Below are positions 1-64,000 of a DNA stretch of 64,000 nt, piece by piece (position 1 is the stretch's first letter; each line of letters opens with the position of its first letter). Both the position numbers and the translations under genes were made by a program. Source of the stretch: Agromyces marinus (GTDB lineage Bacteria; Actinomycetota; Actinomycetes; Actinomycetales; Microbacteriaceae); NCBI RefSeq assembly GCF_021442325.1, contig NZ_CP087879.1:3038001-3102000 (forward strand), in the 5' to 3' direction. A model generated the notes under the pieces. The model was not told the DNA's origin. It made no database searches and saw nothing but the letters and a program-made list of their open reading frames with translations.

Positions 1-90
1 GTCGTACTGGCGGAGCGTCTGGGGGTGCATGCCCGCCAGCTCGGCCGCGATCGAGATGACGAACAGCGGGCTCTCGCCGTCGACCTGCAT
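1..90 (-). CDS. hspR: HspR-like MerR-family heat-shock repressor, 5' part only
   Basis: Only the first 30 codons are in the window; the gene continues past the left edge. The translated start ([20 protein letters not shown] and then MHPQTLRQYD) is the N-terminal MerR-type helix-turn-helix of HspR, the repressor that uses DnaK as co-repressor and binds HAIR operators. Its ATG shares one base with the dnaJ stop (TGATG), so it is the last gene of the dnaK-grpE-dnaJ-hspR operon and is translationally coupled. Two HAIR sites upstream of dnaK fit autoregulation by this protein. Confidence 0.88.
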   Translation of the reverse strand, partial: MQVDGESPLFVISIAAELAGMHPQTLRQYD

Positions 91-1103
91 CAGGAACTCC
101 GGGCCTTGGCGAGCAGGTCCTCTCGGGGGTCCTCGTCGGGAAGCTGCGACTGGAACTCGCGCAGTTTCTCCTCGGCATCCTTCGTCAGATGGGCGGGAAC
201 CGCGACCTGGACCACGGCGAGCAGGTCGCCCGTGCCCTTGGCGGTCTCGACACCTCGGCCCTTGACGCGCAGGACGCGGCCGCTCGGGGTTCCGGGCGCC
301 ACCCTGAGCTTCACGGGGTCGCCGCCGAGCGTGGGCACCTGGATGGTCGCGCCGAGCGCGGCCTCGGCGAACGTCACGGGCACGTTCACGCGCAGGTTCA
401 ACCCGTCGCGCTCGAACACCGGGTGCCTGCGGACCTTCACCGTGAGCACGATGTCGCCATGCTCGCCCCCGTCGGGCGACGGGTGGCCCTTGCCGCGCAG
501 GCGGATCTTCTGCCCGTCGGAGACGCCCGCGGGAACGTTCACGGTGATCTCGCGGCCCTCCGCGGTCTGCAGCGTGATCCGGTCGCCGCGTGTGGCCGTG
601 ATGAAGTCGAGCGTGGTCGACGCGGTGACGTCGCGGCCCTTCGTCGGCCCGCCGAACCCGCGGTAGCCGCCGGTGGGCTGGCCGAACCGGCCCCCGCCGA
701 AGAGCCCGCCGAGCAGGTCGTCGTACTCGCCGCCGGGGCCGCCCGGCCCGCCGGCCCCCGGACGGAACGTGTACCGGGCGCCGCCGCCCTGCTGGCCGAA
801 CATGCCGCCGAAGACGTCCTCGAAGCCGCCGGCGCCGGCGCCGCCGGGTGCGGTGAATCGCGCGCCGCCGCCCATCGCGCGCACGGCGTCGTACTCCTTG
901 CGCTGCTCGGCATCCGAGAGCACCGAGTTCGCCTCGCTGATCTCCTTGAACTTCGCCTCGGCCGCCGCATCCCCCGGGTTCTGGTCGGGGTGGTACTTGC
1001 GGGCGAGCTTGCGGTACGCCTTCTTGACGTCGGCGTCGCTCGCATCCTTCGAGACGCCGAGGATGGCGTAGAAGTCCTTGTCGAACCAATCCTGGCTGGC
1101 CAT
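90..1103 (-). CDS. dnaJ: DnaJ-type co-chaperone without zinc finger
   Basis: A 337-residue J-domain protein that stimulates DnaK ATPase. The J domain occupies about residues 8-75 with the HPD motif at 38-40. A Gly/Phe/Pro-rich linker follows (about 78-155), then the two C-terminal substrate-binding beta domains (about 158-320). No CxxCxGxG zinc-finger repeats are present, so this is a class B (CbpA/DnaJ2-like) protein rather than classical DnaJ. It is third in the operon, 96 bases after grpE, and its stop overlaps the hspR start. Confidence 0.95.
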
Positions 1104-1142
1104 CGGCGCCTCCTTCCTGCTGAATCTACTGGGAACCGGGGC

Positions 1143-1192
1143 GGGCCGGACCGCGACGCCCGCCGAGCATGGCGGATGCCGCGGACCGGCCC
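1143..1192 (-). other. Inverted repeat in the grpE-dnaJ spacer
   Basis: Two 13-base arms (GGGCCGGACCGCG at 1143-1155 and CGCGGACCGGCCC at 1180-1192) pair with a single central mismatch and a 24-base loop. It is the only long structured spacer inside this otherwise tight operon. It could be an mRNA-stability or partial-termination element lowering dnaJ-hspR relative to dnaK-grpE; this role is inferred. Confidence 0.5.
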
Positions 1193-1199
1193 GTGCGGG

Positions 1200-1877
1200 T
1201 CACGCCGGCGTCTTGACGACGACCTTCGCGACCCGGAGGAGCGTGTCGCCCAGCAGGTAGCCCGTCTCGACGACGTCGGCGACCGTGTCGACCTCGACCT
1301 CGTCGGAGTGCTGCTGGAAGATCGCCTCGTGGCGCTGCGGATCGAACGCCTCGCCCACCTCGCCGAACTTCGCGAGGCCCAGCCGCTCGACCGACGCGCG
1401 GAGCTTGGCCGCGATCGTGGCGAACGCCCCCTCGCTCTCGAGGTCGCCGTGCTTCTCGGCGCGGTCGAGGTCGTCGAGCACGGGCAGCAGCACCGCGACC
1501 GCCGCGCCCATCGCGCGCTCGCGCTCGAGTTCGCGGTTCGCCTCGGTGCGCTTGCGATAGTTGGCGTACTCGGCCGTGACGCGCTTGAGGTCGGCGAGGT
1601 GCTCGGCCGACGGGTCGTCGACCTCGGCCTGCGCGGCGCTCAGGATGTCCTCGACGGTCAACTCGTCCTCGCCCTCGGCGGGCGCGTCGGCATCGGGCTC
1701 ACCAGCCGCGTCTGCATCGGGCGAAGCGGATGCCGCGGCAGCCGTCGCACCGGCCTCGGGGGCGGACTCGGCGTCCGCCCCGTCGGCCTTCGGCTTGCGA
1801 ACCTCGCCCGTCTCCGGGTCGATCCGCCGTTTGTCGCGGATGATCGACTCGTCCTGGTTCTGGTTCTCGTCCGTCAT
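1200..1877 (-). CDS. grpE: GrpE nucleotide exchange factor
   Basis: A 225-residue GrpE that releases ADP from DnaK. The first 80 or so residues are acidic, Ala-rich and probably disordered. A long heptad-like helix follows (about 85-135), then the family C-terminal beta domain ending in [16 protein letters not shown]. The ATG overlaps the dnaK stop as ATGA, so translation is coupled. Its length is usual for actinobacterial GrpE. Confidence 0.96.
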
Positions 1878-3760
1878 GCCTGCTTCTTCTCATCCTCGTC
1901 GTCGATGACCTCGGCGTCGACGACGTCCTCGTCGGAGGAGTCAGCGCCCTCGGCGCCGGTCGCCGTCGCGTCCTCGCCGGGGTTGGCGCCGGCCGCGGCA
2001 TCCGCCTGCTGGCCCTGCGCGTAGATCGCCTCGCCGAGCTTGCCCTGCGACTGCGAGAGCTTCTCGAACGCCGACTTCACGGCGTCGTCGTCCTCGCCCG
2101 CGAGCGCGGTCTTCAGCGCATCGACATCGCCCTGCACCTCGGACTTGACGTCGGCCGGGAGCTTGTCGTCGTTGTCCTTGATGAGCTTGTCGACCGAGTA
2201 GGCGAGCTGCTCGGCCTGGTTGCGGACCTCGGCGGACTCGCGGCGCTGCTTGTCTTCGGCCGCGTGCTCCTCGGCGTCGCGGACCATCCGCTCGATGTCC
2301 TCCTTCGGCAGCGACGAGCCGCCGGTGATGGTCATCGACTGCTCCTTGCCGGTGCCCTTGTCCTTCGCAGACACGTGCACGATGCCGTTCGCGTCGATGT
2401 CGAAGGTGACCTCGATCTGCGGGATGCCGCGGGGCGCCGGCGCGATGCCGGTCAGCTCGAACGTGCCGAGCGGCTTGTTGTCGCGCGTGAACTCGCGCTC
2501 GCCCTGGAAGACCTGGATCGCGACCGACGGCTGGTTGTCGTCGGCGGTCGTGAAGGTCTCGCTGCGCTTGGTCGGGATGGCCGTGTTGCGCTCGATGAGC
2601 TTGGTCATGATGCCGCCCTTGGTCTCGATGCCGAGGCTCAGGGGGGTGACGTCGATGAGCAGCACGTCCTTGCGCTCGCCCTTGAGGACGCCGGCCTGGA
2701 GTGCCGCGCCCACGGCGACGACCTCGTCCGGGTTGACGCCCTTGTTGGGCTCCTGGCCGGTCTCCTGCTTGACGAGCTCCGAGACGGCGGGCATGCGGGT
2801 CGAACCGCCGACGAGCACGACGTGCGCCACGTCCGACAGCTTGATGCCGGCCTCGCGGATGACGTCCTCGAAGGGCTTCTTGGTGCGGTCGAGCAGGTCG
2901 GAGGTCATGTTCTCGAACTGCGCACGCGTGACGGTCTCGTCGAGGTTGGCCGGGCCGTTCTCGGTGAGCGAGAGGTAGGGCAGCTGGATGCTCGTCGACA
3001 TGCTCGACGACAGCTCCTTCTTGGCCTGCTCGGCGGCCTCCTTGAGGCGCTGCAGCGCGATCTTGTCCTTCGAGACGTCGACGCCGGTCGAGTCCTTGAA
3101 GCGCTTGATGAGGTGCTCGACGAGGCGCTGGTCCCAGTCGTCGCCGCCGAGGCGGTTGTCGCCCGAGGTCGCGCGGACCTGGATGGTCGAGAAGTCGTCG
3201 TCCTTGCCCACCTCGAGGAGGGACACGTCGAACGTGCCGCCGCCGAGGTCGAAGACGAGGATGAGCTCGTCCTCCTTGCCCTTGTCGAGGCCGTAGGCGA
3301 GCGCGGCCGCGGTCGGCTCGTTGATGATGCGGAGCACGTTCAGGCCCGCGATCTCGCCGGCCTCCTTCGTGGCCTGGCGCTCGGCGTCGTTGAAGTACGC
3401 CGGAACGGTGATGACCGCGTCGGTCACGGTGTCGCCGAGGTACTGTTCGGCGTCGCGCTTGAGCTTCTGCAGGATGCGCGCCGAGATCTCCTGCGGCGTG
3501 TACTTCTTGCCGTCGATCTCCTGCGTCTTCCAGTCGGTGCCGACGTGGCGCTTGACCGACGCGATGGTGCGGTCGACGTTGGTGACGGCCTGACGCTTCG
3601 CGGTCTCGCCGACGAGCACCTCGCCGTCCTTGGTGAATGCGACCACCGACGGGGTGGTGCGGAAGCCCTCGGCATTTGCGATGACGACGGGCTCGCCGCC
3701 CTCGAGGACGCTGACGACCGAGTTCGTGGTGCCGAGGTCGATTCCGACTGCACGTGACAT
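1874..3760 (-). CDS. dnaK: Hsp70 chaperone DnaK
   Basis: A 628-residue Hsp70. The N-terminal ATPase domain starts with [13 protein letters not shown] and has the phosphate-2 motif [14 protein letters not shown] and the [10 protein letters not shown] motif. The beta-sandwich substrate domain follows (about residues 365-480), then a helical lid and an acidic Ala/Asp/Glu tail. It is the first gene of the heat-shock operon. The ATG at 3760 has an AGGAGATAC-type ribosome site just upstream. HAIR operators lie 90-180 bases upstream. Confidence 0.98.
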
Positions 3761-3852
3761 GTGTGTATCTCCTTCTGCCGGGAGGTCTCTCGTTCGTACT
3801 CCCGACGATCGGCCCGGCGGTCCACCGCGACCGAAGCCTGTGATCGGCGAGA

Positions 3853-3873
3853 CTTGAGCCTCGCCGACTCAAG
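3853..3873. promoter_or_regulatory. HAIR operator 1 (HspR site)
   Basis: CTTGAGC, seven bases, then ACTCAAG. This matches the HspR-associated inverted repeat consensus CTTGAGT-N7-ACTCAAG with one change. It overlaps the likely start region of dnaK transcription, where a repressor would block initiation. Confidence 0.88.
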
Positions 3874-3900
3874 TGTCTCCGTGGGCGATTCGGAAGTCAA
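3872..3900 (-). promoter_or_regulatory. Candidate housekeeping promoter of dnaK
   Basis: On the minus strand TTGACT (3900-3895), a 17-base spacer, then GACACT (3877-3872). The -35 is good and the -10 is weak. The two HAIR sites flank it, one immediately downstream and one upstream, as expected for HspR control. The exact hexamers are tentative. Confidence 0.4.
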
Positions 3901-3915
3901 GTCGAGACCCCAGAA

Positions 3916-3936
3916 CTTGAGTGCAGTTGACTCAAT
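3916..3936. promoter_or_regulatory. HAIR operator 2 (HspR site)
   Basis: CTTGAGT, seven bases, then ACTCAAT: a near-perfect HAIR half-site pair, 42 bases from the first HAIR. Paired HAIRs before dnaK are known from Streptomyces and relatives, which supports tight HspR repression. Confidence 0.85.
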
Positions 3937-3955
3937 TCAAGGTGCTCTCCCAGCA

Positions 3956-4022
3956 TTCCCCTGCCCTGCAACCACTCCCACCTCCCTTCTCCCTCCCTTG
4001 CTCCCCTCCTCCCCTCCCTTCC
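3956..4022. repeat. Pyrimidine-rich low-complexity tract
   Basis: About 67 bases made almost only of C and T in irregular CTCCC/CCTT units. It sits directly to the left of palindrome copy 1. Comparable biased tracts lie next to the other two palindrome copies, on the same side once copy 2 is reverse-complemented. No gene is supported here. Together with the palindrome and the G-rich run it fills the dnaK/DUF559 intergenic space. Confidence 0.7.
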
Positions 4023-4027
4023 GCAGC

Positions 4028-4088
4028 GCCGAGTGTCCAATGGATGCCACCTCCAACCACGTCGAGCGACATCCATCGGACACTCGGC
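4028..4088. repeat. Palindromic repeat, copy 1
   Basis: Left arm GCCGAGTGTCCAATGGATG (4028-4046) and right arm CATCCATCGGACACTCGGC (4070-4088) are inverted complements with one mismatch, separated by 23 bases. The same CGAGTGTCCAATGGATG core recurs near 23371 and, diverged, near 5136. The element lies between dnaK and the DUF559 gene. It is not followed by a T-run. Confidence 0.88.
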
Positions 4089-4128
4089 GGGGCAGGGGCA
4101 GGGCAGGACTCAGGGGGCGGGGGCGGGG
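4089..4128 (+). other. G-rich run with G-quadruplex potential
   Basis: Six runs of three to five G (4089-4092, 4095-4098, 4101-4103, 4113-4117, 4119-4123, 4125-4128) follow the right arm of palindrome copy 1. Loops are 1-2 bases except one of 9, so quadruplex folding is possible but not certain. It precedes the DUF559 gene by about 100 bases. Confidence 0.4.
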
Positions 4129-4226
4129 CGAGCGCAGGGGTCCTCCACAGGGCGGGCGTCGGGTGGGGTGCGCGGCTGAGGGCGGCGGCGTCGGGGGTGT
4201 CGGCGCGGGGCGGCGACGATGGGGCG

Positions 4227-5108
4227 ATGCGAGCGCGACCACTTCCTCCCAGGCTGCGTTCGGGCCCGTTCTCGGTGCAGGCCGCGGACGCGCTCGGAGT
4301 GTCGCGCGGGCGACTCCGGGCCGCCGATCTCACGGCGCCGTATCACGGAGTGCGCATGGCGGGCTCACCCGAAGACCTCGAGACGCACTGCCGTGCGTTC
4401 GCGAAGCGGATGCCTCCGGCCCAGGTGTTCAGTCACGCGACCGCCGCATCGTTGTGGGGCCTCCCGCTCCCGTACGCCCACGAGCGCCCTCCGCTGCACG
4501 TCTCCGCCCTGACTGGACGCGAGCCGCGGACTCGCGGCGTGATCGGTCATCGCATCGATCCCACGCGCATCCGGCTCGGCGTCGTGCGGGGCCTGCCGGT
4601 GGTCTCGCCCGCCGACGCGTGGTGCCAGATGGCCGGGCGGCTCTCCCATCCGGATCTCGTGGCGGCGGGCGACGCACTCCTGGGCTGGCCCGTGGCGATC
4701 ATCCCCGTCGATGAACTCGACGCGGCGATCGAACGGCACCGCCGCGGGCGCGGGTCGCGGGCGCGCGACGAGGCTCGCCGCGACATCCGCTCCGGCTCGG
4801 CATCGAGACGCGAATCGCTGCTCCGCCTCGAGGTGGTCGCGGCGGGCTTCCCCGAGCCGGAGTGCAACGCAGCGATCCGCCTGCCGGGCGGAGCGACGGT
4901 GTACGGCGACCTGGTGTTCCGTGCCGCCAAGGTGCTGCTCGAGTACGACGGCGACCACCACCGCACCGATTCCGGGCAGTTCGCGCGAGACGTGGGGCGC
5001 CTGAACGCCCTCGCAGCGGCGGGGTGGACCGTCCTCCGTGTGCGCACCTCCCTCGGAACGCACCAGGTGCTCGCCCAGCTCGCCGCCGCCCTGGCCACGC
5101 GCCGCTGA
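4227..5108 (+). CDS. DUF559-type protein with Vsr/PD-(D/E)XK-like nuclease fold
   Basis: A 293-residue protein typical of Microbacteriaceae. The N-terminal half resembles AbiEi-type winged-helix proteins (SVQAADALGVSRGRLRAADL near residues 16-35). The C-terminal half (about 190-285) has the DUF559/very-short-patch-repair-like core: LLRLEVVAAGFPEPECN, then GDLVFRAAKVLLEYDGDHH, then RLNALAAAGWTVLRVR. Acidic residues in YGDLVF and LEYDGD would be the metal ligands. The start at 4227 was chosen over upstream in-frame sequence because that upstream stretch is the G-rich repeat. The biological role is unknown; DNA repair or defence-related activity is only suggested by the fold. It is flanked on both sides by palindrome copies. 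Confidence 0.8.
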   Translation: MRARPLPPRLRSGPFSVQAADALGVSRGRLRAADLTAPYHGVRMAGSPEDLETHCRAFAKRMPPAQVFSHATAASLWGLPLPYAHERPPLHVSALTGREPRTRGVIGHRIDPTRIRLGVVRGLPVVSPADAWCQMAGRLSHPDLVAAGDALLGWPVAIIPVDELDAAIERHRRGRGSRARDEARRDIRSGSASRRESLLRLEVVAAGFPEPECNAAIRLPGGATVYGDLVFRAAKVLLEYDGDHHRTDSGQFARDVGRLNALAAAGWTVLRVRTSLGTHQVLAQLAAALATRR

Positions 5109-5135
5109 GGCCCCCTCCCCGGGGCATCCGCGCTT

Positions 5136-5198
5136 CGCCGAGTGTCCAGCGGATGCCGACACCGGGGCGGGTATCCCGCATCGGTTGGACACTCGACG
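5136..5198. repeat. Palindromic repeat, copy 2
   Basis: Arms at 5136-5156 (CGCCGAGTGTCCAGCGGATGC) less its last base and 5178-5198 are inverted complements with three mismatches over 21 bases. In reverse complement it shares CCCGTCGAGTGTCCAA with copy 3. It starts 27 bases after the DUF559 stop and is followed at once by the purine-rich heptamer array. It could also end DUF559 transcription. Confidence 0.82.
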
Positions 5199-5212
5199 GG
5201 TCAGGAGGAGGG

Positions 5213-5312
5213 GAGAGGTGAGAGGTGAGAGGTGAGAGGTGAGAGGTGAGAGGTGAGAGGTGAGAGGTGAGAGGTGAGAGGTGAGAGGTGAGAGGTGAGA
5301 GGTGAGAGGTGA
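5213..5312. repeat. Tandem array, 14 copies of GAGAGGT
   Basis: Fourteen perfect head-to-tail copies of the heptamer GAGAGGT (5213-5310) plus two bases, then decay into a G-rich stretch. The strand is all purine except for T, so it can form slipped or triplex-like structures and probably changes copy number. It lies between palindrome copy 2 and the M1 peptidase promoter region, about 30 bases upstream of a candidate -10 (TAGAGT, 5344-5349). It does not fit CRISPR architecture because there are no spacers. Confidence 0.95.
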
Positions 5313-5387
5313 AAGGGGGGTTCCGCAGGAAGGGGGGTGGCCATAGAGTTCGGGCACGATGCCTGAATCGAGCAGGGAGAACAACGG

Positions 5388-6911
5388 ATGAGACCGAGCA
5401 CGAGACTTCTGGGCGGAATGGCCGTCGCGACGCTGGCACTGGGTGCCGTCGGCGCCGCGGGCGCGACCGCTGCACCCGGTGGCAAGCCGGGGCCGAGGTA
5501 CACGGCGGGAGCCGAGGGCGTCGGCGACGCCTACTTCCCGTTCGCCGGGAACGGCGGCTACGACGTCCAGCACTACGACCTCGACATCACGTACACGCCG
5601 CCGGCACCGGATCCGGCACCGCTCGTGGGCGAGTTCGACGGCGTGGCCACGATCGACCTCGTCTCCACGCAGGACCTCGACCGGTTCAACCTCGACCTGC
5701 GCGGCATGGAGGTGCACGCGCTGAGCGTGAACGGGAAGCCGGCGGCATCCGTCGCCCCGCCCCTCGCCGGGGAAGAGGTCGACGGCGCCGCGTACTGGCA
5801 CGTCCAGGACGACGACGCTCGCGTGTGGGAGCTCACGGTCCAGCCCCGGCCGAAGCTCAAGGCCGGCGAGCAGGTGCAGGTCGTCGTCGAGTACGGCGGC
5901 ACGACCACCAGGCCGAGGGACATCGAAGGAGCGCTGTACGGCTGGGTGACCCAGCGCGACGGTGCGCTGGTCGCGAGCGAGCCCGACGGCTCGATGACCT
6001 GGTACCCGGTGAGCGACCACCAGACCGACAAGGCGACGTACTCGTTCGAGATCACGGTGCCCGAGGGCAAGGTGGCCGTCGCGAACGGCATCCAGCCCAA
6101 GCCCGAGGAGACCGCGAACGGGTGGACCACGTGGTTCTGGGACGCCCCCGATCAGCAGGCGAGCTACCTCACGACCGCCTCGGTCGGCGACTTCGACCTC
6201 CGCGAGACGTACACGTCGAGCAGCGGCGTGCCGATCATCGACGCGGTCGACACGAAGCTCTCGACGTCGCGCCTCGCGACGACGAACGCGAGCCTCGGCC
6301 GGCAAGCGGCGATGGTCGACTTCTTCGAGTCGAAGTTCGGGCCGTACCCGTTCGTCGCCTACGGGTCGATCGTCGACAACGACTCGGTGGGCTACGCGCT
6401 CGAGACGCAGACCCGACCCGTGTACTCGTCGTCCGCCAGTGAGGGCACCGTCTCGCACGAACTCGCACACCAGTGGTTCGGCAACGCCGTGAGCCCGGAG
6501 CGGTGGCAGGACATCTGGCTCAACGAGGGCTGGGCGACCTATGCGAACTGGATGTGGAACGAGGAGCGCGGCATCCGCACGGCCCAGCAGTCGTATGACA
6601 ACTGGTACGCCCCCGCGCGCGACGCCGCCTACTGGGGCCTCCAGATCGGCGACCCGGGCGAGCTGGGACTCTTCGCGACGCAGGTGTACAACCGCGGCGC
6701 GGCGACCCTGCACGCACTGCGGCTCGAGGTCGGCGACGCCGACTTCCTGGCCGCGGCGCAGCTCTGGCTCGAGCGCTACAACGATTCGGCGGGCACGAGC
6801 GAGGACTTCCAGGCCGTGTACGAAGAGGTCTCCGGTCAAGACCTCGACGAGTTCTTCCAGATCTGGCTCTACGACCAGGTGAAGCCGCCGGCCGACTGGA
6901 CGACGCCCTGA
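5388..6911 (+). CDS. Secreted M1-family metallopeptidase
   Basis: A 507-residue exported zinc aminopeptidase-like protein. The first 30 or so residues form a signal peptide (LLGGMAVATLALGAVGAAGA) ending near ATAAPGG. The M1 catalytic core has HELAH at 357-361 and the third zinc ligand Glu380 in NEGWATYAN, with Glu358 as catalytic base. The substrate-anchoring GxMEN-type loop is replaced by SVGYALETQTRP, which is usual for this actinobacterial subgroup. No ERAP1-like C-terminal domain follows, so it is a short, two-domain M1 enzyme. A GGGAG ribosome site precedes the ATG. Confidence 0.92.
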   Translation: MRPSTRLLGGMAVATLALGAVGAAGATAAPGGKPGPRYTAGAEGVGDAYFPFAGNGGYDVQHYDLDITYTPPAPDPAPLVGEFDGVATIDLVSTQDLDRFNLDLRGMEVHALSVNGKPAASVAPPLAGEEVDGAAYWHVQDDDARVWELTVQPRPKLKAGEQVQVVVEYGGTTTRPRDIEGALYGWVTQRDGALVASEPDGSMTWYPVSDHQTDKATYSFEITVPEGKVAVANGIQPKPEETANGWTTWFWDAPDQQASYLTTASVGDFDLRETYTSSSGVPIIDAVDTKLSTSRLATTNASLGRQAAMVDFFESKFGPYPFVAYGSIVDNDSVGYALETQTRPVYSSSASEGTVSHELAHQWFGNAVSPERWQDIWLNEGWATYANWMWNEERGIRTAQQSYDNWYAPARDAAYWGLQIGDPGELGLFATQVYNRGAATLHALRLEVGDADFLAAAQLWLERYNDSAGTSEDFQAVYEEVSGQDLDEFFQIWLYDQVKPPADWTTP

Positions 6912-6931
6912 CCGTCGCCCACGAGAGCCGA

Positions 6932-6965
6932 GGGGGCCGGATGCCGCGTGGCATCCGGCCCCCTT
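6932..6965 (+). terminator. Intrinsic terminator after the M1 peptidase
   Basis: A perfect 14-bp stem (6932-6945 with 6950-6963) closes a GCGT tetraloop and is followed by TT. The stem contains the frequent GGATGCC/GGCATCC word. It starts 20 bases after the peptidase stop. Confidence 0.85.
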
Positions 6966-6977
6966 CCGCACGCGCAC

Positions 6978-6983
6978 TAGGTT
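6978..6983 (+). promoter_or_regulatory. -10 element placed for a leaderless transcript
   Basis: TAGGTT ends six bases before the ATG at 6990, so transcription would start at or next to the start codon. No ribosome-binding site is seen in between. Leaderless mRNAs are common in actinobacteria. No convincing -35 is seen. Confidence 0.5.
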
Positions 6984-6989
6984 GAGCCC

Positions 6990-7556
6990 ATGACCCGACT
7001 CCGCTCGCGTCGCGACGCGCCCGCCGCCGCCCTGCTCGCCCTCGGCATCGCCCTCGGAATCGGCCTCACCGGGTGCGGTCCGTCGCCCGCGCCATCCGCT
7101 GCACCGACGGACGCCGCAGAGTCGGGGCAGGCAGCGCCGGCGACGGACGCACCGGACGACCAACCCGCCGCGATCCCAGCGACCTGCACGACGGTGCTCG
7201 CACCCGATGCCTACACGACGCTCGAAGCCGACGGGCTCGAGCAACGCGCGCCGACCCTGTTCGACCCGATCGCAGTGCGGATCTCCGAAGCCGGCGGGCT
7301 CGTGTGCTCCTGGGGCAAGCCGGACTCCGACAACGTGGTCGATGTCGCGCAGATCGCAGTCGCCGGGGACGACGCGGCCTGGACGGACGCGCTCACCGAA
7401 GCCGGCTACACGCCGAGCGACGACCCGGTTCCCGGCGGGTACCGGGGGCAGCCCGACGCGGCGAACGGCATCAGCCCCGTCGTGGTCATCGAGGGAGGCA
7501 CCGTGACCTACCTCAGCACCCCCGCGTTCGCGGGGTTCCTGCTCCCGGCGAGCTGA
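6990..7556 (+). CDS. Putative lipoprotein of unknown function
   Basis: A 188-residue protein with a lipoprotein signal: basic start, hydrophobic stretch and lipobox LTGC with Cys29 as the lipidated residue. A Pro/Ala/Thr-rich linker (about 30-65) leads to a small domain with two further cysteines (CTTVLAPDAY and LVCSWGKPD), probably disulfide-bonded outside the cell. No enzyme motif is recognised. It stands alone between a terminator and rlmN and is probably expressed from a leaderless transcript. Confidence 0.85.
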   Translation: MTRLRSRRDAPAAALLALGIALGIGLTGCGPSPAPSAAPTDAAESGQAAPATDAPDDQPAAIPATCTTVLAPDAYTTLEADGLEQRAPTLFDPIAVRISEAGGLVCSWGKPDSDNVVDVAQIAVAGDDAAWTDALTEAGYTPSDDPVPGGYRGQPDAANGISPVVVIEGGTVTYLSTPAFAGFLLPAS

Positions 7557-7594
7557 CCCGGGCGGCCGTCCAGCCGACGCACGGACCCGGCGCG

Positions 7595-7600
7595 TACCCT
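7595..7600 (+). promoter_or_regulatory. -10-like element before rlmN
   Basis: TACCCT lies seven bases before the rlmN ATG and no Shine-Dalgarno sequence is visible, which suggests a leaderless mRNA. The hexamer is only moderately good. Confidence 0.35.
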
Positions 7601-7607
7601 TGGGGTC

Positions 7608-8918
7608 ATGTCGACCGACGCGCCCGAGACCCCCGCACGCCCCGCGGAGGCCGCGACGCCCCCGAACGACGGGGCCGTTCGTGAACCGCGCGGAGGCGGC
7701 ATCCGCTCGACCAAGCCCCGACAGGTGCGCCCGAAGACCGAGGGCTGGCAGCAGGCGAAGGATGCCGACGGCCGGCCGCTCCTGCAGTTCGCCTCGCCCA
7801 AGCGCGGCAAGCCGCCGGCGCACCTCGCCGACCTCGCGCCCGACGAGTGGAAGGGCAAGGCCGACGAACTCGGCATCCCGGCGTTCCGCCTGAAGCAGGT
7901 CGCACGGCACTGGTTCACCCGTTGGACGAGCGACCCGGCCGAGATGACCGACCTGCCGGCCGACGGTCGGGACGAGCTCGTCGCCGGTCTCCTGCCGCCG
8001 CTGCTCACCGAGGTGAAGCGGCTCGAGACCGACCGCGGCGACACCATCAAGTTCCTCTGGAAGCTGCACGACGGCGCCCTCGTCGAGTCGGTGCTCATGC
8101 GCTACCCCGGCCGCATCACGCTGTGCGTGTCGAGCCAGGCCGGCTGCGGCATGAACTGCCCCTTCTGCGCGACCGGGCAGGCGGGCCTGACGCGAAACAT
8201 GTCGGCCGCCGAGATCCTCGCGCAGGTCGTCGAGGCGAACCGGGTCATCGCGGCGGGATCCCTGCACGGCAAACGCGCCGACGACGGAACGCCCGAGCGC
8301 GTGTCGAACATCGTGTTCATGGGCATGGGCGAGCCGCTCGCGAACTACGCGCGCCTCATGCGGGCGGTCCGCACCATGGCCGAACCCGCGCCGAACGGAC
8401 TCGGCATGTCGGCGCGCAACATCACCGTCTCGACGGTCGGGCTCGTGCCCGCCATCCGCAAGCTCGCCGACGAGCACGTCCCGGTGACGTTCGCGCTCAG
8501 CCTCCACGCACCCGACGACGGCCTGCGCGACGAGCTCATCCCCGTGAACTCGCGCTGGAAGGTCGACGAGGCGCTCGATGCAGCCCGCGAGTACTTCGAG
8601 AAGACCGGTCGACGCGTGTCGATCGAGTACGCGCTCATCAAGGACATGAACGACCACGGATGGCGCGCCGACCTGCTCGCCGAGAAGCTCAACGAGCGCG
8701 GCAAGGGGTGGGTGCACGTCAACCCGATCCCGCTGAACCCGACGCCGGGCTCGATCTGGACCGCCTCCGACCTCGACGTGCAGCACGAGTTCGTGCGCCG
8801 GCTCAGCGACGCCGGGATCCCGACCACGATCCGCGACACGCGCGGCAAGGAGATCGACGGCGCCTGCGGGCAGCTCGTCGCGACCGAAGAGGACGAGGCG
8901 GCCGCCGCGCGCGCCTGA
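7608..8918 (+). CDS. rlmN: 23S rRNA/tRNA adenine-C2 methyltransferase RlmN
   Basis: A 436-residue radical-SAM methyl synthase that methylates A2503 of 23S rRNA and A37 of some tRNAs. The [4Fe-4S] motif CxxxCxxC is at Cys180, Cys184 and Cys187 ([13 protein letters not shown]). The methyl-carrying cysteine is near residue 420 (DGACGQL). The GMGEPL motif and the [11 protein letters not shown] region are present. The N-terminus has about 45 extra Pro/Ala/Arg-rich residues compared with shorter homologues. Confidence 0.97.
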
Positions 8919-8928
8919 GCGAACCCGC

Positions 8929-8957
8929 TTGGCGGATGCCGCGAACCGGCGTATGCT
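8929..8957 (+). promoter_or_regulatory. Promoter for the leader ORF and RIO kinase
   Basis: TTGGCG, a 17-base spacer, then TATGCT: one of the best sigma-70-type promoters in the window. It would start transcription near 8964, giving about 75 bases before the small ORF and about 170 before the RIO kinase. Confidence 0.68.
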
Positions 8958-9037
8958 CGGTCGGGCCGCACCACGCGGCATCCGTCGCAGCCAGTGCGAC
9001 CACCCGCATCGCGGGCCGAGACCGGAAGGAGTGAGTC

Positions 9038-9097
9038 ATGAACCCCGACGTCGTCGCGCGTTTCGCAGACACCCTTCCCTGTGAGGCCGCCCGCTAG
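9038..9097 (+). CDS. Possible 19-residue leader peptide
   Basis: A 20-codon ORF encoding MNPDVVARFADTLPCEAAR. It has a strong ribosome site (GGAAGGAG, six bases before the ATG) and sits on the leader of the RIO kinase mRNA. Its stop codon lies in the loop of a hairpin that ends 20 bases before the RIO start. It may be a regulatory leader peptide coupled to that hairpin, or a real small protein. Nothing in it is recognised. Confidence 0.45.
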   Translation: MNPDVVARFADTLPCEAAR

Positions 9098-9115
9098 ATC
9101 AGCGTCGGTGGCCTC
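9083..9115 (+). promoter_or_regulatory. Hairpin between leader ORF and RIO kinase
   Basis: GAGGCCGCC (9083-9091) pairs with GGTGGCCTC (9107-9115), one G-T wobble, with a 15-base loop containing the leader stop TAG. Ribosomes reading the leader ORF would open the left arm, so translation could decide whether it forms. There is no T-run. Confidence 0.45.
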
Positions 9116-9135
9116 CATGATCTCGGAGACCCACC

Positions 9136-10032
9136 GTGAACCTGATCTCGTCGTTCGACGAACCCGCCGCGCGCGCCCGCGCGGCATCCGCTGCGCCGTT
9201 CGGCGCGGCATCCGACGCCCTCGCCTTCTCGGACATCGAGCCGGGCGACGGCCAACGCTGGTCGACCTGGCCGGCGACCCAGCCCAGCGAGCGCGGGCCG
9301 CAGCCGCGGCCCGACTGGCTCGTCACCTCCGCTGCCGCGATCGACACCGAGCTCGGCATCGTCAAGACCGGCAAGGAGGCCGACCTGTGGCTCATCGAAC
9401 GCGCCGTTCCCGGGGCGCCGGCCGACGAGCCCGGGAACGCGTCGCTGCTGGCTGCGAAACGCTACCGGGGTGCCGAGAATCGGCTGTTCCACCGCTCGGC
9501 GATCTACACCGAGGGGCGCGGAACGCGCCGCTCGCGCGACGTGCGTGCGCTGCAGCGGGCCTCGTCGTACGGCCGCGAGGTCGCCCGCGTCGAGTGGGCG
9601 TACGCCGAGTTCGCCGCGCTCTCGCGCCTCACCGAGCTCGGCGCGCCCGTGCCGTATCCGGTGCAGGTGGGCGAGACCGAGGTGCTCATGGAGTTCATCG
9701 GCGAGGGGCGCGTCGCCGCGCCCCGCCTCGCCCAGGTGCGTGCGGATCGTGACGCGCTGCGCGACCTGTTCCACCAGGTGGTCGACTTCATGCACACCCT
9801 CGCGCACGCGGGTCTCGCGCACGGCGACCTCTCGCCCTACAACCTGCTCGTCGACCGCGGCCGTGTCGTCGCGATCGACCTGCCCCAGGTCGTCGACGTG
9901 GTGGCGAACCCGAACGGGTTCGACCTGCTGCACCGCGACTGCGTGAACGTGTGCGAGTGGTTCACCCGGCAGCGCCTCGAGTGCGACGCCGAGGAGCTGT
10001 TCGCCGATCTCGTCGGCGACGTCTACCGGTGA
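9136..10032 (+). CDS. RIO1-family atypical serine kinase/ATPase
   Basis: A 298-residue RIO-type protein kinase. Residues near 75-85 give the ATP-binding segment (GIVKTGKEADLW), followed by the Lys of AAKRYR. The hinge is VLMEFIG, the catalytic loop HGDLSPYNLLV, and the metal-binding loop VAIDLPQVVDV. The GTG start is chosen because a GGAG ribosome site lies just before it and the homologous N-terminus begins here. Bacterial RIO kinases are poorly characterised. The neighbours give no clear pathway. Confidence 0.9.
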   Translation: MNLISSFDEPAARARAASAAPFGAASDALAFSDIEPGDGQRWSTWPATQPSERGPQPRPDWLVTSAAAIDTELGIVKTGKEADLWLIERAVPGAPADEPGNASLLAAKRYRGAENRLFHRSAIYTEGRGTRRSRDVRALQRASSYGREVARVEWAYAEFAALSRLTELGAPVPYPVQVGETEVLMEFIGEGRVAAPRLAQVRADRDALRDLFHQVVDFMHTLAHAGLAHGDLSPYNLLVDRGRVVAIDLPQVVDVVANPNGFDLLHRDCVNVCEWFTRQRLECDAEELFADLVGDVYR

Positions 10033-10048
10033 GCGCCTCCGAGGCGCT
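10032..10048 (+). terminator. Short hairpin after the RIO kinase
   Basis: AGCGCCT and AGGCGCT form a 7-bp stem with a three-base loop beginning at the last base of the stop codon. It is not followed by a T-run, so terminator function is only likely. Confidence 0.45.
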
Positions 10049-10129
10049 AGCCTGCACGGGATCGACGCGGATCGGCCCGGCCGGGCGCGCCGTCACCGCC
10101 CGTTCACCCCGCGTCGGAAGACTCCCCCC

Positions 10130-11560
10130 ATGACCGACCTCCCCCAGCCCCCGGCACCCCGACCGGACCCGGCGTCCCTCTCGACCGACCAACTGCCCGC
10201 CGTGACCGGCCTCGACCTGCAGGCCGAACGCACCGTGCCACGGCGGCAGGTCTGGGCGTGGGCGATGTGGGACTGGGCGACGCAGCCGTTCAACTCGGTC
10301 ATCCTGACCTTCGTCTTCACGGCGCTGTACCTCACGAGCGACTGGTTCCTCGATCCCGCGATCGTCGAGCTCGGCGAGGGCGACCCGGCGTACGAGCGGG
10401 GCCTGGCCGACCTCGCGAGCGGGCTGGGCTGGGCGATCACCGTCTCGGGTGTGCTCATCGCGTTGCTCGCGCCGGTGCTCGGGCAGCGAGCGGATGCCGC
10501 GGGGCGGCGCAAGCTCTGGCTCGCGGGCGCCACCGCGGCGCTGGTGCTGTCGATGGCCGCGTTGTTCTTCGTGCAGGGTTCGCCCGCGTACTTCCTCCTC
10601 GGGATCTCGCTCATCGCCGCGGGCACGGTGTTCAGCGAGATCGCCGGGGTGAACTACAACGCGATGCTCGTGCAGGTCTCGACGCCGCGCACGGTCGGTC
10701 GCGTGTCGGGGCTCGGTTGGGGGCTCGGCTACCTGGGCGGGATCGTCGCGCTCGTGCTCGTGGTGATCGCGACCGCGTTCGACTGGTGGGGCATGCCGAC
10801 CGACGACGGCCTCGTGTACCGCGTCATCGCGGTCGGCTGCGCGGTGTGGACGGTGCTGTTCGCGTGGCCGGTGTTCGTGTACGTTCCCGAGGCGCCGCCG
10901 GCGCCCGGCCGGGAACGCGTGGGGTTCTTCCGCAGCTACGGGGTGCTCGTGCAGGACATCGTGCGGCTGTGGCGCGGGTCTCGCCCGACGTTCTGGTTCC
11001 TGCTCGCGAGCGCGGTGTTCCGCGACGGCCTGGCGGGCGTGTTCGCGTTCGGCGCGGTGATCGCGGCGGTCGTGTTCCATTTCACGTCGAACGAGGTCAT
11101 GATCTTCGGCATCGCGGCGAACCTGCTCGCGGGCGTGTCGACGATCGTCGCGGGCAGGTTCGACGACCGGTTCGGCCCGCGCGCGGTGATCCTCGCGGCG
11201 CTCGGCGGCCTGGTCGGTGCGGGCCTGATCGTGTTCTTCCTGCACGACGCGGGAACGACGCCGTTCTGGATCTTCGGGCTCCTGCTCACGATCTTCGTCG
11301 GGCCGGCGCAGGCCGCGTCGCGCTCGTTCCTCGCGCGCGTCACGCCCGCGGGTCGCGAGAGCGAGATCTTCGGCCTCTACGCGACGACCGGGCGGGCGGC
11401 GAGCTTCCTCTCGCCGTTGCTGTGGTCGTCGTTCATCGTGCTGTTCGGCGCGACGTACTGGGGGATCCTCGGGATCGTGCTGGTGCTCGCGGCGGGGCTG
11501 GTGCTGATGCTGTTCGTCCGGGTGCCGAAGCGATCGACGGATGCCGCGGTCGCGGCGTAG
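10130..11560 (+). CDS. MFS transporter, Atg22/UMF1-like
   Basis: A 476-residue membrane protein with about 12 hydrophobic segments. The first, with the signature AMWDWATQPFNSVILTFVFT, is characteristic of the Atg22-like (UMF1) branch of the major facilitator superfamily. These proteins are linked to amino-acid or nutrient efflux; the substrate here cannot be told. About 45 Pro-rich residues precede the first helix. It is monocistronic and converges on the secreted nuclease gene. Confidence 0.88.
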   Translation: MTDLPQPPAPRPDPASLSTDQLPAVTGLDLQAERTVPRRQVWAWAMWDWATQPFNSVILTFVFTALYLTSDWFLDPAIVELGEGDPAYERGLADLASGLGWAITVSGVLIALLAPVLGQRADAAGRRKLWLAGATAALVLSMAALFFVQGSPAYFLLGISLIAAGTVFSEIAGVNYNAMLVQVSTPRTVGRVSGLGWGLGYLGGIVALVLVVIATAFDWWGMPTDDGLVYRVIAVGCAVWTVLFAWPVFVYVPEAPPAPGRERVGFFRSYGVLVQDIVRLWRGSRPTFWFLLASAVFRDGLAGVFAFGAVIAAVVFHFTSNEVMIFGIAANLLAGVSTIVAGRFDDRFGPRAVILAALGGLVGAGLIVFFLHDAGTTPFWIFGLLLTIFVGPAQAASRSFLARVTPAGRESEIFGLYATTGRAASFLSPLLWSSFIVLFGATYWGILGIVLVLAAGLVLMLFVRVPKRSTDAAVAA

Positions 11561-11589
11561 CGACTGAGGCCCGGGCCGCGCGGCGCCCT

Positions 11590-11622
11590 TCCCCGGACGT
11601 GCGACGACGCGCCGCCCGGGGA
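11590..11622. terminator. Hairpin between converging genes
   Basis: TCCCCGG (11590-11596) pairs with CCGGGGA (11616-11622), extendable by GC pairs, inside the 97-base spacer between the MFS gene and the nuclease gene that end toward each other. It may stop transcription from both sides. Confidence 0.4.
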
Positions 11623-11640
11623 GGGGGCGACGCGCCGTCG

Positions 11641-11661
11641 GGCCTACGGCCTACGGCCTAC
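11641..11661. repeat. Three tandem copies of GGCCTAC
   Basis: A perfect 3 x 7-base repeat spans the stop codon of the nuclease gene; the stop (CTA on this strand) is supplied by the third unit. It is another example of short tandem repeats at gene ends in this window. Confidence 0.75.
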
Positions 11662-14600
11662 GGGCCGACCGTGATGACGACCTCCTGCGTCGTCGTGTTC
11701 CCGCTCGGGTCGACGGCCTCGAACACGACCGTGTAGACGGCCCCCACTCGGGCGAGCACCCGCACCTCGGTGTCGGAGACGATCTCGACCTGCGCCTTGT
11801 GCCCGGTCGCCGTCGCGTCGACGATCGACACCTCGACCTCGCCGGAGGCGTCGGTCGCGTCGATGTCGAAGGTGACGCTGCGCCACTTCGCGTTCGGCGG
11901 GAAGACGACCTCGGGATCGGGCGTGACCGAGAGCTCGGGCGCGATGAAGTCGAACCCGATGATCACCGGGTCGTGGTCGCTCGAGCGGTACGGGTCGGGC
12001 GCGAAGATCGCGTCCTGGGCGTCCTGCTTGAACCCCATGAGGTAGTCGAGCAGGTCGGGCTCGTCGGCGTTGACCGCCCACGTCGCGGCGCCCGTCACGT
12101 TGGCGGCGAGCCCGGAGCCCACGAGTCCGTAGTCGAGGTAGCCGAGCTGGCCGTCGAACACGTACGAGTAGGCGTTCTCACCCTGTTCCTCCAGCAGGAG
12201 GTCGGTGAAGCCGGCCGCGGTGAGGACCTGGATCGGGTCCTCCTTGTCGTAGGCGTTGAGGTCGCCGATGATGACGTCTCGGCCCGGCTCGGCGCCGGTC
12301 GGCCCGGTGGCGAGCCAGTCGACGAGCGCCTCGGCGGCCGCGGTGCGGACACCGTTGCAGTTGCCCTGGCCGTCTCCCGCGTCCGGGTCCTCGGCGCACG
12401 CCGAGCCCTTCGACTTGAGGTGGTTCACGACGACGGTGACCTCTTCGCCGGTCTCGACGTCCGCGAACGTCTGGGCCAGCGCCGGACGGTTCCGGTTCGT
12501 GTCGAAGCGCGGGTCGATCGTCTCGTCGAGCACGGCGTACCCTCCGGCCGGCATCACCGCTGCCGGCTTGTAGATGAGTGCCGTGGTGATCTCGTCGGTG
12601 CCGACGACGCCCGTGTCGATCGCCGCGTAGGTCTCGGCGCCGAGCGCATCGTTGATCGCGGCGACGAGGGTGTCGACCGCGGTGCCGTTGTTCTCGATCT
12701 CGATCAGCCCGAACACGTCGGCGTCGATCTCGGTGATCGCGCTGACGATCTTCGACTCCTGGCGTTCGAACTCCTCGGGCGTCGCCGCCCCGCGCGAGCC
12801 GAGCGTCGTGAAGTAGTTCAGGACGTTGAAGCTGGCCACCGTGAAGTCGCCGCCGACCTCGGGCGCTGCGGTCCGCGGGTTGACCGACGTGACATCGGCG
12901 CCCTGCGTGGGCTGGACCCGCCAGAGGCCGAAGCGCCAGTCGAGGATGCCCGTCGCGTTCGAGACGAGGTCGCCGCCGCGGAACAGGTTGTCGAGCGTGA
13001 ACTCGTCGCCGTTCGGGTGGATGGCCGGGTCGGGGTTCTGCACCCCGCGGCCGTCGTCGAGCGTGATGCGGTTCGCGGCGTTGTCGGCCGCGAGCCGCAC
13101 GGCCTCGGTCGATCCCGGTGCGTACACCGCCGTCGGCTGCATCTGCCGTTCGGTGCCGAGCACGATCTCGCCGAAGCGGTCGAAGTTGAAGTACTCGATG
13201 ATCGTGAGCTCCTGCGGCAGGGTGACGCGCATGCCCTCGAGGGCCTCGTACGTCGCCGTGCTCGAGGGGATCGTGACCTCGGCCGCCGGGGGAAGCGCGG
13301 CGCCGGTGTCGCAGACGGCGTAGGCATCCGCGACGACCTGCGTCATCCCGAACGACTCGCCGACCTCGCCGACGACGTGCACGAGGTCACCGGCTTCGAC
13401 GTCCGCGCCGCCCGGCGCGGAGACGAAGACGCCGTCCGAGGTGGCGGAGTCGCCGTCGCCGAGATCCTGCACGTAGTAGCCGTCGAACCCGCCGACCTGG
13501 AAGTCGCCGGTCACGACGCCTTCGATCTCGACCGTCTGCCCGGCGACCGGGGAGCTCGCCCCGGAGCCCTGCACCGACCCGATGGTCACGATGGGCGCCT
13601 CGCAGTCCGCGACGACGGGCGGCTCCTCGATGGTGAGCGCGTTGACGGCGCCGGGCGTGTTGACGGCCTCGCCGTCGATGAGCGTGCCCGCGAAGCCGGG
13701 GATGCCGGCGAGGTCGAAGTCGTTGCGGACCCAGTCGGAGGGCGAGTCGGTGTCGGTTCCGTCGGGGATCCGCGACGCGCCGCCGGGCGCGAAGGCGAGG
13801 CCGTCGTACGCGACGCCGAGCACGGTGTCGCCGTACGCGAGGTCGCCGGCGCCGCCGTCGTTCACGGCGACCGAGTCGAGCACGCTCGGCAGGCCCGGTC
13901 CGTCGTCGAGCACGCCGTCGTCGTTCGCGTCGAGGTCGTCGCCGGCGGCACCCGTGAAGCCCTCCACGAGCAGGAGGCTCATCGTGCCGTTCTCGAGGGC
14001 GTTCGCGGGAAGCTCGGCGAGGTAGCGGCCGTCGGCGTCGGCCGTGCCGAGGGCGATGACCTCGTCGACCACGCCCATGTTCGAGTTCGAGTCGCCCTCG
14101 ATCTCGAGCACGGCGTAGGCGGAGAGGTCGGCGGCCGCTGCGCCGAGCACCTCGACGTACTCGACGTCGGTGCCCGTGGTGCTGGCGGAGAACTCGTTGA
14201 TCACGGGCGTGGTCGGCGGTGCGTCACCGCAGTCGGCGGTGTGCGCGCCGAGGCCGTCGAACGTGTCCTGCGCGAAGCCGGTCCACTCGACCGCCGGGTC
14301 GAACTCGTCGGTCGGGTCGGTGTCTCCGAGGCACACGGATGCGTTGCGGCGGAGCGTGTTGTCCTGGGTCGAGACCAGGCCCGTCCCCCACTGCGAACCC
14401 GGGTCGAACCCGACCTGGCCGAGAGAGTCGACGACTGCCCCGTCGTGCTTCAGGACGATCGCGTCGTCGCCGTTCCAGAGGCTGCTCGCCGTGACCTGGT
14501 CGGCGAATGCGGCGAGGTCCTCGTCCGCGAAGACGAAGGCGTCACCGGCGCCGACCGTGCCGGTCAGGGCGAAGGTGCCCGCGGGCGTCACCGTAGCGCT

Positions 14601-14831
14601 GCCGTTGAAGTACACCTCGAGCGAGTACGCCGCGAGCGGGATGTCGGCGTCGGTCGGGTTGACCAGCTCGATCGCCTTGTTGAACGACGAACCCTCGACG
14701 TACTCGCTGATGATGAGGTCGGACGGCTCGGCCGCGGCCGCGACTGCGGCACCCGTCGGCACCGCCATTCCCACCCCCATCAGGGCGGCTGCGGTGAGCC
14801 CCACGGTCAGGCGTTGGACGGGACGTTGCAT
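11658..14831 (-). CDS. Secreted ExeM/NucH-type nuclease with lamin-tail domains
   Basis: A 1057-residue exported nuclease. It begins with a signal peptide (LTVGLTAAALMGVGMAVPTG), then a lamin-tail domain (SDLIISEYVEGSSFNKAIEL) and a second lamin-tail-like domain after about residue 210. An OB-like module follows (near VEIEGVVTGDFQ), then an endonuclease/exonuclease/phosphatase domain: ASFNVLNYF, LIEIENN, NHLKSKGSAC, IIGDLNAYDKEDP and the terminal SSDHDPVIIGF. A C-terminal Ig/HYR-like domain ends the protein. The start at 14831 is preferred over a GTG seven codons upstream because GGAGG lies eight bases before it. It probably degrades extracellular DNA for phosphate or biofilm turnover. Confidence 0.93.
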   Translation of the reverse strand: MQRPVQRLTVGLTAAALMGVGMAVPTGAAVAAAAEPSDLIISEYVEGSSFNKAIELVNPTDADIPLAAYSLEVYFNGSATVTPAGTFALTGTVGAGDAFVFADEDLAAFADQVTASSLWNGDDAIVLKHDGAVVDSLGQVGFDPGSQWGTGLVSTQDNTLRRNASVCLGDTDPTDEFDPAVEWTGFAQDTFDGLGAHTADCGDAPPTTPVINEFSASTTGTDVEYVEVLGAAAADLSAYAVLEIEGDSNSNMGVVDEVIALGTADADGRYLAELPANALENGTMSLLLVEGFTGAAGDDLDANDDGVLDDGPGLPSVLDSVAVNDGGAGDLAYGDTVLGVAYDGLAFAPGGASRIPDGTDTDSPSDWVRNDFDLAGIPGFAGTLIDGEAVNTPGAVNALTIEEPPVVADCEAPIVTIGSVQGSGASSPVAGQTVEIEGVVTGDFQVGGFDGYYVQDLGDGDSATSDGVFVSAPGGADVEAGDLVHVVGEVGESFGMTQVVADAYAVCDTGAALPPAAEVTIPSSTATYEALEGMRVTLPQELTIIEYFNFDRFGEIVLGTERQMQPTAVYAPGSTEAVRLAADNAANRITLDDGRGVQNPDPAIHPNGDEFTLDNLFRGGDLVSNATGILDWRFGLWRVQPTQGADVTSVNPRTAAPEVGGDFTVASFNVLNYFTTLGSRGAATPEEFERQESKIVSAITEIDADVFGLIEIENNGTAVDTLVAAINDALGAETYAAIDTGVVGTDEITTALIYKPAAVMPAGGYAVLDETIDPRFDTNRNRPALAQTFADVETGEEVTVVVNHLKSKGSACAEDPDAGDGQGNCNGVRTAAAEALVDWLATGPTGAEPGRDVIIGDLNAYDKEDPIQVLTAAGFTDLLLEEQGENAYSYVFDGQLGYLDYGLVGSGLAANVTGAATWAVNADEPDLLDYLMGFKQDAQDAIFAPDPYRSSDHDPVIIGFDFIAPELSVTPDPEVVFPPNAKWRSVTFDIDATDASGEVEVSIVDATATGHKAQVEIVSDTEVRVLARVGAVYTVVFEAVDPSGNTTTQEVVITVGP

Positions 14832-14872
14832 CTCGGCACCTCCGGCACACAAGCAGGGGCCCCCATGACCCC

Positions 14873-14890
14873 CTGACGCGCGTCAGCCTA
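14873..14890 (-). promoter_or_regulatory. Promoter -10 and palindromic operator of the nuclease gene
   Basis: On the minus strand TAGGCT (14890-14885) is a candidate -10, and the perfect 14-base palindrome CTGACGCGCGTCAG (14873-14886) covers the predicted start of transcription. This placement suits a dimeric repressor. The regulator is unknown and no good -35 is seen. Confidence 0.45.
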
Positions 14891-14998
14891 GGGAAGCGCC
14901 GCGGATCGCGATAGCCCCCGCAACGCGACGTTCACGCGATGCAGGCGAATGTGCACGGAACGGATGCCTCGTTGCTCACCTGAGCACGGCCCGCACGG

Positions 14999-15601
14999 TC
15001 AGGCCGATCCGGAGCCGCGCGCGTTGTAGACGACCGCGTCGGAAGCGCCGAACGCCCGGAAGACCTCGACGGCCTCGGCGCGCCGGGTCCCCGAATCAAC
15101 GCGGATGCCGCGCCGCGCGAACTCGCCGATCCAGTCGTCGGGCATCGGCCCTTCGTCGAACCCGGTCAGCCGTTCGCATTCCTCGCCGTGCCCCGCGATC
15201 ACGAGCCTGCGCACGCCCGACCACATCGTCGCGCCGTAGCACATCACGCACGTGGCCCAGTTGACGACCAGCTCGAGCTCGGCGCCATCCGCCCCGAGGT
15301 CCCAGCGGCCGAGCCTCCACTGCGCGAGCGAGAGCGCGGTGACCTCGGCGTGCAGTGAGCTCAGCCCGCTCGAGAGCACGAGGTTGACTCCGGCCGACAC
15401 CAGCTCCCCGGTCGCCGCATCCACCACGAGGGCTGCGAACGGCCCGCCCGTTCCCGCACGCCAGTTCCGGTCCGCGAGCTCGATGGCGACCGCCATCCGC
15501 TCGTCGTCATCGCCCAGCGGTCTCGCCGCGATCCGGGGCAGGTCGGCGACCAGCCACGCGGGCAGCGATGCGGAGAAGGACGACGACACCGTGGCATCCA
15601 T
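14999..15601 (-). CDS. Cytidine/guanine deaminase-family enzyme
   Basis: A 200-residue zinc deaminase of the CDA fold. His84-Ala-Glu86 (HAEVTAL) and Cys118-x-x-Cys121 (TCVMCYGA) form the zinc site; Glu86 is the proton shuttle. The usual Pro before the first Cys is Thr. The layout and the late DDWIGEFARRGI segment resemble guanine deaminase (GuaD-type) more than dCMP deaminase. The substrate is not certain. The open frame continues far upstream but the ATG at 15601 fits the family length. Confidence 0.85.
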   Translation of the reverse strand: MDATVSSSFSASLPAWLVADLPRIAARPLGDDDERMAVAIELADRNWRAGTGGPFAALVVDAATGELVSAGVNLVLSSGLSSLHAEVTALSLAQWRLGRWDLGADGAELELVVNWATCVMCYGATMWSGVRRLVIAGHGEECERLTGFDEGPMPDDWIGEFARRGIRVDSGTRRAEAVEVFRAFGASDAVVYNARGSGSA

Positions 15602-15646
15602 GCGCCCATTCTGCCTCGCGCCCCGCGGCCGTGCGAGCATGGGCGG

Positions 15647-16387
15647 ATGACGCAGCCGCCGCCCGCACTCGTCGCGGTCTCGCACGGCACGTCGTCGCCC
15701 GAGGGCCGTGCGGCCGTGCGCGGCCTGTACGACGCCGTGGCAGCCGCCGCGGCCGAGCGCTGGCCCGACGCGGTTCCCGAGACCCGACTCTGCCACGTCG
15801 ACGTCGAGCAGCCCGACGTGCCGGCGACGTTCGCGACGCTGCCCGCGGGCGAACCCGCGGTGATCGTGCCGTTGCTGCTCTCGGCCGGCTACCACGTGCA
15901 CGTCGACCTGGCGCGGGCGGCCGCCGACGCGCGTGCGGGCGGCCGCGAGGTGGCCGTCGCCGACGCCCTCGGGCCCGACGACCGGCTCATCGACGTGCTG
16001 CGCCGCCGGCTGGCAGAGGCGGGCGCCCGCGAGACCGATCCGGTCGTGCTCGTCGTGGCTGGTTCGAGCGACGCACGCGCGGTGGCCGCATGCCGTTCGG
16101 TCCGCGATGCGATGGCTGCGGCATCCGTCGCCGACGTCTCGATCGGATTCCTCTCGGCGGCCGCCCCGTCGGTTCCCGACGCGATCGCGGCCGCACGCCG
16201 CGCGGGCGGCGACGGCGCGCGCGTGGCCGCGGCGAGCTACCTCCTCGCGCCCGGCTACTTCCAGGACCTCGCGGCGGGCGCCGCCCCCGACGTGCTCGCC
16301 GCACCCCTGCTGCGCCCCGACGACACCCCGGGCGAACTCGTCGAGATCGTGCTCGACCGCTACGCGGCATCCGTCTCGGCCTTCTGA
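15647..16387 (+). CDS. Sirohydrochlorin chelatase (CbiX/SirB-like)
   Basis: A 246-residue class II chelatase with two CbiX-like halves. The first has AVSHGTSSPEGR, with a metal-binding His at about 14, and LLLSAGYHVHVD near 76-87. The second repeats the fold (VLVVAGSSDAR, then ASYLLAPGYFQD). It would insert iron into sirohydrochlorin to make siroheme for the sulfite reductase encoded next. It is read in the same direction 140 bases upstream of that gene. Confidence 0.9.
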   Translation: MTQPPPALVAVSHGTSSPEGRAAVRGLYDAVAAAAAERWPDAVPETRLCHVDVEQPDVPATFATLPAGEPAVIVPLLLSAGYHVHVDLARAAADARAGGREVAVADALGPDDRLIDVLRRRLAEAGARETDPVVLVVAGSSDARAVAACRSVRDAMAAASVADVSIGFLSAAAPSVPDAIAAARRAGGDGARVAAASYLLAPGYFQDLAAGAAPDVLAAPLLRPDDTPGELVEIVLDRYAASVSAF

Positions 16388-16452
16388 CCCCGCGTCATAT
16401 TTCGGCGTGCGACGCCGGATGACACCGCGTTTCCCACGGTGACGGGTGCGGG

Positions 16453-16481
16453 TTCCGGCATGCCCCGGAGCGCAATAGCTT
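16453..16481 (+). promoter_or_regulatory. Candidate promoter of the sulfur assimilation operon
   Basis: TTCCGG, 17 bases, TAGCTT. The start would fall near 16488, about 40 bases before the GTG of the sulfite reductase. The -35 is weak. All genes from 16528 to 25186 overlap or abut, so one promoter here could drive at least eight of them. Confidence 0.45.
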
Positions 16482-16527
16482 CGTCGGCACGCGCCCCGGA
16501 ACCCGGGCGCTGTCGAGAGGGGGAACC

Positions 16528-18252
16528 GTGACGATCGAGACGACGGATGCCGCGCCGCGCGCCGCACGCGCCGCGCGGCCGGCACGACCCTCGACCCGCC
16601 CGAACGGGCAGTGGAAGGTCGACGGCACCGCGCCGCTCAACGCGAACGAGGAGTGGAAGCAGGTCGACGGCGGCCTCGCGGTGCGCGAGCGGATCGAGAC
16701 GATCTACGCCGACGGCGGCTTCGCGTCGATCGACCCGACCGACCTGCACGGCCGGTTCCGGTGGTGGGGGCTGTACACGCAGCGCAAGCCCGGCATCGAC
16801 GGAGGCCGGACGGCCACGCTCGAGCCGCACGAGCTCGAGGACGAGTTCTTCATGCTCCGCGTCCGCATCGACGGCGGGCAGCTGACCACCGAGCAGTTGC
16901 GCGTCATCGGCGGCATCTCGACCGAGTTCGGCCGCGACACCGCCGACCTCACCGACCGGCAGAACATCCAGCTGCACTGGATCCGCGTCGAGGACGTGCC
17001 CGAGATCTGGCGCCGGCTCGAGTCGGTCGGACTCGGCACGACCGAGGCGTGCGGCGACGTGCCGCGCGTCGTCCTCGGCTCGCCCGTCGCGGGCATCGCC
17101 GCGGACGAGCTCATCGACCCGACGCCGCAGATCGACGAGATCACGCGGCGGTTCATCGGCGACGAGTCGCTCGCGAACCTGCCCCGCAAGTTCAAGTCGG
17201 CGATCACGGGCCACCCCAGCCAGGACGTCGTGCACGAGATCAACGACGTCGCGTTCGTCGCGGTCGAGCACCCGTCGCTGGGCGTGGGGTACGACCTGTG
17301 GGTCGGCGGCGGGCTGTCGACCGCGCCGAGACTGGCGGAGCGGCTCGGCGTGTTCGTGGCCCCCGACCGCGTCGCCGACGCCTGGCACGGCGTCGCGCAG
17401 ATCTTCCGCGACTACGGGTACCGGCGGCTGCGGAACAAGGCGCGCCTGAAGTTCCTGCTCGCCGACTGGGGCGCCGAGAAGTTCCGCGAGGTGCTCGAGA
17501 CCGAGTACCTGGGGTACGCGCTCCCCGACGGACCGGCCGCGCCGACGCCGGCGACTCCCGGCGACCACGTCGGCGTGCACCGGCAGAAGGACGGCCGCTT
17601 CTCCGTCGGCGCGACGCCCATCGTCGGGCGGGTCTCGGGGCCGACGCTGACGAAGCTCGCCGACCTCGTCGAGGCGCACGGGTCGACGAGGCTGCGCACG
17701 ACGCCGCACCAGAAGGTCGTCGTCCTCGACATCCCGGAAGGCCGGGTCGAGTCGCTCGTCGCCGGCCTCGACGAGCTCGGACTCCAGGCACGACCGAGCC
17801 TCATCCGCCGCGGCACCATCGCGTGCACGGGCATCGAGTTCTGCAAGCTCGCGATCGTCGAGACGAAGGCGTTCGCGACGGCCGCCGTGCTCGAGCTCGA
17901 GGAACGCCTCGACGCGTTCGACCTGCCGCACCCGATCAGCCTGCACGTGAACGGATGCCCCAACTCGTGCGCGCGCATCCAGACCGCCGACATCGGGCTC
18001 AAGGGCCAGCTCGTCACGATCGACGGCGAGCAGGTACCGGGCTACCAGGTGCACCTCGGCGGAGGGCTCGCGTCGCAGGATCGCGACGAGGCCGGCCTCG
18101 GCCGCACGGTGCGCGGGCTCAAGGTCACGGCCGACGGCATCGCCGACTACGTGTCACGGGTCGTCACCCGGTTCCTCTCCGAGCGTGACGCGGGCGCCGA
18201 CGAGACGTTCGCCCAGTGGGCGCACCGCGCCGACGAGGAGGCCCTGCGATGA
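16528..18252 (+). CDS. sir: Ferredoxin-dependent sulfite reductase
   Basis: A 574-residue nitrite/sulfite reductase-family protein that reduces sulfite to sulfide with six electrons. The siroheme/[4Fe-4S] ligands are Cys433, Cys439, Cys477 and Cys481 (CTGIEFC and NGCPNSC). Two ferredoxin-like repeats are present. The neighbours (APS reductase, sulfurylase, siroheme enzymes) argue for sulfite rather than nitrite. The GTG start has a GAGAGGGGG ribosome site. Its stop region overlaps the next gene by four bases (ATGA). Confidence 0.94.
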   Translation: MTIETTDAAPRAARAARPARPSTRPNGQWKVDGTAPLNANEEWKQVDGGLAVRERIETIYADGGFASIDPTDLHGRFRWWGLYTQRKPGIDGGRTATLEPHELEDEFFMLRVRIDGGQLTTEQLRVIGGISTEFGRDTADLTDRQNIQLHWIRVEDVPEIWRRLESVGLGTTEACGDVPRVVLGSPVAGIAADELIDPTPQIDEITRRFIGDESLANLPRKFKSAITGHPSQDVVHEINDVAFVAVEHPSLGVGYDLWVGGGLSTAPRLAERLGVFVAPDRVADAWHGVAQIFRDYGYRRLRNKARLKFLLADWGAEKFREVLETEYLGYALPDGPAAPTPATPGDHVGVHRQKDGRFSVGATPIVGRVSGPTLTKLADLVEAHGSTRLRTTPHQKVVVLDIPEGRVESLVAGLDELGLQARPSLIRRGTIACTGIEFCKLAIVETKAFATAAVLELEERLDAFDLPHPISLHVNGCPNSCARIQTADIGLKGQLVTIDGEQVPGYQVHLGGGLASQDRDEAGLGRTVRGLKVTADGIADYVSRVVTRFLSERDAGADETFAQWAHRADEEALR

Positions 18253-18968
18253 GCGCGCGACGCACCGCCGACGAGCTGCGGGCCCTCGCCGCGGCCGGCG
18301 ACGCGGCGCTCGGCAGCCTGACCGGCCACGAGGCATCCGCTGCCGAGGTCGTCGCGTGGGTCGCTTCGAACTTCGAGACGGATGCCGCGGCGGTCGCCTG
18401 CTCGATGGCCGACGCCGCACTCCCCCACCTGGTGGCGGAGGCGCTGCCGGGCGTCGACGTGCTCTTCCTCGACACGGGGTACCACTTCGCCGAGACCCGC
18501 GCGACGCGCGACGAGGTCGCGCGTCGGCTCGACGTGCGCGTGGTCGACGTGCTGCCCGAGCAGACGGTCGCCGAGCAGGATGCGCAGTTCGGCGCGGACC
18601 TGTTCTCGCGCGACCCCGCGCTCTGCTGCGCGCGGCGCAAGGTCGAACCGCTGCACCGCGCGCTCGGCGGCTACGAGGTGTGGTTCACCGGCGTGCGCCG
18701 CGACGAGGCGCCGACGCGCACCCGCACCCCGCTCGTCGCCTTCGACGAACGCAACGGGCTCGTGAAGGTCAACCCGGTCGCGGCATGGACCTTCGACGAC
18801 CTCCTCGACTACGCGGGCCGGCACGGGGTGCCCGTGAACCTGCTCATGTCGTACGGCTACCCGTCGATCGGGTGCGAGCCGTGCACGAAGCCCGTGGCCG
18901 CGGGCGAGGATCCGAGGTCCGGCCGCTGGGCCGGCCTCGCCAAGACCGAATGCGGGTTGCACCTATGA
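18249..18968 (+). CDS. cysH: Adenylyl-sulfate (APS) reductase, assimilatory
   Basis: A 239-residue CysH-family reductase that turns APS into sulfite. Cys126-Cys127 and Cys209-x-x-Cys212 are the four [4Fe-4S] ligands that mark APS-using enzymes of plant/Bacillus/actinobacterial type. The catalytic cysteine is Cys235 in the C-terminal ECGLHL. It overlaps the sulfite reductase stop and the cysD start (ATGA on both sides). APS use is consistent with a CysN that lacks a CysC kinase domain. Confidence 0.96.
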   Translation: MSARRTADELRALAAAGDAALGSLTGHEASAAEVVAWVASNFETDAAAVACSMADAALPHLVAEALPGVDVLFLDTGYHFAETRATRDEVARRLDVRVVDVLPEQTVAEQDAQFGADLFSRDPALCCARRKVEPLHRALGGYEVWFTGVRRDEAPTRTRTPLVAFDERNGLVKVNPVAAWTFDDLLDYAGRHGVPVNLLMSYGYPSIGCEPCTKPVAAGEDPRSGRWAGLAKTECGLHL

Positions 18969-19909
18969 GCGAGAACCTGATCACGGCGGATGCCGCGGCA
19001 TCCGTCTCACGCACCTCGTCCCTCGACGCGCTCGACGTGCTCGAGGCCGAGGCGATCCACGTCATCCGCGAGGTCGCCGCCGAGTTCGAGCGCCCGGTGC
19101 TGCTGTTCTCGGGCGGCAAGGACTCGGTCGTCGTGCTGCACCTGGCGACCAAGGCGTTCTGGCCGGGGAAGGTGCCGTTCCCGGTGCTGCACGTCGACAC
19201 CGGCCACAACTTCCCCGAGGTGCTGCGCTTCCGCGACGAGACGGTCGGGCGGCTCGGCATCCGCCTCGAGGTGGCGTCGGTGCAGGACTACCTCGACGAC
19301 GGCCGCCTGCAGGAACGCGCCGACGGCACGCGCAACCCGCTGCAGACCCAGCCGCTGCTCGACGCGATCGCGGCCGGCCGGCACGACGCGGTCTTCGGCG
19401 GCGCGCGCCGCGACGAGGACAAGGCGCGCGCCAAGGAGCGCATCATCTCGCTGCGCGACGAGTTCGGCCAATGGGATCCGCGCAACCAGCGGCCCGAACT
19501 CTGGAGCCTCTACAACGGGCGCCACACGGTGGGTCAGCACGTGCGGGCGTTCCCGATCTCGAACTGGACCGAGCTCGACGTCTGGCGCTACATCGAGCGC
19601 GAGGGCATCGCGCTGCCGCCGCTGTACTTCGCGCACGAACGCGACGTGTACGAGCGCGACGGCATGTGGCTCGCGGTGAGCGACGTGTCGGCCCCGCGCG
19701 AGGGCGAGCGCGTCGAGCGCCGCACCGTGCGCTACCGCACCGTGGGCGACCTCAGCTGCACGGGCGCGGTCGTCTCGGAGGCCGCGACGGTTTCGGACAT
19801 CGTGCGCGAGGTCGCGGCATCCACCCTCACCGAGCGCGGCGCGACCCGCGCCGACGACCGCCTCTCGGAGGCGGCCATGGAGGACCGCAAGAAGGACGGG
19901 TACTTCTGA
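18965..19909 (+). CDS. cysD: Sulfate adenylyltransferase small subunit
   Basis: A 314-residue PP-loop ATP sulfurylase subunit that joins sulfate to AMP. The SGGKDS loop is at residues 49-54. The family blocks HVDTGHNFPEVL, GGARRDEDKARAKER and the C-terminal KDGYF end are all present. It works with CysN, whose ATG shares one base with its stop (TGATG). Confidence 0.97.
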   Translation: MSENLITADAAASVSRTSSLDALDVLEAEAIHVIREVAAEFERPVLLFSGGKDSVVVLHLATKAFWPGKVPFPVLHVDTGHNFPEVLRFRDETVGRLGIRLEVASVQDYLDDGRLQERADGTRNPLQTQPLLDAIAAGRHDAVFGGARRDEDKARAKERIISLRDEFGQWDPRNQRPELWSLYNGRHTVGQHVRAFPISNWTELDVWRYIEREGIALPPLYFAHERDVYERDGMWLAVSDVSAPREGERVERRTVRYRTVGDLSCTGAVVSEAATVSDIVREVAASTLTERGATRADDRLSEAAMEDRKKDGYF

Positions 19910-21330
19910 TGAGCGAGCACACCGCGGCACGCCCCGACTCGCGAGTGATACCGGCCGCGCCGACTGATACCGGCCGACCAGCATCACTCGACGGGGCCGG
20001 TATCACTCGGCGGGAGGATGCGACGGCCGGCACGCTGTTCCGCTTCGCGACGGCGGGGTCGGTGGACGACGGGAAGTCGACGCTCGTGGGGCGGTTGCTG
20101 CACGACTCGAGGGCGATCCTCGCGGACACGCTCGAGTCGGTGACGCGCACGAGCGCGGAGCGCGGATTCGGCGGCGAGCCGGGCGCGATCGACTTCGCGC
20201 TGCTCACCGACGGCCTGCGCGCCGAACGCGAGCAGGGCATCACGATCGACGTCGCCTACCGCTACTTCACGACCGGGCGGCGCTCGTTCATCCTCGCCGA
20301 CTGCCCCGGGCACGTGCAGTACACGCGCAACATGGTCACCGGGTCGGCCACCGCCGACGCCGTCGTCGTGCTCGTGGACGTGCGCAGCGGCGTGCTCGAG
20401 CAGACGCGCCGCCACCTCGCCGTCGTGCAGCTGCTGCGGGTGCCGCACGTCATCGTCGCGGTCAACAAGATCGACCTGGTCGCCTACGACCGCGCCGCGT
20501 TCGAGGCGGTCGCAGCGGATGTCGCCGCGCTCGCGCGCGACCTCGGACTGCCCGACGTCCACGTCGTGCCCGTGTCGGCCCTCGCCGGCGACAACGTCGT
20601 CGAGCGCTCCGCGAACACGCCCTGGTACGACGGGCCCGCACTGCTCGAGCTGCTCGAGGAGCTCGCCACGATCGACGAGCTCGAGACCGACCTCGAGGCA
20701 CTGCGTCTGCCCGTCCAGCTCGTGATCCGCCCGCAGGGCGGGCTGTCGCCCGAGGTGACGGATGCCGCGGCCGACGCGTTCCGCGACCACCGCGCGTTCG
20801 CCGGGCGCATCGAGTCGGGCACGGTGAGGGTCGGCGACGCCGTCGAGGTGTTCCCCGCGGGCGTGCAGACGACGGTCACGGGCATCCGCCGCGGACCCGA
20901 GGCGCTCGACGCGGCATCCGCCCCGCTCTCGGTCGCGCTCGAGCTCGCCGACCCCGTCGACGCCGCGCGCGGCGCGGTGATCGCCGCCGCCGGCTCGCTG
21001 CCCGCACCCCGCCGAGAGCTCGACGCCGACGTGTTCCAGCTCGACGGGCGCCCGCTCGAGACCGGGGCGCGCGTGCTCGTCAAGCACGGAACCACGACCG
21101 TGCAGGCGATCGTCACCGACATCCGCGGCCGCCTCGACCTCGACACGCTCGAGACGACGCCCACCTCGGCGCTCGCGACGAACGACATCGGGCTCGTCCG
21201 CCTGAAGCTCGCGGCCGACCTCGCCGCCCTGCCGTACGCCGCGCACCGGCGCGCCGGCGCGTTCCTCGTCATCCACCCGCAGGACGGCGCGACGCTCGCC
21301 GCCGGCATCGTCGTGGAGGCTCCGGCGTGA
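19909..21330 (+). CDS. cysN: Sulfate adenylyltransferase GTPase subunit
   Basis: A 473-residue elongation-factor-like GTPase that drives APS synthesis. G1 is GSVDDGKST (50-58), G3 DCPGH (131-135), G4 NKID (186-189), followed by two beta-barrel domains. It has no C-terminal APS kinase. Residues 1-40 are a low-complexity extension before the conserved TLFRFATAGSVDDGKST, and residues 12-34 of it are encoded by a palindrome. Overlaps with cysD and the next gene show tight operon structure. Confidence 0.96.
   Translation: MSEHTAARPDSRVIPAAPTDTGRPASLDGAGITRREDATAGTLFRFATAGSVDDGKSTLVGRLLHDSRAILADTLESVTRTSAERGFGGEPGAIDFALLTDGLRAEREQGITIDVAYRYFTTGRRSFILADCPGHVQYTRNMVTGSATADAVVVLVDVRSGVLEQTRRHLAVVQLLRVPHVIVAVNKIDLVAYDRAAFEAVAADVAALARDLGLPDVHVVPVSALAGDNVVERSANTPWYDGPALLELLEELATIDELETDLEALRLPVQLVIRPQGGLSPEVTDAAADAFRDHRAFAGRIESGTVRVGDAVEVFPAGVQTTVTGIRRGPEALDAASAPLSVALELADPVDAARGAVIAAAGSLPAPRRELDADVFQLDGRPLETGARVLVKHGTTTVQAIVTDIRGRLDLDTLETTPTSALATNDIGLVRLKLAADLAALPYAAHRRAGAFLVIHPQDGATLAAGIVVEAPA
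19942..20009. repeat. Palindrome inside the 5' end of cysN
   Basis: Perfect 15-base arms CGAGTGATACCGGCC (19942-19956) and GGCCGGTATCACTCG (19995-20009) lie wholly within codons 12-34 of cysN. A second partial copy of the GATACCGGCC word lies between them. The encoded residues are outside the conserved GTPase. It may be an in-frame insertion, or an RNA structure that affects coupling from cysD. Confidence 0.85.
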
Positions 21331-22499
21331 CGCGCCGCGGGCTCGGTGCACAGCTCGGCGAACTCGTCGCCGGCGTCGCGGTCGCCGCGGCGATCGTCAT
21401 CGTGCCCGTGGTGATCGGCTCGGCCGGGCGCGCAGCGGCCGAGGGTCCTGCTGCGACCGGGGCGACTGATGCCGCGGCGCTCCGCCTCGGCTACTTCGCC
21501 AACCTCACGCACCTGCCCGCCCTCGTCGGGCTCGAGACCGGGATCCTCGCCGACGCGCTCGGCGCGAGCTCGACCGTGCTCGAGCCGCAGGCGTTCACCG
21601 CCGGCCCCGCCGCGGTCGAGGCGCTGAGCGCCGGCGCGATCGACGCCGCGTACCTCGGCCCGAGCCCCGCGATCAACAGCTTCGTGCAGTCCGGCGGCAC
21701 CTCGCTGCGGATCGTCGCCGGCGCAGTGGGCGGCGGCGCCGCGTTCGTCGTGCGCGACGGCATCGACGACGCGTCCGACCTCCGCGGCGCGACGCTCGCG
21801 ACCCCGCAGCTCGGCAACACGCAGGACGTCGCCCTGCGCACGTGGCTCGCCGACCACGGCCTCGCGACCTCGCCCACCGGCGGGGGCGACGTCGACCTCG
21901 TGCCGACCGACAACGCGCGCACGCTCCAGCTCTTCACGACCGGCGAGCTCGACGGCGCCTGGCTGCCCGAGCCCTGGGCCTCGCGACTCGTCGTCGAGGC
22001 CGGCGCGAACGTGCTCGTCGACGAGGCGGAGCTCTGGCCGGGCGGCGCGTTCCCCACGACCCTGCTCGTCGTGCGGACCGAGTACCTCGAGGCCCACCCC
22101 GACACGGTCGCGGCGCTCGTCGCGGGCCACGCGGCATCCGTCGACTGGATCTCGACGCACGCCGGTCAGGTGCCGGCGACCGTCAACGCGCGCCTCGCGG
22201 CCGACGCGGGCGGCGCGCTGCCCGACGCCGTGCTCGAGCGCGCACTCGCGCACGTCGAGGCGACGGTCGACCCGTTCGCCTCGACCCTGCCCGTGCTGCA
22301 ACGGAACGCCGTCGCCGCCGGGACCGCGCACGGCGGCGACCTCAGCGGCATCCTCGACCTCGGGCCGCTCGACGCGGTGCGCGCTGCGGCGGGCCGGGAG
22401 CCGATCGACGTCGCCGGCCTCGACGGGGCCGGACTCGACCGGGCCGGACTCGACCGGGCCGGACTCGACGGGGCCGGACTCGACCGGGGGTCGCCATGA
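21327..22499 (+). CDS. ssuA: Sulfonate/nitrate-type ABC transporter substrate-binding protein
   Basis: A 390-residue periplasmic-binding-type protein of the SsuA/TauA/NrtA family. A hydrophobic N-terminal segment (residues about 14-33) serves as signal or anchor; no lipobox Cys is seen. The family core is LRLGYFANLTHLPALVGLETG, AAYLGPSPAINSF and GELDGAWLPEPWASRLV. With the ATPase and permease that follow it would import sulfonates or sulfate esters; the location inside the cys operon supports a sulfur substrate. The last 25 residues are a tandem-repeat tail. GTG start, overlapping the cysN stop. Confidence 0.88.
   Translation: MTRRGLGAQLGELVAGVAVAAAIVIVPVVIGSAGRAAAEGPAATGATDAAALRLGYFANLTHLPALVGLETGILADALGASSTVLEPQAFTAGPAAVEALSAGAIDAAYLGPSPAINSFVQSGGTSLRIVAGAVGGGAAFVVRDGIDDASDLRGATLATPQLGNTQDVALRTWLADHGLATSPTGGGDVDLVPTDNARTLQLFTTGELDGAWLPEPWASRLVVEAGANVLVDEAELWPGGAFPTTLLVVRTEYLEAHPDTVAALVAGHAASVDWISTHAGQVPATVNARLAADAGGALPDAVLERALAHVEATVDPFASTLPVLQRNAVAAGTAHGGDLSGILDLGPLDAVRAAAGREPIDVAGLDGAGLDRAGLDRAGLDGAGLDRGSP
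22422..22488. repeat. 15-bp tandem repeats at the ssuA 3' end
   Basis: Four copies of GAC(C/G)GGGCCGGACTC (22422-22481) plus a partial fifth. They encode D(R/G)AGL units in frame and run up to the stop codon, so they also hold the ribosome site of the ssuB-like gene. The tail is outside the conserved domain. Confidence 0.92.
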
Positions 22500-23245
22500 G
22501 CGCGGCACCCGCCATCCGCCTCGCCGGCGTCGGAAAGCAGTACGCGCCGGACGCGCCGGTCGTCCTCGACGGCATCGACCTCACCGTCGCAGCCGGCGAG
22601 TTCGCCTGCCTCCTCGGTGCATCGGGCTGCGGCAAGTCGACACTCCTCGCCCTGATCGCCGGCCTCGAGCAGCCGACCACCGGCACGATCGACGTCGACG
22701 GCCGGGCGGCCGTGATGTTCCAGGAGGCGTCGCTGCTGCCCTGGCTGAGCGCGCGCCGCAACGTCGAACTCGCGCTGCGCTTCGGCGACGCCGGCCTCTC
22801 GCGCGCTGCCCGCCGCGCCCGCGCGCTCGAGCTGCTCGACCTCGTGCACCTCGCCGATGCCTCCGAGAAGCGCCCGCACGAGCTCTCGGGCGGCATGCGG
22901 CAGCGAGTCGCGCTCGCGCGCGCCCTCGCGCAGGACCGCTCGGTGCTGCTCATGGACGAGCCGTTCGCGGCCCTCGACGCGATCACGCGCGACCTGCTCC
23001 ATGAAGAGCTCGAGCGTGTGTGGCGCGAGACGGGTCGCACGATCGTGTTCGTCACGCACAACGTGCGCGAGGCCGCACGGCTCGGGCAGCGCGTGCTGCT
23101 CATGTCGAGCCGCCCCGGGCGCATCGTCAACGAGTGGCGCCTCGCCGACGACGGTCCGCGGCGCATCGAGTCGCCCGCCGTGTCCGAGCTCTCGCTCGAG
23201 ATCACCGAGCACCTGCGAAGGGAGATCCGCCGCAATGCCGCATGA
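22496..23245 (+). CDS. ssuB: Sulfonate/nitrate-type ABC transporter ATP-binding protein
   Basis: A 249-residue ABC ATPase. Walker A GASGCGKST at 41-49, Q-loop MFQEASLLPW, signature LSGGMRQR, Walker B LLMDEPFAALD and switch His in FVTHNVREA. Closest in type to SsuB/TauB. It overlaps the ssuA stop (ATGA) and the permease start. Confidence 0.93.
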   Translation: MSAAPAIRLAGVGKQYAPDAPVVLDGIDLTVAAGEFACLLGASGCGKSTLLALIAGLEQPTTGTIDVDGRAAVMFQEASLLPWLSARRNVELALRFGDAGLSRAARRARALELLDLVHLADASEKRPHELSGGMRQRVALARALAQDRSVLLMDEPFAALDAITRDLLHEELERVWRETGRTIVFVTHNVREAARLGQRVLLMSSRPGRIVNEWRLADDGPRRIESPAVSELSLEITEHLRREIRRNAA

Positions 23246-24305
23246 CACCCTCGCCTCACACAGCTCCTCCCACCACAGCAAGCCCACCCCCAGCACCACC
23301 CCCAGCACCCCCACCCCCAGCACCACCCCCCACACCACCCCCCACCCCAACACCCCCAACCCCCACCCCGTCGAGTGTCCAATGGATGCCACTGCAGCCC
23401 CCCTCGACCCGCATCCATCGGACACTCGAGGCGCCTCGGGCAGCGACGACGAGCTGCGCACGCTCGAGGCGGGGCTCGATCGGCTGCAGACGACCGCCGA
23501 GCGGCGCACGCCGTGGTGGCGCCGCGCGATCGACGGGGTGCTGCCGCCCGTGCTGCTCCTCGTCGTGCTCGTCGCGGCGTGGCAGGCGTACACGGTCATC
23601 GCCGACCCCCGACCCGACCTCGCGCCCGGCCCGCTCGACGTCGCCGCCGCGCTCGGCCGGGCATGGGAGGACGGCCGGCTGCAGCTCGCCGTCGCGACGA
23701 GCCTCGAACGCGGCATCCTCGGCTTCTGCATCGCGGTCGCGGTCGGCACGCCGCTCGGCCTGCTGCTCGCCGAGTGGGCACCGCTGCGGCGTGCGCTCGG
23801 CCCGCTCATCTCGGGCCTGCAGGTGCTCCCGTCGGTGGCGTGGGTCCCGGCCGCGATCCTCTGGTTCGGGCTGTCGGATGCCACGGTGTACTTCGTCGTG
23901 CTCATGGGCGCGATCCCGTCGATCGTGAACGGGCTCGTCGCGGGCGTCGCGCAGGTGCCGCCGCAGCTGCGCCGGGTCGGCACGGTGCTCGGGGCGTCAC
24001 GGCTCGAGCTCGCGGCATCCGTCGTGCTGCCGGCCGCCCTGCCCGGCTACCTCGCCGGACTCAAGCAGGGCTGGGCGTTCTCGTGGCGCTCGCTCATGGC
24101 CGCCGAGATCATCGTGATGGGCGGCTCGATGGGCTTCGGCGTCGGCTCGCTGCTGCAGCAGGGCCGCGACCTGGCCGACCTCGCGAGCGTGCTCGGCACG
24201 ATCCTGGTGATCCTCGCCATCGGCGTCGTGATCGAACTGCTCGTCTTCGCACCGGTCGAGCGCGGGATGCTGCGCCGCCGCGGACTCACGGGAGGAACCC
24301 GATGA
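23235..24305 (+). CDS. ssuC: Sulfonate/nitrate-type ABC transporter permease with low-complexity N-terminus
   Basis: A 356-residue inner-membrane permease with about six helices and the family EAA-type loop (TVLGASRLELAASVVLPAALPGYLAGL). The start at 23235 lies within the ssuB end, with GGGAGA upstream. The first 75 or so residues are unusual: a Thr/Pro/Ser/His-rich stretch coded by a C/A-rich repeat, then residues coded by palindrome copy 3. Conserved sequence begins near DELRTLEAGLDRLQ. An internal start downstream of the palindrome cannot be excluded. Confidence 0.88.
   Translation: MPHDTLASHSSSHHSKPTPSTTPSTPTPSTTPHTTPHPNTPNPHPVECPMDATAAPLDPHPSDTRGASGSDDELRTLEAGLDRLQTTAERRTPWWRRAIDGVLPPVLLLVVLVAAWQAYTVIADPRPDLAPGPLDVAAALGRAWEDGRLQLAVATSLERGILGFCIAVAVGTPLGLLLAEWAPLRRALGPLISGLQVLPSVAWVPAAILWFGLSDATVYFVVLMGAIPSIVNGLVAGVAQVPPQLRRVGTVLGASRLELAASVVLPAALPGYLAGLKQGWAFSWRSLMAAEIIVMGGSMGFGVGSLLQQGRDLADLASVLGTILVILAIGVVIELLVFAPVERGMLRRRGLTGGTR
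23271..23370. repeat. C/A-rich low-complexity tract in the permease gene
   Basis: About 100 bases of irregular CCCCCAGCACCA-like units, with no G or T in most of it. It encodes a PTPSTTPST-type tail and directly abuts the left arm of palindrome copy 3, repeating the tract-plus-palindrome layout seen near 4028 and 5136. Confidence 0.85.
23371..23429. repeat. Palindromic repeat, copy 3, inside a coding region
   Basis: Arms TCGAGTGTCCAATGGATGC (23371-23389) and GCATCCATCGGACACTCGA (23411-23429) differ by one base. The left 21 bases of the core are the same as in copy 1. The element is read in frame within the permease ORF, which shows it does not act as a strict terminator there. Confidence 0.9.
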
Positions 24306-25186
24306 CCGAGAACCCGTCCGAGAACCGGCCGACGGATGTCGCGGGGCGCGACGCTCACGCGGGCCGCGCCGCCCACGGCCGCGCCGCCCACGGCCGCGCC
24401 GACCAGGGCCGCCCCGACCAGGGCCGCGTCGCGCTCGTGGGCGCCGGCCCGGGCGACCCCGGGCTCATCACCCTGCGCGGGCTGCGCGCGCTGGAGACGG
24501 CGGACGTGATCGTCGCCGACCGTCTCGGCGCGCGCGCGGTGCTCGACGGCCTCGCCGCCGAGGGTGTGGAGCTCCGCGCCGAGGTCGTCGACGTCGGCAA
24601 GCTGCCCGGCCACCACGCCGTCCCGCAGGACGCGATCAACGAGCTGCTCGTCACACTCGCGGAGAGCGGCAAGCGGGTCGTGCGCCTGAAGGGCGGCGAC
24701 CCGTACGTCTTCGGGCGGGGCGGTGAGGAGCTCGCGTACTGCCGCGAGCGCGGCGTCGACGTCGAGGTCGTGCCGGGCATCACGAGCGCCGTCTCGGTGC
24801 CCGCGATCGCCGGCATCCCGCTCACGCACCGCGGGCTCGCGACGACGTTCACGGTCGTCACCGGCCACGACCAGATCCGCGCGCTCGGCGGCGGCCGCGA
24901 CCACACGGTCGTGCTCCTCATGGGCGTCGGCACGCTCGCGAACTCGGCGATCACGCTCGCACGCGGCGAGCGCGGGGGCGAGTGCCCGGTCGCGATCGTG
25001 GAGGATGGGTACGGCCCTCGCCAGCGAGTGACGATCGGCACCCTCGACACGATCGCCCACCAGGCGGCGGTGCGGGGCGTCCGCTCGCCGGCGGTCGTGG
25101 TCGTCGGCGACGTCGTGCGGCTCAGCACGTACGCGCCCGCCGAGCTCGCGGCATCCGCTCTCACGGCACCGCCGGCCATCGACTGA
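24302..25186 (+). CDS. cobA: Uroporphyrinogen-III C-methyltransferase
   Basis: A 294-residue SUMT that methylates uroporphyrinogen III twice to precorrin-2. Motifs: VALVGAGPGDPGLITLRGLRAL (split over residues about 41-62), LKGGDPYVFGRGGEE, VVPGITSAVSVPA and GIPLTHRGL. Only the methyltransferase half of CysG is present; the dehydrogenase/ferrochelatase half is absent, the chelatase being the separate gene at 15647. Residues 20-40 come from a tandem repeat. It overlaps the permease stop. Confidence 0.94.
   Translation: MTENPSENRPTDVAGRDAHAGRAAHGRAAHGRADQGRPDQGRVALVGAGPGDPGLITLRGLRALETADVIVADRLGARAVLDGLAAEGVELRAEVVDVGKLPGHHAVPQDAINELLVTLAESGKRVVRLKGGDPYVFGRGGEELAYCRERGVDVEVVPGITSAVSVPAIAGIPLTHRGLATTFTVVTGHDQIRALGGGRDHTVVLLMGVGTLANSAITLARGERGGECPVAIVEDGYGPRQRVTIGTLDTIAHQAAVRGVRSPAVVVVGDVVRLSTYAPAELAASALTAPPAID
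24362..24421. repeat. 15-bp tandem repeats at the cobA 5' end
   Basis: Four 15-base units beginning GGCCGCGCCG(C/A)CCA encode GRAAH, GRAAH, GRADQ and GRPDQ in frame, ending right before the conserved GRVALVGAGPG start of the enzyme. It mirrors the 15-bp repeats at the end of the ssuA-like gene. Confidence 0.9.
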
Positions 25187-25238
25187 ACCGCCGCAGACGC
25201 CGCCCAGACCTCCCCTGCTCTCCTCCGAAAGGCCCCTC

Positions 25239-26663
25239 ATGACCCTCTCCCTCCGTGTCGCGATCGTGGGCGCCGGCCCGGCCGGCATCTACGCGGGCAA
25301 CATCCTGCGCCGCCAGGTCGACGAGGCCGGCGGGCAGGTCGCGATCGACCTGTTCGAGTCGCTGCCCGCGCCGTACGGCCTGATCCGCTACGGCGTCGCG
25401 CCCGACCACCCGCGCATCAAGGGCATCGTGAACTCGCTCCACGAGATGCTCGACGAGGGCACGATCCGCCTCATCGGCAACGTCGAGGTCGGGCGGGATG
25501 TCACGGTCGACGAGCTGCGCGAGCGCTACGACGCGGTCATCTTCGCGACGGGAGCCCTGAAGGACGCCCCGCTCGACATCCCCGGCATCGACCTGCCCGG
25601 CTCGTACGGCGCGGCCGACTTGGTCGCCTGGTACGACGGCCACCCCGATGTGCCGCGCGACTGGCCGCTCGAGGCGCAGTCCATCGCGGTCATCGGCAAC
25701 GGCAACGTCGCGCTCGACGTCGCGCGCGTGCTCGCGAAGCACCCGGCCGACCTGCTCTCGACCGACATCCCAGCGAATGTGCACGCGGGCCTGCTCGCCT
25801 CGCCCGTCACCGACGTGCACGTGTTCGGTCGCCGCGGCCCGTCGCAGGTGAAGTTCACGCCGATCGAGCTGCGCGAGCTCGGCGAGGTACCCGACGTCGA
25901 CATCGTGGTGTACGACGACGACTTCGCGCGCGCCGAGGGCGACGCCCACGCCGAGCACCTGCTCGCGACGAACAACCAGGTCAAGGTCATGACGCGCACC
26001 CTGAACGGATGGCGCAAGCCCGCCGACTGGGTTCCGACCGCGTCGCGTCGCCTGCACCTGCACTTCTTCCACGCGCCCGTCGAGGTGCTCGGCGAGGGCC
26101 GCGTCGAGGCTGTGCGCTTCGAGCGCACCCGCCCGGTCGGCGACGGCTCGGTCGTCGGCACGGGCGAAATCGTCGACGTGCCCGTGCAGGCCGTGTACCG
26201 CGCGGTCGGCTACGCGAGCTCGCCCGTGGCGGGCGTGCCGTTCGATGAGTCGGCCCGCGTGATCCCGAACGAGGGCGGTCGGGTGACGGATGCCTCCGGC
26301 GCCCTCGTCGCAGGCGTGTACGCGACGGGCTGGATCAAGCGGGGCCCCGTCGGGCTCATCGGGCACACCAAGGGCGACGCGCTCGAGACCGTCACGAACC
26401 TGGTCGCGGATGCCGCGGCCGGCGTGCTCGCCGCGCCCGGCGTCGCGCCGACGGTGGATGCCGCCGGCGGCGACGAGGTGCTCGAGCTGCTCGAAGCTCG
26501 CGGCATCCGCTTCACGACCTGGAACGGATGGCTCGCGCTCGACGCGCACGAGCGCGCGCTCGGCGAGGCGTTCGAGGGGCCGGTCGCGCGCGAGCGCGTG
26601 AAGGTCGTGCCGCGCGACGAGCAGGTCGGCCTCTCGCGCGACGGCGCGCTCGTCGCCGGCTGA
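25239..26663 (+). CDS. fprA: Ferredoxin--NADP+ reductase, FprA/adrenodoxin reductase type
   Basis: A 474-residue FAD- and NADP-binding oxidoreductase. FAD site VGAGPAGIYAGNILRR (about 9-24), family block PAPYGLIRYGVAPDHP, NADP site AVIGNGNVALDVARVL, and the late GWIKRGPVGLIGHTK block. It passes electrons between NADPH and ferredoxin, and here probably feeds the sulfite reductase. It lies 52 bases after cobA with its own AAAGG ribosome site, same direction. Confidence 0.95.
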   Translation: MTLSLRVAIVGAGPAGIYAGNILRRQVDEAGGQVAIDLFESLPAPYGLIRYGVAPDHPRIKGIVNSLHEMLDEGTIRLIGNVEVGRDVTVDELRERYDAVIFATGALKDAPLDIPGIDLPGSYGAADLVAWYDGHPDVPRDWPLEAQSIAVIGNGNVALDVARVLAKHPADLLSTDIPANVHAGLLASPVTDVHVFGRRGPSQVKFTPIELRELGEVPDVDIVVYDDDFARAEGDAHAEHLLATNNQVKVMTRTLNGWRKPADWVPTASRRLHLHFFHAPVEVLGEGRVEAVRFERTRPVGDGSVVGTGEIVDVPVQAVYRAVGYASSPVAGVPFDESARVIPNEGGRVTDASGALVAGVYATGWIKRGPVGLIGHTKGDALETVTNLVADAAAGVLAAPGVAPTVDAAGGDEVLELLEARGIRFTTWNGWLALDAHERALGEAFEGPVARERVKVVPRDEQVGLSRDGALVAG

Positions 26664-26684
26664 GGCGGCACCCCACCTTGTGAC

Positions 26685-26730
26685 GACAGTCGTTGCGGGT
26701 TCGGCGCCGCCCGGACCCGCAACGACTGTC
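26685..26730. terminator. Perfect 16-bp inverted repeat between converging genes
   Basis: GACAGTCGTTGCGGGT (26685-26700) and ACCCGCAACGACTGTC (26715-26730) form a perfect stem with a 14-base loop. It follows fprA by 21 bases and faces the tetR stop, so it may be a two-way terminator. It also sits next to a tandem repeat, like the other palindromes here. Confidence 0.7.
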
Positions 26731-26744
26731 CAGACGAGCGTGGC

Positions 26745-26814
26745 GGGCGACGGGCGCGGGCGACCGGCGCGGGCGTCCGGCGCGGGCGACCGGCGCGGGC
26801 GTCCGGCGCGGGCG
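26745..26814. repeat. 13-bp tandem repeats before the tetR stop
   Basis: About five copies of GGGCG(A/T)CCGGCGC, with A and T alternating between units, end at the base before the tetR stop codon. The array is non-coding and lies 14 bases from the inverted repeat. Confidence 0.88.
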
Positions 26815-27486
26815 TCAGCCGTCGGCGTCGGCGACGGCGGTGAACGCCTCGATCGCGGCGGGGTCTGCGCCCGCGGCGCGCAGGCGGGCGGCGATGCCGC
26901 GCCGGGCTCGCGCGTAGGAGGCGTTCGTGCCGCGCATGACCGAGTCGCGGTTGGCGAGGTCGAGGAGCGCGGTGAACTCGAACGCGAGCTGGTCGGCGTC
27001 GTCGAGCCCGGGCAGTTCGCCGAGTGAGCGGGCGTGCGCGAGGGATGCCGCGAGGTATCCGCTCCAGTCGGCGAGCGCGCGGTCGATGGCGTCGCGCACC
27101 GGTCCGGGCTTGGCGTCGAAGTCGGCGGCGGCCTCGGCGAAGAAGCATCCGCCGGGGAACACGCGATCGCGGGAGTAGGCGAGCCACCGGTCGGCCAGCT
27201 CGAGCACCCGACCGAGCCCGCGCGGCAGTTCGCGCGCAGGAGTGATCACGGTCTCGACGAAGCGCAGGCGCGCGGCCTCGACGGTCGCGAGCTGCAGCCG
27301 CTCCTTGCTGCCGAACAGCGTGGCGACCCCGCTCTTCGACACGGATGCGGCCTCGGCGATCCGCCCGATCGAGAGCTGGTCGAGCCCCTCGACCGACGCG
27401 AGGTCGACCGCCGCGGCGAGCACCTGGCGACGCGACGCATCGCCGCGGACGCGCCGGCCGTCGACGGCTTCGCTCGAGATTCCCAT
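26815..27486 (-). CDS. TetR-family transcriptional regulator
   Basis: A 223-residue TetR regulator. The helix-turn-helix is at about residues 37-63 (LSIGRIAEAASVSKSGVATL), preceded by the usual first helix. The C-terminal domain resembles TetR_C_16/YxaF types. The ATG at 27486 is used; a longer frame upstream runs through the promoter and operator and is rejected. It is divergent from an alpha/beta hydrolase gene, and two operator-like palindromes lie between them, so it probably controls itself and that gene. Confidence 0.9.
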   Translation of the reverse strand: MGISSEAVDGRRVRGDASRRQVLAAAVDLASVEGLDQLSIGRIAEAASVSKSGVATLFGSKERLQLATVEAARLRFVETVITPARELPRGLGRVLELADRWLAYSRDRVFPGGCFFAEAAADFDAKPGPVRDAIDRALADWSGYLAASLAHARSLGELPGLDDADQLAFEFTALLDLANRDSVMRGTNASYARARRGIAARLRAAGADPAAIEAFTAVADADG

Positions 27487-27499
27487 GCTCACGCACTCG

Positions 27500-27528
27500 A
27501 TTTTACGCACGAACGTTCGTATACTCAA
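27500..27528 (-). promoter_or_regulatory. tetR promoter with operator 1 in its spacer
   Basis: On the minus strand TTGAGT (27528-27523), 17 bases, TAAAAT (27505-27500). The perfect 12-base palindrome ACGAACGTTCGT (27509-27520) occupies the spacer, the ideal place for a TetR-type repressor. This is strong evidence for autoregulation. Confidence 0.8.
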
Positions 27529-27543
27529 CGCACGACCGTTCGT
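27520..27543 (+). promoter_or_regulatory. Hydrolase -10 and operator 2
   Basis: TATACT (27520-27525) is a good -10 for the rightward hydrolase gene. ACGACCGTTCGT (27532-27543), one change from operator 1, covers the predicted transcription start. The spacing between operator centres is 23 bases. Confidence 0.72.
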
Positions 27544-27563
27544 ATTCATTGATCGGAGTCACC

Positions 27564-28502
27564 GTGACCACCATCGCCGAGGCGGCGACCAGCGCAGCAC
27601 TCCTGAGCCACGTCGCCGCGATCCGCGCCGCCGAACTCGTCTCCCCCGAAGCATCCGCTGCCGCGGCCCTGCCGCTCTTCATGCGCGTCGGCAGTCGCCT
27701 GCCGGTGAGGTCGGCCGATCGTGCGGTGCACGAGGCGGCGCGGCGCGGCGTCATCCGCGTGCGGGGGCGCGACCTCGCGACCTACGAGTGGGGCACCGGG
27801 CCCGACACGATCCTGCTCGTGCACGGATGGCGCGGCCGCGCCTCGCAGTTCGCGCCGATCGTGCGCGAACTGCGCGCCGACGGGTACCGCCTGCTCGCGT
27901 TCGAAGCGCCCGCCAATGGCGCCTCGCCCGGACGCCGGACCGACATCCGCGACTGGCTCGGCGCGATCGCAGCCCTCCAGGCCCGCGAGGGCCGCTTCCA
28001 CATGATCATCGGGCACTCGTTCGGCGCGATGGCCGCACGTGCCGCCCTCGCCGAGGGCACCTCCGCCGGAGGGCTCGTCGCGATCGCCGGCCCGTCGCGC
28101 GCCCGCTTCCTCATCGACGCCTTCACGCGGCGCGTCGGCCTGAGCCCGGCCACCGCCGACGCCCTCGCCGCGCGCTTCGCGCGACGCATCCTCCCCGACG
28201 TCGCCGATCCGTGGGCCCGGTTCGACGGGGCGGCGAACCCCCTGCCCGAGCGGATGCCGGTGCTCGTCGTGCACGACCGCGGCGACCGAGAGGTGCCCGC
28301 GAGCGAGGGGGTCCGGCTGCACGACGCGCACGGCGCGCGCTCGCGACTCGTGCTCACCGACGGCGCCGGGCACAACCGCGTGCTCGGCGCCGACGCGACG
28401 CTCGACGCCGTGACCGCCTTCGCGACCGGCGGCCCTCACGGCGTGGATGTGCTGGGCAGCGCCGCGGGCCGTCAGTCGCGAGCGGCGAGCACGCGCTCGT
28501 AG
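27564..28502 (+). CDS. Alpha/beta hydrolase
   Basis: A 312-residue alpha/beta-fold hydrolase. LLVHGWRGRASQF gives the oxyanion region, GHSFGA at 150-155 the nucleophile elbow (Ser152), HDRGDREVP the acid and GAGHNRVLG the catalytic His. About 60 residues precede the core. GTG start with CGGAG upstream. The substrate is unknown. Control by the divergent TetR suggests a role induced by a small hydrophobic or toxic compound. Its last 31 bases overlap the opposite-strand glycosyltransferase. Confidence 0.86.
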   Translation: MTTIAEAATSAALLSHVAAIRAAELVSPEASAAAALPLFMRVGSRLPVRSADRAVHEAARRGVIRVRGRDLATYEWGTGPDTILLVHGWRGRASQFAPIVRELRADGYRLLAFEAPANGASPGRRTDIRDWLGAIAALQAREGRFHMIIGHSFGAMAARAALAEGTSAGGLVAIAGPSRARFLIDAFTRRVGLSPATADALAARFARRILPDVADPWARFDGAANPLPERMPVLVVHDRGDREVPASEGVRLHDAHGARSRLVLTDGAGHNRVLGADATLDAVTAFATGGPHGVDVLGSAAGRQSRAASTRS

Positions 28503-29638
28503 ACCGCGAGGTGCGCGCGGGCGACCGCGGCGTCATCGAGCAGGCCCGGCGTCGCGGCGGCGGCCCCGGAGAGATGCGCGCGAAGCGCGGAATCCCGGTC
28601 GAGGCGGCGCAGCACACCGGCGAGTGCGTCGACGTCGCGCGGCGGCACGAGGAGCCCGTTCACGCCGTCCGAGACCCACTCGGCGGGCCCGCCCTCGTCG
28701 GCCGCGACGACCACCCGCCCGGCGGCGAGGTACTGCAGCACGTTCTGCCCGAGCGGTTCGGGGCGGGTCGAGTACTGGACTCCGACCTCCCAGCCGTCGA
28801 GGAGGCGCGGGACCTCGTCGACGTGCCCGAGCACGTCGACCTGCGACCCCACGCCGAGCCCGTCGGCGCGACGCTGCAGCTCGGCCAGGTACCCCTCGTG
28901 GCCGAACGGCGCACCGCCGGCGAACTGCAGGCGGATGTCGCGACCCGCGAACACGCGCGCGAACGCCTCGAGCAGCTCGGCCTGCCCCTTCCAGGGGTCG
29001 ATGCGCGCGAGCATGCCGATCGTCTTCAGCGGTGTGTCGGCCCGGACGAGCAGGGCGGCGCCGACCGTGAGGCCGGACGCGCTCGGTACGACCTCGGCGA
29101 TCGCCTCCGGCCGGAGGTAGGGCTGCGCGGAGTCGAGCGTCGCGCGCGAGTTCGCGATGACGCCGTCGGCGCGCGGCAGCACCACGCGCGTCATGAGCGC
29201 GTGCCCGGCCCCGCCGAGCGCCTCGGGCTCGACGAGGTCGCGCAGGTGCACGACGAACGGCGTGCGCGAGACTCGCGCGGCGAGCGCGCCGTAGGCGGCC
29301 GCGCGAGCGGTGTTGGCGTCGACGAGATCGGCGGATCGGAAGGCGGCGGAGGTGCGCGTCGCGACGGCCTGCACCGCGAGCCGCACCCCGAAGCCGAGCG
29401 CGGCGAGCGCTCCGCCCGAGCTCGCTCCGGCCGGCTGCCGGATGCCGGCGACCCGCCGTGCCACGCGCGGAGGCACCGCGTCCCACACGTTCGGGCCGGG
29501 CCCGAGCGGCGGCGTCTGCAGCGCCGCCGCCCAGTCGGGCCGAACCTGCAGCATCCGGATGAGCGCGAGCTCGGCGCCGCCCGCGGCATCGGTGTGGTCG
29601 AGGTGCAGCACCCTCAGGCGGCGCTCCTGCCCGATCAC
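28472..29638 (-). CDS. GT4-family glycosyltransferase
   Basis: A 388-residue GT-B fold glycosyltransferase. N-terminal start LRVLHLDHTDAAGGAELAL, acceptor-side Rossmann fold, then TIGMLARIDPWKGQAELLEAF and the nucleotide-sugar segment near EPLGQNVLQYLAAGRVVVAADEGGPAEWV. In most GT4 enzymes this segment has E-x7-E; here the second Glu is not in the usual register. GTG start overlaps the stop of the phosphatase gene (GTGA), so the two are co-translated. Donor and acceptor unknown. Confidence 0.88.
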   Translation of the reverse strand: MIGQERRLRVLHLDHTDAAGGAELALIRMLQVRPDWAAALQTPPLGPGPNVWDAVPPRVARRVAGIRQPAGASSGGALAALGFGVRLAVQAVATRTSAAFRSADLVDANTARAAAYGALAARVSRTPFVVHLRDLVEPEALGGAGHALMTRVVLPRADGVIANSRATLDSAQPYLRPEAIAEVVPSASGLTVGAALLVRADTPLKTIGMLARIDPWKGQAELLEAFARVFAGRDIRLQFAGGAPFGHEGYLAELQRRADGLGVGSQVDVLGHVDEVPRLLDGWEVGVQYSTRPEPLGQNVLQYLAAGRVVVAADEGGPAEWVSDGVNGLLVPPRDVDALAGVLRRLDRDSALRAHLSGAAAATPGLLDDAAVARAHLAVYERVLAARD

Positions 29639-30363
29639 GTTCCGCGCCCGCCGAACCAGCGGCGGCGCCGGCGTTCGGGCTGCGGCGGGCCGCCTCGCGA
29701 AGCTGCGGAGTGGGCGCCGCCGATCCCCTCGAACGAGAACGCGTCGGGATCCGCCACGGTCGCCAGCACGGCGTCGACCTCGCTCGGCGGCAGCCCGAAC
29801 AGGGTCGCCGCGATCGCAGCCAGCGGCGGCACCTCCTCACGGGCCATCGCGCGGTACGCCTCGTCTTCGCGGCCCTGCGGGTCGGTGATGTCGCCGTCAT
29901 CGGTCGCGCCGAGTTCGCGCCGACCGCCGAACGCCGCGACGCGCGCCCGGAGTTCGTCGGCCGACGCCGGCGCCGGCGACGGCCCGAGCCGTCGGGCGAT
30001 CCCGCCGGCCTCGCGGATCGTGAACGTCGAGCGGAGCATCGACGGCACCATGCCGAGCACCGCGTCGCGATGCGCGACATCCGCCGTCAGCACCAGGTCG
30101 GCGGCCCGGATGTCTCGTTCGTCGATCTGCACCGCGCGATGCGCGCGCCCGTCGGCCCCCAGGCGCTCCGCGATCGCGCGCGTGCGGCGGCGCATGGGCT
30201 GGCCCGCGGGCGCCGCGAGGCCGGCGCTCGTGACGACGACGCGCGGCGCGGCATCCGCCGACCGAGCCTGCTCGACCCAGGTGCGCAGGAGCGCGGCCGC
30301 GAGCGCGGACCGGTTGATGTTGCCGGTGCAGACCACGAGCACCCGGAACTCGTCGGAATCCAT
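29635..30363 (-). CDS. Low-molecular-weight protein tyrosine phosphatase
   Basis: A 242-residue Wzb/PtpA-type phosphatase. The active-site loop is Cys12-TGNINR-Ser19 and the general acid is in ITDPQG (Asp161). The C-terminus has about 70 extra residues with a Pro/Arg-rich end. In glycan islands these enzymes dephosphorylate the BY-kinase, which is encoded at 44629. It is the first gene of a two-gene leftward unit. Confidence 0.9.
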   Translation of the reverse strand: MDSDEFRVLVVCTGNINRSALAAALLRTWVEQARSADAAPRVVVTSAGLAAPAGQPMRRRTRAIAERLGADGRAHRAVQIDERDIRAADLVLTADVAHRDAVLGMVPSMLRSTFTIREAGGIARRLGPSPAPASADELRARVAAFGGRRELGATDDGDITDPQGREDEAYRAMAREEVPPLAAIAATLFGLPPSEVDAVLATVADPDAFSFEGIGGAHSAASRGGPPQPERRRRRWFGGRGT

Positions 30364-30408
30364 GCGCGATCACCCCAGCTCGCCACGACCGGGGAGCGGG
30401 GCCCCGGA

Positions 30409-30414
30409 TAAGGT
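30409..30414 (+). promoter_or_regulatory. Candidate -10 of the rightward glycosyltransferase operon
   Basis: TAAGGT, about 28 bases before the GTG start at 30442, with the ribosome site AGAGGGGG in between. The five genes from 30442 to 36944 overlap one another, so this would be the operon promoter. No clear -35. Confidence 0.35.
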
Positions 30415-30441
30415 TTCTCACAGGAGTCTAGAGGGGGTGCG

Positions 30442-32445
30442 GTGCGCGTACTCAGGGTCTCGCACAGCGCCGTCGTCGACGAGTGGCGCGGGCGCGAGCG
30501 CGCGCTCACCGCGCTCGGCGTCGACGTCGAGCTGTGCAGCGCCCGCCGGTGGCACGCCGGCGGCACGCCCGTGACCCTGCACGCGCGCCCCGACGAGCGC
30601 GTGCGCGGCGTGCGCACGCTCGGGCGGCATCCGGCGCTCTTCGTCTACGACCCGGTGCCGCTGTGGCGAGCCCTCGGCGAGCGCTGGGACGTGATCGACG
30701 TGCACGAGGAGCCGTTCGCGCTCGCGACCGCCGAGATCCTGCTGCTGCGTGCGCTGCGCGGCCGGTCGCGGCGCACGCCCGTCGTGCTCTACACGGCCCA
30801 GAACCTCCGCAAGCGCTACCCGATCCCGTTCCGCTGGCTCGAGCGGTGGGCGCTGCGCGCCGCGTCGGGCGTCTCGGCATGCAACTCCGAGGCGGCGCGC
30901 ATCGCCGAGTACAAGGGCTTCGTCGGTCGTGCGCGAGTGATCCCGCTGGGTGTCGACCTCGACCAGTTCCGGCCGGCGGATGCCGCGGGAACGCCCGGCG
31001 GTCGAGGAGGCGCGCCGGCGCCGTATCGAGACCCCGACCCGATCACCGTCGGCTTCATCGGCCGGCTCGTGCCCGAGAAGGGCGTGCTCCTGCTGCTCGA
31101 CGCCCTCGCGCGCGAACCTCGCCTTCGCCTGCGCGTCGTCGGGACGGGCCCGCTCTCGTCCGAACTGCCCGCTCGCGCGGCATCCGCCGGCGTCGCCGAC
31201 CGCGTCGAACTCTTCGGCGCGGTCGAACCTGCCGACATCCCCGAGGTGATGCGCTCGTTCGACGTGCTCGCCGTGCCCTCGCTGCCGACGCCGTCATGGA
31301 CCGAGCAGTTCGGGCGCGTAGCCGTCGAGGCGATGGCGTGCGGCATCCCGGTCGTGTCGAGCGACGCGGGCGCACTGCCCGACATCGTGGGCGGCGCCGG
31401 GCTCGTCGTGCCCACGGGCGACGCGGGCGCACTCGCCGAGGCGCTCGTCGCGGCATCCGGCCCCAGCGCCGCCGAACTCCGGGCAGCGGGCTTCGCCCGG
31501 GCCGAGGCGTGCAGCTGGGGTGCGGTGGGGCGCGACTACCTCGACCTGTACCGTTCGATCGTGCACGAGCCATCCGCCGCCCCCGAACCGGCGCCCACGC
31601 TCGAGGTCGTCGTCGTCGCGTACGGGTCGCCCGAGCTGCTCCGCCGCGCGCTCGAACCCGTCGCGGGCCTGCCGGTCACCGTCGTCGACAACTCCTCGCT
31701 CCCCGCGATCCGCGAGCTCTGCGACGGGCTCGGCGTCAGGTACCTCGACCCCGGGCGCAACGGCGGCTTCGCCGCGGGCGTGAACCACGGCCTCGCGAAC
31801 CGCCTCGCGCCCCGCTCCGACGTGCTGCTGCTGAACCCCGACGCCGAGATCTCGGCCGACGACGTCGCACGACTGCACCGCGCGCTGCGCGCGCGCCCCG
31901 ACCTCGCGAGCGTCGGACCCGCCCAGGTCGACGAGCAGGGCCACGACGCGCGCGTCGAGTGGTGGCTGCCGTCGCCGTCGGGCACCTGGCTCGAGGCGCT
32001 CGGCCTCGCGCGGCTCCGCCGCGACCCGTCGTACGTCATCGGCTCGGTCATGCTGCTGCGCGCCGAGGCGCTCGACCAGGTCGGCTGGTTCGACGAGCGC
32101 TTCTTCCTCTACGCCGAGGAGGCCGATTGGGCGTATCGCGCGCACCGCCTCGGGTGGCGACACGAGCTCGTGCCGTCGGCGCGGGCCGTGCACGTCGGGG
32201 CGGGCACGGGCGGCGATCCGCGGCGGCGCGAGGCGCACTTCCACGCCTCCCAGGAGCGCTACCTACGCAAGCACTTCGGCGCGGCCCGATGGCAGTGGGC
32301 GCGCGCCGGGCAGTGGCTCGGCTCGATGGCCCGTGCCGTGGTGCTCCCCGGCGAGCGCGGGCGCGCCGCGCGGCGGCGGGCGGCCATCACCCGACTGGGG
32401 CCGGTGCGGGTCGAGGCGCGGTTCAGGGGGGATGAGGCCGCATGA
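30442..32445 (+). CDS. Two-domain glycosyltransferase (GT4-GT2 fusion)
   Basis: A 667-residue protein with two complete glycosyltransferase domains. Residues 1 to about 375 are GT4 (VGFIGRLVPEKGVLLLLDAL; then EQFGRVAVEAMACGIPVVSS). Residues from about 387 onward are a GT2/rhamnosyltransferase type (LEVVVVAYGSPELLRRAL, LLLNPDAEIS as DxD-like motif, GWFDERFFLYAEEADWAYRA). A fusion suggests two consecutive sugars are added by one enzyme. GTG start; four-base overlap with the next gene. Confidence 0.92.
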   Translation: MRVLRVSHSAVVDEWRGRERALTALGVDVELCSARRWHAGGTPVTLHARPDERVRGVRTLGRHPALFVYDPVPLWRALGERWDVIDVHEEPFALATAEILLLRALRGRSRRTPVVLYTAQNLRKRYPIPFRWLERWALRAASGVSACNSEAARIAEYKGFVGRARVIPLGVDLDQFRPADAAGTPGGRGGAPAPYRDPDPITVGFIGRLVPEKGVLLLLDALAREPRLRLRVVGTGPLSSELPARAASAGVADRVELFGAVEPADIPEVMRSFDVLAVPSLPTPSWTEQFGRVAVEAMACGIPVVSSDAGALPDIVGGAGLVVPTGDAGALAEALVAASGPSAAELRAAGFARAEACSWGAVGRDYLDLYRSIVHEPSAAPEPAPTLEVVVVAYGSPELLRRALEPVAGLPVTVVDNSSLPAIRELCDGLGVRYLDPGRNGGFAAGVNHGLANRLAPRSDVLLLNPDAEISADDVARLHRALRARPDLASVGPAQVDEQGHDARVEWWLPSPSGTWLEALGLARLRRDPSYVIGSVMLLRAEALDQVGWFDERFFLYAEEADWAYRAHRLGWRHELVPSARAVHVGAGTGGDPRRREAHFHASQERYLRKHFGAARWQWARAGQWLGSMARAVVLPGERGRAARRRAAITRLGPVRVEARFRGDEAA

Positions 32446-33611
32446 CCAGGGTCGTTCAGATCGTGCCGTTCATCGGGCCGGGAACGGGGGTCGCGGGAGT
32501 GGCCTGGCACCTCGACCAGGGGCTGCGAGAACTCGGAGCGGACGTCGAGGTGTTCACCTTCCAGTCCGCACGCCGCGGGCGACCGACGTCGCGGTCCGCG
32601 CGCAACACGATCCTCGCCCGCATTCGCGGCGGCTGGCGCATGATCTGGTTCAGCACCGTCGGCACCCGTCGTGCGAAGCAGTACCTCGCCGAGCGCCCCG
32701 ACGCGATCTCGATCTGCCACAACAACGTCGTCGCCGGCGACATCTACGTCAACCACGGCCTGTTGCTCGCCTCGATGCGTGCCCGGGGGCGCTCGTTCTG
32801 GGGCATCTACCGCAACCCGGTGCACGACTTCATCTACCTCCGCGACCGGTTCCGCTATCGCGGACACGCCCACCGTGTCGCGGTCTGCCTCTCGGAGGGG
32901 GATGCCGCCGACCTGCGTGCGACGTACGGCCCGATCGGGCCGCGGATCGAGGTCATCCCGAACGGCGTCGACCTCGACCGCTTCCGACCTCCCACGCCGA
33001 AGGAGCGAGCGGCGGCGCGCGCCGAGTTCGGTCTCGGCCACGACCAGCGCGTCGGCGTCTTCGTCGGGCACGAGTTCTCGCGCAAGGGCCTCTCGTTCGC
33101 GATCCGCGGGCTCGCCTCCGGACCGAGCGCGCTGCTCATGGTGATCGGCGGCAACGACGACATCATCGCCGAGGCGCACGCCGAGGCGGTCGAGCACGGC
33201 GTCGGCGACCGGGTGCTGTTCCTCGGCGTGCGCAAGGACCTGCCGAACCACCTCGCAGCCTGCGACTTCTTCGTGTTCCCGAGCGCGTACGAGGCGAACG
33301 CGCTCGTCGTGCTCGAGGCGCTCGCGAGCGGGCTGCCCGTCATCGCGACACCGGTCGGCTTCGCGCCCGAGGTCATCCACGACGGCGTCAACGGCTACCT
33401 CGTCGAACGCGACCCAGAGGCGGTGGGCGCCCGGATGGAGGAGCTCGCGACGCTCGACGACGAGTCGTTCGCGGCCCTGCGGCTGGGCGCGCGCGCCTCG
33501 GCCGAGCGCTACGGATGGCGCGAGGTCGCCCGCCGGTACCTCGCGCTGGTCGAGCAGGTGCAGGCTGAGCGCAGCACCGATTCCTCCGCCGCGGAGCAGG
33601 CGAGCGGATGA
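32442..33611 (+). CDS. GT4-family glycosyltransferase, tandem paralogue A
   Basis: A 389-residue GT4 enzyme. It starts TRVVQIVPFIGPGTGVAGVA, has IEVIPNGVDLDRFRPP, GVFVGHEFSRKGL and the donor-site block SAYEANALVVLEALASGLPV. Roughly half of its residues match the next gene in register, including the unusual NHGLL-AxMRARG and FSTVGTRRAK blocks, so the pair arose by tandem duplication. Both ends overlap neighbours by four bases (ATGA). Confidence 0.92.
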   Translation: MTRVVQIVPFIGPGTGVAGVAWHLDQGLRELGADVEVFTFQSARRGRPTSRSARNTILARIRGGWRMIWFSTVGTRRAKQYLAERPDAISICHNNVVAGDIYVNHGLLLASMRARGRSFWGIYRNPVHDFIYLRDRFRYRGHAHRVAVCLSEGDAADLRATYGPIGPRIEVIPNGVDLDRFRPPTPKERAAARAEFGLGHDQRVGVFVGHEFSRKGLSFAIRGLASGPSALLMVIGGNDDIIAEAHAEAVEHGVGDRVLFLGVRKDLPNHLAACDFFVFPSAYEANALVVLEALASGLPVIATPVGFAPEVIHDGVNGYLVERDPEAVGARMEELATLDDESFAALRLGARASAERYGWREVARRYLALVEQVQAERSTDSSAAEQASG

Positions 33612-34774
33612 CGCGGATCGTCCAGATCGCTCCGACCATCGAGCCGGGCAGCGGCGTCGCCGGTGTCGCATACGCGCTCGAGCAGGAGTTCCGCGCGGCA
33701 GGCGTTCACGTCGAACGCTTCACGGCCGCAGACGCCGGCCGCACGCTCGTTCAGCCGCACCGCACGAGGTTCGGCCTGCACCTCGCACGCGCGGGCAACG
33801 TCATCTGGTTCAGCACGGTCGGCACGCGGCGTGCGAAGCGCTTCCTCGCCGCGCGGCCCGATGCGGTCTCGTTCACGCACAACGACGTGATGGCGGGCGA
33901 CGTCTACGTCAACCACGGCCTGCTCCAGGCGGCCATGCGCGCGCGCGGCAACTACGCGTGGCGGATGGTGCGCAATCCGGTGCACCTGTTCACCGCGCTC
34001 CGCGACCGCATCCGCTATCGCGGCCGCACGCATCGCGCCGTGGTCGCCCTCACGGGCGAGGAGGCGCGCCTGCTGACCGAGGTCTACGGCCGGGTGCGGC
34101 CCCCGGTCACCGTCATCCCGAACGGCGTCGACACCGAGCGGTTCGGCCCGGGGGATGCCGCGGGGCGGGCCGCCTCGCGCGGCGAGCTCGGCATCGCGCC
34201 CGACGCGACGGTCGCGATCTTCATCGGGCACGAGTTCGAACGCAAGGGCCTGCACTTCGCGATCGAGGCGCTCCGGGTGGCACGGGGCGTCGTGCTGCTC
34301 GTCGTGGGCGGCTCGCCCGAGATGATCAAGAGGGCCGGTGCGCAGGCCCGCCGGGCGGGCGTCGCCGATCGCGTGGTCTTCGCCGGTGAGCGTTCCGACC
34401 CCGTGCCGCTGCTCCGCGCGTCCGACGTGCTCGTCCTCCCGAGCGCGTACGAGGCGAACGCGCTCGTGGTGCTCGAGGCGCTCGCGTGCGGCGTGCCGGT
34501 CGTCTCGACGCGCGTCGGCTTCGCGCCCGACATCGTGGTCGACGGCGAGAACGGGTTCCTCATCGAGCGAGATGCCGCGCCGCTCGGCGCACGCCTCGCG
34601 GAGCTCGACGCGCTCGACGCGAGCGCCCGCGATGCCTGGCGCGCGCGTGCGCGCCGGACCGCCGAGCAGCACTCGTGGCGCGAGGTCGCCGCACGCTACC
34701 TCGGGCTCGCCCGATCGATCGAGGCGCGGAAGGCGGCGGAGCGTTCGCCCGGCACGAGGGCGGGCACCGCGTGA
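33608..34774 (+). CDS. GT4-family glycosyltransferase, tandem paralogue B
   Basis: A 388-residue GT4 enzyme of the same subfamily as the gene before it (MTRIVQIAPTIEPGSGVAGVA, FIGHEFERKGL, SAYEANALVVLEALACGVPV). The divergence between the two copies suggests separate linkages rather than a recent copy. It is in the same operon and overlaps the next GTG start (GTGA). Confidence 0.92.
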   Translation: MTRIVQIAPTIEPGSGVAGVAYALEQEFRAAGVHVERFTAADAGRTLVQPHRTRFGLHLARAGNVIWFSTVGTRRAKRFLAARPDAVSFTHNDVMAGDVYVNHGLLQAAMRARGNYAWRMVRNPVHLFTALRDRIRYRGRTHRAVVALTGEEARLLTEVYGRVRPPVTVIPNGVDTERFGPGDAAGRAASRGELGIAPDATVAIFIGHEFERKGLHFAIEALRVARGVVLLVVGGSPEMIKRAGAQARRAGVADRVVFAGERSDPVPLLRASDVLVLPSAYEANALVVLEALACGVPVVSTRVGFAPDIVVDGENGFLIERDAAPLGARLAELDALDASARDAWRARARRTAEQHSWREVAARYLGLARSIEARKAAERSPGTRAGTA

Positions 34775-35814
34775 GCCCGCCGCTCCGGATCCTGCACGCC
34801 GTCCGCTCGGACGGCTTCTCGGGCGTCGAGCAGTTCGTGCTGCGCCTCGCGCGCGTCCAGGCGGCCGACGGGCACGCCGTGCACGTGATCGGCGGCGACC
34901 CGCCGCGCATGCGCCCCGGCCTCGACGCGGCGGGCGTCGCGCACACGCCGGCGGCGCGCACGTTCGAGGTGCTCCGGGCGGTGCGCGGGCTGGCCGACGA
35001 GGTCGACGTCGTCAACACGCACATGACGGCGGCGGATGTCGCGACCGTCGCCGCCCTCGCGACCCGGCGCCGCGCCCGTCGCCCTGCGGTCGTCGCGACG
35101 TGCCACTTCGCCCGACCACGGGGCCGGGTCGGTCCGGTGCCGATCGATGCGCTCGTGCGCGGCCGCATCGACGCGCAGATCGCGATCTCCTCGGCGGTGG
35201 CCGTCGCGGTCGACGGCGCGAGCACCGTCGTCCACACCGGCATCGACCCGCGACCGGCGGGCGATCCGGCCGCGCGCGAACGCACGGTGCTCATGGCCCA
35301 GCGCCTGCAGCCCGAGAAGCGCACGGATGTCGGGGTGCGTGCGTTCGCGGCATCCGGGCTCGCCGCCGACGGCTGGGCGCTCGACATCGCCGGCATCGGC
35401 CCGGAGCGGGAGCCGCTCGAGCGCCTGGTCGACGAACTCGGCATCGCGGCATCCGTGCGCTTCAGCGGGTACCGCACCGACCTGCCGGAGCTGCTCACGC
35501 GCGCCGGGATGCTGCTCGCACCGTGCCCCGTCGAGGGACTCGGGCTGACCCTCCTCGAGGCCATGGCGTCGGGCCTGCCGCCGGTGGCGGCCGACGCGGC
35601 CGGGCATGTCGAGCTGCTCGCGGGCCTCGACGATCGGGCACGATTCCCCGCGGGCGATGCGGATGCCGCGGGCGAGCGACTGCGCTCGCTCGCCGCCGAC
35701 CCCGGCGCGCGTGCCGCGCTCGGTGCCGCCGCACGCGACCGCCAGCAGGCGGAGTTCTCGCTCCGCGCGCAGGCCGACGGCACCGACGCCGTCTATCGGG
35801 AGGCCATCGGATGA
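34771..35814 (+). CDS. GT4-family glycosyltransferase
   Basis: A 347-residue GT4 enzyme. LRILHAVRSDGFSGVEQFVL gives the N-terminal nucleotide-independent half, LMAQRLQPEKRTDVGVRAF and EGLGLTLLEAMASGLPPVAA the donor-binding half with the E-x7-E motif. The GTG start is chosen because it overlaps the preceding stop. An overlapping ATG leads into the next gene. Confidence 0.9.
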   Translation: MSPPLRILHAVRSDGFSGVEQFVLRLARVQAADGHAVHVIGGDPPRMRPGLDAAGVAHTPAARTFEVLRAVRGLADEVDVVNTHMTAADVATVAALATRRRARRPAVVATCHFARPRGRVGPVPIDALVRGRIDAQIAISSAVAVAVDGASTVVHTGIDPRPAGDPAARERTVLMAQRLQPEKRTDVGVRAFAASGLAADGWALDIAGIGPEREPLERLVDELGIAASVRFSGYRTDLPELLTRAGMLLAPCPVEGLGLTLLEAMASGLPPVAADAAGHVELLAGLDDRARFPAGDADAAGERLRSLAADPGARAALGAAARDRQQAEFSLRAQADGTDAVYREAIG

Positions 35815-36944
35815 CCGATCTCGTCGTGCTCTCGCTCGAGCGCTGGGACCAGGTCTGGCGGCGCAACCAGCACCTCGTCGCGGGGTTGCTGCGCACCGAC
35901 CCTGGGCTGCGCGTGCTCTTCGTCGAACCGGCCGCCGACCCCGTGCACGACCTCGCGTCGCGCCGGCGGCCCGGCACCGGGCAGGGCGTGACCGAGGTCG
36001 GCGACCCGGCTCCCGGGCGGCTCTGGACCTATCGCCCGACCAAGTGGCTGCCGCGGCGGTTCGACGCGCGCGCCGATGCGCGGCTCGCGGACGGCGTCGT
36101 GCGCGCCGCGACATCCCTGGGCATGGAGCATCCGCTGCTCTGGATCAACGACCCGGGCGCCGTCGAACTCGCCGAGCGCACCGGTTGGCCGACGCTGTAC
36201 GACATCACCGACGACTGGCTCGCGGCCGACCGGTCCGAGAGCGAACGCGCTCGCACGGCCGCGACCGAGGCCCGGCTGCTCGAGGTGGCCCGCGAGGTCG
36301 TCGTCTGCTCACCGGAGCTCGCGCGTCGCAAGGGCGCGACGCGCCCCGTCACGCTCATCCCCAACGGGGTCGACGCGGCCGCCTACCGGCGGCCGGCGGC
36401 TCGCCCGACCGACCTGCCCGCCGGCCGCACCGCGCTCTACCTCGGCACCGCCCACCCCGACCGCATCGACGTCGCGCTGTGCGAGGAGACCGCGCGCGTG
36501 CTCGCCGCGGCGGGCGGCGGCACGCTCGTGCTCGTCGGCCCGAACCTGCTCGGCGAAGCGGCGACCGCGCGCCTCGAGGCCGCCGGCGTTGTGCTGCTCG
36601 GCCCCCGGCCGAGCGCCGACGTCGTCGGCTACCTGCAGCACGCCGACGTGCTCATCGTGCCGCACGTCGTCACACCGTTCACCGACAGCCTCGACCCGAT
36701 CAAGCTCTACGAGTACCAGGCCGTCGGGCGGCCGGTCGTCTCGACGCCGGTCGCGGGGTTCCGGGATGTGGCAGACGCGCGGGTCACGGTCGCGGAGCGG
36801 GATGCGTTCCCGGCGGTGGTCGGCGCGGCCGTGGCGACGGCCTCGGCATTCCCCCACGGTGCGGACGGTCCGGCGAGCGACTGGAGCGAACGCGTCCGCG
36901 CGATGGCAGAGGTCTTGGCCCGCCTCGCCGGCACCGCCGCGTGA
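35811..36944 (+). CDS. GT1/GT4-like glycosyltransferase
   Basis: A 377-residue GT-B protein of the type that starts LVVLSLERWDQVWRRNQHL and has LYDITDDWLAADRSESE and VTLIPNGVDAAAYRRP. Such enzymes are common in galactofuran, colanic-acid-like and actinobacterial EPS clusters; the sugar cannot be told. It ends the rightward operon, and converges on the next gene with 16 bases between stops. Confidence 0.86.
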   Translation: MTDLVVLSLERWDQVWRRNQHLVAGLLRTDPGLRVLFVEPAADPVHDLASRRRPGTGQGVTEVGDPAPGRLWTYRPTKWLPRRFDARADARLADGVVRAATSLGMEHPLLWINDPGAVELAERTGWPTLYDITDDWLAADRSESERARTAATEARLLEVAREVVVCSPELARRKGATRPVTLIPNGVDAAAYRRPAARPTDLPAGRTALYLGTAHPDRIDVALCEETARVLAAAGGGTLVLVGPNLLGEAATARLEAAGVVLLGPRPSADVVGYLQHADVLIVPHVVTPFTDSLDPIKLYEYQAVGRPVVSTPVAGFRDVADARVTVAERDAFPAVVGAAVATASAFPHGADGPASDWSERVRAMAEVLARLAGTAA

Positions 36945-36960
36945 TCTCCAGCGGTGCGGT

Positions 36961-38112
36961 TCAGAGCTCGTCGAGCGCGCGGCGGAACAGGCTCCAGGCC
37001 CGATCCCAGTCGTGCACCAGTGCACGCTGTCGAGCCGCCACCTGGAGATCGCGAAGCCTGCCCCGATCCGTGGCGATCGCTGCGATGGCCTCCGCGAGCG
37101 CCCCGGGATCATTCGGCTCGACCAGGATGCCGGCGTCGCCGACCACCTCCGGCAGGCCGCCGACACGGCTCGCGATGATCGCCAGGCCGCTGGCCATTCC
37201 CTCGCCGGCGGTCAGCCCGCTCGCTTCCGACCGCACGGAGGGCACCACCATCACGTCGGCATCTCGGATCAGGTCGGGCAGTCCGGCACGATCGACGAAG
37301 GGGATGAACGTGACGTCGGCCCGGCCCGCACGTGCGAGCTCACGAAGGCGGCGTTCGTACGCACTGAGAGCTGCCTCGCGGGCGAACCCGGGGCTGCCGA
37401 CGATCGTGTACTCGACCTCGAGATCGGAGAGCGCCGCGGCAGCCCGAAGGAGCACGTCGGGCCCCTTGAGCTCGATCGTCCGCCCGACGTAGATGACACG
37501 GAGGGGGCCGGATGAAGCGGATGCGGCCATGGGCCGGGGTCGGAACTGATTCGTGTCGACGCCGTTCGGCACCACCCGAATGCGGGCCCGGATGCTGCTC
37601 GGAAGCTGCGCTGCGGTCCGCGCGGCCAGCCACGCGCTCACGCAGACGATGAGGTCGGCCCTGCCGAAGACCCGGCGGGCCTCGAATCGGGAGTACGTCC
37701 GCATCAGCTCGTTGTGGATGAAGATGGCCGTGCGATGACCGGAGCCATCGAGCATCGACGGGAGCACCGGTGCATTGTGGCCGATGACGATTCCGGGTTC
37801 GAGTCCGCGTATCGCCTCCGCGGCGGGCCCGTAGTACCGCCGGGTCCCACGGCGAGGGCGGCCGAGGGCCCCGGCCGCGAGGTCGCGGTAGCGTTCCGCA
37901 CGGCTCGGCCTGGGCTCACCGTGATACTCGACCGGCCCTGCGGAGGGGTAGCGCGGCGTCATCGTCGACCGGTCGAGCACCACGAGATGGCGGTACGGGT
38001 CACCCGCGAGCGCCGAAGCCGTCGCCAGGCCGTTCACCACGGTCGGAATCGCCGAACCCGTCCTCGGTGAGAAATGATCACCCGGGGTGATGGCGTGGAT
38101 GATGTCGGTCAC
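36961..38112 (-). CDS. GT4-family glycosyltransferase
   Basis: A 383-residue GT4 enzyme. IIHAITPGDHFSPRTGSAIP at the start contains the donor loop; RIRVVPNGVDTNQFRPRP, RVIYVGRTIELKGPDVLL and SEASGLTAGEGMASGLAII follow. GTG start at 38112 with no strong ribosome site, so the start is the least certain part. It lies downstream of a terminator-like hairpin, on the same strand as the Tat protein gene. Confidence 0.88.
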   Translation of the reverse strand: MTDIIHAITPGDHFSPRTGSAIPTVVNGLATASALAGDPYRHLVVLDRSTMTPRYPSAGPVEYHGEPRPSRAERYRDLAAGALGRPRRGTRRYYGPAAEAIRGLEPGIVIGHNAPVLPSMLDGSGHRTAIFIHNELMRTYSRFEARRVFGRADLIVCVSAWLAARTAAQLPSSIRARIRVVPNGVDTNQFRPRPMAASASSGPLRVIYVGRTIELKGPDVLLRAAAALSDLEVEYTIVGSPGFAREAALSAYERRLRELARAGRADVTFIPFVDRAGLPDLIRDADVMVVPSVRSEASGLTAGEGMASGLAIIASRVGGLPEVVGDAGILVEPNDPGALAEAIAAIATDRGRLRDLQVAARQRALVHDWDRAWSLFRRALDEL

Positions 38113-38154
38113 TGCGCGCTCGACCCGACGCCGAAGGTGTCACGGACGCGCCGA

Positions 38155-38185
38155 AGCCCGGCGGACCGTCGCGGTCCACCGGGCT
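38155..38185 (-). terminator. Terminator of the Tat-secreted protein gene
   Basis: A 14-bp stem (38155-38168 with 38172-38185) with a three-base loop. On the minus-strand RNA the only imperfect position is a G-U wobble. It follows the stop at 38207 by 22 bases. Confidence 0.75.
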
Positions 38186-38206
38186 CCAAGCCGTCGCGCG
38201 TCGCGA

Positions 38207-38758
38207 TCAGGGGGTGCCGAAGCTCAGCACGCAATCCTTCTGAGCCTCGGTGAACGCGTCGCAGCTGCTGCCCTGTGCCGGCGGAACTGCGGTGACCGAG
38301 GCGGCCGCGTTCTCCGAACCGCCGGGACCCCCCGTGATCGTGTAGGTGATGAGGAGCGCACCGTTCGAGCTGTTCGGTGCGTTCTCCGTGATGATCGCGA
38401 TGTTGGGGAAGAAGGAGTTCGGCGGAACGTCGAACGAGGAGCCCTGCACCGTGCAGCTGTCGAGCTCGATCACGGTGACCGCACCGAGGCTCTGACCGTC
38501 GAGCGTGGCGGAGGTGATCGTCACGGTGATCTGCACGTTGAACTGGTTCTCGATGCTCGCCGCGAACGCGTAGCCCTTGTACGTGGGGTGCGCGTTGCCG
38601 GGCAGCTTGCAGCCGCCGCCGTCGAGCGTGAGGACGCCGGGGGATGCCGCGTACGCCGGAGTCGAGACGGCGAGCGCCACGACAGGGACGGACCACGCCG
38701 CTGCCTTGGCGACAGTGCGTCGACTGATGCCGGGACGCTGTTCTTCGAGGTCGCTCAT
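38207..38758 (-). CDS. Tat-exported beta-rich protein, function unknown
   Basis: A 183-residue protein with a twin-arginine signal (SRRTVAKAAAWSVPVVALAV, cleaved after AYA near residue 37). The mature part is Thr/Ser/Asn/Gly-rich and looks like a beta-sandwich. It has four cysteines (GGGCKLPG, LDSCTVQG, SSCDAF, KDCVLSF), so two disulfides are likely once folded; Tat export implies folding before export. The ATG at 38758 has a very good AGGAGGG ribosome site. It is beside the HprK/PqqD/nucleotidyltransferase cassette and may be its client; this is inference only. Confidence 0.85.
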   Translation of the reverse strand: MSDLEEQRPGISRRTVAKAAAWSVPVVALAVSTPAYAASPGVLTLDGGGCKLPGNAHPTYKGYAFAASIENQFNVQITVTITSATLDGQSLGAVTVIELDSCTVQGSSFDVPPNSFFPNIAIITENAPNSSNGALLITYTITGGPGGSENAAASVTAVPPAQGSSCDAFTEAQKDCVLSFGTP

Positions 38759-38834
38759 GACAGACCCTCCTATGCTGTGTGGGGTGAAGCGCTCGCTGTG
38801 TGAGTGAAGTCGCGGATTTTGGGTTTCCCAGCAC

Positions 38835-38864
38835 ACTCTAAGGCTTCCGGGCTCCGCCGTCGAC
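38835..38864 (-). promoter_or_regulatory. Candidate promoter of the Tat protein gene
   Basis: On the minus strand GTCGAC (38864-38859), 18 bases, TAGAGT (38840-38835). The transcript would start about 70 bases before the ATG. The -35 is weak. Confidence 0.4.
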
Positions 38865-38872
38865 CCCCAGGG

Positions 38873-38888
38873 CCCCCGCATTCGGGGG
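38873..38888 (-). terminator. Hairpin after the HprK-like gene
   Basis: CCCCCG and CGGGGG with a CATT loop, 18 bases past the stop of the HprK-like gene. It separates the three-gene cassette from the Tat protein gene. The stem is short but all G-C. Confidence 0.5.
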
Positions 38889-38905
38889 GTAACCTCGATA
38901 ATCGC

Positions 38906-40105
38906 TCAGCTTCGGACGAGCAGCTTCGCATCCAACAGGTCGCCCAAGGCCTCGGAGATGACCTCGTCGACGTCGACCTCCGCGGGCGGGGCCGGGAGGT
39001 CCCGCCGGACCGCCGCCTTCAGTTCGGCCTGGTCGAGGCCGTCCGCCGCGAGCCAGAGCGCGGGCCCCACGCCGGCGAGCACCATGAGCCTCCCCGACGC
39101 GAGCACGACGAGTGCGTCGTCGAAGATCATCGCGTCGACGAACGTGCCACGCCAGTACGCGTCCGGACGGTCCTCCGCAGCCGGCCCCTCGTCCTCGTCG
39201 AGCACCTTCCCGGAGCAGTCGCAGCCGCGTTGCGTCAGGCTCGCGACATCCATCACGACCGGCGCGGTCTCATCGCGCGACGCGAGAAGGTCGTCGATGA
39301 GCGTCGGTATCGACGCCGCCTCGGAGTACACGACCCGTCGGACGCCTCCGGTCGAGCGAATCGTCTCGATGAGGGTTCCGAGCGGCCGATCGAGCTCGAA
39401 CAGGAAGCTCGACTGCGCGACGAGTTCCGGCAGGGCGTCGAGCATCGACACCGCTTCGAAGTACGGCTCCGCGACCTCGGGTCGCCGGTCGAGCAGGACG
39501 ATCGCGGCCAGTTCGAGCTCGGCGGGCGGCAGTCCCTTCAGGGCGAACGCGGATGCGGGCTCGGTCGCCTTCACCCCGGACGGGGTGACGATGGAGAGGG
39601 GCTTCGGGTAGGGGAGGACGGAACCGTCGGCACGCAGTGCGAGCGTCTCATCCGTCACGTAGCCGAACACGCGGCCGAGTTCCCGAGCCACCGTGGTCTT
39701 CCCGCGGCCCGAGGGCCCGACGAAACCGACCACCCTGCCGTCGTCGAGCGCCACCGCGGCCGCGTGCAGCATGAGCGCCTCCCCACGCAGCCCTCGAATC
39801 GCCTCGAGCGTGACCTGCGAGGTGATCCTCTGGGCGAGCGCCTCCGGCGAGTTCGCACTCACCTGCAACGATCCGTCCACCGGATCGGAGTCCGCACGGA
39901 CGCCCGCCGTGAGCACGCGGGTCGGCTCCCCGTCGGCGTCGTGCGCGACGTCGGCCCAGTGCGCGGTGATCGCTGCCTGATCGGCGGCGCTCAACGAGTC
40001 ATCCAGCTCGATGCGGACGTGGCTCGTCAGGGCGAGCACGTCGAACGCGGTAGGCATGATCGGAAGCCTATCCGCTGATTCCACGACCATGCCCGACCCG
40101 CTCAT
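38906..40105 (-). CDS. HprK-like kinase with C-terminal PqqD-like domain
   Basis: A 399-residue protein. The middle (about residues 105-215) is an HPr-kinase-type P-loop domain: HAAAVALDDGRVVGFVG, Walker A GPSGRGKTT (130-138), then TDETLALR (151-158) as the acidic motif. Residues about 317-398 look like a PqqD/RRE winged helix and line up with the separate PqqD-like protein encoded next to it. A CDC pair lies at 295-297. Such kinases phosphorylate small peptides or proteins in lasso-peptide and related clusters. The ATG at 40105 overlaps the PqqD stop; ATG 40057 is an alternative. Confidence 0.85.
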   Translation of the reverse strand: MSGSGMVVESADRLPIMPTAFDVLALTSHVRIELDDSLSAADQAAITAHWADVAHDADGEPTRVLTAGVRADSDPVDGSLQVSANSPEALAQRITSQVTLEAIRGLRGEALMLHAAAVALDDGRVVGFVGPSGRGKTTVARELGRVFGYVTDETLALRADGSVLPYPKPLSIVTPSGVKATEPASAFALKGLPPAELELAAIVLLDRRPEVAEPYFEAVSMLDALPELVAQSSFLFELDRPLGTLIETIRSTGGVRRVVYSEAASIPTLIDDLLASRDETAPVVMDVASLTQRGCDCSGKVLDEDEGPAAEDRPDAYWRGTFVDAMIFDDALVVLASGRLMVLAGVGPALWLAADGLDQAELKAAVRRDLPAPPAEVDVDEVISEALGDLLDAKLLVRS

Positions 40106-40389
40106 GCCTCGCCAGGGAGTCGCGCATCACCCGACACGAGCAGGCCCAGGGCCACGAGTTCCGCGACGAAGTGCTCGACATCCGCCCGCACCTCGTCGGG
40201 CGCCGTCCCGGTCGCTCCGGCGACCCGGTCGACGATGGTCGCCGGCTGCCCGGTGCAGGCCTGTTTCCAGATCAGCCCGGCGATGCCGTCGAGTACCACG
40301 ATCGGGCCCGAGGGGAGCACCGCCGCGTAGCGGACGCCGTCGTGCACGAGCTGCGACGTCGCCGGGCTCGGTCGATACGCCGAGGTCAT
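40102..40389 (-). CDS. PqqD-like peptide-recognition protein
   Basis: A 95-residue PqqD-family protein (RiPP recognition element fold). It shows the beta-hairpin start SQLVHDGVRYAAVLPSGPIVVLD, GIAGLIWKQ and the late helix DVEHFVAELVALGLLV typical of the family. PqqD proteins hold the leader of a substrate peptide or present it to an enzyme. Overlaps of four bases on both sides show coupling to the nucleotidyltransferase upstream and the kinase downstream. Confidence 0.85.
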   Translation of the reverse strand: MTSAYRPSPATSQLVHDGVRYAAVLPSGPIVVLDGIAGLIWKQACTGQPATIVDRVAGATGTAPDEVRADVEHFVAELVALGLLVSGDARLPGEA

Positions 40390-41264
40390 CGGGCCACCCC
40401 CTGGCGGTGCAGCCGCCTTCGACCGGCCCGAACGGCCTCGCGCGCCGCCACGACCGGGCGCCGCACGAACTCGACCGCGATCTCCCACTTCGTCGGTCGG
40501 CGTCCGAGTCGGTGCGCGAGGTGATCGACGTTGACGAGCGGCGCTCGACCCACGATCCGCAGTCGCGCGCGCAGGCCGCGCGCCGCACGGATCCGCGCCC
40601 ACCACTCGAGCGACCGCGGGCCTCCTTCGGACACGACCTTCCACAGCAGGTACTCGCGCTCCCCGCGGTATCGCTCGAGGTCGCCGGTCGCCGCCGCGAA
40701 GGCGACCTCGGCGTGCAGCCGGGCGACCAGGTCGGTCATCGCGGAGCGCTGCGACGCATCCGCCCCGTCCCAGACGACGGGGAGGTCGCGTCGATGGCCG
40801 CCGGGCGCGCGGGCCGCGTTCAGCACGAGCAGCACCCGCTGCGCCGTGACGCTCGGAACCTCGCACGTGACCCCGGCGATCTCGAGTCGCCCCCGATCCG
40901 CCCAGAACGCGTCGAAGGCCGCCGTCGGCGCTGCCGAGATGCCGGGGAAGCTCCGGTGGACGTCGACGTAGCCCCACTGGTCGTGCAGGTACGTCTGGGC
41001 GTGTCCGAACGGCGAACCGTTCTCGAACGTGCTGTACACAGACCATCCGCTGCGCGTCAGGGCGCGGTCGAGCATCGTCACCTGGTGAGGGCGCACCATC
41101 ACGTCGACGTCGGTGCCGAACGGCCCGGCTCGCAGGGACGGATCGACGGCGGCACCCTTGATGTGCAGGATGTCGGCGCCGACCCGGTCGGCGATGTGCT
41201 GGACGGCCGCATGCCCGAACTGCAGGCGCACCTGAAGCGGCACGCCGACCCGTGATCCGTCCAC
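40386..41264 (-). CDS. NTP_transf_5-family nucleotidyltransferase
   Basis: A 292-residue member of the uncharacterised nucleotidyltransferase family PF14907. HIKG (34-37) and GTDVDVMVRP (50-59) with Asp52-x-Asp54 form the active site; YVDVHRSFPG supplies a third acidic residue. Family members occur in lasso-peptide and EPS clusters. The GTG at 41264 is chosen because GGGGAGG and GGAGGA precede it; the open frame extends far upstream but over other genes. First gene of the cassette. Confidence 0.85.
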   Translation of the reverse strand: MDGSRVGVPLQVRLQFGHAAVQHIADRVGADILHIKGAAVDPSLRAGPFGTDVDVMVRPHQVTMLDRALTRSGWSVYSTFENGSPFGHAQTYLHDQWGYVDVHRSFPGISAAPTAAFDAFWADRGRLEIAGVTCEVPSVTAQRVLLVLNAARAPGGHRRDLPVVWDGADASQRSAMTDLVARLHAEVAFAAATGDLERYRGEREYLLWKVVSEGGPRSLEWWARIRAARGLRARLRIVGRAPLVNVDHLAHRLGRRPTKWEIAVEFVRRPVVAAREAVRAGRRRLHRQGVAR

Positions 41265-41405
41265 GCTCCTCCGTCCTCCCCGATCAGCGTAGCGACGCCG
41301 AGCTTGCTCAGGGCGCCTCGCGCCGGGCGAGGTCCGGCCGTCTAGATTGAACACATCGCCCGCCGACGCCGGCGACGAGGCTGCTCCCGGAGGGACCCGA
41401 CCACG

Positions 41406-42467
41406 ATGACCCCCGCCCCCCGACTCACGATCGCGACGATCGCCACCGGAGCCCCGATGGGGGCGCAGGCGTACCAGGAGCAGGTGGCCGGGCGCGCGGC
41501 ATCCTCGCTCGCGACCGTCGACGAGCGGGAGTGGCGGTACCGCAGGCTCGTGTTCCGCTCCATGCGGTCCGAGCTCGATGGGAACCGCCGCCTGCCGCTC
41601 GGCCGGATCGCGCGCGCGTCCGCTGCGCAGCGCCGCGCCCTCGGCCGGGCGATCTCCGCCGGCGATGCCGTCACCCATCGGATGAACCTCGAACTGCCGC
41701 CCTCGCCGCACGGCGACGTCATCACGATCCATGACGTGGTCGCCTGGCGCTTCCCCGACGAGTCCGCGCCCGTGCCGGCGGCGATCGAGGAAGCGCGACG
41801 TGCCGCCGCGGTCGTCTGCGTCTCGGAGTTCAGCGCGCACGAGGCGGTCGAACTGCTCGGCATCCGCGACCCGCACATCGTGCACAACGGCGTGGACCCA
41901 CGATTCTTCGACGCCGAACCGATCGATGCCGCGACGCGACGCGCCCACGGGCTGCCCGAGCGGTACATCCTGCACGCGGGGGGCGCGACGCTGCGGAAGA
42001 ACCTCGAGGCCTTGGCCGTGGCGTGGCCGCTCGTGTTCCGGGAGCGCCCCGATCTCGAACTGGTTCTGGCCGGCCCCCCGCATCCGCGACGCACCGCGCT
42101 CTTCGACCGCATGCCCGGCACGCGCCTCGTGGGCCGGCTGCCCGACGAGATCATGCCGGGGCTGGTCTCGGGCGCCGAGGTCGTCGTCGTGCCGTCGCTC
42201 TACGAGGGGTTCGGCCTGCCCGCCCTCGAGGCGATGGCGGCGAACGTGCCCGTCGTCGCCGCCGCGACGAGTTCCCTGCCCGAGGTCGTCGGTGATGCCG
42301 GCATCCTCGTCGAGCCCACGGGGCCGGCGATCGCAGCGGGGCTGCTGGATGCCACGGACGGATCGAGCCTCGGCGCGCTCATCGCGGCGGGACGGTCCCG
42401 CGCCGGCGAGTTCACCTGGGAGCGGTGCGCGGAGGCGCATGCCCGCGTGTGGGCGTCGCTGGCCTGA
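41406..42467 (+). CDS. GT4-family glycosyltransferase, mannosyltransferase-like
   Basis: A 353-residue GT4 enzyme. VITIHDVVAWRFPDESAPV, HIVHNGVDPRFF, ILHAGGATLRKNLEAL and PSLYEGFGLPALEAMAANVP are typical of WbaZ/mannosyltransferase-type enzymes, with E-x7-E in the last block. CGGAGGG precedes the ATG. A TAGATT -10-like word is at 41343-41348. It is divergent from the kinase/PqqD cassette, 141 bases apart. Confidence 0.9.
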   Translation: MTPAPRLTIATIATGAPMGAQAYQEQVAGRAASSLATVDEREWRYRRLVFRSMRSELDGNRRLPLGRIARASAAQRRALGRAISAGDAVTHRMNLELPPSPHGDVITIHDVVAWRFPDESAPVPAAIEEARRAAAVVCVSEFSAHEAVELLGIRDPHIVHNGVDPRFFDAEPIDAATRRAHGLPERYILHAGGATLRKNLEALAVAWPLVFRERPDLELVLAGPPHPRRTALFDRMPGTRLVGRLPDEIMPGLVSGAEVVVVPSLYEGFGLPALEAMAANVPVVAAATSSLPEVVGDAGILVEPTGPAIAAGLLDATDGSSLGALIAAGRSRAGEFTWERCAEAHARVWASLA

Positions 42468-42478
42468 GCGATCGGCGC

Positions 42479-43384
42479 CTACCCGCGGCCCGAGAGCACG
42501 CCGAAGGCCCCACCGGGGAACCGCGGGAGGTCGGGGAGCACGTCCCTCAGGCGTGCGATCGCGCGCTCGAGGTCGTCGCACGCGCGCTCGACGTTCTGAC
42601 GCCGTGCGATCGATGCGCCCTCGAGAAGTCCGGCGAGTCCCCGACCCGCATCGAACCCCGTGAAGCGGCTCGAGCCCGGCGAGATCACGGATTCGTAGTC
42701 GTGGAACTTGAACGGCCCGCCGCTGAGCGGCGGCTCCAGCATCGTCCACGTCGCCGGGATGCCGTACGCATCGGCCGTCACGAGTCCGTGCAGCGACGTC
42801 GTGACCACCGCCTCGGCCGACGCGATCTCGCGGACGACCCGCGCCGCGGGCTGGTGCACGTTCACGACGTGCACGCGGAGATCCACCGAGTCGGCCATCG
42901 ACATGAACGGCTCGTGGGAGCGGTGGTGACCGTGCGGCACGAGCGCGACATCCCACCGGGCCTTCGGCCGTTCGCGGCGCCGCGCCACGAGGATTCCGGG
43001 GTCGCCGAGCGCGACATCCTCGGGCGCCCCGATCAGCTCTCTCGTGAGGTGGCCTCGCACGGCGAGCACCTCGGCGTGCGGGAGGGGATGCGGGCGCCCG
43101 TACATGAGCCCGCTGCCCCAGATCGCGCCGGCGAAGTCCTCGGGCAGGAACTCGAGGATGCTCCCGACGCCGGCGAGCCGGGCCTTCGCGGCGACGCGGT
43201 GCACGGGCGCGATGCCGTACTCCGGCAGCAGCCAGGGCGTCAGGTCGTCGCCGAAGTTCGGGTGCCCGTCCCACCAGGTCGCGGGAACGACCACGCCTCC
43301 GCGCCACATCGCCGGTCGCGTCGCCGCTGCCGCGAGGCGGCGCACCTGGCGCATCCGTCGCCGCCGTGGGGTCGAGTAGGTCAT
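42479..43384 (-). CDS. Polysaccharide pyruvyl transferase-family protein 1
   Basis: A 301-residue PF04230 protein, which adds ketal pyruvate to a sugar using phosphoenolpyruvate. GHPNFGDDLTPWLLPEYG, AIWGSGLMYG, ALGDPGILV and TTSLHGLVTADAYGIP are the family blocks. It overlaps the stop of the GT4 gene before it (ATGA). It is one of three such genes in the island. Confidence 0.88.
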   Translation of the reverse strand: MTYSTPRRRRMRQVRRLAAAATRPAMWRGGVVVPATWWDGHPNFGDDLTPWLLPEYGIAPVHRVAAKARLAGVGSILEFLPEDFAGAIWGSGLMYGRPHPLPHAEVLAVRGHLTRELIGAPEDVALGDPGILVARRRERPKARWDVALVPHGHHRSHEPFMSMADSVDLRVHVVNVHQPAARVVREIASAEAVVTTSLHGLVTADAYGIPATWTMLEPPLSGGPFKFHDYESVISPGSSRFTGFDAGRGLAGLLEGASIARRQNVERACDDLERAIARLRDVLPDLPRFPGGAFGVLSGRG

Positions 43385-44625
43385 TCCGTCTCCGTCGCCC
43401 GTCGATCAGGTGCGTGGTCGGCACCGAGCATGCGTTCGTAGCGGGCCACGTAGTCCTCAGCGACACGCCGCCACGTGAACTCGCGCACCCGGCTCCTGCC
43501 CGCCTCGATCATCCGCTCCCGCAGCTCCCGGTCGTCGACCACGCGCCGGATGGCCGTACGCAAGGCGGCGATCTCGAGCGGGTCGACGAGCAGTCCGTCG
43601 ACTCCGTCGGTGACAAAGCCGGGTGCGCCGCCGCGGTCGGTCATCACGAGCGCCGCCCCGCTTCGCCATGCCTCGAGCGCGACGATGCCGAACGCCTCCG
43701 TCCGGCTGGGCACGACGACGGCCATCGCTCCGGCCATCGCGTCGGCGACGGCGGCCGGCGCGAGGCGGCCGGCGAGTTCGACACGATCCTGCAGTCCCCG
43801 TTCGTCGACGAGTGCGCTGAGACGTTGCCGTTCCGGCCCGTCTCCGACGATGACGAGACGGATGCCTGCGCCGCCGGCGTCGCCGGCATCCGCTTGATCG
43901 TCGTCGAATCGAAGCCCCGCCATCGCGTCGATGAGCAGGTCGAACCCCTTCGTGCGTCCCAGCCTGCCGACGGCGAGGAGGTACCGGCCCTCGAACGGGC
44001 TTCGGCCGGCGTCGCCCGACAGGGAAAGGTCGACTCCGTTGGGCACGACCTCGCCGCCGACGAGGCCGAAGCGCGCGCGCAGGTCGTCGAGCACGAAGTC
44101 CGAGGGTGCCGTGACTTCGGAGGCGGCACCGACCGCGCGTCGCAGGGCGGTGCGCAGGACGGCCGAACGTTCGAAGACGGCGTGGTCGTCGGCGACCGTC
44201 TCGCCGTGCGAGGTGACCATGAGAGGGAGCCGATACAGCCGGTGCAGGCCGAACGCGTACGCACCGTTCGGCCCGAAGCAGTGCACGTGAACCAGCGATG
44301 GCCGGAACTCCGCGCGAGCGCGTGCCCAGTGACGCCACGCCGCGGGGAAGGCGGCCGCGAACCGCGCGATTCCGCCCGGCGTCGCCGAGGGCAACGGGGT
44401 CGGGAGGTAGCGGACCGTCACGCCGTCGATCTCGTGCACGCTCGGACCGGTGCCACGGTCGACGGACCACACCTCGACCGCGCAACCCAGCCCCGTCAGC
44501 TCGCGGGCGACCTGGCGGACGTGCTCCTCGACGCCGCCGACATGGGGTGCATACGAGGAGGTCACCAGCGCGACGCGTCGCCCGCGCGCGTCCTCAGGGC
44601 GACGGTGCGGTTCCGACCCGCCCAC
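43381..44625 (-). CDS. GT4-family glycosyltransferase
   Basis: A 414-residue GT4 enzyme. VALVTSSYAPHVGGVEEHVR at the N-terminus, LAVGRLGRTKGFDLLIDAM and RTEAFGIVALEAWRSGAALV with the E-x7-E motif. GTG start three bases after the BY-kinase stop, so it is in the same operon. About 15 charged residues come before the conserved start. Confidence 0.9.
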   Translation of the reverse strand: MGGSEPHRRPEDARGRRVALVTSSYAPHVGGVEEHVRQVARELTGLGCAVEVWSVDRGTGPSVHEIDGVTVRYLPTPLPSATPGGIARFAAAFPAAWRHWARARAEFRPSLVHVHCFGPNGAYAFGLHRLYRLPLMVTSHGETVADDHAVFERSAVLRTALRRAVGAASEVTAPSDFVLDDLRARFGLVGGEVVPNGVDLSLSGDAGRSPFEGRYLLAVGRLGRTKGFDLLIDAMAGLRFDDDQADAGDAGGAGIRLVIVGDGPERQRLSALVDERGLQDRVELAGRLAPAAVADAMAGAMAVVVPSRTEAFGIVALEAWRSGAALVMTDRGGAPGFVTDGVDGLLVDPLEIAALRTAIRRVVDDRELRERMIEAGRSRVREFTWRRVAEDYVARYERMLGADHAPDRRATETE

Positions 44626-44628
44626 GCG

Positions 44629-46155
44629 TCAACCGCGCTGGTCCGACGGGGGCTCCGTGACGAAGTCGTCGGAGGCGTCGGAAGCGTCGGCCGGCGGAGA
44701 GGCAGCCTTGCGCGAGGACTTCGGCGCGTCGGCGCGAGCACCGTCGGGCGCTGCCACGGAAGCCTTCGACGTGTAGTCGTGGCGGTACTCGTACGAGTAG
44801 GTCGCGGCATCCGCGCCTCGGAGCGGGGACTTGTTCAGCACGATGCCGAGTGCGCGCCCGCGTGCCTTCTTCAGCGTGTCGAGTGCCTTCTCGAGGAGGT
44901 CGTACGTCGTCTTGCCGAGCGTCACGACGACGAGGGCTCCATCGGCCTGATGGGTCAGCACCGCACCGTCCGTCACGGGCAGGAGGGGCGGGGCGTCGAT
45001 GATGACGGTCGCGTGCTTGGTCAGATCCGCCAGGAGCGTGTGCATGCGCTCGGAACCGAGCACCTCGCTCGGGTTCGGGGGAACGCTGCCTGCCGTGAGG
45101 ACGAGCAGGTTGTTGGACTTCGCGGTGCGCTGGAGCACCTCGGAGAGCGCCGCGCGACCGGCGAGCACATCGCTCAGGCCCGCCCCGCCCGGCAGCCCCA
45201 TCGTCTTGGCGACCATCGACCGACGCAGGTCGCCGTCGACGAGGACGACCGTGGTTCCCGCGGCCGCGAGCGTCAGCGCGAGATTGCACGCGATGGTCGA
45301 CTTGCCGTCGCCCGGCAACGGGCTCGTGACGACGATCGTCTTCGGCGGGTGGTCAACGTCCATGAACTGCAGGTTCGTCCGCAGCGCCCGCAGCGCCTCG
45401 GAGACCGCGAACGTGCCGTTCTTGCCGGTGTTGTTGGCGGCCGAGGCGTCGACCAGGCGGTTCTCGGCGTCCATGCTCGGAACGAACGGGATCGTGCCGA
45501 CGACCGCGACGCCCGTCTTCTGCTCGGTGTCCTCGGCGTTCCGGATGCGGCGGTCGGCCGCAGTCCGGATCATGGCGAACGCGACGCCGAAGCCGAAGCC
45601 GAGCACGCCGCCGACGATCAGGGCGGTCTGCACGTCGGGGAACGCCGGAGATGTCGGCACCGAGGCGGAGGCGCGCGAGATCACCTCGACGGGCGCCGCG
45701 CCGGTCGCGCTGCTCTCGGCCTCGACTCCCTCGACCACCGTGGCCAACGACCGGAGCCAGGCCTCGGCGAGCGCCTTCGCGTCTTCGGGCGTCGATGCCT
45801 CGGCGCTGGCGCTGAGGATGACCGTGCCGTCGGCGTTCGTGACCTCGACGCGCTCGACGAGTTGCTCCGGTGTCGTGTCGAGGTCGAGGTCGTCGATCAC
45901 GCCCTGCGCGACATCCGTCCACCCGGCGATGATCAGGTAGGACGGCACGCGGGAGCGGGCGACGCTGTCGCCGAGCGACATGCTCCCCACATCGGCGCCC
46001 TGCCCGGTCGACTGCACGAGCCCGCTCGCCGATGCGACGTAGACCGGGGTCTGCAGCAGGGTCCAGCCGTAGCCGGCACCGATGCCGACCAGCGTCATCA
46101 GGACGATCGCGATCCAGTGCCGACGCAGTCCGCGGAGGTAGTCGCGCAGTTCCAA
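44629..46155 (-). CDS. Polysaccharide co-polymerase/tyrosine autokinase (Wzz plus BY-kinase)
   Basis: A 508-residue inner-membrane protein that controls chain length. Wzz-type domain with two membrane segments (about 14-34 and 176-196), then the kinase domain: Walker A PGDGKST (281-287), Walker A' VVLVDGDLRR (303-312), Walker B VIIDAPP (384-390). A tyrosine cluster follows (Tyr453, 455, 457, 461), then a disordered acidic tail. The start is TTG with GGAGGAG five bases upstream. The phosphatase at 29635 is its likely partner. Confidence 0.94.
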   Translation of the reverse strand: MELRDYLRGLRRHWIAIVLMTLVGIGAGYGWTLLQTPVYVASASGLVQSTGQGADVGSMSLGDSVARSRVPSYLIIAGWTDVAQGVIDDLDLDTTPEQLVERVEVTNADGTVILSASAEASTPEDAKALAEAWLRSLATVVEGVEAESSATGAAPVEVISRASASVPTSPAFPDVQTALIVGGVLGFGFGVAFAMIRTAADRRIRNAEDTEQKTGVAVVGTIPFVPSMDAENRLVDASAANNTGKNGTFAVSEALRALRTNLQFMDVDHPPKTIVVTSPLPGDGKSTIACNLALTLAAAGTTVVLVDGDLRRSMVAKTMGLPGGAGLSDVLAGRAALSEVLQRTAKSNNLLVLTAGSVPPNPSEVLGSERMHTLLADLTKHATVIIDAPPLLPVTDGAVLTHQADGALVVVTLGKTTYDLLEKALDTLKKARGRALGIVLNKSPLRGADAATYSYEYRHDYTSKASVAAPDGARADAPKSSRKAASPPADASDASDDFVTEPPSDQRG

Positions 46156-46215
46156 GTGGACTCCTCCGTGTCGTGCCGCCGTCCCGCGCAGAGTGCGGAC
46201 CGTGTGCGAATTGCG

Positions 46216-47592
46216 TCAATGGTATGTCAAGCGACTTCCGGCCGGTCCGATGGCCGCGAGGTCGGCGTCGGCGTCGTGCCCGGGGCCGGCACGCTGCTCG
46301 CGCGCCATCGCACCGAGGCAGATGCCGGCGATGACGAACGGGATCGACACCTGCGCGGCCACCCAGAACAGGTCGAACTGCGCCTGCACGATCCGGCTCA
46401 GCACGACCGCGACCGCCAAGGTGCCGAATCGCGGGTCGACGTGCCAGAGCACGAGCAGGATGCCGATCCACATCACGATGAACGCCGCGAGGCCGAGGAC
46501 GCCCGCGCTCGCCAGTACCTCGAGCTCGCCCTGCGGCGGTTGGTAGCCCAGGTTCCCGGGCTCGCGCCAATAGCGCAGGCCGTGCCCGAAGATCGGCGAC
46601 TCGCGCCAGTAGTGGTAGACCTCGCGGAACCAGTCGAGTCGCTGGAACACCGAGTTGTGCTGGTTCTGCGACTGGACCTGCTCGACCACCATCGTGACGA
46701 TCAGCCAGGCGGCCGGAATGAGGAGGAGCAGGACGAGGATGCGCGAGCGCCTCGACGTGCTGCGCCGGATGACCGCGATCATGATGGCCGCCATGAGGCC
46801 GATCAGCGCCTGCCGAGACTGCGACGCGACCACGCCGGCGACGAGCAGCCAGAACGCGAGCCGGGACCATCCCTTCGTCCACCCGACCCAATCGGGGTTC
46901 AGGTACGCGACGATCGCCGCGAACGCGAACACCGTGCCGACGAAGTTCTTGTGCATCGGGAACGGCCAGGTGGGCGAGGCCGGCCCGAAGTCGCCGATCG
47001 CGTAGCCGGCGACGGCGTCGACGAGGGTGATCACGGCGATCGCGCACGCGGTGAACACGAGCACCGAGAGCGCCGTCCGCGCGTAGCCGGCAGCCCCGAG
47101 CGCCCACCCGACGATCAACGCACCCGACACGAGCAACCAGGCGTGGAACCATTCGAACGTGTTGGCGAGGTACGGGTTGACGATGACGGTGAGCAGCGTC
47201 GCGAACTGGTACAGCAGGTTCAGCCAGAGCAGTTGCCGGAGCGGCCTGCTGTACGGTCGCTGCCCCAGGAGCAGTGCCGTACCGAAGGCGGCTGCGAGTG
47301 CGGCGTCGGAGACCGAGAGGTCGGTGCCGCCGATCCCGATCCGCTGCGGGATCATCAGACCGGGCATGGCGAAGAGCGCGATCGCGAGTGGTTTCGATGC
47401 GGTCAGCGAAGCGGCGATCACGAATGCCGCGATCACGATGGCGAGCATCGCGCCGCCCACCGCGCCCCGGTCGAGCAGGAAGTACGTCGCCGTGACCGCC
47501 GCGAAGGCGTAGAGGAACCAACGCCACGCACCGGACCACCATTCGACGGTCCGGAGACGCCGGATCACCCGGCGCTCGCTCGTCGAACTCAT
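46216..47592 (-). CDS. O-antigen ligase/Wzy-type polymerase
   Basis: A 458-residue membrane protein with about 11-12 helices. A long loop (near residues 310-365) carries DWFREVYHYWRESPIFGHGL, the Wzy_C/RfaL signature. It would polymerise or ligate repeat units outside the membrane. It lies 60 bases before the BY-kinase on the same strand, a common gene pair. Confidence 0.9.
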   Translation of the reverse strand: MSSTSERRVIRRLRTVEWWSGAWRWFLYAFAAVTATYFLLDRGAVGGAMLAIVIAAFVIAASLTASKPLAIALFAMPGLMIPQRIGIGGTDLSVSDAALAAAFGTALLLGQRPYSRPLRQLLWLNLLYQFATLLTVIVNPYLANTFEWFHAWLLVSGALIVGWALGAAGYARTALSVLVFTACAIAVITLVDAVAGYAIGDFGPASPTWPFPMHKNFVGTVFAFAAIVAYLNPDWVGWTKGWSRLAFWLLVAGVVASQSRQALIGLMAAIMIAVIRRSTSRRSRILVLLLLIPAAWLIVTMVVEQVQSQNQHNSVFQRLDWFREVYHYWRESPIFGHGLRYWREPGNLGYQPPQGELEVLASAGVLGLAAFIVMWIGILLVLWHVDPRFGTLAVAVVLSRIVQAQFDLFWVAAQVSIPFVIAGICLGAMAREQRAGPGHDADADLAAIGPAGSRLTYH

Positions 47593-47722
47593 GCTCCGGT
47601 CCTTCGTGAGATTGGCTTCAGTATCGCAGGTGACTGCGCCGAGCCACCACGAGGTTCTCCATCGTCATCCCGCGTATCGTGGCGCCCAACGAGGCGCCGG
47701 CGATCGATTCGCCGAAGCCGGC

Positions 47723-48817
47723 TCAGCTCCACCCCGTGCGGCGGAGTGCCGCCGCCGCCGCGTGGAGGATCCGGTCGGGCACGACGCGCCTCGCGGTTCG
47801 GCCGAGCACAGTCCACGGGTGCGCCTCCTGTCCGACACGGTATACATGCCCGTCATGTGCCTTGGACAGCTGGTCCGAAAGCAGGTCCAGCAGAACCGTT
47901 GGATCGGAGAGTCCGGGCAGTCGATCGGACACCGATGGTGCGTGAACGGCGTCCTGGCCAGTGAACGTGAGGCAGCGCTCGATCAGGTCCTTCCGAAGGC
48001 TCAGGTGCTTCTCCGGGTTCGCCACAGGGTCATCGGGTGAGAACCACGCGAGAGCATCGCCGAAGTCCGCGGCCGCGGCCGAATGCACGAGCTCTTCGAG
48101 GCCTCGGAAGCGGTGGTGCTGATATGTGCCGCCGTTGGTCACGAGGAGCGCCGGGGTACCCACGGCCAGCGATGGCAGGACCGAGTGAAGGCGGGATGCG
48201 ACCACAGAACTGGCGGATTGATAGAAGTACAGGAAGAGCTCCGCCAGGGCGAATCTGCGTTCGACGGTCATATCGGGATCGTGCGCCACCGAGAGCTCCA
48301 TGACCGGGCGAGCGGTCCGCCGCCGCAGCTCAGCCACCTGGTCGGGCGAGAGGTCGACCGCGAGGACGAAATCGTGGCGGGGCACCTTCGCATCACGTTG
48401 AAGCGTCAGGGTCATGCATCCCGAGAAGTAGGAGTCCACGCCGATCGACTGCAGGTACTCGCGCGTGGAGTGGTCGCGGGCCCCGACGGGACCGAAGGTC
48501 GCGAAGAACTCACGGCTCTCGGGTGAACCGACGCGCTCTCGCACGGTGGCATCCGACACCTCGAAGTACATCGAGACGAGCAGGGGGGTGAGATTCGGCG
48601 GAGGCGGCCAGGCGCCGCCCCACATCCACCAGCCGTTCAGGATGGCGTCGACACCCTCAGGCACCTTCGCCAGCCCTTCGGGCAAGGCGTCGCGGTCGAG
48701 GTAATGATCGACTCGCGGAAGGAACTGGCGAGCCGCCACGCTCTGGATCTCGTCGCCGATGTTCGCGGTGCGATACGAGAGAAGGCCGAAGCTTCGTTCC
48801 GCTGTGGCCTGCGCCAT
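47723..48817 (-). CDS. Polysaccharide pyruvyl transferase-family protein 2
   Basis: A 364-residue PF04230 protein. It starts FGLLSYRTANIGDEIQSVAA, has GPVGARDHSTREYLQSIGV and ASSVVASRLHSVLPSLAVG. The stretch is lower in GC than its neighbours and uses more A/T-ending codons, suggesting a later arrival. Upstream of the Wzy-type gene by 130 bases with no coding signal. Confidence 0.85.
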   Translation of the reverse strand: MAQATAERSFGLLSYRTANIGDEIQSVAARQFLPRVDHYLDRDALPEGLAKVPEGVDAILNGWWMWGGAWPPPPNLTPLLVSMYFEVSDATVRERVGSPESREFFATFGPVGARDHSTREYLQSIGVDSYFSGCMTLTLQRDAKVPRHDFVLAVDLSPDQVAELRRRTARPVMELSVAHDPDMTVERRFALAELFLYFYQSASSVVASRLHSVLPSLAVGTPALLVTNGGTYQHHRFRGLEELVHSAAAADFGDALAWFSPDDPVANPEKHLSLRKDLIERCLTFTGQDAVHAPSVSDRLPGLSDPTVLLDLLSDQLSKAHDGHVYRVGQEAHPWTVLGRTARRVVPDRILHAAAAALRRTGWS

Positions 48818-48882
48818 GAAGCAACCTCCCTCAGAGCACGCCGGGCAGAACCATCGTGACTGCCACCGAATCTACCAGCGGG

Positions 48883-49848
48883 TCACGGTGACACGGCGCT
48901 TCGGTTCGGGTCCGAGAGCGCCCGACGCAACCGCTCGGCGGCCCGGCCGGAACGACGCGCAGGCGTCGGATTCCATCGCGCCTGGCGAAGCGCCGCGCCG
49001 GCTCCGAACGCCAGCCCGACCGCCACGACCGCAAGGCGCTCCAAACGTCGCCGCAGGCCGGTCACGCGACGCACGCCGCGAAACTGCCCGACGATCCAGC
49101 TGCGGAGACGGCGGCTACGCCAGCCTTCGTACCTCGCCAGCAGGACGAAGTGATTGCGCCTGCCGTAGAGCTTGTAGCGGGTGTCGAAGCGGGCGCCCTT
49201 GACGTGCGGGGCCGGCCGGTGGTCGACGATCGCGTCAGGCAGGAAGACCGAACGACCACCGAGCTGCTTCACCCGAAGGAAGATGTCGGTGTCTTCCCGA
49301 AGGGCAGTCCCCGGGTAATCGTCGCGGAAGCCTCCGAGCTCGCAGAGCACCTCTCGGGTGAAGGCCATGTTCGCCCCGATGCCGTGATCGACCTCGCACG
49401 GTTCACGGCGCAGGGCGGCGAAGCCGTCCGTCAGTGATCCGTCGGTGAGCAGACGGCCGATCTCGCGGGGATACTCCTCTTCGCCGGGAAGGCCGTTGCA
49501 CGTCCTCCCCACGGTGGCATCCGCGCCGCTGTCCTTGAAGCCGCGGAGCAGCGCGGGCCCCCACCCGCCTCGGACCGTGACATCGTCATCGAGGAACGCG
49601 ATGACCTCACCACGGACCGACAGCAGCCCCCGGTTCCTCGACCTCGTCATGTGACCTGCAAGTTCCGGGGCATGCACGTAGCGCAGCGGGATCCCACCTG
49701 ACTCCGGCGAGGAAGCGACGCGGGATGCATCCACCACCACGATCTCGTCGATCGACTCGGGCGCAGCCGCGAGTGCATCCAGACACCGCTGCAGGAACTC
49801 CGCCCGCTCATACGTCACGATGCACACCGAGAGCGTGAGTGATGGCAT
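48883..49848 (-). CDS. GT2-family glycosyltransferase
   Basis: A 321-residue GT-A enzyme: LSVCIVTYERAEFLQRCLDA, AFLDDDVTVRGGW (DDD as metal-binding DxD) and GANMAFTREVLCELGGFRDD, then TDIFLRVKQLGG. The start at 49848 is chosen for its GAGGAG ribosome site and family length rather than an ATG 21 codons upstream. It is followed by the pyruvyl transferase on the same strand. Confidence 0.9.
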   Translation of the reverse strand: MPSLTLSVCIVTYERAEFLQRCLDALAAAPESIDEIVVVDASRVASSPESGGIPLRYVHAPELAGHMTRSRNRGLLSVRGEVIAFLDDDVTVRGGWGPALLRGFKDSGADATVGRTCNGLPGEEEYPREIGRLLTDGSLTDGFAALRREPCEVDHGIGANMAFTREVLCELGGFRDDYPGTALREDTDIFLRVKQLGGRSVFLPDAIVDHRPAPHVKGARFDTRYKLYGRRNHFVLLARYEGWRSRRLRSWIVGQFRGVRRVTGLRRRLERLAVVAVGLAFGAGAALRQARWNPTPARRSGRAAERLRRALSDPNRSAVSP

Positions 49849-50008
49849 CGACGCTCCTCGTGACGGCCGGCAGTGCGTCAAGTATCCCCGACCGGGCTGG
49901 AATCGCGGCATCGTGGATGCGTGGGTCCCACGCTGCGCACGCGAGCGTTCATCGCGCTGCTCGGTGCCTGAGTCCCTTCGAGGAGGATCTCGGGCGTACC
50001 CGCTCCGC

Positions 50009-50014
50009 TAGATT
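50009..50014 (+). promoter_or_regulatory. -10 element placed for a leaderless transcript
   Basis: TAGATT ends six bases before the GTG at 50021, the same spacing as before 6990. No ribosome site is present in between. Confidence 0.45.
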
Positions 50015-50020
50015 GACGGA

Positions 50021-50896
50021 GTGCTCGCGTTCATCACGTCGCTGCGGCATCCGCGCAACAGCGCCGACTACCGCGCGGTGGAGGCGTTGCTCGCTGATTC
50101 CCTGAACTCCGTGCGTCGCCAGGAGCACCCTGACCACCGCATCTGGGTCGTCGGCAACCGCCGCCCGGCCAACCTCCCCGACGACGTGAACTGGGTGGGC
50201 GTCGACTTCGCTCCCCCGAGCGAGCTGCGCGGTCCGCAGACCGGGCGCGAGGCGGTCCTGCTCGACAAGGGCACGAAGCTCGCGATCGGCCTCGTCGCGG
50301 CGTCGGCCGAGCGCCCCGATCACGTCATGCTGTTCGACGCCGACGACGCGGTGTCGAAGCGGCTCGCCGGGCTGTCGGCTCATGCGCCCGAAGCCGACGG
50401 CTGGCGCGTGGTCGACGGCTGGCGATGGTCGAGCGAGCGTCGGTCGATCCGGCGGCAGCCGGAGCTCCACCGCCACTGCGGCACGGCGTTCGTCGTGCGA
50501 CGCGAGCTCTACGACGTGCCCGACGGACTCGGCACCGACGCGAGCCAGGAGGAACTCCAGGAGGCGTTCGGCGACCGCCTCTCGCGGCACATCGGATCGC
50601 ACAGGTACCTGAGCGACGACCTCGCGGCGGACGGGCATCCGCTTCGCCCGGTCGAGTTCCCGGCCGTGCTCTACCGCGTCGGTACGGGAGAGAACCATTC
50701 CGGGGTCTCGCTCGGCGGGTTCGGGCGACCGATCGGCCGGACGGTGGCATCCGAGTTCGGCGTGCCCGCGACGCGACTCACTCCTGCCGGGCTGTTCCGA
50801 TCAGTGCTTCCGAGCCGCCGGGCGCTCGAGCGGGTGCGAGGCCTCAGGTCGATCGTGGGCGGCTCGGGTCGCGGCGACGCCGTCCGCCGCGCCTGA
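50021..50896 (+). CDS. GT-A-type glycosyltransferase-like protein
   Basis: A 291-residue protein with a GT2-like start (LAFITSLRHPRNSADYRAVE), LLDKGTKLAIGL and HVMLFDADDAVSKRL, in which DADD is the metal-binding motif. The acceptor and donor are unknown. It is the only rightward gene between 42468 and 56949 and is convergent with the ABC exporter. Confidence 0.8.
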   Translation: MLAFITSLRHPRNSADYRAVEALLADSLNSVRRQEHPDHRIWVVGNRRPANLPDDVNWVGVDFAPPSELRGPQTGREAVLLDKGTKLAIGLVAASAERPDHVMLFDADDAVSKRLAGLSAHAPEADGWRVVDGWRWSSERRSIRRQPELHRHCGTAFVVRRELYDVPDGLGTDASQEELQEAFGDRLSRHIGSHRYLSDDLAADGHPLRPVEFPAVLYRVGTGENHSGVSLGGFGRPIGRTVASEFGVPATRLTPAGLFRSVLPSRRALERVRGLRSIVGGSGRGDAVRRA

Positions 50897-52705
50897 TCAG
50901 TCGAGTTCGCCGAGCTCCACGAGGCGTGCGAAGTCGGCGTTCGTCGCGCGGACGTCGTCGAACGTTCCCTCCGCGTCGACGCGTCCGCCCTTGAGGAACA
51001 CCAGGGTGTCGGCATGCCGCACGGTCGAGAGCCGGTGCGCGACGATGAGGATCGTCAGCGAGCCCTGCAGCGCACCGAGCGTCTGGGCGATCTCGTGCTC
51101 GGTGACGTTGTCGAGCGCCGAGGTCGCCTCGTCGAGCACCAGGACGCGCGGACGACGGTAGAGCGCGCGCGCGAGGCCTATGCGTTGACGTTGGCCGCCG
51201 GACAGGCGCACACCGCGCTCGCCCACCACCGTCTCGAGTCCCTCCGGAAGGTCGGCGACGAGCGCCTCGAGCTGCGCCATCCGGATGACCTCGTGCACCC
51301 GGTCGAGCTCGATGTCCTCAGCGGGGACCCCGAACGCGATGTTCGTCGTCAGGGTGGAGTTCAGGAGGAACACGTCCTGCGGCACGACGCCGAGCTCGGC
51401 GTACCAGCTCGCGGGGTCGGCGGCGATCGAGCGGCCGCCGACCAGCACCTCTCCCTCGGTCGGCTGGAGGAGGCCGAGCACGATGTCGAGCAGGGTGCTC
51501 TTGCCCGCGCCGCTCGAGCCGACGAATGCCGTCGTGCGATTCTCGCGGAGCTCCAACGAGATCCCCTGCAAGACGTGCTCGTCGGTGTCGGGGTAGTGGA
51601 AGCCGAGGTCGCGCAGCACGATGTCGCCGGAGAACCGTTCGGTGCTCCGCGGACGCTCGTCGTGCACCCCGCCGGCCGCGAGCTCGTCGACGGCCTTGGA
51701 GATGATGTCGAGGCCCGCGCGCCCGGTGCGGATGGTCGCGAGGCCGGCTCCGATCCGGTTGAGGCCCGGGAGCGCGCGAAGGGATGCCGCGGCGAACACG
51801 CCGAGCACGGTCAGCGCCTCGGCGGGCGTGCCTGTGGTGAAGAGGATGATCGAGATGCCGAGGATCGCGACGACGAACCCGATCTCGAGGAGGTACCTGG
51901 GCGCATCGGAGAGGATCCCCATGACCCGCGCCGCCCTCGCGCGGCGCAGCCGCGCGGCGCGGAAGCCGTCGATGAAGGCGTTGGCGCTCGAGGTCAGGCG
52001 CGCTTCGCGGAAGCCGTCGAGCCCCGGGAGGAGGAACTGCCACGCCTCCAGGCCGGCAGCGGCAACCTCTTCACCGAGGCGGTATTGGCGTCGCCGGAGC
52101 AGCATCTGGACGCCGAACACGAGCACGCCGAAGAGCACGACGGCGAAGATCGTGACCGTGACCGAGGTCAACAGGAGCACGACCACGATGCCGAGGAGCA
52201 CGACGATGTCGGAGACGAGACTGACGACGTTGAGCAGCACGGCCGCCGCCTGGCCGGTGGCGTCGTTGATGTTGCGGTAGATCTCGCTGATCCGTCGCGA
52301 ACGGTGATCGGCGTACGGTGCGAGCGCGTAGCGTCGCGCGAGCTCGGCGGCGGAGAGCGCGGAGATCTTCGTGGTCCTGCCGAGCAGCCACCAGCGGAAG
52401 AGGATCGCACCGATGCTCTTCACGATGAACACGATGGTGATGATCCCCGCCATGACCGGGATGATCGAGGAGATCTCGGTCGTTCCGAGCGCATCGGAGA
52501 TCGACTGGGTGAACCAGTTGTCGGTTTCGCCGGAGAAGAGCTGGGTGAGCGGCACCATCGCGGCGACGCCGAGCGTGTCGAGCGCAGCGAGGACCAGCGA
52601 GGCGCCGATCGTGCCGAACACCCAACGCTTCGGGTCGGCGCCGGCCATGTCGAGCATCACGCGCAGCTGCGCCGTGAGGCTCCGCTCGCGCGCGATTCGT
52701 GCCAT
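50897..52705 (-). CDS. ABC exporter, PglK/MsbA-like, probable glycan flippase
   Basis: A 602-residue fused ABC half-transporter. Six membrane helices, then the ATPase: Walker A GSSGAGKST, signature LSGGQRQR, Walker B VLVLDEATSALD and switch IVAHRLST. In a glycan island with no Wzx flippase in view it most likely flips lipid-linked units. A GGAGGAG site precedes the ATG. It could alternatively export a modified peptide of the kinase/PqqD cassette. Confidence 0.9.
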   Translation of the reverse strand: MARIARERSLTAQLRVMLDMAGADPKRWVFGTIGASLVLAALDTLGVAAMVPLTQLFSGETDNWFTQSISDALGTTEISSIIPVMAGIITIVFIVKSIGAILFRWWLLGRTTKISALSAAELARRYALAPYADHRSRRISEIYRNINDATGQAAAVLLNVVSLVSDIVVLLGIVVVLLLTSVTVTIFAVVLFGVLVFGVQMLLRRRQYRLGEEVAAAGLEAWQFLLPGLDGFREARLTSSANAFIDGFRAARLRRARAARVMGILSDAPRYLLEIGFVVAILGISIILFTTGTPAEALTVLGVFAAASLRALPGLNRIGAGLATIRTGRAGLDIISKAVDELAAGGVHDERPRSTERFSGDIVLRDLGFHYPDTDEHVLQGISLELRENRTTAFVGSSGAGKSTLLDIVLGLLQPTEGEVLVGGRSIAADPASWYAELGVVPQDVFLLNSTLTTNIAFGVPAEDIELDRVHEVIRMAQLEALVADLPEGLETVVGERGVRLSGGQRQRIGLARALYRRPRVLVLDEATSALDNVTEHEIAQTLGALQGSLTILIVAHRLSTVRHADTLVFLKGGRVDAEGTFDDVRATNADFARLVELGELD

Positions 52706-52824
52706 GGTCTCCTCCGCACCTCGCCCACGATCTCGGACGGGCGGGCCCTCCGCATCCTATCTTCGACCGCGCATGCGACCGAGAACGGGGATGCGGCGGA
52801 CGGCGCGCGGCGCGAGGTCGCCGG

Positions 52825-53892
52825 TCAGGTGCGCTCGAGCACCGCCGCGATGACGGAGGTGAGCCGCGCGATGTGCGCATCGCGCCGGAACCGATCGCCC
52901 CACTCCCGAACCCGATCGGGATCGAGCCCGCGCGCGGCGCGGATCGCGTCGGCGAGGTCGCCGACGGTGGCGGATACCGCGTGCGCGCCGCTCACGCCGG
53001 GACGCACGGTCTCGAGGTATCCGCCCGCAGCGATGGTCGCGGCCGGCGTGCCCTCGAGGGCGGCTTCGAGCACCGTGAGGCCGAAGTCCTCGCGACCGGC
53101 GCCGAGCACCACGGCTGCGTGCCTGTAGACCCAGCAGAGCTCGGCATCGGTCACCCGACCGAGCCCGTGCACGCCCGACTCCGGGGCGTCGACGGCGTCG
53201 GACCCGGCGCCGACGACGACGATCGCGAGCCCCGCGTCGCGGGCGGCATCGACGGCGAGCGGCACGTTCTTGTATCCGCGGTCGCGCGCGACCACCACGG
53301 CGAACTCGGCGGGCAGGTCGCGCGCCGGCGCCGCGGCATCCGTCGCCACCGGCTCGACCGGCGGGTGCACGACGGTCGAGTCGAGGTCGTAGGCGGCCCG
53401 GATGCGCTCGCGCGTCACCTCGGAGTTCGCGACGATCGCGGTCGCGCGGGCCATCGCCTCGCGGTCGCCGCGACGCAGGATCGGGGTGCTCGCGGCGAGC
53501 CCGGCACGACGTGCGGCACTGAGTCGAAGGCGGTAGTCGTCGGCCGCGTAGAGCCAGCGGGCCGGGCTGTGCACGTAGACGACGTGCGGCATCTCGTAGC
53601 GGAAGCGGTGCGCCCAGCCGCTCGACGACGCAAGCGCGACGTCGCCGCCCGCGACCGTCGTGCGTGCGGCGATCGCCGGCAGGGCCGGCAGCATCCGCTC
53701 GACCTGACCGGACAGGGCGCTGGGAATCGAGGCACGGACGTCCATGCCCGCGAACGCGGCGAACGTCGACTCCGGGCGGTACGCGAGCGTCACGACCCGG
53801 TGGGCGTCGAACCCCGTGATCCACTCGGCGACGACGCGCTCGGCGCCGCCGACCTGCACGAGGTAGTCGTGCGCGAGGACGAGATCGGTCAC
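52825..53892 (-). CDS. GT4-family glycosyltransferase
   Basis: A 355-residue GT4 enzyme. LVLAHDYLVQVGGAERVVAE and VVYVHSPARWLYAADDYRL resemble the WbdB/mannosyltransferase-like group; the donor block is GREDFGLTVLEAALEGTPAA. The GTG start overlaps the stop of the PP-loop gene, and 119 bases separate it from the ABC exporter. Confidence 0.9.
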   Translation of the reverse strand: MTDLVLAHDYLVQVGGAERVVAEWITGFDAHRVVTLAYRPESTFAAFAGMDVRASIPSALSGQVERMLPALPAIAARTTVAGGDVALASSSGWAHRFRYEMPHVVYVHSPARWLYAADDYRLRLSAARRAGLAASTPILRRGDREAMARATAIVANSEVTRERIRAAYDLDSTVVHPPVEPVATDAAAPARDLPAEFAVVVARDRGYKNVPLAVDAARDAGLAIVVVGAGSDAVDAPESGVHGLGRVTDAELCWVYRHAAVVLGAGREDFGLTVLEAALEGTPAATIAAGGYLETVRPGVSGAHAVSATVGDLADAIRAARGLDPDRVREWGDRFRRDAHIARLTSVIAAVLERT

Positions 53893-55109
53893 GCCCGCTC
53901 CCCCCGCGCTCGCGCGAGGCGAGCCGCGCCGCGCGATGCGGACCGGGCGGCGCGTCGGACCGCGGCCACCGTCTCCCGGCCGCGGGCCGCCGCGCGCCAG
54001 GACATCGGGATGCCGATGCGCTCCTCGTAGAGCTCGACGATCGCCCGCGAGCTGGGCTGCGACCTCGGCTGCATCGTCCGGCCGAGGGCCTCGCGCAGGT
54101 ACGCCTCCGGCCATCGCGGGTCGTCGGGGACGTCGAAGACGCCTCGGTAGTGGTCGAGCTCGCCGAGCACGTCGAGGGTCAGCATGGTGCGCCGGCACTT
54201 CCAGCACGTCGAGCAGTTCGTGCCGTCCGTCGACTCGGTGCAGACGTCGAGCCGATCGTACGAGTGCGGCACGCGAGCAACCAGCGCGGTCTTCTGCGCG
54301 CGGTCCAGGTCGGTGCCCGACGGCTGCAGGAGCAGCGACCCGCAGGAGAGCGCTGGGAGGAGGAGCGGATCGGCGTAGGAGAGGTCGTAGATCGGGGTGC
54401 TCGCGACATCCGGGTAGGGCACCGACGATGCGTACAGGAAGCGGCGGATGCCGCCCGCGAGCAGGTGGGCGACGGCGGCATTGCGCATCGTGTGCGTCTG
54501 CTGGAATCCGAGCCCCGGCGCGGTGTAGAGGTCGTCGAGATTGGAGTCCACATCGAGGAGAGGCAGTCCGATGGTCGACGCTCCGTCGCGGATCGACGCC
54601 AGGCGACGTCGGTAGAGCTCGCGTCCGCGGTCGCCGCGGCCGTGCGAACCGACGTTGTTGTAGACGAGGTGCGTGAGTCGCAGTGCATCCGGGACGTCGG
54701 GTGCGAAGTGGTGGCGGGCCAGCGTCGCGTAGGAATCCACCCCCGCGGAGTAGGCGGTGACCACCGCGTGCCCCGCCGACTCCAGCGGATGCGCGAGGTC
54801 ATGGGCCTCGAAGCGGATGCCGGCGAGCTCAGGCCGCACACCGCGAAGGATCGCGGGGACGTCGTGTCGGAGGTTCCAGACGAGCTCGTCGGTGACCGGT
54901 CCCTCGACGACGAGGTCGCGGCGGAGCCGCATCGCGGGCATGAGCACCGCAAGCACCGCGGCATCCGCTCTCGAACTCACGAACGCCGACGCCGACTCCG
55001 GCAGTGAGAACCACAGGCGATCCACGCCGTCGACACCGCCGAGACCGACCTCGTAGGTGATCCGCCCGCCGCCCGCCGTCACGACCGGCTCCCCGACGAC
55101 GATGGTCAT
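53889..55109 (-). CDS. QueC-like PP-loop enzyme of unknown function
   Basis: A 406-residue protein. The PP-loop is SAGVDS (121-126) in place of SGGxDS. A late cysteine set, Cys290-x8-Cys299-x2-Cys302-x2-Cys305 followed by Arg-Arg, matches the zinc site of 7-cyano-7-deazaguanine synthase QueC. The N-terminal 115 residues are not seen in QueC. It would activate a carboxylate or amide group with ATP. Placement between dcd and a glycosyltransferase suggests a nucleotide- or sugar-modifying step. I do not recognise a named family. Confidence 0.7.
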   Translation of the reverse strand: MTIVVGEPVVTAGGGRITYEVGLGGVDGVDRLWFSLPESASAFVSSRADAAVLAVLMPAMRLRRDLVVEGPVTDELVWNLRHDVPAILRGVRPELAGIRFEAHDLAHPLESAGHAVVTAYSAGVDSYATLARHHFAPDVPDALRLTHLVYNNVGSHGRGDRGRELYRRRLASIRDGASTIGLPLLDVDSNLDDLYTAPGLGFQQTHTMRNAAVAHLLAGGIRRFLYASSVPYPDVASTPIYDLSYADPLLLPALSCGSLLLQPSGTDLDRAQKTALVARVPHSYDRLDVCTESTDGTNCSTCWKCRRTMLTLDVLGELDHYRGVFDVPDDPRWPEAYLREALGRTMQPRSQPSSRAIVELYEERIGIPMSWRAAARGRETVAAVRRAARSASRGAARLARARGERA

Positions 55110-55114
55110 CTGTG

Positions 55115-55720
55115 CTAGCTCCCGACGGCACCGGCGTCGGTCACGCCGACATCCGCTCGGCTGAAGTTCTGGAACGACCGCGACGCGGTCGGGCCGCGCT
55201 GCCCCTGGTACCTGCTCGCGTAGGCCGGCGACCCGTACGGCCGTTCGCTCGGCGACGACAGGCGGAAGAAGCAGAGCTGACCGATCTTCATGCCCGGCCA
55301 GAGCTTGATGGGCAGCGTCGCGACGTTGCTCAACTCGAGCGTGACGTGGCCGGTGAAGCCGGGATCGATGAACCCTGCCGTCGAGTGCGTGAGCAGGCCG
55401 AGGCGGCCCAGTGAACTCTTGCCCTCGAGCCGGGCCGCGACGTCGTCGGGCAGCGTCACCGCCTCGAACGTCGACGCGAGCACGAATTCGCCGGGGTGGA
55501 GGATGAACGCCTCGTCAGGGCGCACGTCGATCAGGTGCGTGAGCTCGGGCTGGTCTTCGGCCGGATCGATGAAGGGGTACTTGTGGTTGTCGAACAGCCG
55601 GAAGTACCGGTCGAGGCGCACGTCGATCGACGACGGCTGGATCATCGCGGGGTCGTACGGGTCGAGCCGGATGCGCTCACGATCGAGTTCGGCCCTGATG
55701 TCGCGATCCGAGAGCAGCAT
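55115..55720 (-). CDS. dcd: dCTP deaminase
   Basis: A 201-residue trimeric dCTP deaminase. [36 protein letters not shown] and [12 protein letters not shown] are the family blocks, with Glu in the last as catalytic base. Actinobacterial forms are usually bifunctional, giving dUMP directly. It is read with the PP-loop gene (5 bases apart) and 20 bases after a pyruvyl transferase gene, an unusual context for a nucleotide-pool enzyme. Confidence 0.96.
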
Positions 55721-55740
55721 GCCCTCAGCGTACCGAGGCC

Positions 55741-56904
55741 TCAGAGGTTCGCGACGAGGTAGGCCCTCGCCCGCTCGCGCTCGGCGTCGAGCACGCGGTT
55801 GACCCGGTCCCAGTCGGGCGCGAACACGCGCTCGTCGATGCCGGCGGCGGATGCGTCGGCACGATGGTGCTCGAGGCCGAACACGCCGAGCAGCGACTCG
55901 AACCGCGCCGCTCCGCGCCTGGCGTTCGCGTGCACGACGAACGGCCGGTTGAACAGGATCGAGAAGACGCAGCCGTGGTACGAATCGGTCACGACGAAGT
56001 CGGCTGAGGCGATGCTCGCCAGCCAGTGCTCGACCGAGGGCCGGTCGAATCGGGCGCGGTCGGCGGCGTACTCGGCGTAGGAACGCGGGGCCTGCGTCGG
56101 CAGGAGCTCCATCGGGGGCGCCCCGACCCGCTCGGCGATCGCCCGCTCCGCGCGGAGCATGTCGTCGGTCGCGTCGAGCCGGTAGATCAGGGTTCGGCCG
56201 GCAGCCGGCGCCGTGGCCGGCGCCGTGGTCGTCCGGGATCGCGCGATGAGCCCCCGGTAGTGATCGGGCGTGAGGAGCATGGTCGGGTCGAGGTGGCGTT
56301 CGGCTCGCACGCCGAACTCCTCGGCGCAGATGCGGATGCCGGACTCCTCGCGCACCGAGATCGCGTCGAACCGGCGGATCAACTCGGTCGCTCGCGCACG
56401 CTCGGCCTCGCTGTACTCGTCGATGTCGTCGCGCCCGAACGACGCGGCGTAGGAGATCCGGCGCGGCCGGTCGCCGTGGAACTCCTCGATGACCTCGAGG
56501 AACTCCTCGGGGATCTCCGCGTAGGCCGCGCGCCACACCTGGTCGCTGCCGACGACGAACGTGTCGAACCGGCGCGCGAGCCGGGCGCGCCCGCGCGCCG
56601 TGTCGGCTCGCTTCACCGCCGACGGTGTCGAGAGGTGTCGCCTGACGAAACGCTGCTGCGGTGCCAGCACCTCGCGCGGTGCTCGCCAGCCCCAGTCGAC
56701 GCGCGCGGGAAGCAGCATCCGCACCGCCCGTCGCACCGCCCAGACGCGATGCAGTGCCCGCCGCCGAAGGGGAACGGGGTCATCGGTGTCGACGAACGCA
56801 CGATGACCGAGGTCTCGGATGGCGCGCTGCAGGGCGTACGCCTGGATGATGCCGCCGTAGTTGGTGTGGAGGGGCAACGTCTTGATCAGTACCCTTCGAG
56901 ACAC
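55741..56904 (-). CDS. Polysaccharide pyruvyl transferase-family protein 3
   Basis: A 387-residue PF04230 protein: [39 protein letters not shown] and [20 protein letters not shown]. This subgroup is usually encoded next to an FrhB-like protein, as here (divergent neighbour). GTG start with a -10-like TACCGT seven bases upstream on its strand, so its mRNA may be leaderless. Confidence 0.92.
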
Positions 56905-56911
56905 GGGGTCG

Positions 56912-56917
56912 ACGGTA
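56912..56917 (-). promoter_or_regulatory. -10-like element of the pyruvyl transferase gene
   Basis: On the minus strand TACCGT ends seven bases before the GTG start. The rightward FrhB-like gene starts 32 bases away, so the two genes share a short divergent promoter region. Confidence 0.35.
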
Positions 56918-56948
56918 TCAGCGCGGGGCCCGCCGAGAAGGGGGCCGC

Positions 56949-58340
56949 ATGACGCACGGCATCGAACGGGTCGTCGAACGAGGCATGTGCATCGGGTGCG
57001 GCGCCTGCTCGGTCCGGACGTCGGGCGCGATCCCGGTCACCATCGGGCGCCACGGCGTCTACGAGGCCCGGCTCGACGGGGTCGACGAGGCAGCGGTGCG
57101 CACCGCCAGCCGCGTGTGCCCCTTCTCGGACGACGCGAAGAACGAGGACGTCCTCGCCCGCGAGCGATTCCCCGACCTGCCGAAGGACGACCGCCTCGGT
57201 GCCCACCTCGAGATCGTCGCCGGGCGCCGCACCTCGGAGCAGGAGATCGTCGGCAGCAGCTCGGGCGGCCTGACCTCGCTGCTGCTCGAGGAGCTGCTGC
57301 GCGCCGGGCTCGTCGACGGCGTGCTGCACGTCGGGCGTTCCCCCGGCGATCCACGGTTCTCGTACACCGTGTCGACCGCGCCCGAGGAGATCGAGCAGAA
57401 CCGGAAGTCCATGTACTCGGCGACGACGCTCGCCGACGTCGTCGCCGGCATCCGTGGCGACGGCCGGACCTACGCGGTGGTCGGCGTGCCGTGCTTCATC
57501 AAGGCGCTCCGCCTGCTCTCGGACGAGCTCCCCGACCTCGGCGCGCAGTTCGGGGTGTATGTCGGCCTCGTCTGCGGCCACCTCAAGTCGACGTTCTTCG
57601 CCGAATCGCTCGCGTGGCAGGCCGGCGTGCCGCCGACCGAGCTCGATCGGATCGACTTCCGGGTCAAGAACACGGATCGCTACGCCTGGGACTACGACTA
57701 CGACGCCGTGAACGCCGACGGCACGCACCACCTGCGGCGATCGGCCGACACGATCGACGGCGGGTGGGGCTTCGGCGCGTTCCAGCCCGAGGCCTGCAAC
57801 TTCTGCGACGACGTCTTCGCCGAGGGGGCGGATGTCGCCTTCGCCGACGCATGGCTGGGCCGGTACGCCGCCGACTGGCGGGGCACCAACGCGGTGGTCA
57901 TCCGCGACGAGCGCGTGCGGCACCTGCTGCGGTCGGCCGCGGAGCGCGGCGACGTGGAGCTCGAACCATTGTCCGTCGAGGATGCCGCACGGTCGCAGGC
58001 CGGCGGCTTCCGGCATCGCCGCGCCGGCCTCTCGCTGCGGCTCGCCGACGACCTCGCCGCCGGGCTCAGCGTGCCCGTGAAGCGCGTCGAGCCCGACCGC
58101 TCCGCGGTCTCGAGGAGGCGCGCCGCCGTGCTTCGGCAGCGGCGCCGCATCTCGCGACTCTCGCTCGTGACGTTCGCGGACGCGCGCGAGGCGGGAGACT
58201 ACGAGCGCTACGCGGGGCCGATGCGGCGAGCCATCCGTCGGTATCGGATGCTCGACGCGTGGTCGCAGGGAGCGAAGGCGCTGGCTCGCCACGTCGCGCG
58301 GCCGGTCGTGCACCGGGCGCGACGGATGCTTCGGCGGTAG
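56949..58340 (+). CDS. FrhB-like iron-sulfur flavoprotein (F420 hydrogenase beta-subunit family)
   Basis: A 463-residue protein of the coenzyme F420 hydrogenase/dehydrogenase beta-subunit family. Half-ferredoxin motif Cys14-x2-Cys17-x2-Cys20 with a further Cys at about 57 gives one cluster; VGSSSGGLTSLLLEELL and VVGVPCFIKALRLL are family blocks. In EPS clusters these pair with PF04230 pyruvyl transferases; the reaction is not known. The C-terminal 60 residues are very basic. AAGGGGG precedes the ATG. Confidence 0.9.
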   Translation: MTHGIERVVERGMCIGCGACSVRTSGAIPVTIGRHGVYEARLDGVDEAAVRTASRVCPFSDDAKNEDVLARERFPDLPKDDRLGAHLEIVAGRRTSEQEIVGSSSGGLTSLLLEELLRAGLVDGVLHVGRSPGDPRFSYTVSTAPEEIEQNRKSMYSATTLADVVAGIRGDGRTYAVVGVPCFIKALRLLSDELPDLGAQFGVYVGLVCGHLKSTFFAESLAWQAGVPPTELDRIDFRVKNTDRYAWDYDYDAVNADGTHHLRRSADTIDGGWGFGAFQPEACNFCDDVFAEGADVAFADAWLGRYAADWRGTNAVVIRDERVRHLLRSAAERGDVELEPLSVEDAARSQAGGFRHRRAGLSLRLADDLAAGLSVPVKRVEPDRSAVSRRRAAVLRQRRRISRLSLVTFADAREAGDYERYAGPMRRAIRRYRMLDAWSQGAKALARHVARPVVHRARRMLRR

Positions 58341-58385
58341 CCCCACCGGCTCCTCGACGGGTGCGAATGGGGTGGTCGCGCTTGC

Positions 58386-58391
58386 TATGCT
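58386..58391 (+). promoter_or_regulatory. Candidate -10 of the tRNA-Gly gene
   Basis: TATGCT lies 43 bases before the mature tRNA 5' end, a usual distance for a tRNA promoter. No clear -35. Confidence 0.45.
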
Positions 58392-58434
58392 GACTGCGTC
58401 GCACCCGGAGTCTTCGACGCCGCGGATGCCACGC

Positions 58435-58505
58435 GCCGATGTAGTTCAATGGTAGAACTTCTGCTTCCCAAGCAGACAGCGCGGGTTCGATTCCCGTCAT
58501 CGGCT
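58435..58505 (+). tRNA. tRNA-Gly(CCC)
   Basis: A full cloverleaf of 71 bases: acceptor GCCGATG with CATCGGC, D stem GTTC/GAAC, anticodon stem TCTGC/GCAGA with loop TTCCCAA (anticodon CCC), and T arm GCGGG-TTCGATT-CCCGT. The discriminator is T. CCA is not encoded. Confidence 0.97.
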
Positions 58506-59063
58506 CTGATCAGGGGTTTCTCCCGGTTCCCAGACCGCGACTTTCGATCGCAAACGGCCTTCGTAGTCACTTGACGGTCACAAGTTCCGAGCCGAGCGCC
58601 GCCGAGCTCCATCTGGTAGTCGATGTCGCGCTAACCGATGAAGAGCGGGGGCTGCAGGGAGATGTGACGAGCGCTCACGCAGGCACGGTACTTGCCGGCG
58701 CGGACCAGGCGTCGCGAGCACCGGTGCCGTGCGCAGAGCCGCTTCACCGCTCAATGCGGCATTCGACAGCCCGACCAAGTCGGTGGCCGCGAGCGCTGCG
58801 ACGATGCCCGCTACGGCCGGGCGGGTGGGCGTCTGAGGCCGTGCACTTCCCCGGGTCGCGTGCCGGTCGACGTGCGGCGCTCGGCCGCCGGATGACGTGC
58901 CTCTGCCCTGCGCCAGAGTGCCGTCCCCCGCTGCCCCGCAAACACACGCCACCCCGTTTCCGCCGTGTCGAGGTCCTGTCCCGGTGGCGAGGCGACGGGT
59001 ATCCCCGCCGCAGCCCTGGAGCAGGCGAGTCCGGGCTGCGACGGGAGTCGAAGTGCGAGCTGG
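58506..59063. other. 558 bases with no convincing gene
   Basis: No frame here has a ribosome site plus recognisable protein sequence, and GC bias at third positions is lower than in neighbours. On the minus strand short hydrophobic pieces (PAVAGIVAALAATDLVGLSN; FIG-stop-RDIDYQM-ELGGARLG) in different frames may be decayed remains of a gene. It lies directly behind a tRNA gene, a favoured integration site, but I see no second copy of the tRNA 3' end. Confidence 0.4.
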
Positions 59064-60182
59064 TCAGACGACCAGACCGAGCTGCCGGGCGAGCACCTCG
59101 GCGTGCGAAATGACCTCGTCCTGCCACGACTTCAGCGGGTGCGCCGGCGAGTTCTCGAACGAGAATGCGTAGGGGTCGGGCACACCGGTCTCGTGACCGC
59201 TCATTGCCTCGAGTACGGCGAGGCCGCAGTACGGCACGTAGACGGCGGAGTAGCCGCCTTCGTGCGAGAACACGATGCGGCCGCCGCTAAGTTCGTCGGC
59301 CAGTTCGACGAGGGTCGTCGCCATGGCCCGGTACGCGCTCGCGGTGACCGTCATGCCGCCGAGCGGGTCGACGGCGGCGGCGTCGAAGCCGCTCGCGACC
59401 ATGATCAGCTCCGGACGGAACCCGCGCAGCGCCGGCTCCACGACCCGCTCGAACGCGGCGAGGTACGCGCCGTTGCCGCTGCCCGCCGGCAGCGGGAGGT
59501 TGATCGTCGTGCCGGCGGCTTCGCCCCGGCCGATCTCCTCGACGCGCCCGGTGTCCTGCGGGAAGAGCGAGTCCTGGTGCAGCGAGACGGCCAGGACGTT
59601 CTGGTCGTCCTCGTAGATGCGCTGGGTGCCGTTGCCGTGGTGCACGTCGTAGTCGACGACTGCGATCCGCTCGACCCCGTGGTGGGCCCGGGCCCATTCG
59701 ACGGCGATCGGGATGTTGGCGAAGAGGCAGTAGCCCATCCCGAGGTCGCGTTCGGCGTGGTGGCCGGGCGGCCGAACGAGCGCGTAGGCGTTGTCGACAC
59801 GGCCCGTGAGCACCGCGTCGGTGGCGCTGATCGTCCCGCCCGCGGCGAGGAGCGCGATGCCGTACCCGCCCCGGCCGAAGGGCGACCACCCGTCTCCGGC
59901 GTCGCCGACGCTCTGCTCGCTCTGGCTTCGGATGTGCTCGAGGTGGCGCGCGGTGTGCACGCGCAGCACGTCCTCCTCTGTCGCCGGTCGCGGACGCAGC
60001 GGTGTGAGGCGTTCGATGAGTCCGCTGACCTCGACGAGGCTGTTGAAGCGTGCCTTCGACTCCGGTGACTCGAAGTTGTGGAACGGCTGGACCATAGGCC
60101 CGGGCGGCACGATCCCGGCGAAGGTGCCCGTGTCGTGCCAGGCGTAGCGCTCGTGCCAGACGTAGCCGGTGTTGCGGGTCAT
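59064..60182 (-). CDS. Class II histone deacetylase-like amidohydrolase
   Basis: A 372-residue zinc deacetylase. RPPGHHAERDLGMGYCLFAN gives the paired catalytic His, VVDYDVHHGNGTQ the first zinc ligands, SGFDAAAVDPLGG the last Asp, and SHEGGYSAVYVP the catalytic Tyr-region. Bacterial members remove acetyl groups from polyamines or other amines. The ATG has GGAGG upstream and overlaps the permease stop, so it belongs to the transporter operon and probably acts on the imported compound. Confidence 0.92.
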   Translation of the reverse strand: MTRNTGYVWHERYAWHDTGTFAGIVPPGPMVQPFHNFESPESKARFNSLVEVSGLIERLTPLRPRPATEEDVLRVHTARHLEHIRSQSEQSVGDAGDGWSPFGRGGYGIALLAAGGTISATDAVLTGRVDNAYALVRPPGHHAERDLGMGYCLFANIPIAVEWARAHHGVERIAVVDYDVHHGNGTQRIYEDDQNVLAVSLHQDSLFPQDTGRVEEIGRGEAAGTTINLPLPAGSGNGAYLAAFERVVEPALRGFRPELIMVASGFDAAAVDPLGGMTVTASAYRAMATTLVELADELSGGRIVFSHEGGYSAVYVPYCGLAVLEAMSGHETGVPDPYAFSFENSPAHPLKSWQDEVISHAEVLARQLGLVV

Positions 60183-61279
60183 GCGTGTCCTCCGGGTCGG
60201 GTGGCGGCGAGGTCGGTGTTGGTGCGGTCGCCGTCGTCGTGACCGCTGCCGCCCCCGCCGCGGTCCCCGCCACCGCCGTCCGAGGCGGCCGCCGCCGCGG
60301 CCTTCCGCCCGAGCTGCCCCCACGCGCGCTTCAGCGTGCGCTGGATCGAGCTGTCGAGCGCCACGGCGACGACCAGAGTGGCGCCGACGAGGATGGTCTG
60401 CACGAACGGAGAGACCTGCAGGAACACGAGCCCGTTGCTCAGCACCTTGAAGAAGAGGAGGCCGGCGACGACACCCGAGATGCGGCCCATGCCGCCCTCG
60501 AATGCGACGCCGCCCAACAGCACCACCGTCAGCGCCTGCAGTTCCATGCCTGAGCCGATGACCGGGCTGGCCGACTGCACCTTGGCGGTCAGCATGACCC
60601 CGGCGATGGCCGCCGCGATCCCGGATGCCACGAACAGCCCGAATCGGCGTCGGCTGACGTTGATCCCCATCAGGTGCGCGGCACGCTCGTTGCCGCCGAT
60701 GGCGAGCACCTCCTTGCCGAGCCGGTTGCGGCGGAGGAAGTACCAGCCAAGCGCGACGGCCAGGATGAGCAGCACGATCTGGATCGGCACCGGTCCGATG
60801 GTGAACGTGCCGATGGCCCGGAAATCCTCGGGGAGACTCGATCGCTGCACGGTCTTGCCGCCGGTGACCAACTGAGCGAATCCGCCCCAGATGCTGAGGA
60901 AACCGAGTGTCACGACGATCGGGTTCAACCGCAGGTAGGCGATGAGGAACCCATTTACGGCACCGGCGAACGCGCCGAGAGCGAGGGCGACAGCGAGGCC
61001 GAGCAGCGTGCTATTCGTGGCCGCCATGGTGAGGGCAGCGGTCACGGCGGCAGCGGATGCCACGGAGCCGACCGAGAGGTCGAGGGATCCCGACATGACC
61101 AGGAACGCGAGCGGGATGACGATGATCCCGAGCTCGGCGGACTGCAGGAGGATGTTCTGCGCGTTGCCGAAGCTGAAGAAGTTCGGGTTCAACAGGGCGA
61201 AGAGCGCGATCAGCAGCAGCAGTGCCGCGAAGATGCCGTTCTTCGCGACGAAGAGCGTGATGGAGCTGGTGGGCCTCAT
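60179..61279 (-). CDS. CUT2-type ABC transporter permease (RbsC-like)
   Basis: A 366-residue permease with 8-10 membrane segments. VMSGSLDLSVGSVASAAAV and NERAAHLMGINVSRRRFGLF are typical of RbsC/XylH permeases. The last 45 residues are Gly/Asp-rich and probably cytoplasmic and disordered. Overlaps of four bases with genes on both sides. Confidence 0.93.
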   Translation of the reverse strand: MRPTSSITLFVAKNGIFAALLLLIALFALLNPNFFSFGNAQNILLQSAELGIIVIPLAFLVMSGSLDLSVGSVASAAAVTAALTMAATNSTLLGLAVALALGAFAGAVNGFLIAYLRLNPIVVTLGFLSIWGGFAQLVTGGKTVQRSSLPEDFRAIGTFTIGPVPIQIVLLILAVALGWYFLRRNRLGKEVLAIGGNERAAHLMGINVSRRRFGLFVASGIAAAIAGVMLTAKVQSASPVIGSGMELQALTVVLLGGVAFEGGMGRISGVVAGLLFFKVLSNGLVFLQVSPFVQTILVGATLVVAVALDSSIQRTLKRAWGQLGRKAAAAAASDGGGGDRGGGGSGHDDGDRTNTDLAATRPGGHA

Positions 61280-62823
61280 GAGGGGATCCCTTCCGTGTGG
61301 AGGCTCGTCGCGTCATCCGCGAGTCTGAGCAGGGTGTCGAGCAGGTGCTCGTCGAAAGCGTCAGTGCGCGCGATCTCGGTGGCGCGGTCGCCGACGAGCA
61401 CGTACGCGCGGTCGCAGAGGCCGGCGATCTCGTCGGACTCGGCGGAGGCGACGATGACCGCCGTGCCCGACCGGGCGAGCGCCCGGACGGCCCGGGCGAT
61501 GTCGGCCTTGGCGCCGACGTCGACGCCCTGGGTGGGCTGGGCGAGGAACAGGACCTCGGGGCGCTCGGCGAACATCCACCGGGCGAGCAGGTGCTTCTGC
61601 CGGTTGCCGCCGGAGAACTCGTCGATCGGCTCGGTGGGCGCCGGGCCGACGATCCGTAGGGCAGACCGGGCGGTGTCGTAGCTCGCCGACCCGCTGCGTC
61701 CGTCGATCCACCACCCCCGCCTGCCGGAGCCATACCAGGGGAGGAAGACGTTCTCGGCGGCACTCAGCCCGGAGACGAGGCCCTCGCGCTCCCGGTCGGC
61801 GGGCACCAGGTGCACGCCGTTCCGCATGGCCTGGAGGGGGCCGGTGACCTCGCGTTCGGAGCCGAGCAGCGTGTACCGTGCCCTGCCGTGCATGCCGAAG
61901 AGCCGCTCGATCAGCCGGAACTGCTCGCCCGCGGCCATCCCGAAGAGGCCGACGACCTCGCCACGACGGAACGCGAGTCGCTCGGCGCCGTACTCCACCT
62001 CGAGCGCCACCTCACCGGCGACGCCCTCGGTGCGCTCGGCGGCGACCATCTCGGGCGCGAGGGTCCGTGCGAGCCGTTGCGGGGTGAACGCCCGCGCCGG
62101 CTCGTCGGCGACGAGACGCCCGGCGGAGAGGATCATGATGCGCTCGCATACCGAGAGGATGTCGGGCAGCCGGTGCGAGACGTAGATCACCGTGACGCCG
62201 TCCGCCGAGAAGCGGCGGATGAGCCGGTGCAGCGCGTCGGTCTCGTGCTTGCCCAGCGCGGCGGTCGGCTCGTCGAGCAGCAGGATCCGCATGTCGCGAC
62301 CGAGCAGGCCGCGCGCGAGCCCGACGAGTTGCCGCTGCCCGAGGCTGAGGCTCGCGACCGGCAGGTCGAGGTCGAGGTCGGCGCCGACGCGCTGCAGGGC
62401 ACGTTCGGCAAGGGCCCGGCGGTCGCTGCCGCGCTGCGCGGGCTGGGCGAGCCATAGGTTCTCGACCACGCTGAGGTTCGAGGCGAGGGCCGGTTCCTGG
62501 TGCAGGATGGCGATGCCGAGTTCGGCGACCTGGCGCGGCGTGATGCCGCTCGGCACCTCGTCGCCGTCGAGCAGGAACGAACCGCCAGTCGCGCGGACCA
62601 CGCCAGCCAGCACGTTGAAGAGCGTCGACTTGCCGGCGCCGTTGTGCCCAAGCAGGCCCACGATCTCGCCGGCTCCGATCGACCCCGACACGTCCGCGAG
62701 CGCGCGCGTCGCCCCGAAGTCGACGGTCATACCGCGCAGCTCCAGCCGGGGCGCGGCGCCCGGCCCCGGGGCCGGCGCCCCCTGCGGCGTCGGTCCCGGG
62801 GTGCCCGATGCGACGGACGACAT
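61276..62823 (-). CDS. CUT2-type ABC transporter ATP-binding protein (RbsA-like)
   Basis: A 515-residue protein with two ATPase domains. The first is complete: GHNGAGKST, LSLGQRQLVGLARGL, ILLLDEPTAAL. The second looks inactive: its Walker A is FGMAAGEQFRL and its Walker B is LFLAQPTQGVD, where the catalytic Asp-Glu pair is Ala-Gln. The signature FSGGNRQK is kept. An N-terminal Pro/Gly/Ala stretch of about 25 residues precedes the first domain. Substrate unknown. Confidence 0.93.
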   Translation of the reverse strand: MSSVASGTPGPTPQGAPAPGPGAAPRLELRGMTVDFGATRALADVSGSIGAGEIVGLLGHNGAGKSTLFNVLAGVVRATGGSFLLDGDEVPSGITPRQVAELGIAILHQEPALASNLSVVENLWLAQPAQRGSDRRALAERALQRVGADLDLDLPVASLSLGQRQLVGLARGLLGRDMRILLLDEPTAALGKHETDALHRLIRRFSADGVTVIYVSHRLPDILSVCERIMILSAGRLVADEPARAFTPQRLARTLAPEMVAAERTEGVAGEVALEVEYGAERLAFRRGEVVGLFGMAAGEQFRLIERLFGMHGRARYTLLGSEREVTGPLQAMRNGVHLVPADREREGLVSGLSAAENVFLPWYGSGRRGWWIDGRSGSASYDTARSALRIVGPAPTEPIDEFSGGNRQKHLLARWMFAERPEVLFLAQPTQGVDVGAKADIARAVRALARSGTAVIVASAESDEIAGLCDRAYVLVGDRATEIARTDAFDEHLLDTLLRLADDATSLHTEGIPS

Positions 62824-62828
62824 GGCCG

Positions 62829-63809
62829 CTACCGAGGGTCCACGTAGAAGTCGGCCGCGTTCTCGGGCGTGACGCGGGTGGACTCGATCAGGATGTCCTC
62901 GGTCGCGGTGCCGTCGGCGGCGGCGATGAGCAGCTCGGCGTTGGCCTCCGCCAGCTGGCGCGCGGGGAGGATGTAGCTGAGGCGCCAGATCGAGTCCTCG
63001 ATGGTGACGATGTCGAGGATCTCGTCGGTCGCGTCGAGCGCGCCGAGCAGCATGTCGGGGTCGTCAGGTGCGACGCCCTGGTCGGTCAGGTACTGGTACG
63101 CGCCCTGCAGCGGCTCCGACGCCATCCCGAGCCAGATCTTGGTATCGGGTTCGGCGGCGAGCTGGCTCTGCGCGGCGGAGTAGCCGCCGTCGAGGTTGAT
63201 GACCGAGATCTCGTTGATGCTGACATCCGCACCGCTGTTCTCGAGGCCCGCGACGATGCCCTCGCTGCGCTCGCGCCCGAGGTCGGTTTCCCAGTAGCCG
63301 AGGAGCGCGACGGGCTGGGTGCCCCCATCGCCGTAGTTCTCGATGATCCACTCGCCCGCCTCCTCGCCGAGGCGAACGCCGTCCTCGTAGTTGTCGAGGA
63401 GCACGCCGAACGAGGTGCCCTCCCAGGTGCCGGCGTAGCCCAGCACAGGGATGCCGGTGGCCTGCGCTTTCTCGGTCACCGCGACCATCGAGTCGGACTG
63501 CACCGGGTAGCCCATGATGGCCTTCACGTCGCCGCGCTGGATCCAGTTCTCCCAGTCGTTGACCTGGGTCTGGATGTCCCAGGCGGGGTCGTCGCTTAGG
63601 AACTCATACCCAGCCTCGGTGATGATCGGCTCCATGATCTCGAGCTGGTCGACCCAGATCGGGATGTCGAGTCCAGCGAAGCTCATGGCCAGCGCGCCCT
63701 TGCGCTCGCCGCCGTCCGCCGCGGGCTCGGCGCTTGCCGCGCACGCGGAGAGGGCGAGGATGCCGGCGAGGCCGAGCGCAAGGGCGGCCGTGCGGGAGGT
63801 CGTCTTCAT
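62829..63809 (-). CDS. Sugar-type ABC transporter substrate-binding lipoprotein
   Basis: A 326-residue RbsB-family (PF13407) binding protein. Lipobox LSAC near residue 22, then LAMSFAGLDIPIWVDQLEIM and VKAIMGYPVQSDSMV. First gene of the four-gene operon. The ATG at 63809 has AGGAG eight bases upstream; the longer frame before it is not used. The HDAC-like enzyme in the operon suggests an acetylated amine or amino sugar rather than plain ribose, which is inference. Confidence 0.92.
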   Translation of the reverse strand: MKTTSRTAALALGLAGILALSACAASAEPAADGGERKGALAMSFAGLDIPIWVDQLEIMEPIITEAGYEFLSDDPAWDIQTQVNDWENWIQRGDVKAIMGYPVQSDSMVAVTEKAQATGIPVLGYAGTWEGTSFGVLLDNYEDGVRLGEEAGEWIIENYGDGGTQPVALLGYWETDLGRERSEGIVAGLENSGADVSINEISVINLDGGYSAAQSQLAAEPDTKIWLGMASEPLQGAYQYLTDQGVAPDDPDMLLGALDATDEILDIVTIEDSIWRLSYILPARQLAEANAELLIAAADGTATEDILIESTRVTPENAADFYVDPR

Positions 63810-63914
63810 TGGTGCACTCCTGACGTTCAATGGGGGCGCGACGCCGAGCGCGTCGCTGCCGTGTGCGTGACGGTACGGCATCGCGCGCCGGGCCCTCTCC
63901 GTAGGAATGCGGAG

Positions 63915-63937
63915 GAATCGGAAGACTCCGCCGATTC
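63915..63937. promoter_or_regulatory. Operator-like inverted repeat upstream of the ABC operon
   Basis: GAATCGG and CCGATTC (7-base perfect arms, 9-base loop) about 105 bases before the substrate-binding protein start, in the only long spacer of this region. Its position suits a regulator site. No regulator gene is in view. Confidence 0.45.
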
Positions 63938-63964
63938 GCTATCATGCCGAGACCCGCGAGCGCG

Positions 63965-64000
63965 TCAGTGCAGCAGGTGCTCGAGGGACGCCTCGGGCAC
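63965..64000 (-). CDS. Possible 3' end of an unidentified gene
   Basis: The last 36 bases read on the minus strand give VPEASLEHLLH and then a stop, with the codon use of the surrounding genes. The gene would enter from beyond the right edge and lie upstream of the ABC operon. It may encode the operon regulator, but nothing in 11 residues shows this. Confidence 0.4.
   Translation of the reverse strand: MPEASLEHLLH

Follow-up and report, generated by a model that had tools for sequence, protein, structure and literature searches.

The stretch of the Agromyces marinus genome analysed here (64,000 nucleotides, referred to as the window) contains three consecutive leftward genes for a nucleotidyltransferase, a discrete PqqD/RRE protein and a P-loop kinase, followed by the gene of a Tat-exported protein (Table 1). 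Both junctions between the first three genes are ATGA overlaps, as described in a first-pass annotation.

Table 1. Features of the kinase locus, in window coordinates
Feature	Position	Strand	Description
Probable LMW protein-tyrosine phosphatase (LMW-PTP)	29635..30363	-	Locus context; N-terminal VCTGNINRS; groups with phosphatase/kinase cluster
Tat-exported protein, proposed substrate	38207..38758	-	183 aa; next gene after the kinase; mature part beta-rich
Tat signal of this protein, up to Ser39	38642..38758	-	RR 13-14, W22xxP25, Ser39 = W+17
Predicted PqqD/RRE-like domain at kinase C-terminus	38906..39157	-	Residues ~317-399 plus stop
HprK-fold Ser kinase (P-loop protein) with predicted C-terminal RRE	38906..40105	-	399 aa
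Discrete PqqD/RRE protein	40102..40389	-	95 aa; PF05402 37 bits; ATGA overlap with both neighbours
Nucleotidyltransferase, NTP_transf_5-like / LppN/PsmN-like	40386..41264	-	292 aa; GTG start; D52-x-D54 and third Asp D101
Polysaccharide pyruvyl transferase	42479..43384	-	Locus context; PF04230
Wzz/BY-kinase (polysaccharide tyrosine autokinase)	44629..46155	-	Locus context; TIGR01007 159.7 bits
Wzy/O-antigen ligase-like polymerase	46216..47592	-	Locus context; PF04932

The discrete PqqD protein scores well above the PF05402 cut-off of 23.4 bits, and a profile of nine such proteins matches the solved leader-binding RREs TbiB1 (2.1e-12), PbaB1 (9x90), LppB (9x8z) and TfuB1, so that its original description as a 95-residue PqqD-like protein is well founded. 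Its appearance as a near-orphan in a single-sequence search (2 of 150 genomes) was overturned by the Pfam profile. The nucleotidyltransferase alone scores weakly with NTP_transf_5 (23.9 bits, cut-off 31.2); nine of the eleven members of its alignment match this family (E ≤ 0.01; best 1.5e-17), and the aspartates at positions 52 and 54 named in the first-pass annotation are present along with Asp101. The sequence resemblance of the kinase to HprK is likewise weak: the window protein reaches 19.3 bits with TIGR04352 (HprK_rel_A), against a curated cut-off of 200, and obtains a better E-value from an ABC-transporter model, so that it is a relative rather than a member of TIGR04352, while 13 of the 14 proteins in the kinase alignment match this model at E ≤ 0.01 (best 9.8e-8). 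In the predicted structure (pLDDT 87.5), PEP carboxykinases are matched first and HPr kinases next, and H114, K136 and D152 are invariant in all 14 kinases, with E153 replacing the second Asp. These fold matches and the His-Lys-Asp signature place the protein in the HprK/PEPCK fold, and its designation as an HprK-like kinase, which had been made dependent on structural similarity to HprK, is thus correct at the level of the predicted fold. A second PqqD/RRE-like domain, overlooked in the first-pass annotation, is predicted at the C-terminus of the kinase, where the model forms a strand-strand-strand-helix-helix-helix arrangement. TbiB1 (5v1v) is among the structural matches of the kinase model, and this match probably falls on the C-terminal domain; PF05402 itself is found in six of the 14 kinases (E ≤ 0.01), the window kinase not being one of them. 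Among 80 kinase loci, 15 encode a tandem kinase-RRE-RRE fusion and three, all from Demequina, an LMW-PTP-kinase fusion, and a nucleotidyltransferase-RRE fusion is present in genome G019.

The mature part of the downstream Tat protein has a predicted fold of modest confidence (pLDDT 72.5) with generic matches only (TM by query ≤ ~0.4). Its signal belongs to a family with the motif RR...WxxPx[IVL], followed by Ser 17 residues after the Trp (consensus RRxxxKGAAW[SA]xP[VA][IVL]AxAVAxPxAxAS), and the Trp and Pro are invariant in 29/29 profile rows. In the available sources, RREs are described as binding [Y/W]xxPx[L/V/I/F/A] in leader peptides. A point against a leader function is that the WxxP motif falls within the hydrophobic region, which has to serve Tat as well. 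Genes with such signals are dispersed, with 43 matches in G073, 27 in G093, 20 in G045 and 15 in G116, the two Rathayibacter members of the family sample, and three in the Agromyces window genome. At 34 dispersed sites, RR..WxxP is present in 36/36 ORFs, and position W+17 is Ser in 35 and Thr in one. A profile ending at W+12 excludes W+17, so that this position could be counted in proteins outside the loci of the profile: Ser is found in 86/93 proteins, or in 75/81 without duplicates and without five genes matching profile rows (one row being the L074 gene of G060, and four further proteins matching rows over the core), compared with 11/69 other signal-like N-termini, a heuristic control whose pattern restricts the +1 residue. 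The presence of Ser at +1/+2 may partly reflect signal-peptidase preference. One explanation of the signal family is that the RRE domains serve as chaperones of Tat signals, comparable to redox-enzyme maturation proteins, while the kinase has a regulatory role in export or in polysaccharide synthesis and the targets undergo no covalent change. An RRE would indeed encounter the signal prior to export, some HprK relatives have regulatory functions, and in three of the 80 loci, all from Herbiconiux, TatA/TatC genes are close to the kinase. However, such a chaperone role leaves both the fixed Ser at W+17 and the nucleotidyltransferase-RRE fusion unexplained, and is considered decidedly unlikely.

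The signal and the kinase tend to be found in the same genomes. In a family sample of 150 genomes (kinase E < 1e-25, signal profile E < 1e-5, PF05402 E ≤ 0.01), kinase homologues are present in 12, the nucleotidyltransferase in the same 12 and weakly in G114, PF05402 in 11 of the 12, and the Tat-signal profile matches all 12 and additionally G085. At looser values, 95/150 genomes gave kinase matches, mostly short P-loop ones, and only those below 1e-25 were counted. PqqD is not specific to the system, since PF05402 occurs in 38/150 genomes, of which 27 lack the kinase. In an order sample of 218 genomes (kinase E ≤ 1e-12, signal E ≤ 1e-4), the kinase is found in 39 genomes, with the best nine candidates per genome scored, the signal in 38 and both in 34 (Fisher p 5e-30, treating genomes as independent of kinship). 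Part of the agreement between kinase and signal is circular, because the profile was made from kinase-adjacent proteins and includes rows from sample genomes (at least G000, G060, G070, G073 and G093). Contrasts within the same genus agree (g1, both in one and neither in five; g85, both in four and neither in five). Five of the 39 kinase genomes have no signal match (G171, G254, G268, G309 and G335), and an RR..WxxP pattern search of the kinase-only loci in G254 and G335 returned only apparent out-of-frame noise. Conversely, the signal occurs without the kinase in G160, G222, G236 and G249 of the order sample and in G085, five genomes in which only weak, P-loop-sized kinase matches were obtained with nearly all candidates scored. 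The earlier view that no substrate is visible is not supported, since the Tat protein encoded next to the kinase, a candidate substrate, belongs to a dispersed family whose WxxP signal co-occurs with the kinase.

Kinase, RRE and nucleotidyltransferase are also encoded together in the exopolysaccharide loci of other Micrococcales, in some cases as fusions with RREs. Within the examined stretches of the 80 named loci, the order nucleotidyltransferase-PqqD-kinase is found only in Agromyces luteolus (L062), and L125 has kinase, nucleotidyltransferase and PqqD consecutively; in the other loci the three genes are further apart, fused or outside the examined stretch. The tight cassette that had been proposed is thus real in the window, where the genes are coupled, but overstated for the family. 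In 18/80 loci, a Tat gene with the same orientation as the kinase is located no more than ~370 bases from it; a WxxP Tat gene is missing from the examined stretch in 27/80 (34 by a stricter pattern). On the kinase tree, the presence of a nearby Tat gene is clustered and requires 15 changes, so that these kinases form no single clade. By the stricter pattern, nine kinases have neither a BY-kinase nor a Tat gene nearby, five of them on one branch. No such Tat gene was found in 18 unrelated Microbacteriaceae loci, a control that carries no weight because at 58.6 kb it is too short (~3 expected at the kinase-locus rate). The first-pass annotation had proposed a free-standing phosphorylation and nucleotidylation module that works with an exopolysaccharide system. 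On this reading, the module would act on exopolysaccharide enzymes or regulators, the Tat proteins being surface proteins of the locus, which is in line with the neighbours of the 80 kinases (BY-kinase in 68 loci, LMW-PTP in 44 and sugar transferase in 27), with the LMW-PTP-kinase fusions and with the Rathayibacter-type kinases, whose surroundings retain the exopolysaccharide genes but contain no WxxP Tat gene. However, Rathayibacter G045 and G116 still contain their dispersed signals, and signal and kinase go together from genus to genus, making exopolysaccharide enzymes or regulators very unlikely as the targets. What stands of the proposal is a conserved gene set in exopolysaccharide loci, with an HprK-fold kinase, an RRE and a nucleotidyltransferase and no detectable B2 protease, whereas the lack of a visible substrate is not supported.

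Kinase, RRE and nucleotidyltransferase occur as lasso tailoring genes, and the set could be the remnant of a lasso-peptide cluster. As in the first-pass annotation, no Asn-synthetase-like cyclase or transglutaminase-like protease is seen: the lasso cyclase and protease families are absent from the ten window genes scanned, and PF13471 (the B2 protease family) has no match in the Agromyces window genome. Across 49 kinase genomes (12 from the family and 37 from the order sample, leaving out G171), PF13471 is above cut-off in none and gives weak sub-threshold matches in six, which argues against an occurrence of the trio only beside a lasso cyclase and protease, a possibility that had been raised at the outset. 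Since the catalytic residues and domains are, moreover, conserved across genera, a decayed lasso cluster is extremely improbable and was rejected. Paeninodin and pseudomycoidin (PadeK/ThcoK, PsmK, PsmN), as described in PMC9266682, share with the present system an HprK-like Ser kinase, an RRE with WxxP leaders and a nucleotidyltransferase, but their kinases have a His-Lys-Asp-Asp signature, whereas the fourth catalytic residue here is Glu, and the proposed substrates here are exported proteins rather than lasso peptides, with no B2 protease above cut-off.

The closest known system is that of the linear polyphosphorylated peptides (LPP; LppA/K/B/S/D/N), which the authors describe as restricted to Bacillota (Popov et al., 2026; PMC13381572). 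According to that study, the LPP loci likewise combine an HprK-like kinase, a discrete RRE and an NTP transferase, lie in capsular or exopolysaccharide loci, have no cyclase of their own and often include a leader peptidase of the signal-peptidase type; the precursors (35-200 aa) have a conserved N-terminus and a variable remainder, with an aromatic-xxP motif and then a Ser by the cleavage site (phospho-Ser 18 residues after Tyr in LPP, conserved Ser at 17 here). The clustering of kinase, RRE and NTP transferase with no B2 protease above cut-off is thus shared. By contrast, the host phylum here is Actinomycetota, the proposed leaders are Tat signals on many dispersed exported proteins rather than dedicated leaders, the kinase probably bears its own RRE(s), and the signals read WxxPx[IVL]...AxAS and do not match the LPP motif YxxPxVLxHQxIxFETxxS. 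An SPase I gene is present in 35/80 kinase loci, directly after the kinase in 12, and none was seen in the examined part of the window; the two enzymes scanned are of the bacterial type (TIGR02227), unlike the SipW-like (archaeal-type) LppS. No MsbA-like exporter (LppD) is encoded by the ten window genes scanned. Given the likeness of the enzyme set to that of LPP and the size of the LPP precursors (PMC13381572), the true substrate could be a short peptide of an actinobacterial LPP/RiPP pathway, with the Tat proteins as unmodified neighbours: small genes are easily missed, gene calls took ORFs of at least 35 codons, and the loci contain other small gene families (e.g. 56 aa in nine, ~160 aa in 17 and ~182 aa in 12). 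This is nevertheless unlikely, since the signal family, with its RRE motif and fixed Ser, extends far beyond the locus and accompanies the kinase from species to species.

The preferred interpretation is RRE-guided modification of exported proteins, in which Tat signals double as RiPP-like leaders (probability about 0.58). Before export, the WxxPx[IVL] motif would be gripped by the discrete PqqD protein, by the kinase's own RRE domain or by both. The HprK-fold kinase would then (poly)phosphorylate Ser W+17, which adjoins the site of signal-peptidase cleavage, and so mark the mature N-terminus. The nucleotidyltransferase may place a sugar-phosphate or nucleotide on that phosphate; PsmN, the nearest studied enzyme, is linked to hexose addition on phosphoserine (PMC9266682). 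Following export by Tat, the protein would be cleaved by signal peptidase, encoded beside the kinase in some loci, and the mark would link or tether it to the exopolysaccharide produced from the same locus. The gene set with its fusions, the folds, the catalytic residues, the motif, the conserved Ser and the co-occurrence are computational results, whereas signal binding by an RRE, Ser phosphorylation, the nucleotidyltransferase step and the connection to polysaccharide are inferred. More tentatively, and at somewhat less than even odds, such marking may be proteome-wide, with the RRE-fused kinase reading WxxP in Tat signals and, together with the nucleotidyltransferase, modifying the N-terminal Ser with a group, linked through phosphate, that attaches up to dozens of exported proteins to exopolysaccharide. 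Dispersed targets with one common terminal signal, and processing genes in an exopolysaccharide locus, are also characteristic of PEP-CTERM/exosortase sorting, but here the signal is an N-terminal Tat signal, and kinase, RRE and nucleotidyltransferase take the place of the exosortase. Full-text literature searches, in a coverage that mostly leaves out subscription journals and preprints, listed no paper visibly connecting Tat signals with PqqD/RRE proteins or with HprK-like kinases.

If this interpretation is right, a single N-terminal sequence serves as both Tat signal and RiPP leader, so that modification and export share the same 40 residues, and the chemistry of peptide antibiotics (RiPPs) extends to ordinary secreted proteins. 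The HprK-like kinases and NTP_transf_5 enzymes of exopolysaccharide loci would thereby gain a class of substrates, and these genes a proposed role, the marking or tethering of surface proteins to polysaccharide, where the LPP and paeninodin work settled none. In its proteome-wide form, the system would represent a modification code written into signal peptides and a new route of protein-glycan attachment. The signal would furthermore allow targets to be predicted simply and genome-wide in actinobacteria.

The leftward trio of the first-pass annotation, in which the nucleotidyltransferase, PqqD and P-loop kinase genes are joined by ATGA overlaps, is present in the window (see table). In this 3.2 Mb genome it is surrounded by genes for Wzz/BY-kinase, a Wzy-like polymerase, a pyruvyl transferase and several GT4 glycosyltransferases, which agrees with the exopolysaccharide (EPS) setting proposed previously. 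The gene order nucleotidyltransferase-PqqD-kinase-Tat recurs in Agromyces luteolus, whose kinase is the closest named relative among the best 80 loci kept (78% identity to the window kinase). A paralogue in the window genome, L159 (G000:C1:149800-151330), has the mature motif CKLPG...KGYAF in common with the window Tat protein.

Table. Genes of the kinase cassette and the adjacent Tat-signal gene (window coordinates)
Feature	Position	Orientation	Size and residues
Nucleotidyltransferase	within 38906-41264	leftward	292 aa; D52, D54, D101
PqqD protein	within 38906-41264	leftward	95 aa
P-loop protein (kinase)	within 38906-41264	leftward	399 aa
Tat-signal protein	38207-38758	same strand as kinase, next gene	183 aa

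Among 150 family genomes, the kinase was detected at E<1e-25 in 12, and the nucleotidyltransferase in the same 12 plus a weak match in G114. The PqqD family (PF05402, E<=0.01) is represented in 38 of the 150, including 11 of the 12 kinase genomes (missing in G070), and since 27 of the 38 are without the kinase, PqqD by itself is no marker of the system. Across species genomes, 228 kinase relatives were found, of which the best 80 were retained as loci, 79 of them labelled Actinomycetota. The remaining contig (L094), labelled Stenotrophomonas maltophilia, carries a kinase, an RRE (leader-binding PqqD-like domain), a nucleotidyltransferase and a BY-kinase of actinobacterial type. It falls with Microbacterium and probably represents contamination from that genus. 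Neighbours were counted with purpose-made small profiles (>20 bits) over no more than 10 kb per side, so that the counts are lower bounds: of the 80 kinases, at least 68 lie near a BY-kinase, at least 54 near a nucleotidyltransferase, at least 50 near a PqqD match, free or fused, at least 44 near an LMW-PTP, at least 35 near an SPase I and at least 27 near a sugar transferase. The coupled cassette described at first is found as an ATGA-joined trio in the window and in the same order in A. luteolus, but its tight form is a local arrangement within a wider system. Nor is the trio confined to neighbours of a lasso protease: a search of 49 kinase genomes (all 50 except G171) found no lasso B2 (PF13471) match above cut-off, and the weak partial matches in six of these 49 all fall within ORFs of at least 600 aa. 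A clade of related Microbacterium kinases (L117, L119, L120, L122, L137) has neither a BY-kinase nor a nucleotidyltransferase in its vicinity, and at four of these five loci the examined stretch contains no WxxP Tat gene either; the clade perhaps has another function.

PEP carboxykinases and HPr kinases form the superfamily expected for HprK-like kinases. A structure search with the predicted model of the window kinase (pLDDT 87.5) ranks PEP carboxykinases first and HPr kinases next (3tqf, 1knx, 1jb1), so that the model supports the HprK similarity assumed initially. The match list also includes the structure of the lasso RRE TbiB1 in complex with its leader (5v1v; TMt 0.67 and E 7.8e-3 over 87 columns), and by our assignment the matching region would correspond to kinase residues 317-399, modeled as three strands and three helices. 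At E<=0.01, PF05402 matches six of 14 kinases, the window kinase being without a match; in G093 and G073, the C-terminal part of the kinase scored above the family's cut-off when the genomes were scanned. A further RRE follows the kinase match in a single ORF at 15 of the 80 named loci (L074, L079, L086, L089-L092, L094, L095, L097, L100, L102, L106, L113, L115); the L074 gene, which belongs to G060, encodes 527 aa and includes two RRE-like stretches. Nucleotidyltransferase and RRE form a single ORF in G019, with PF05402 support, and in G045 (L046), judged by eye only. H114, K136 and D152 are invariant in all 14 kinases, and in our mapping Glu takes the place of the fourth residue of the His-Lys-Asp-Asp signature given for lasso kinases in PMC9266682. 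In Demequina (L127, L134, L140) an LMW protein-tyrosine phosphatase is fused to an HprK-like kinase in one ORF and the separate next ORF matches the kinase C-terminal part, resembling locus L188.

Clustering of kinase-neighbour genes placed the window Tat protein in a family spanning 28 loci, window included, the common part of which is the signal, with M1, RR, A, W, P and a second P invariant in 29/29 rows. A 50-residue signal profile built from proteins of kinase loci matched 13 of the 150 family genomes at E<1e-5, namely the 12 kinase genomes and G085; its rows were drawn from at least five of these 12 (G000, G060, G070, G073, G093), making the agreement partly circular and leaving dispersed copies and kinase-negative genomes as the more independent evidence. 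Good matches are scattered through the genomes (three in the window genome, 43 in G073, 27 in G093). Nine further family genomes gave weak matches only (1e-4 to 1e-2); seven of the eight re-examined matched again. Six of these matches resemble Tat or lipoprotein signals and lack WxxP, and the G110 match is a chance WSVP, apparently inside an enzyme. In the order-level sample (n=218; nine candidates scored per genome for the kinase), 39 genomes have the kinase, 38 the signal, 34 both and 175 neither (p 5e-30, ancestry ignored), with five kinase-only and four signal-only genomes counting against the association. Contrasts within genera support it: in g1 both occur in the window genome and neither in five others, and g85 divides into four genomes with both and five with neither. 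Scoring of nearly all candidates in the four signal-only genomes and G085 returned just weak P-loop-sized matches. In the phylum-level sample (n=336), the three close-kinase genomes (the window genome and two shared with the order sample) all carry the signal, seven genomes whose HprK-like kinases are all distant (E 1e-18 to 1e-13) are without it, and G678 and G500 have the signal without the kinase. The WxxP Tat signals of G085, G160, G222, G236 and G249, which have no detectable kinase, would belong either to orphaned targets or to targets of a divergent modifying enzyme. At L188 (G263:C3:358000-376500) a single strand carries nucleotidyltransferase, BY-kinase and PTP-kinase genes and, downstream of these, seven WxxP Tat-signal ORFs. 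In Herbiconiux (L101, L104, L118) the kinase and WxxP Tat proteins share one locus with TatA and TatC, perhaps a dedicated translocase. A choice-of-anchor G surface protein in G096 (L058:6424-7971, minus strand), adjoining a nucleotidyltransferase gene, has the Tat-signal variant RRNVLIGAGWAAP.

At 34 dispersed sites (33 in kinase genomes, one in G085), 36 ORFs matched, all containing RR..WxxP, as found by a profile that itself favours W and P. Every one of the 36 carries I, V, L, F or A at W+5, counted from the motif Trp; at W+17, 35 have Ser and one has Thr. According to Popov et al. (PMC13381572), lasso RREs bind [Y/W]xxPx[L/V/I/F/A], and the YxxP of linear polyphosphorylated peptides (LPP) is closely alike; in the LPP precursor LppA, the motif Tyr (position -16) lies 18 residues before the phosphorylated Ser (position +3), compared with 17 from Trp to the conserved Ser here. 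When the profile was shortened to end at W+12, 86 of 93 proteins from outside its loci had Ser at W+17, and no residue at W+18 exceeded 17 of 93; dropping duplicates, L074 and four proteins matching profile rows over the core leaves Ser in 75 of 81. In a heuristic comparison set of other signal-like N-termini drawn from the same loci, 11 of 69 carry Ser, and among RR-bearing N-termini (23 proteins) Ser is absent from the eight commonest residues listed. Cleavage of the window Tat protein between A-Y-A and A-S would, in our reading, place the Ser at mature +2. The Phe dividing the binding cleft, equivalent to F74 of the RRE LppB by alignment and the contacts in PMC13381572, is kept in 9/9 discrete RREs. 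In the kinase's own RRE we read the equivalent position as mostly Leu, so that its binding mode is less sure.

As the most likely mechanism, we propose that the RRE takes hold of WxxP within the Tat signal, and that the kinase, tethered via its own RRE, would phosphorylate the Ser near the cleavage site. By analogy with PsmN, reported in PMC9266682 to act on phosphate with a hexose, the nucleotidyltransferase may work on the Ser phosphate; the LPP nucleotidyltransferase had no effect in the test host of the LPP study (PMC13381572). Tat would export the protein and signal peptidase would then cleave it; gene rows Tat-kinase-SPase occur at L083, L110, L129 and L132. Every chemical step of this RRE-kinase-nucleotidyltransferase scheme is putative, and attachment of the target proteins to EPS is a guess from locus context.

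The system resembles LPP in its way of working. Assignment to LPP was set aside because two of the LPP features tested, the YxxP...FETxxS leader and a SipW-like peptidase, were not found here, the Tat signals having WxxP and the two SPases scanned being of bacterial type. We regard it as a new variant, set apart by its Actinomycetota host, the proposed use of Tat signals in place of dedicated leaders, the many proteins that are dispersed candidate targets, and the fusion of an RRE to the kinase. Among the papers listed by full-text literature searches, none visibly combines PqqD/RRE or HprK-like kinases with Tat signals.
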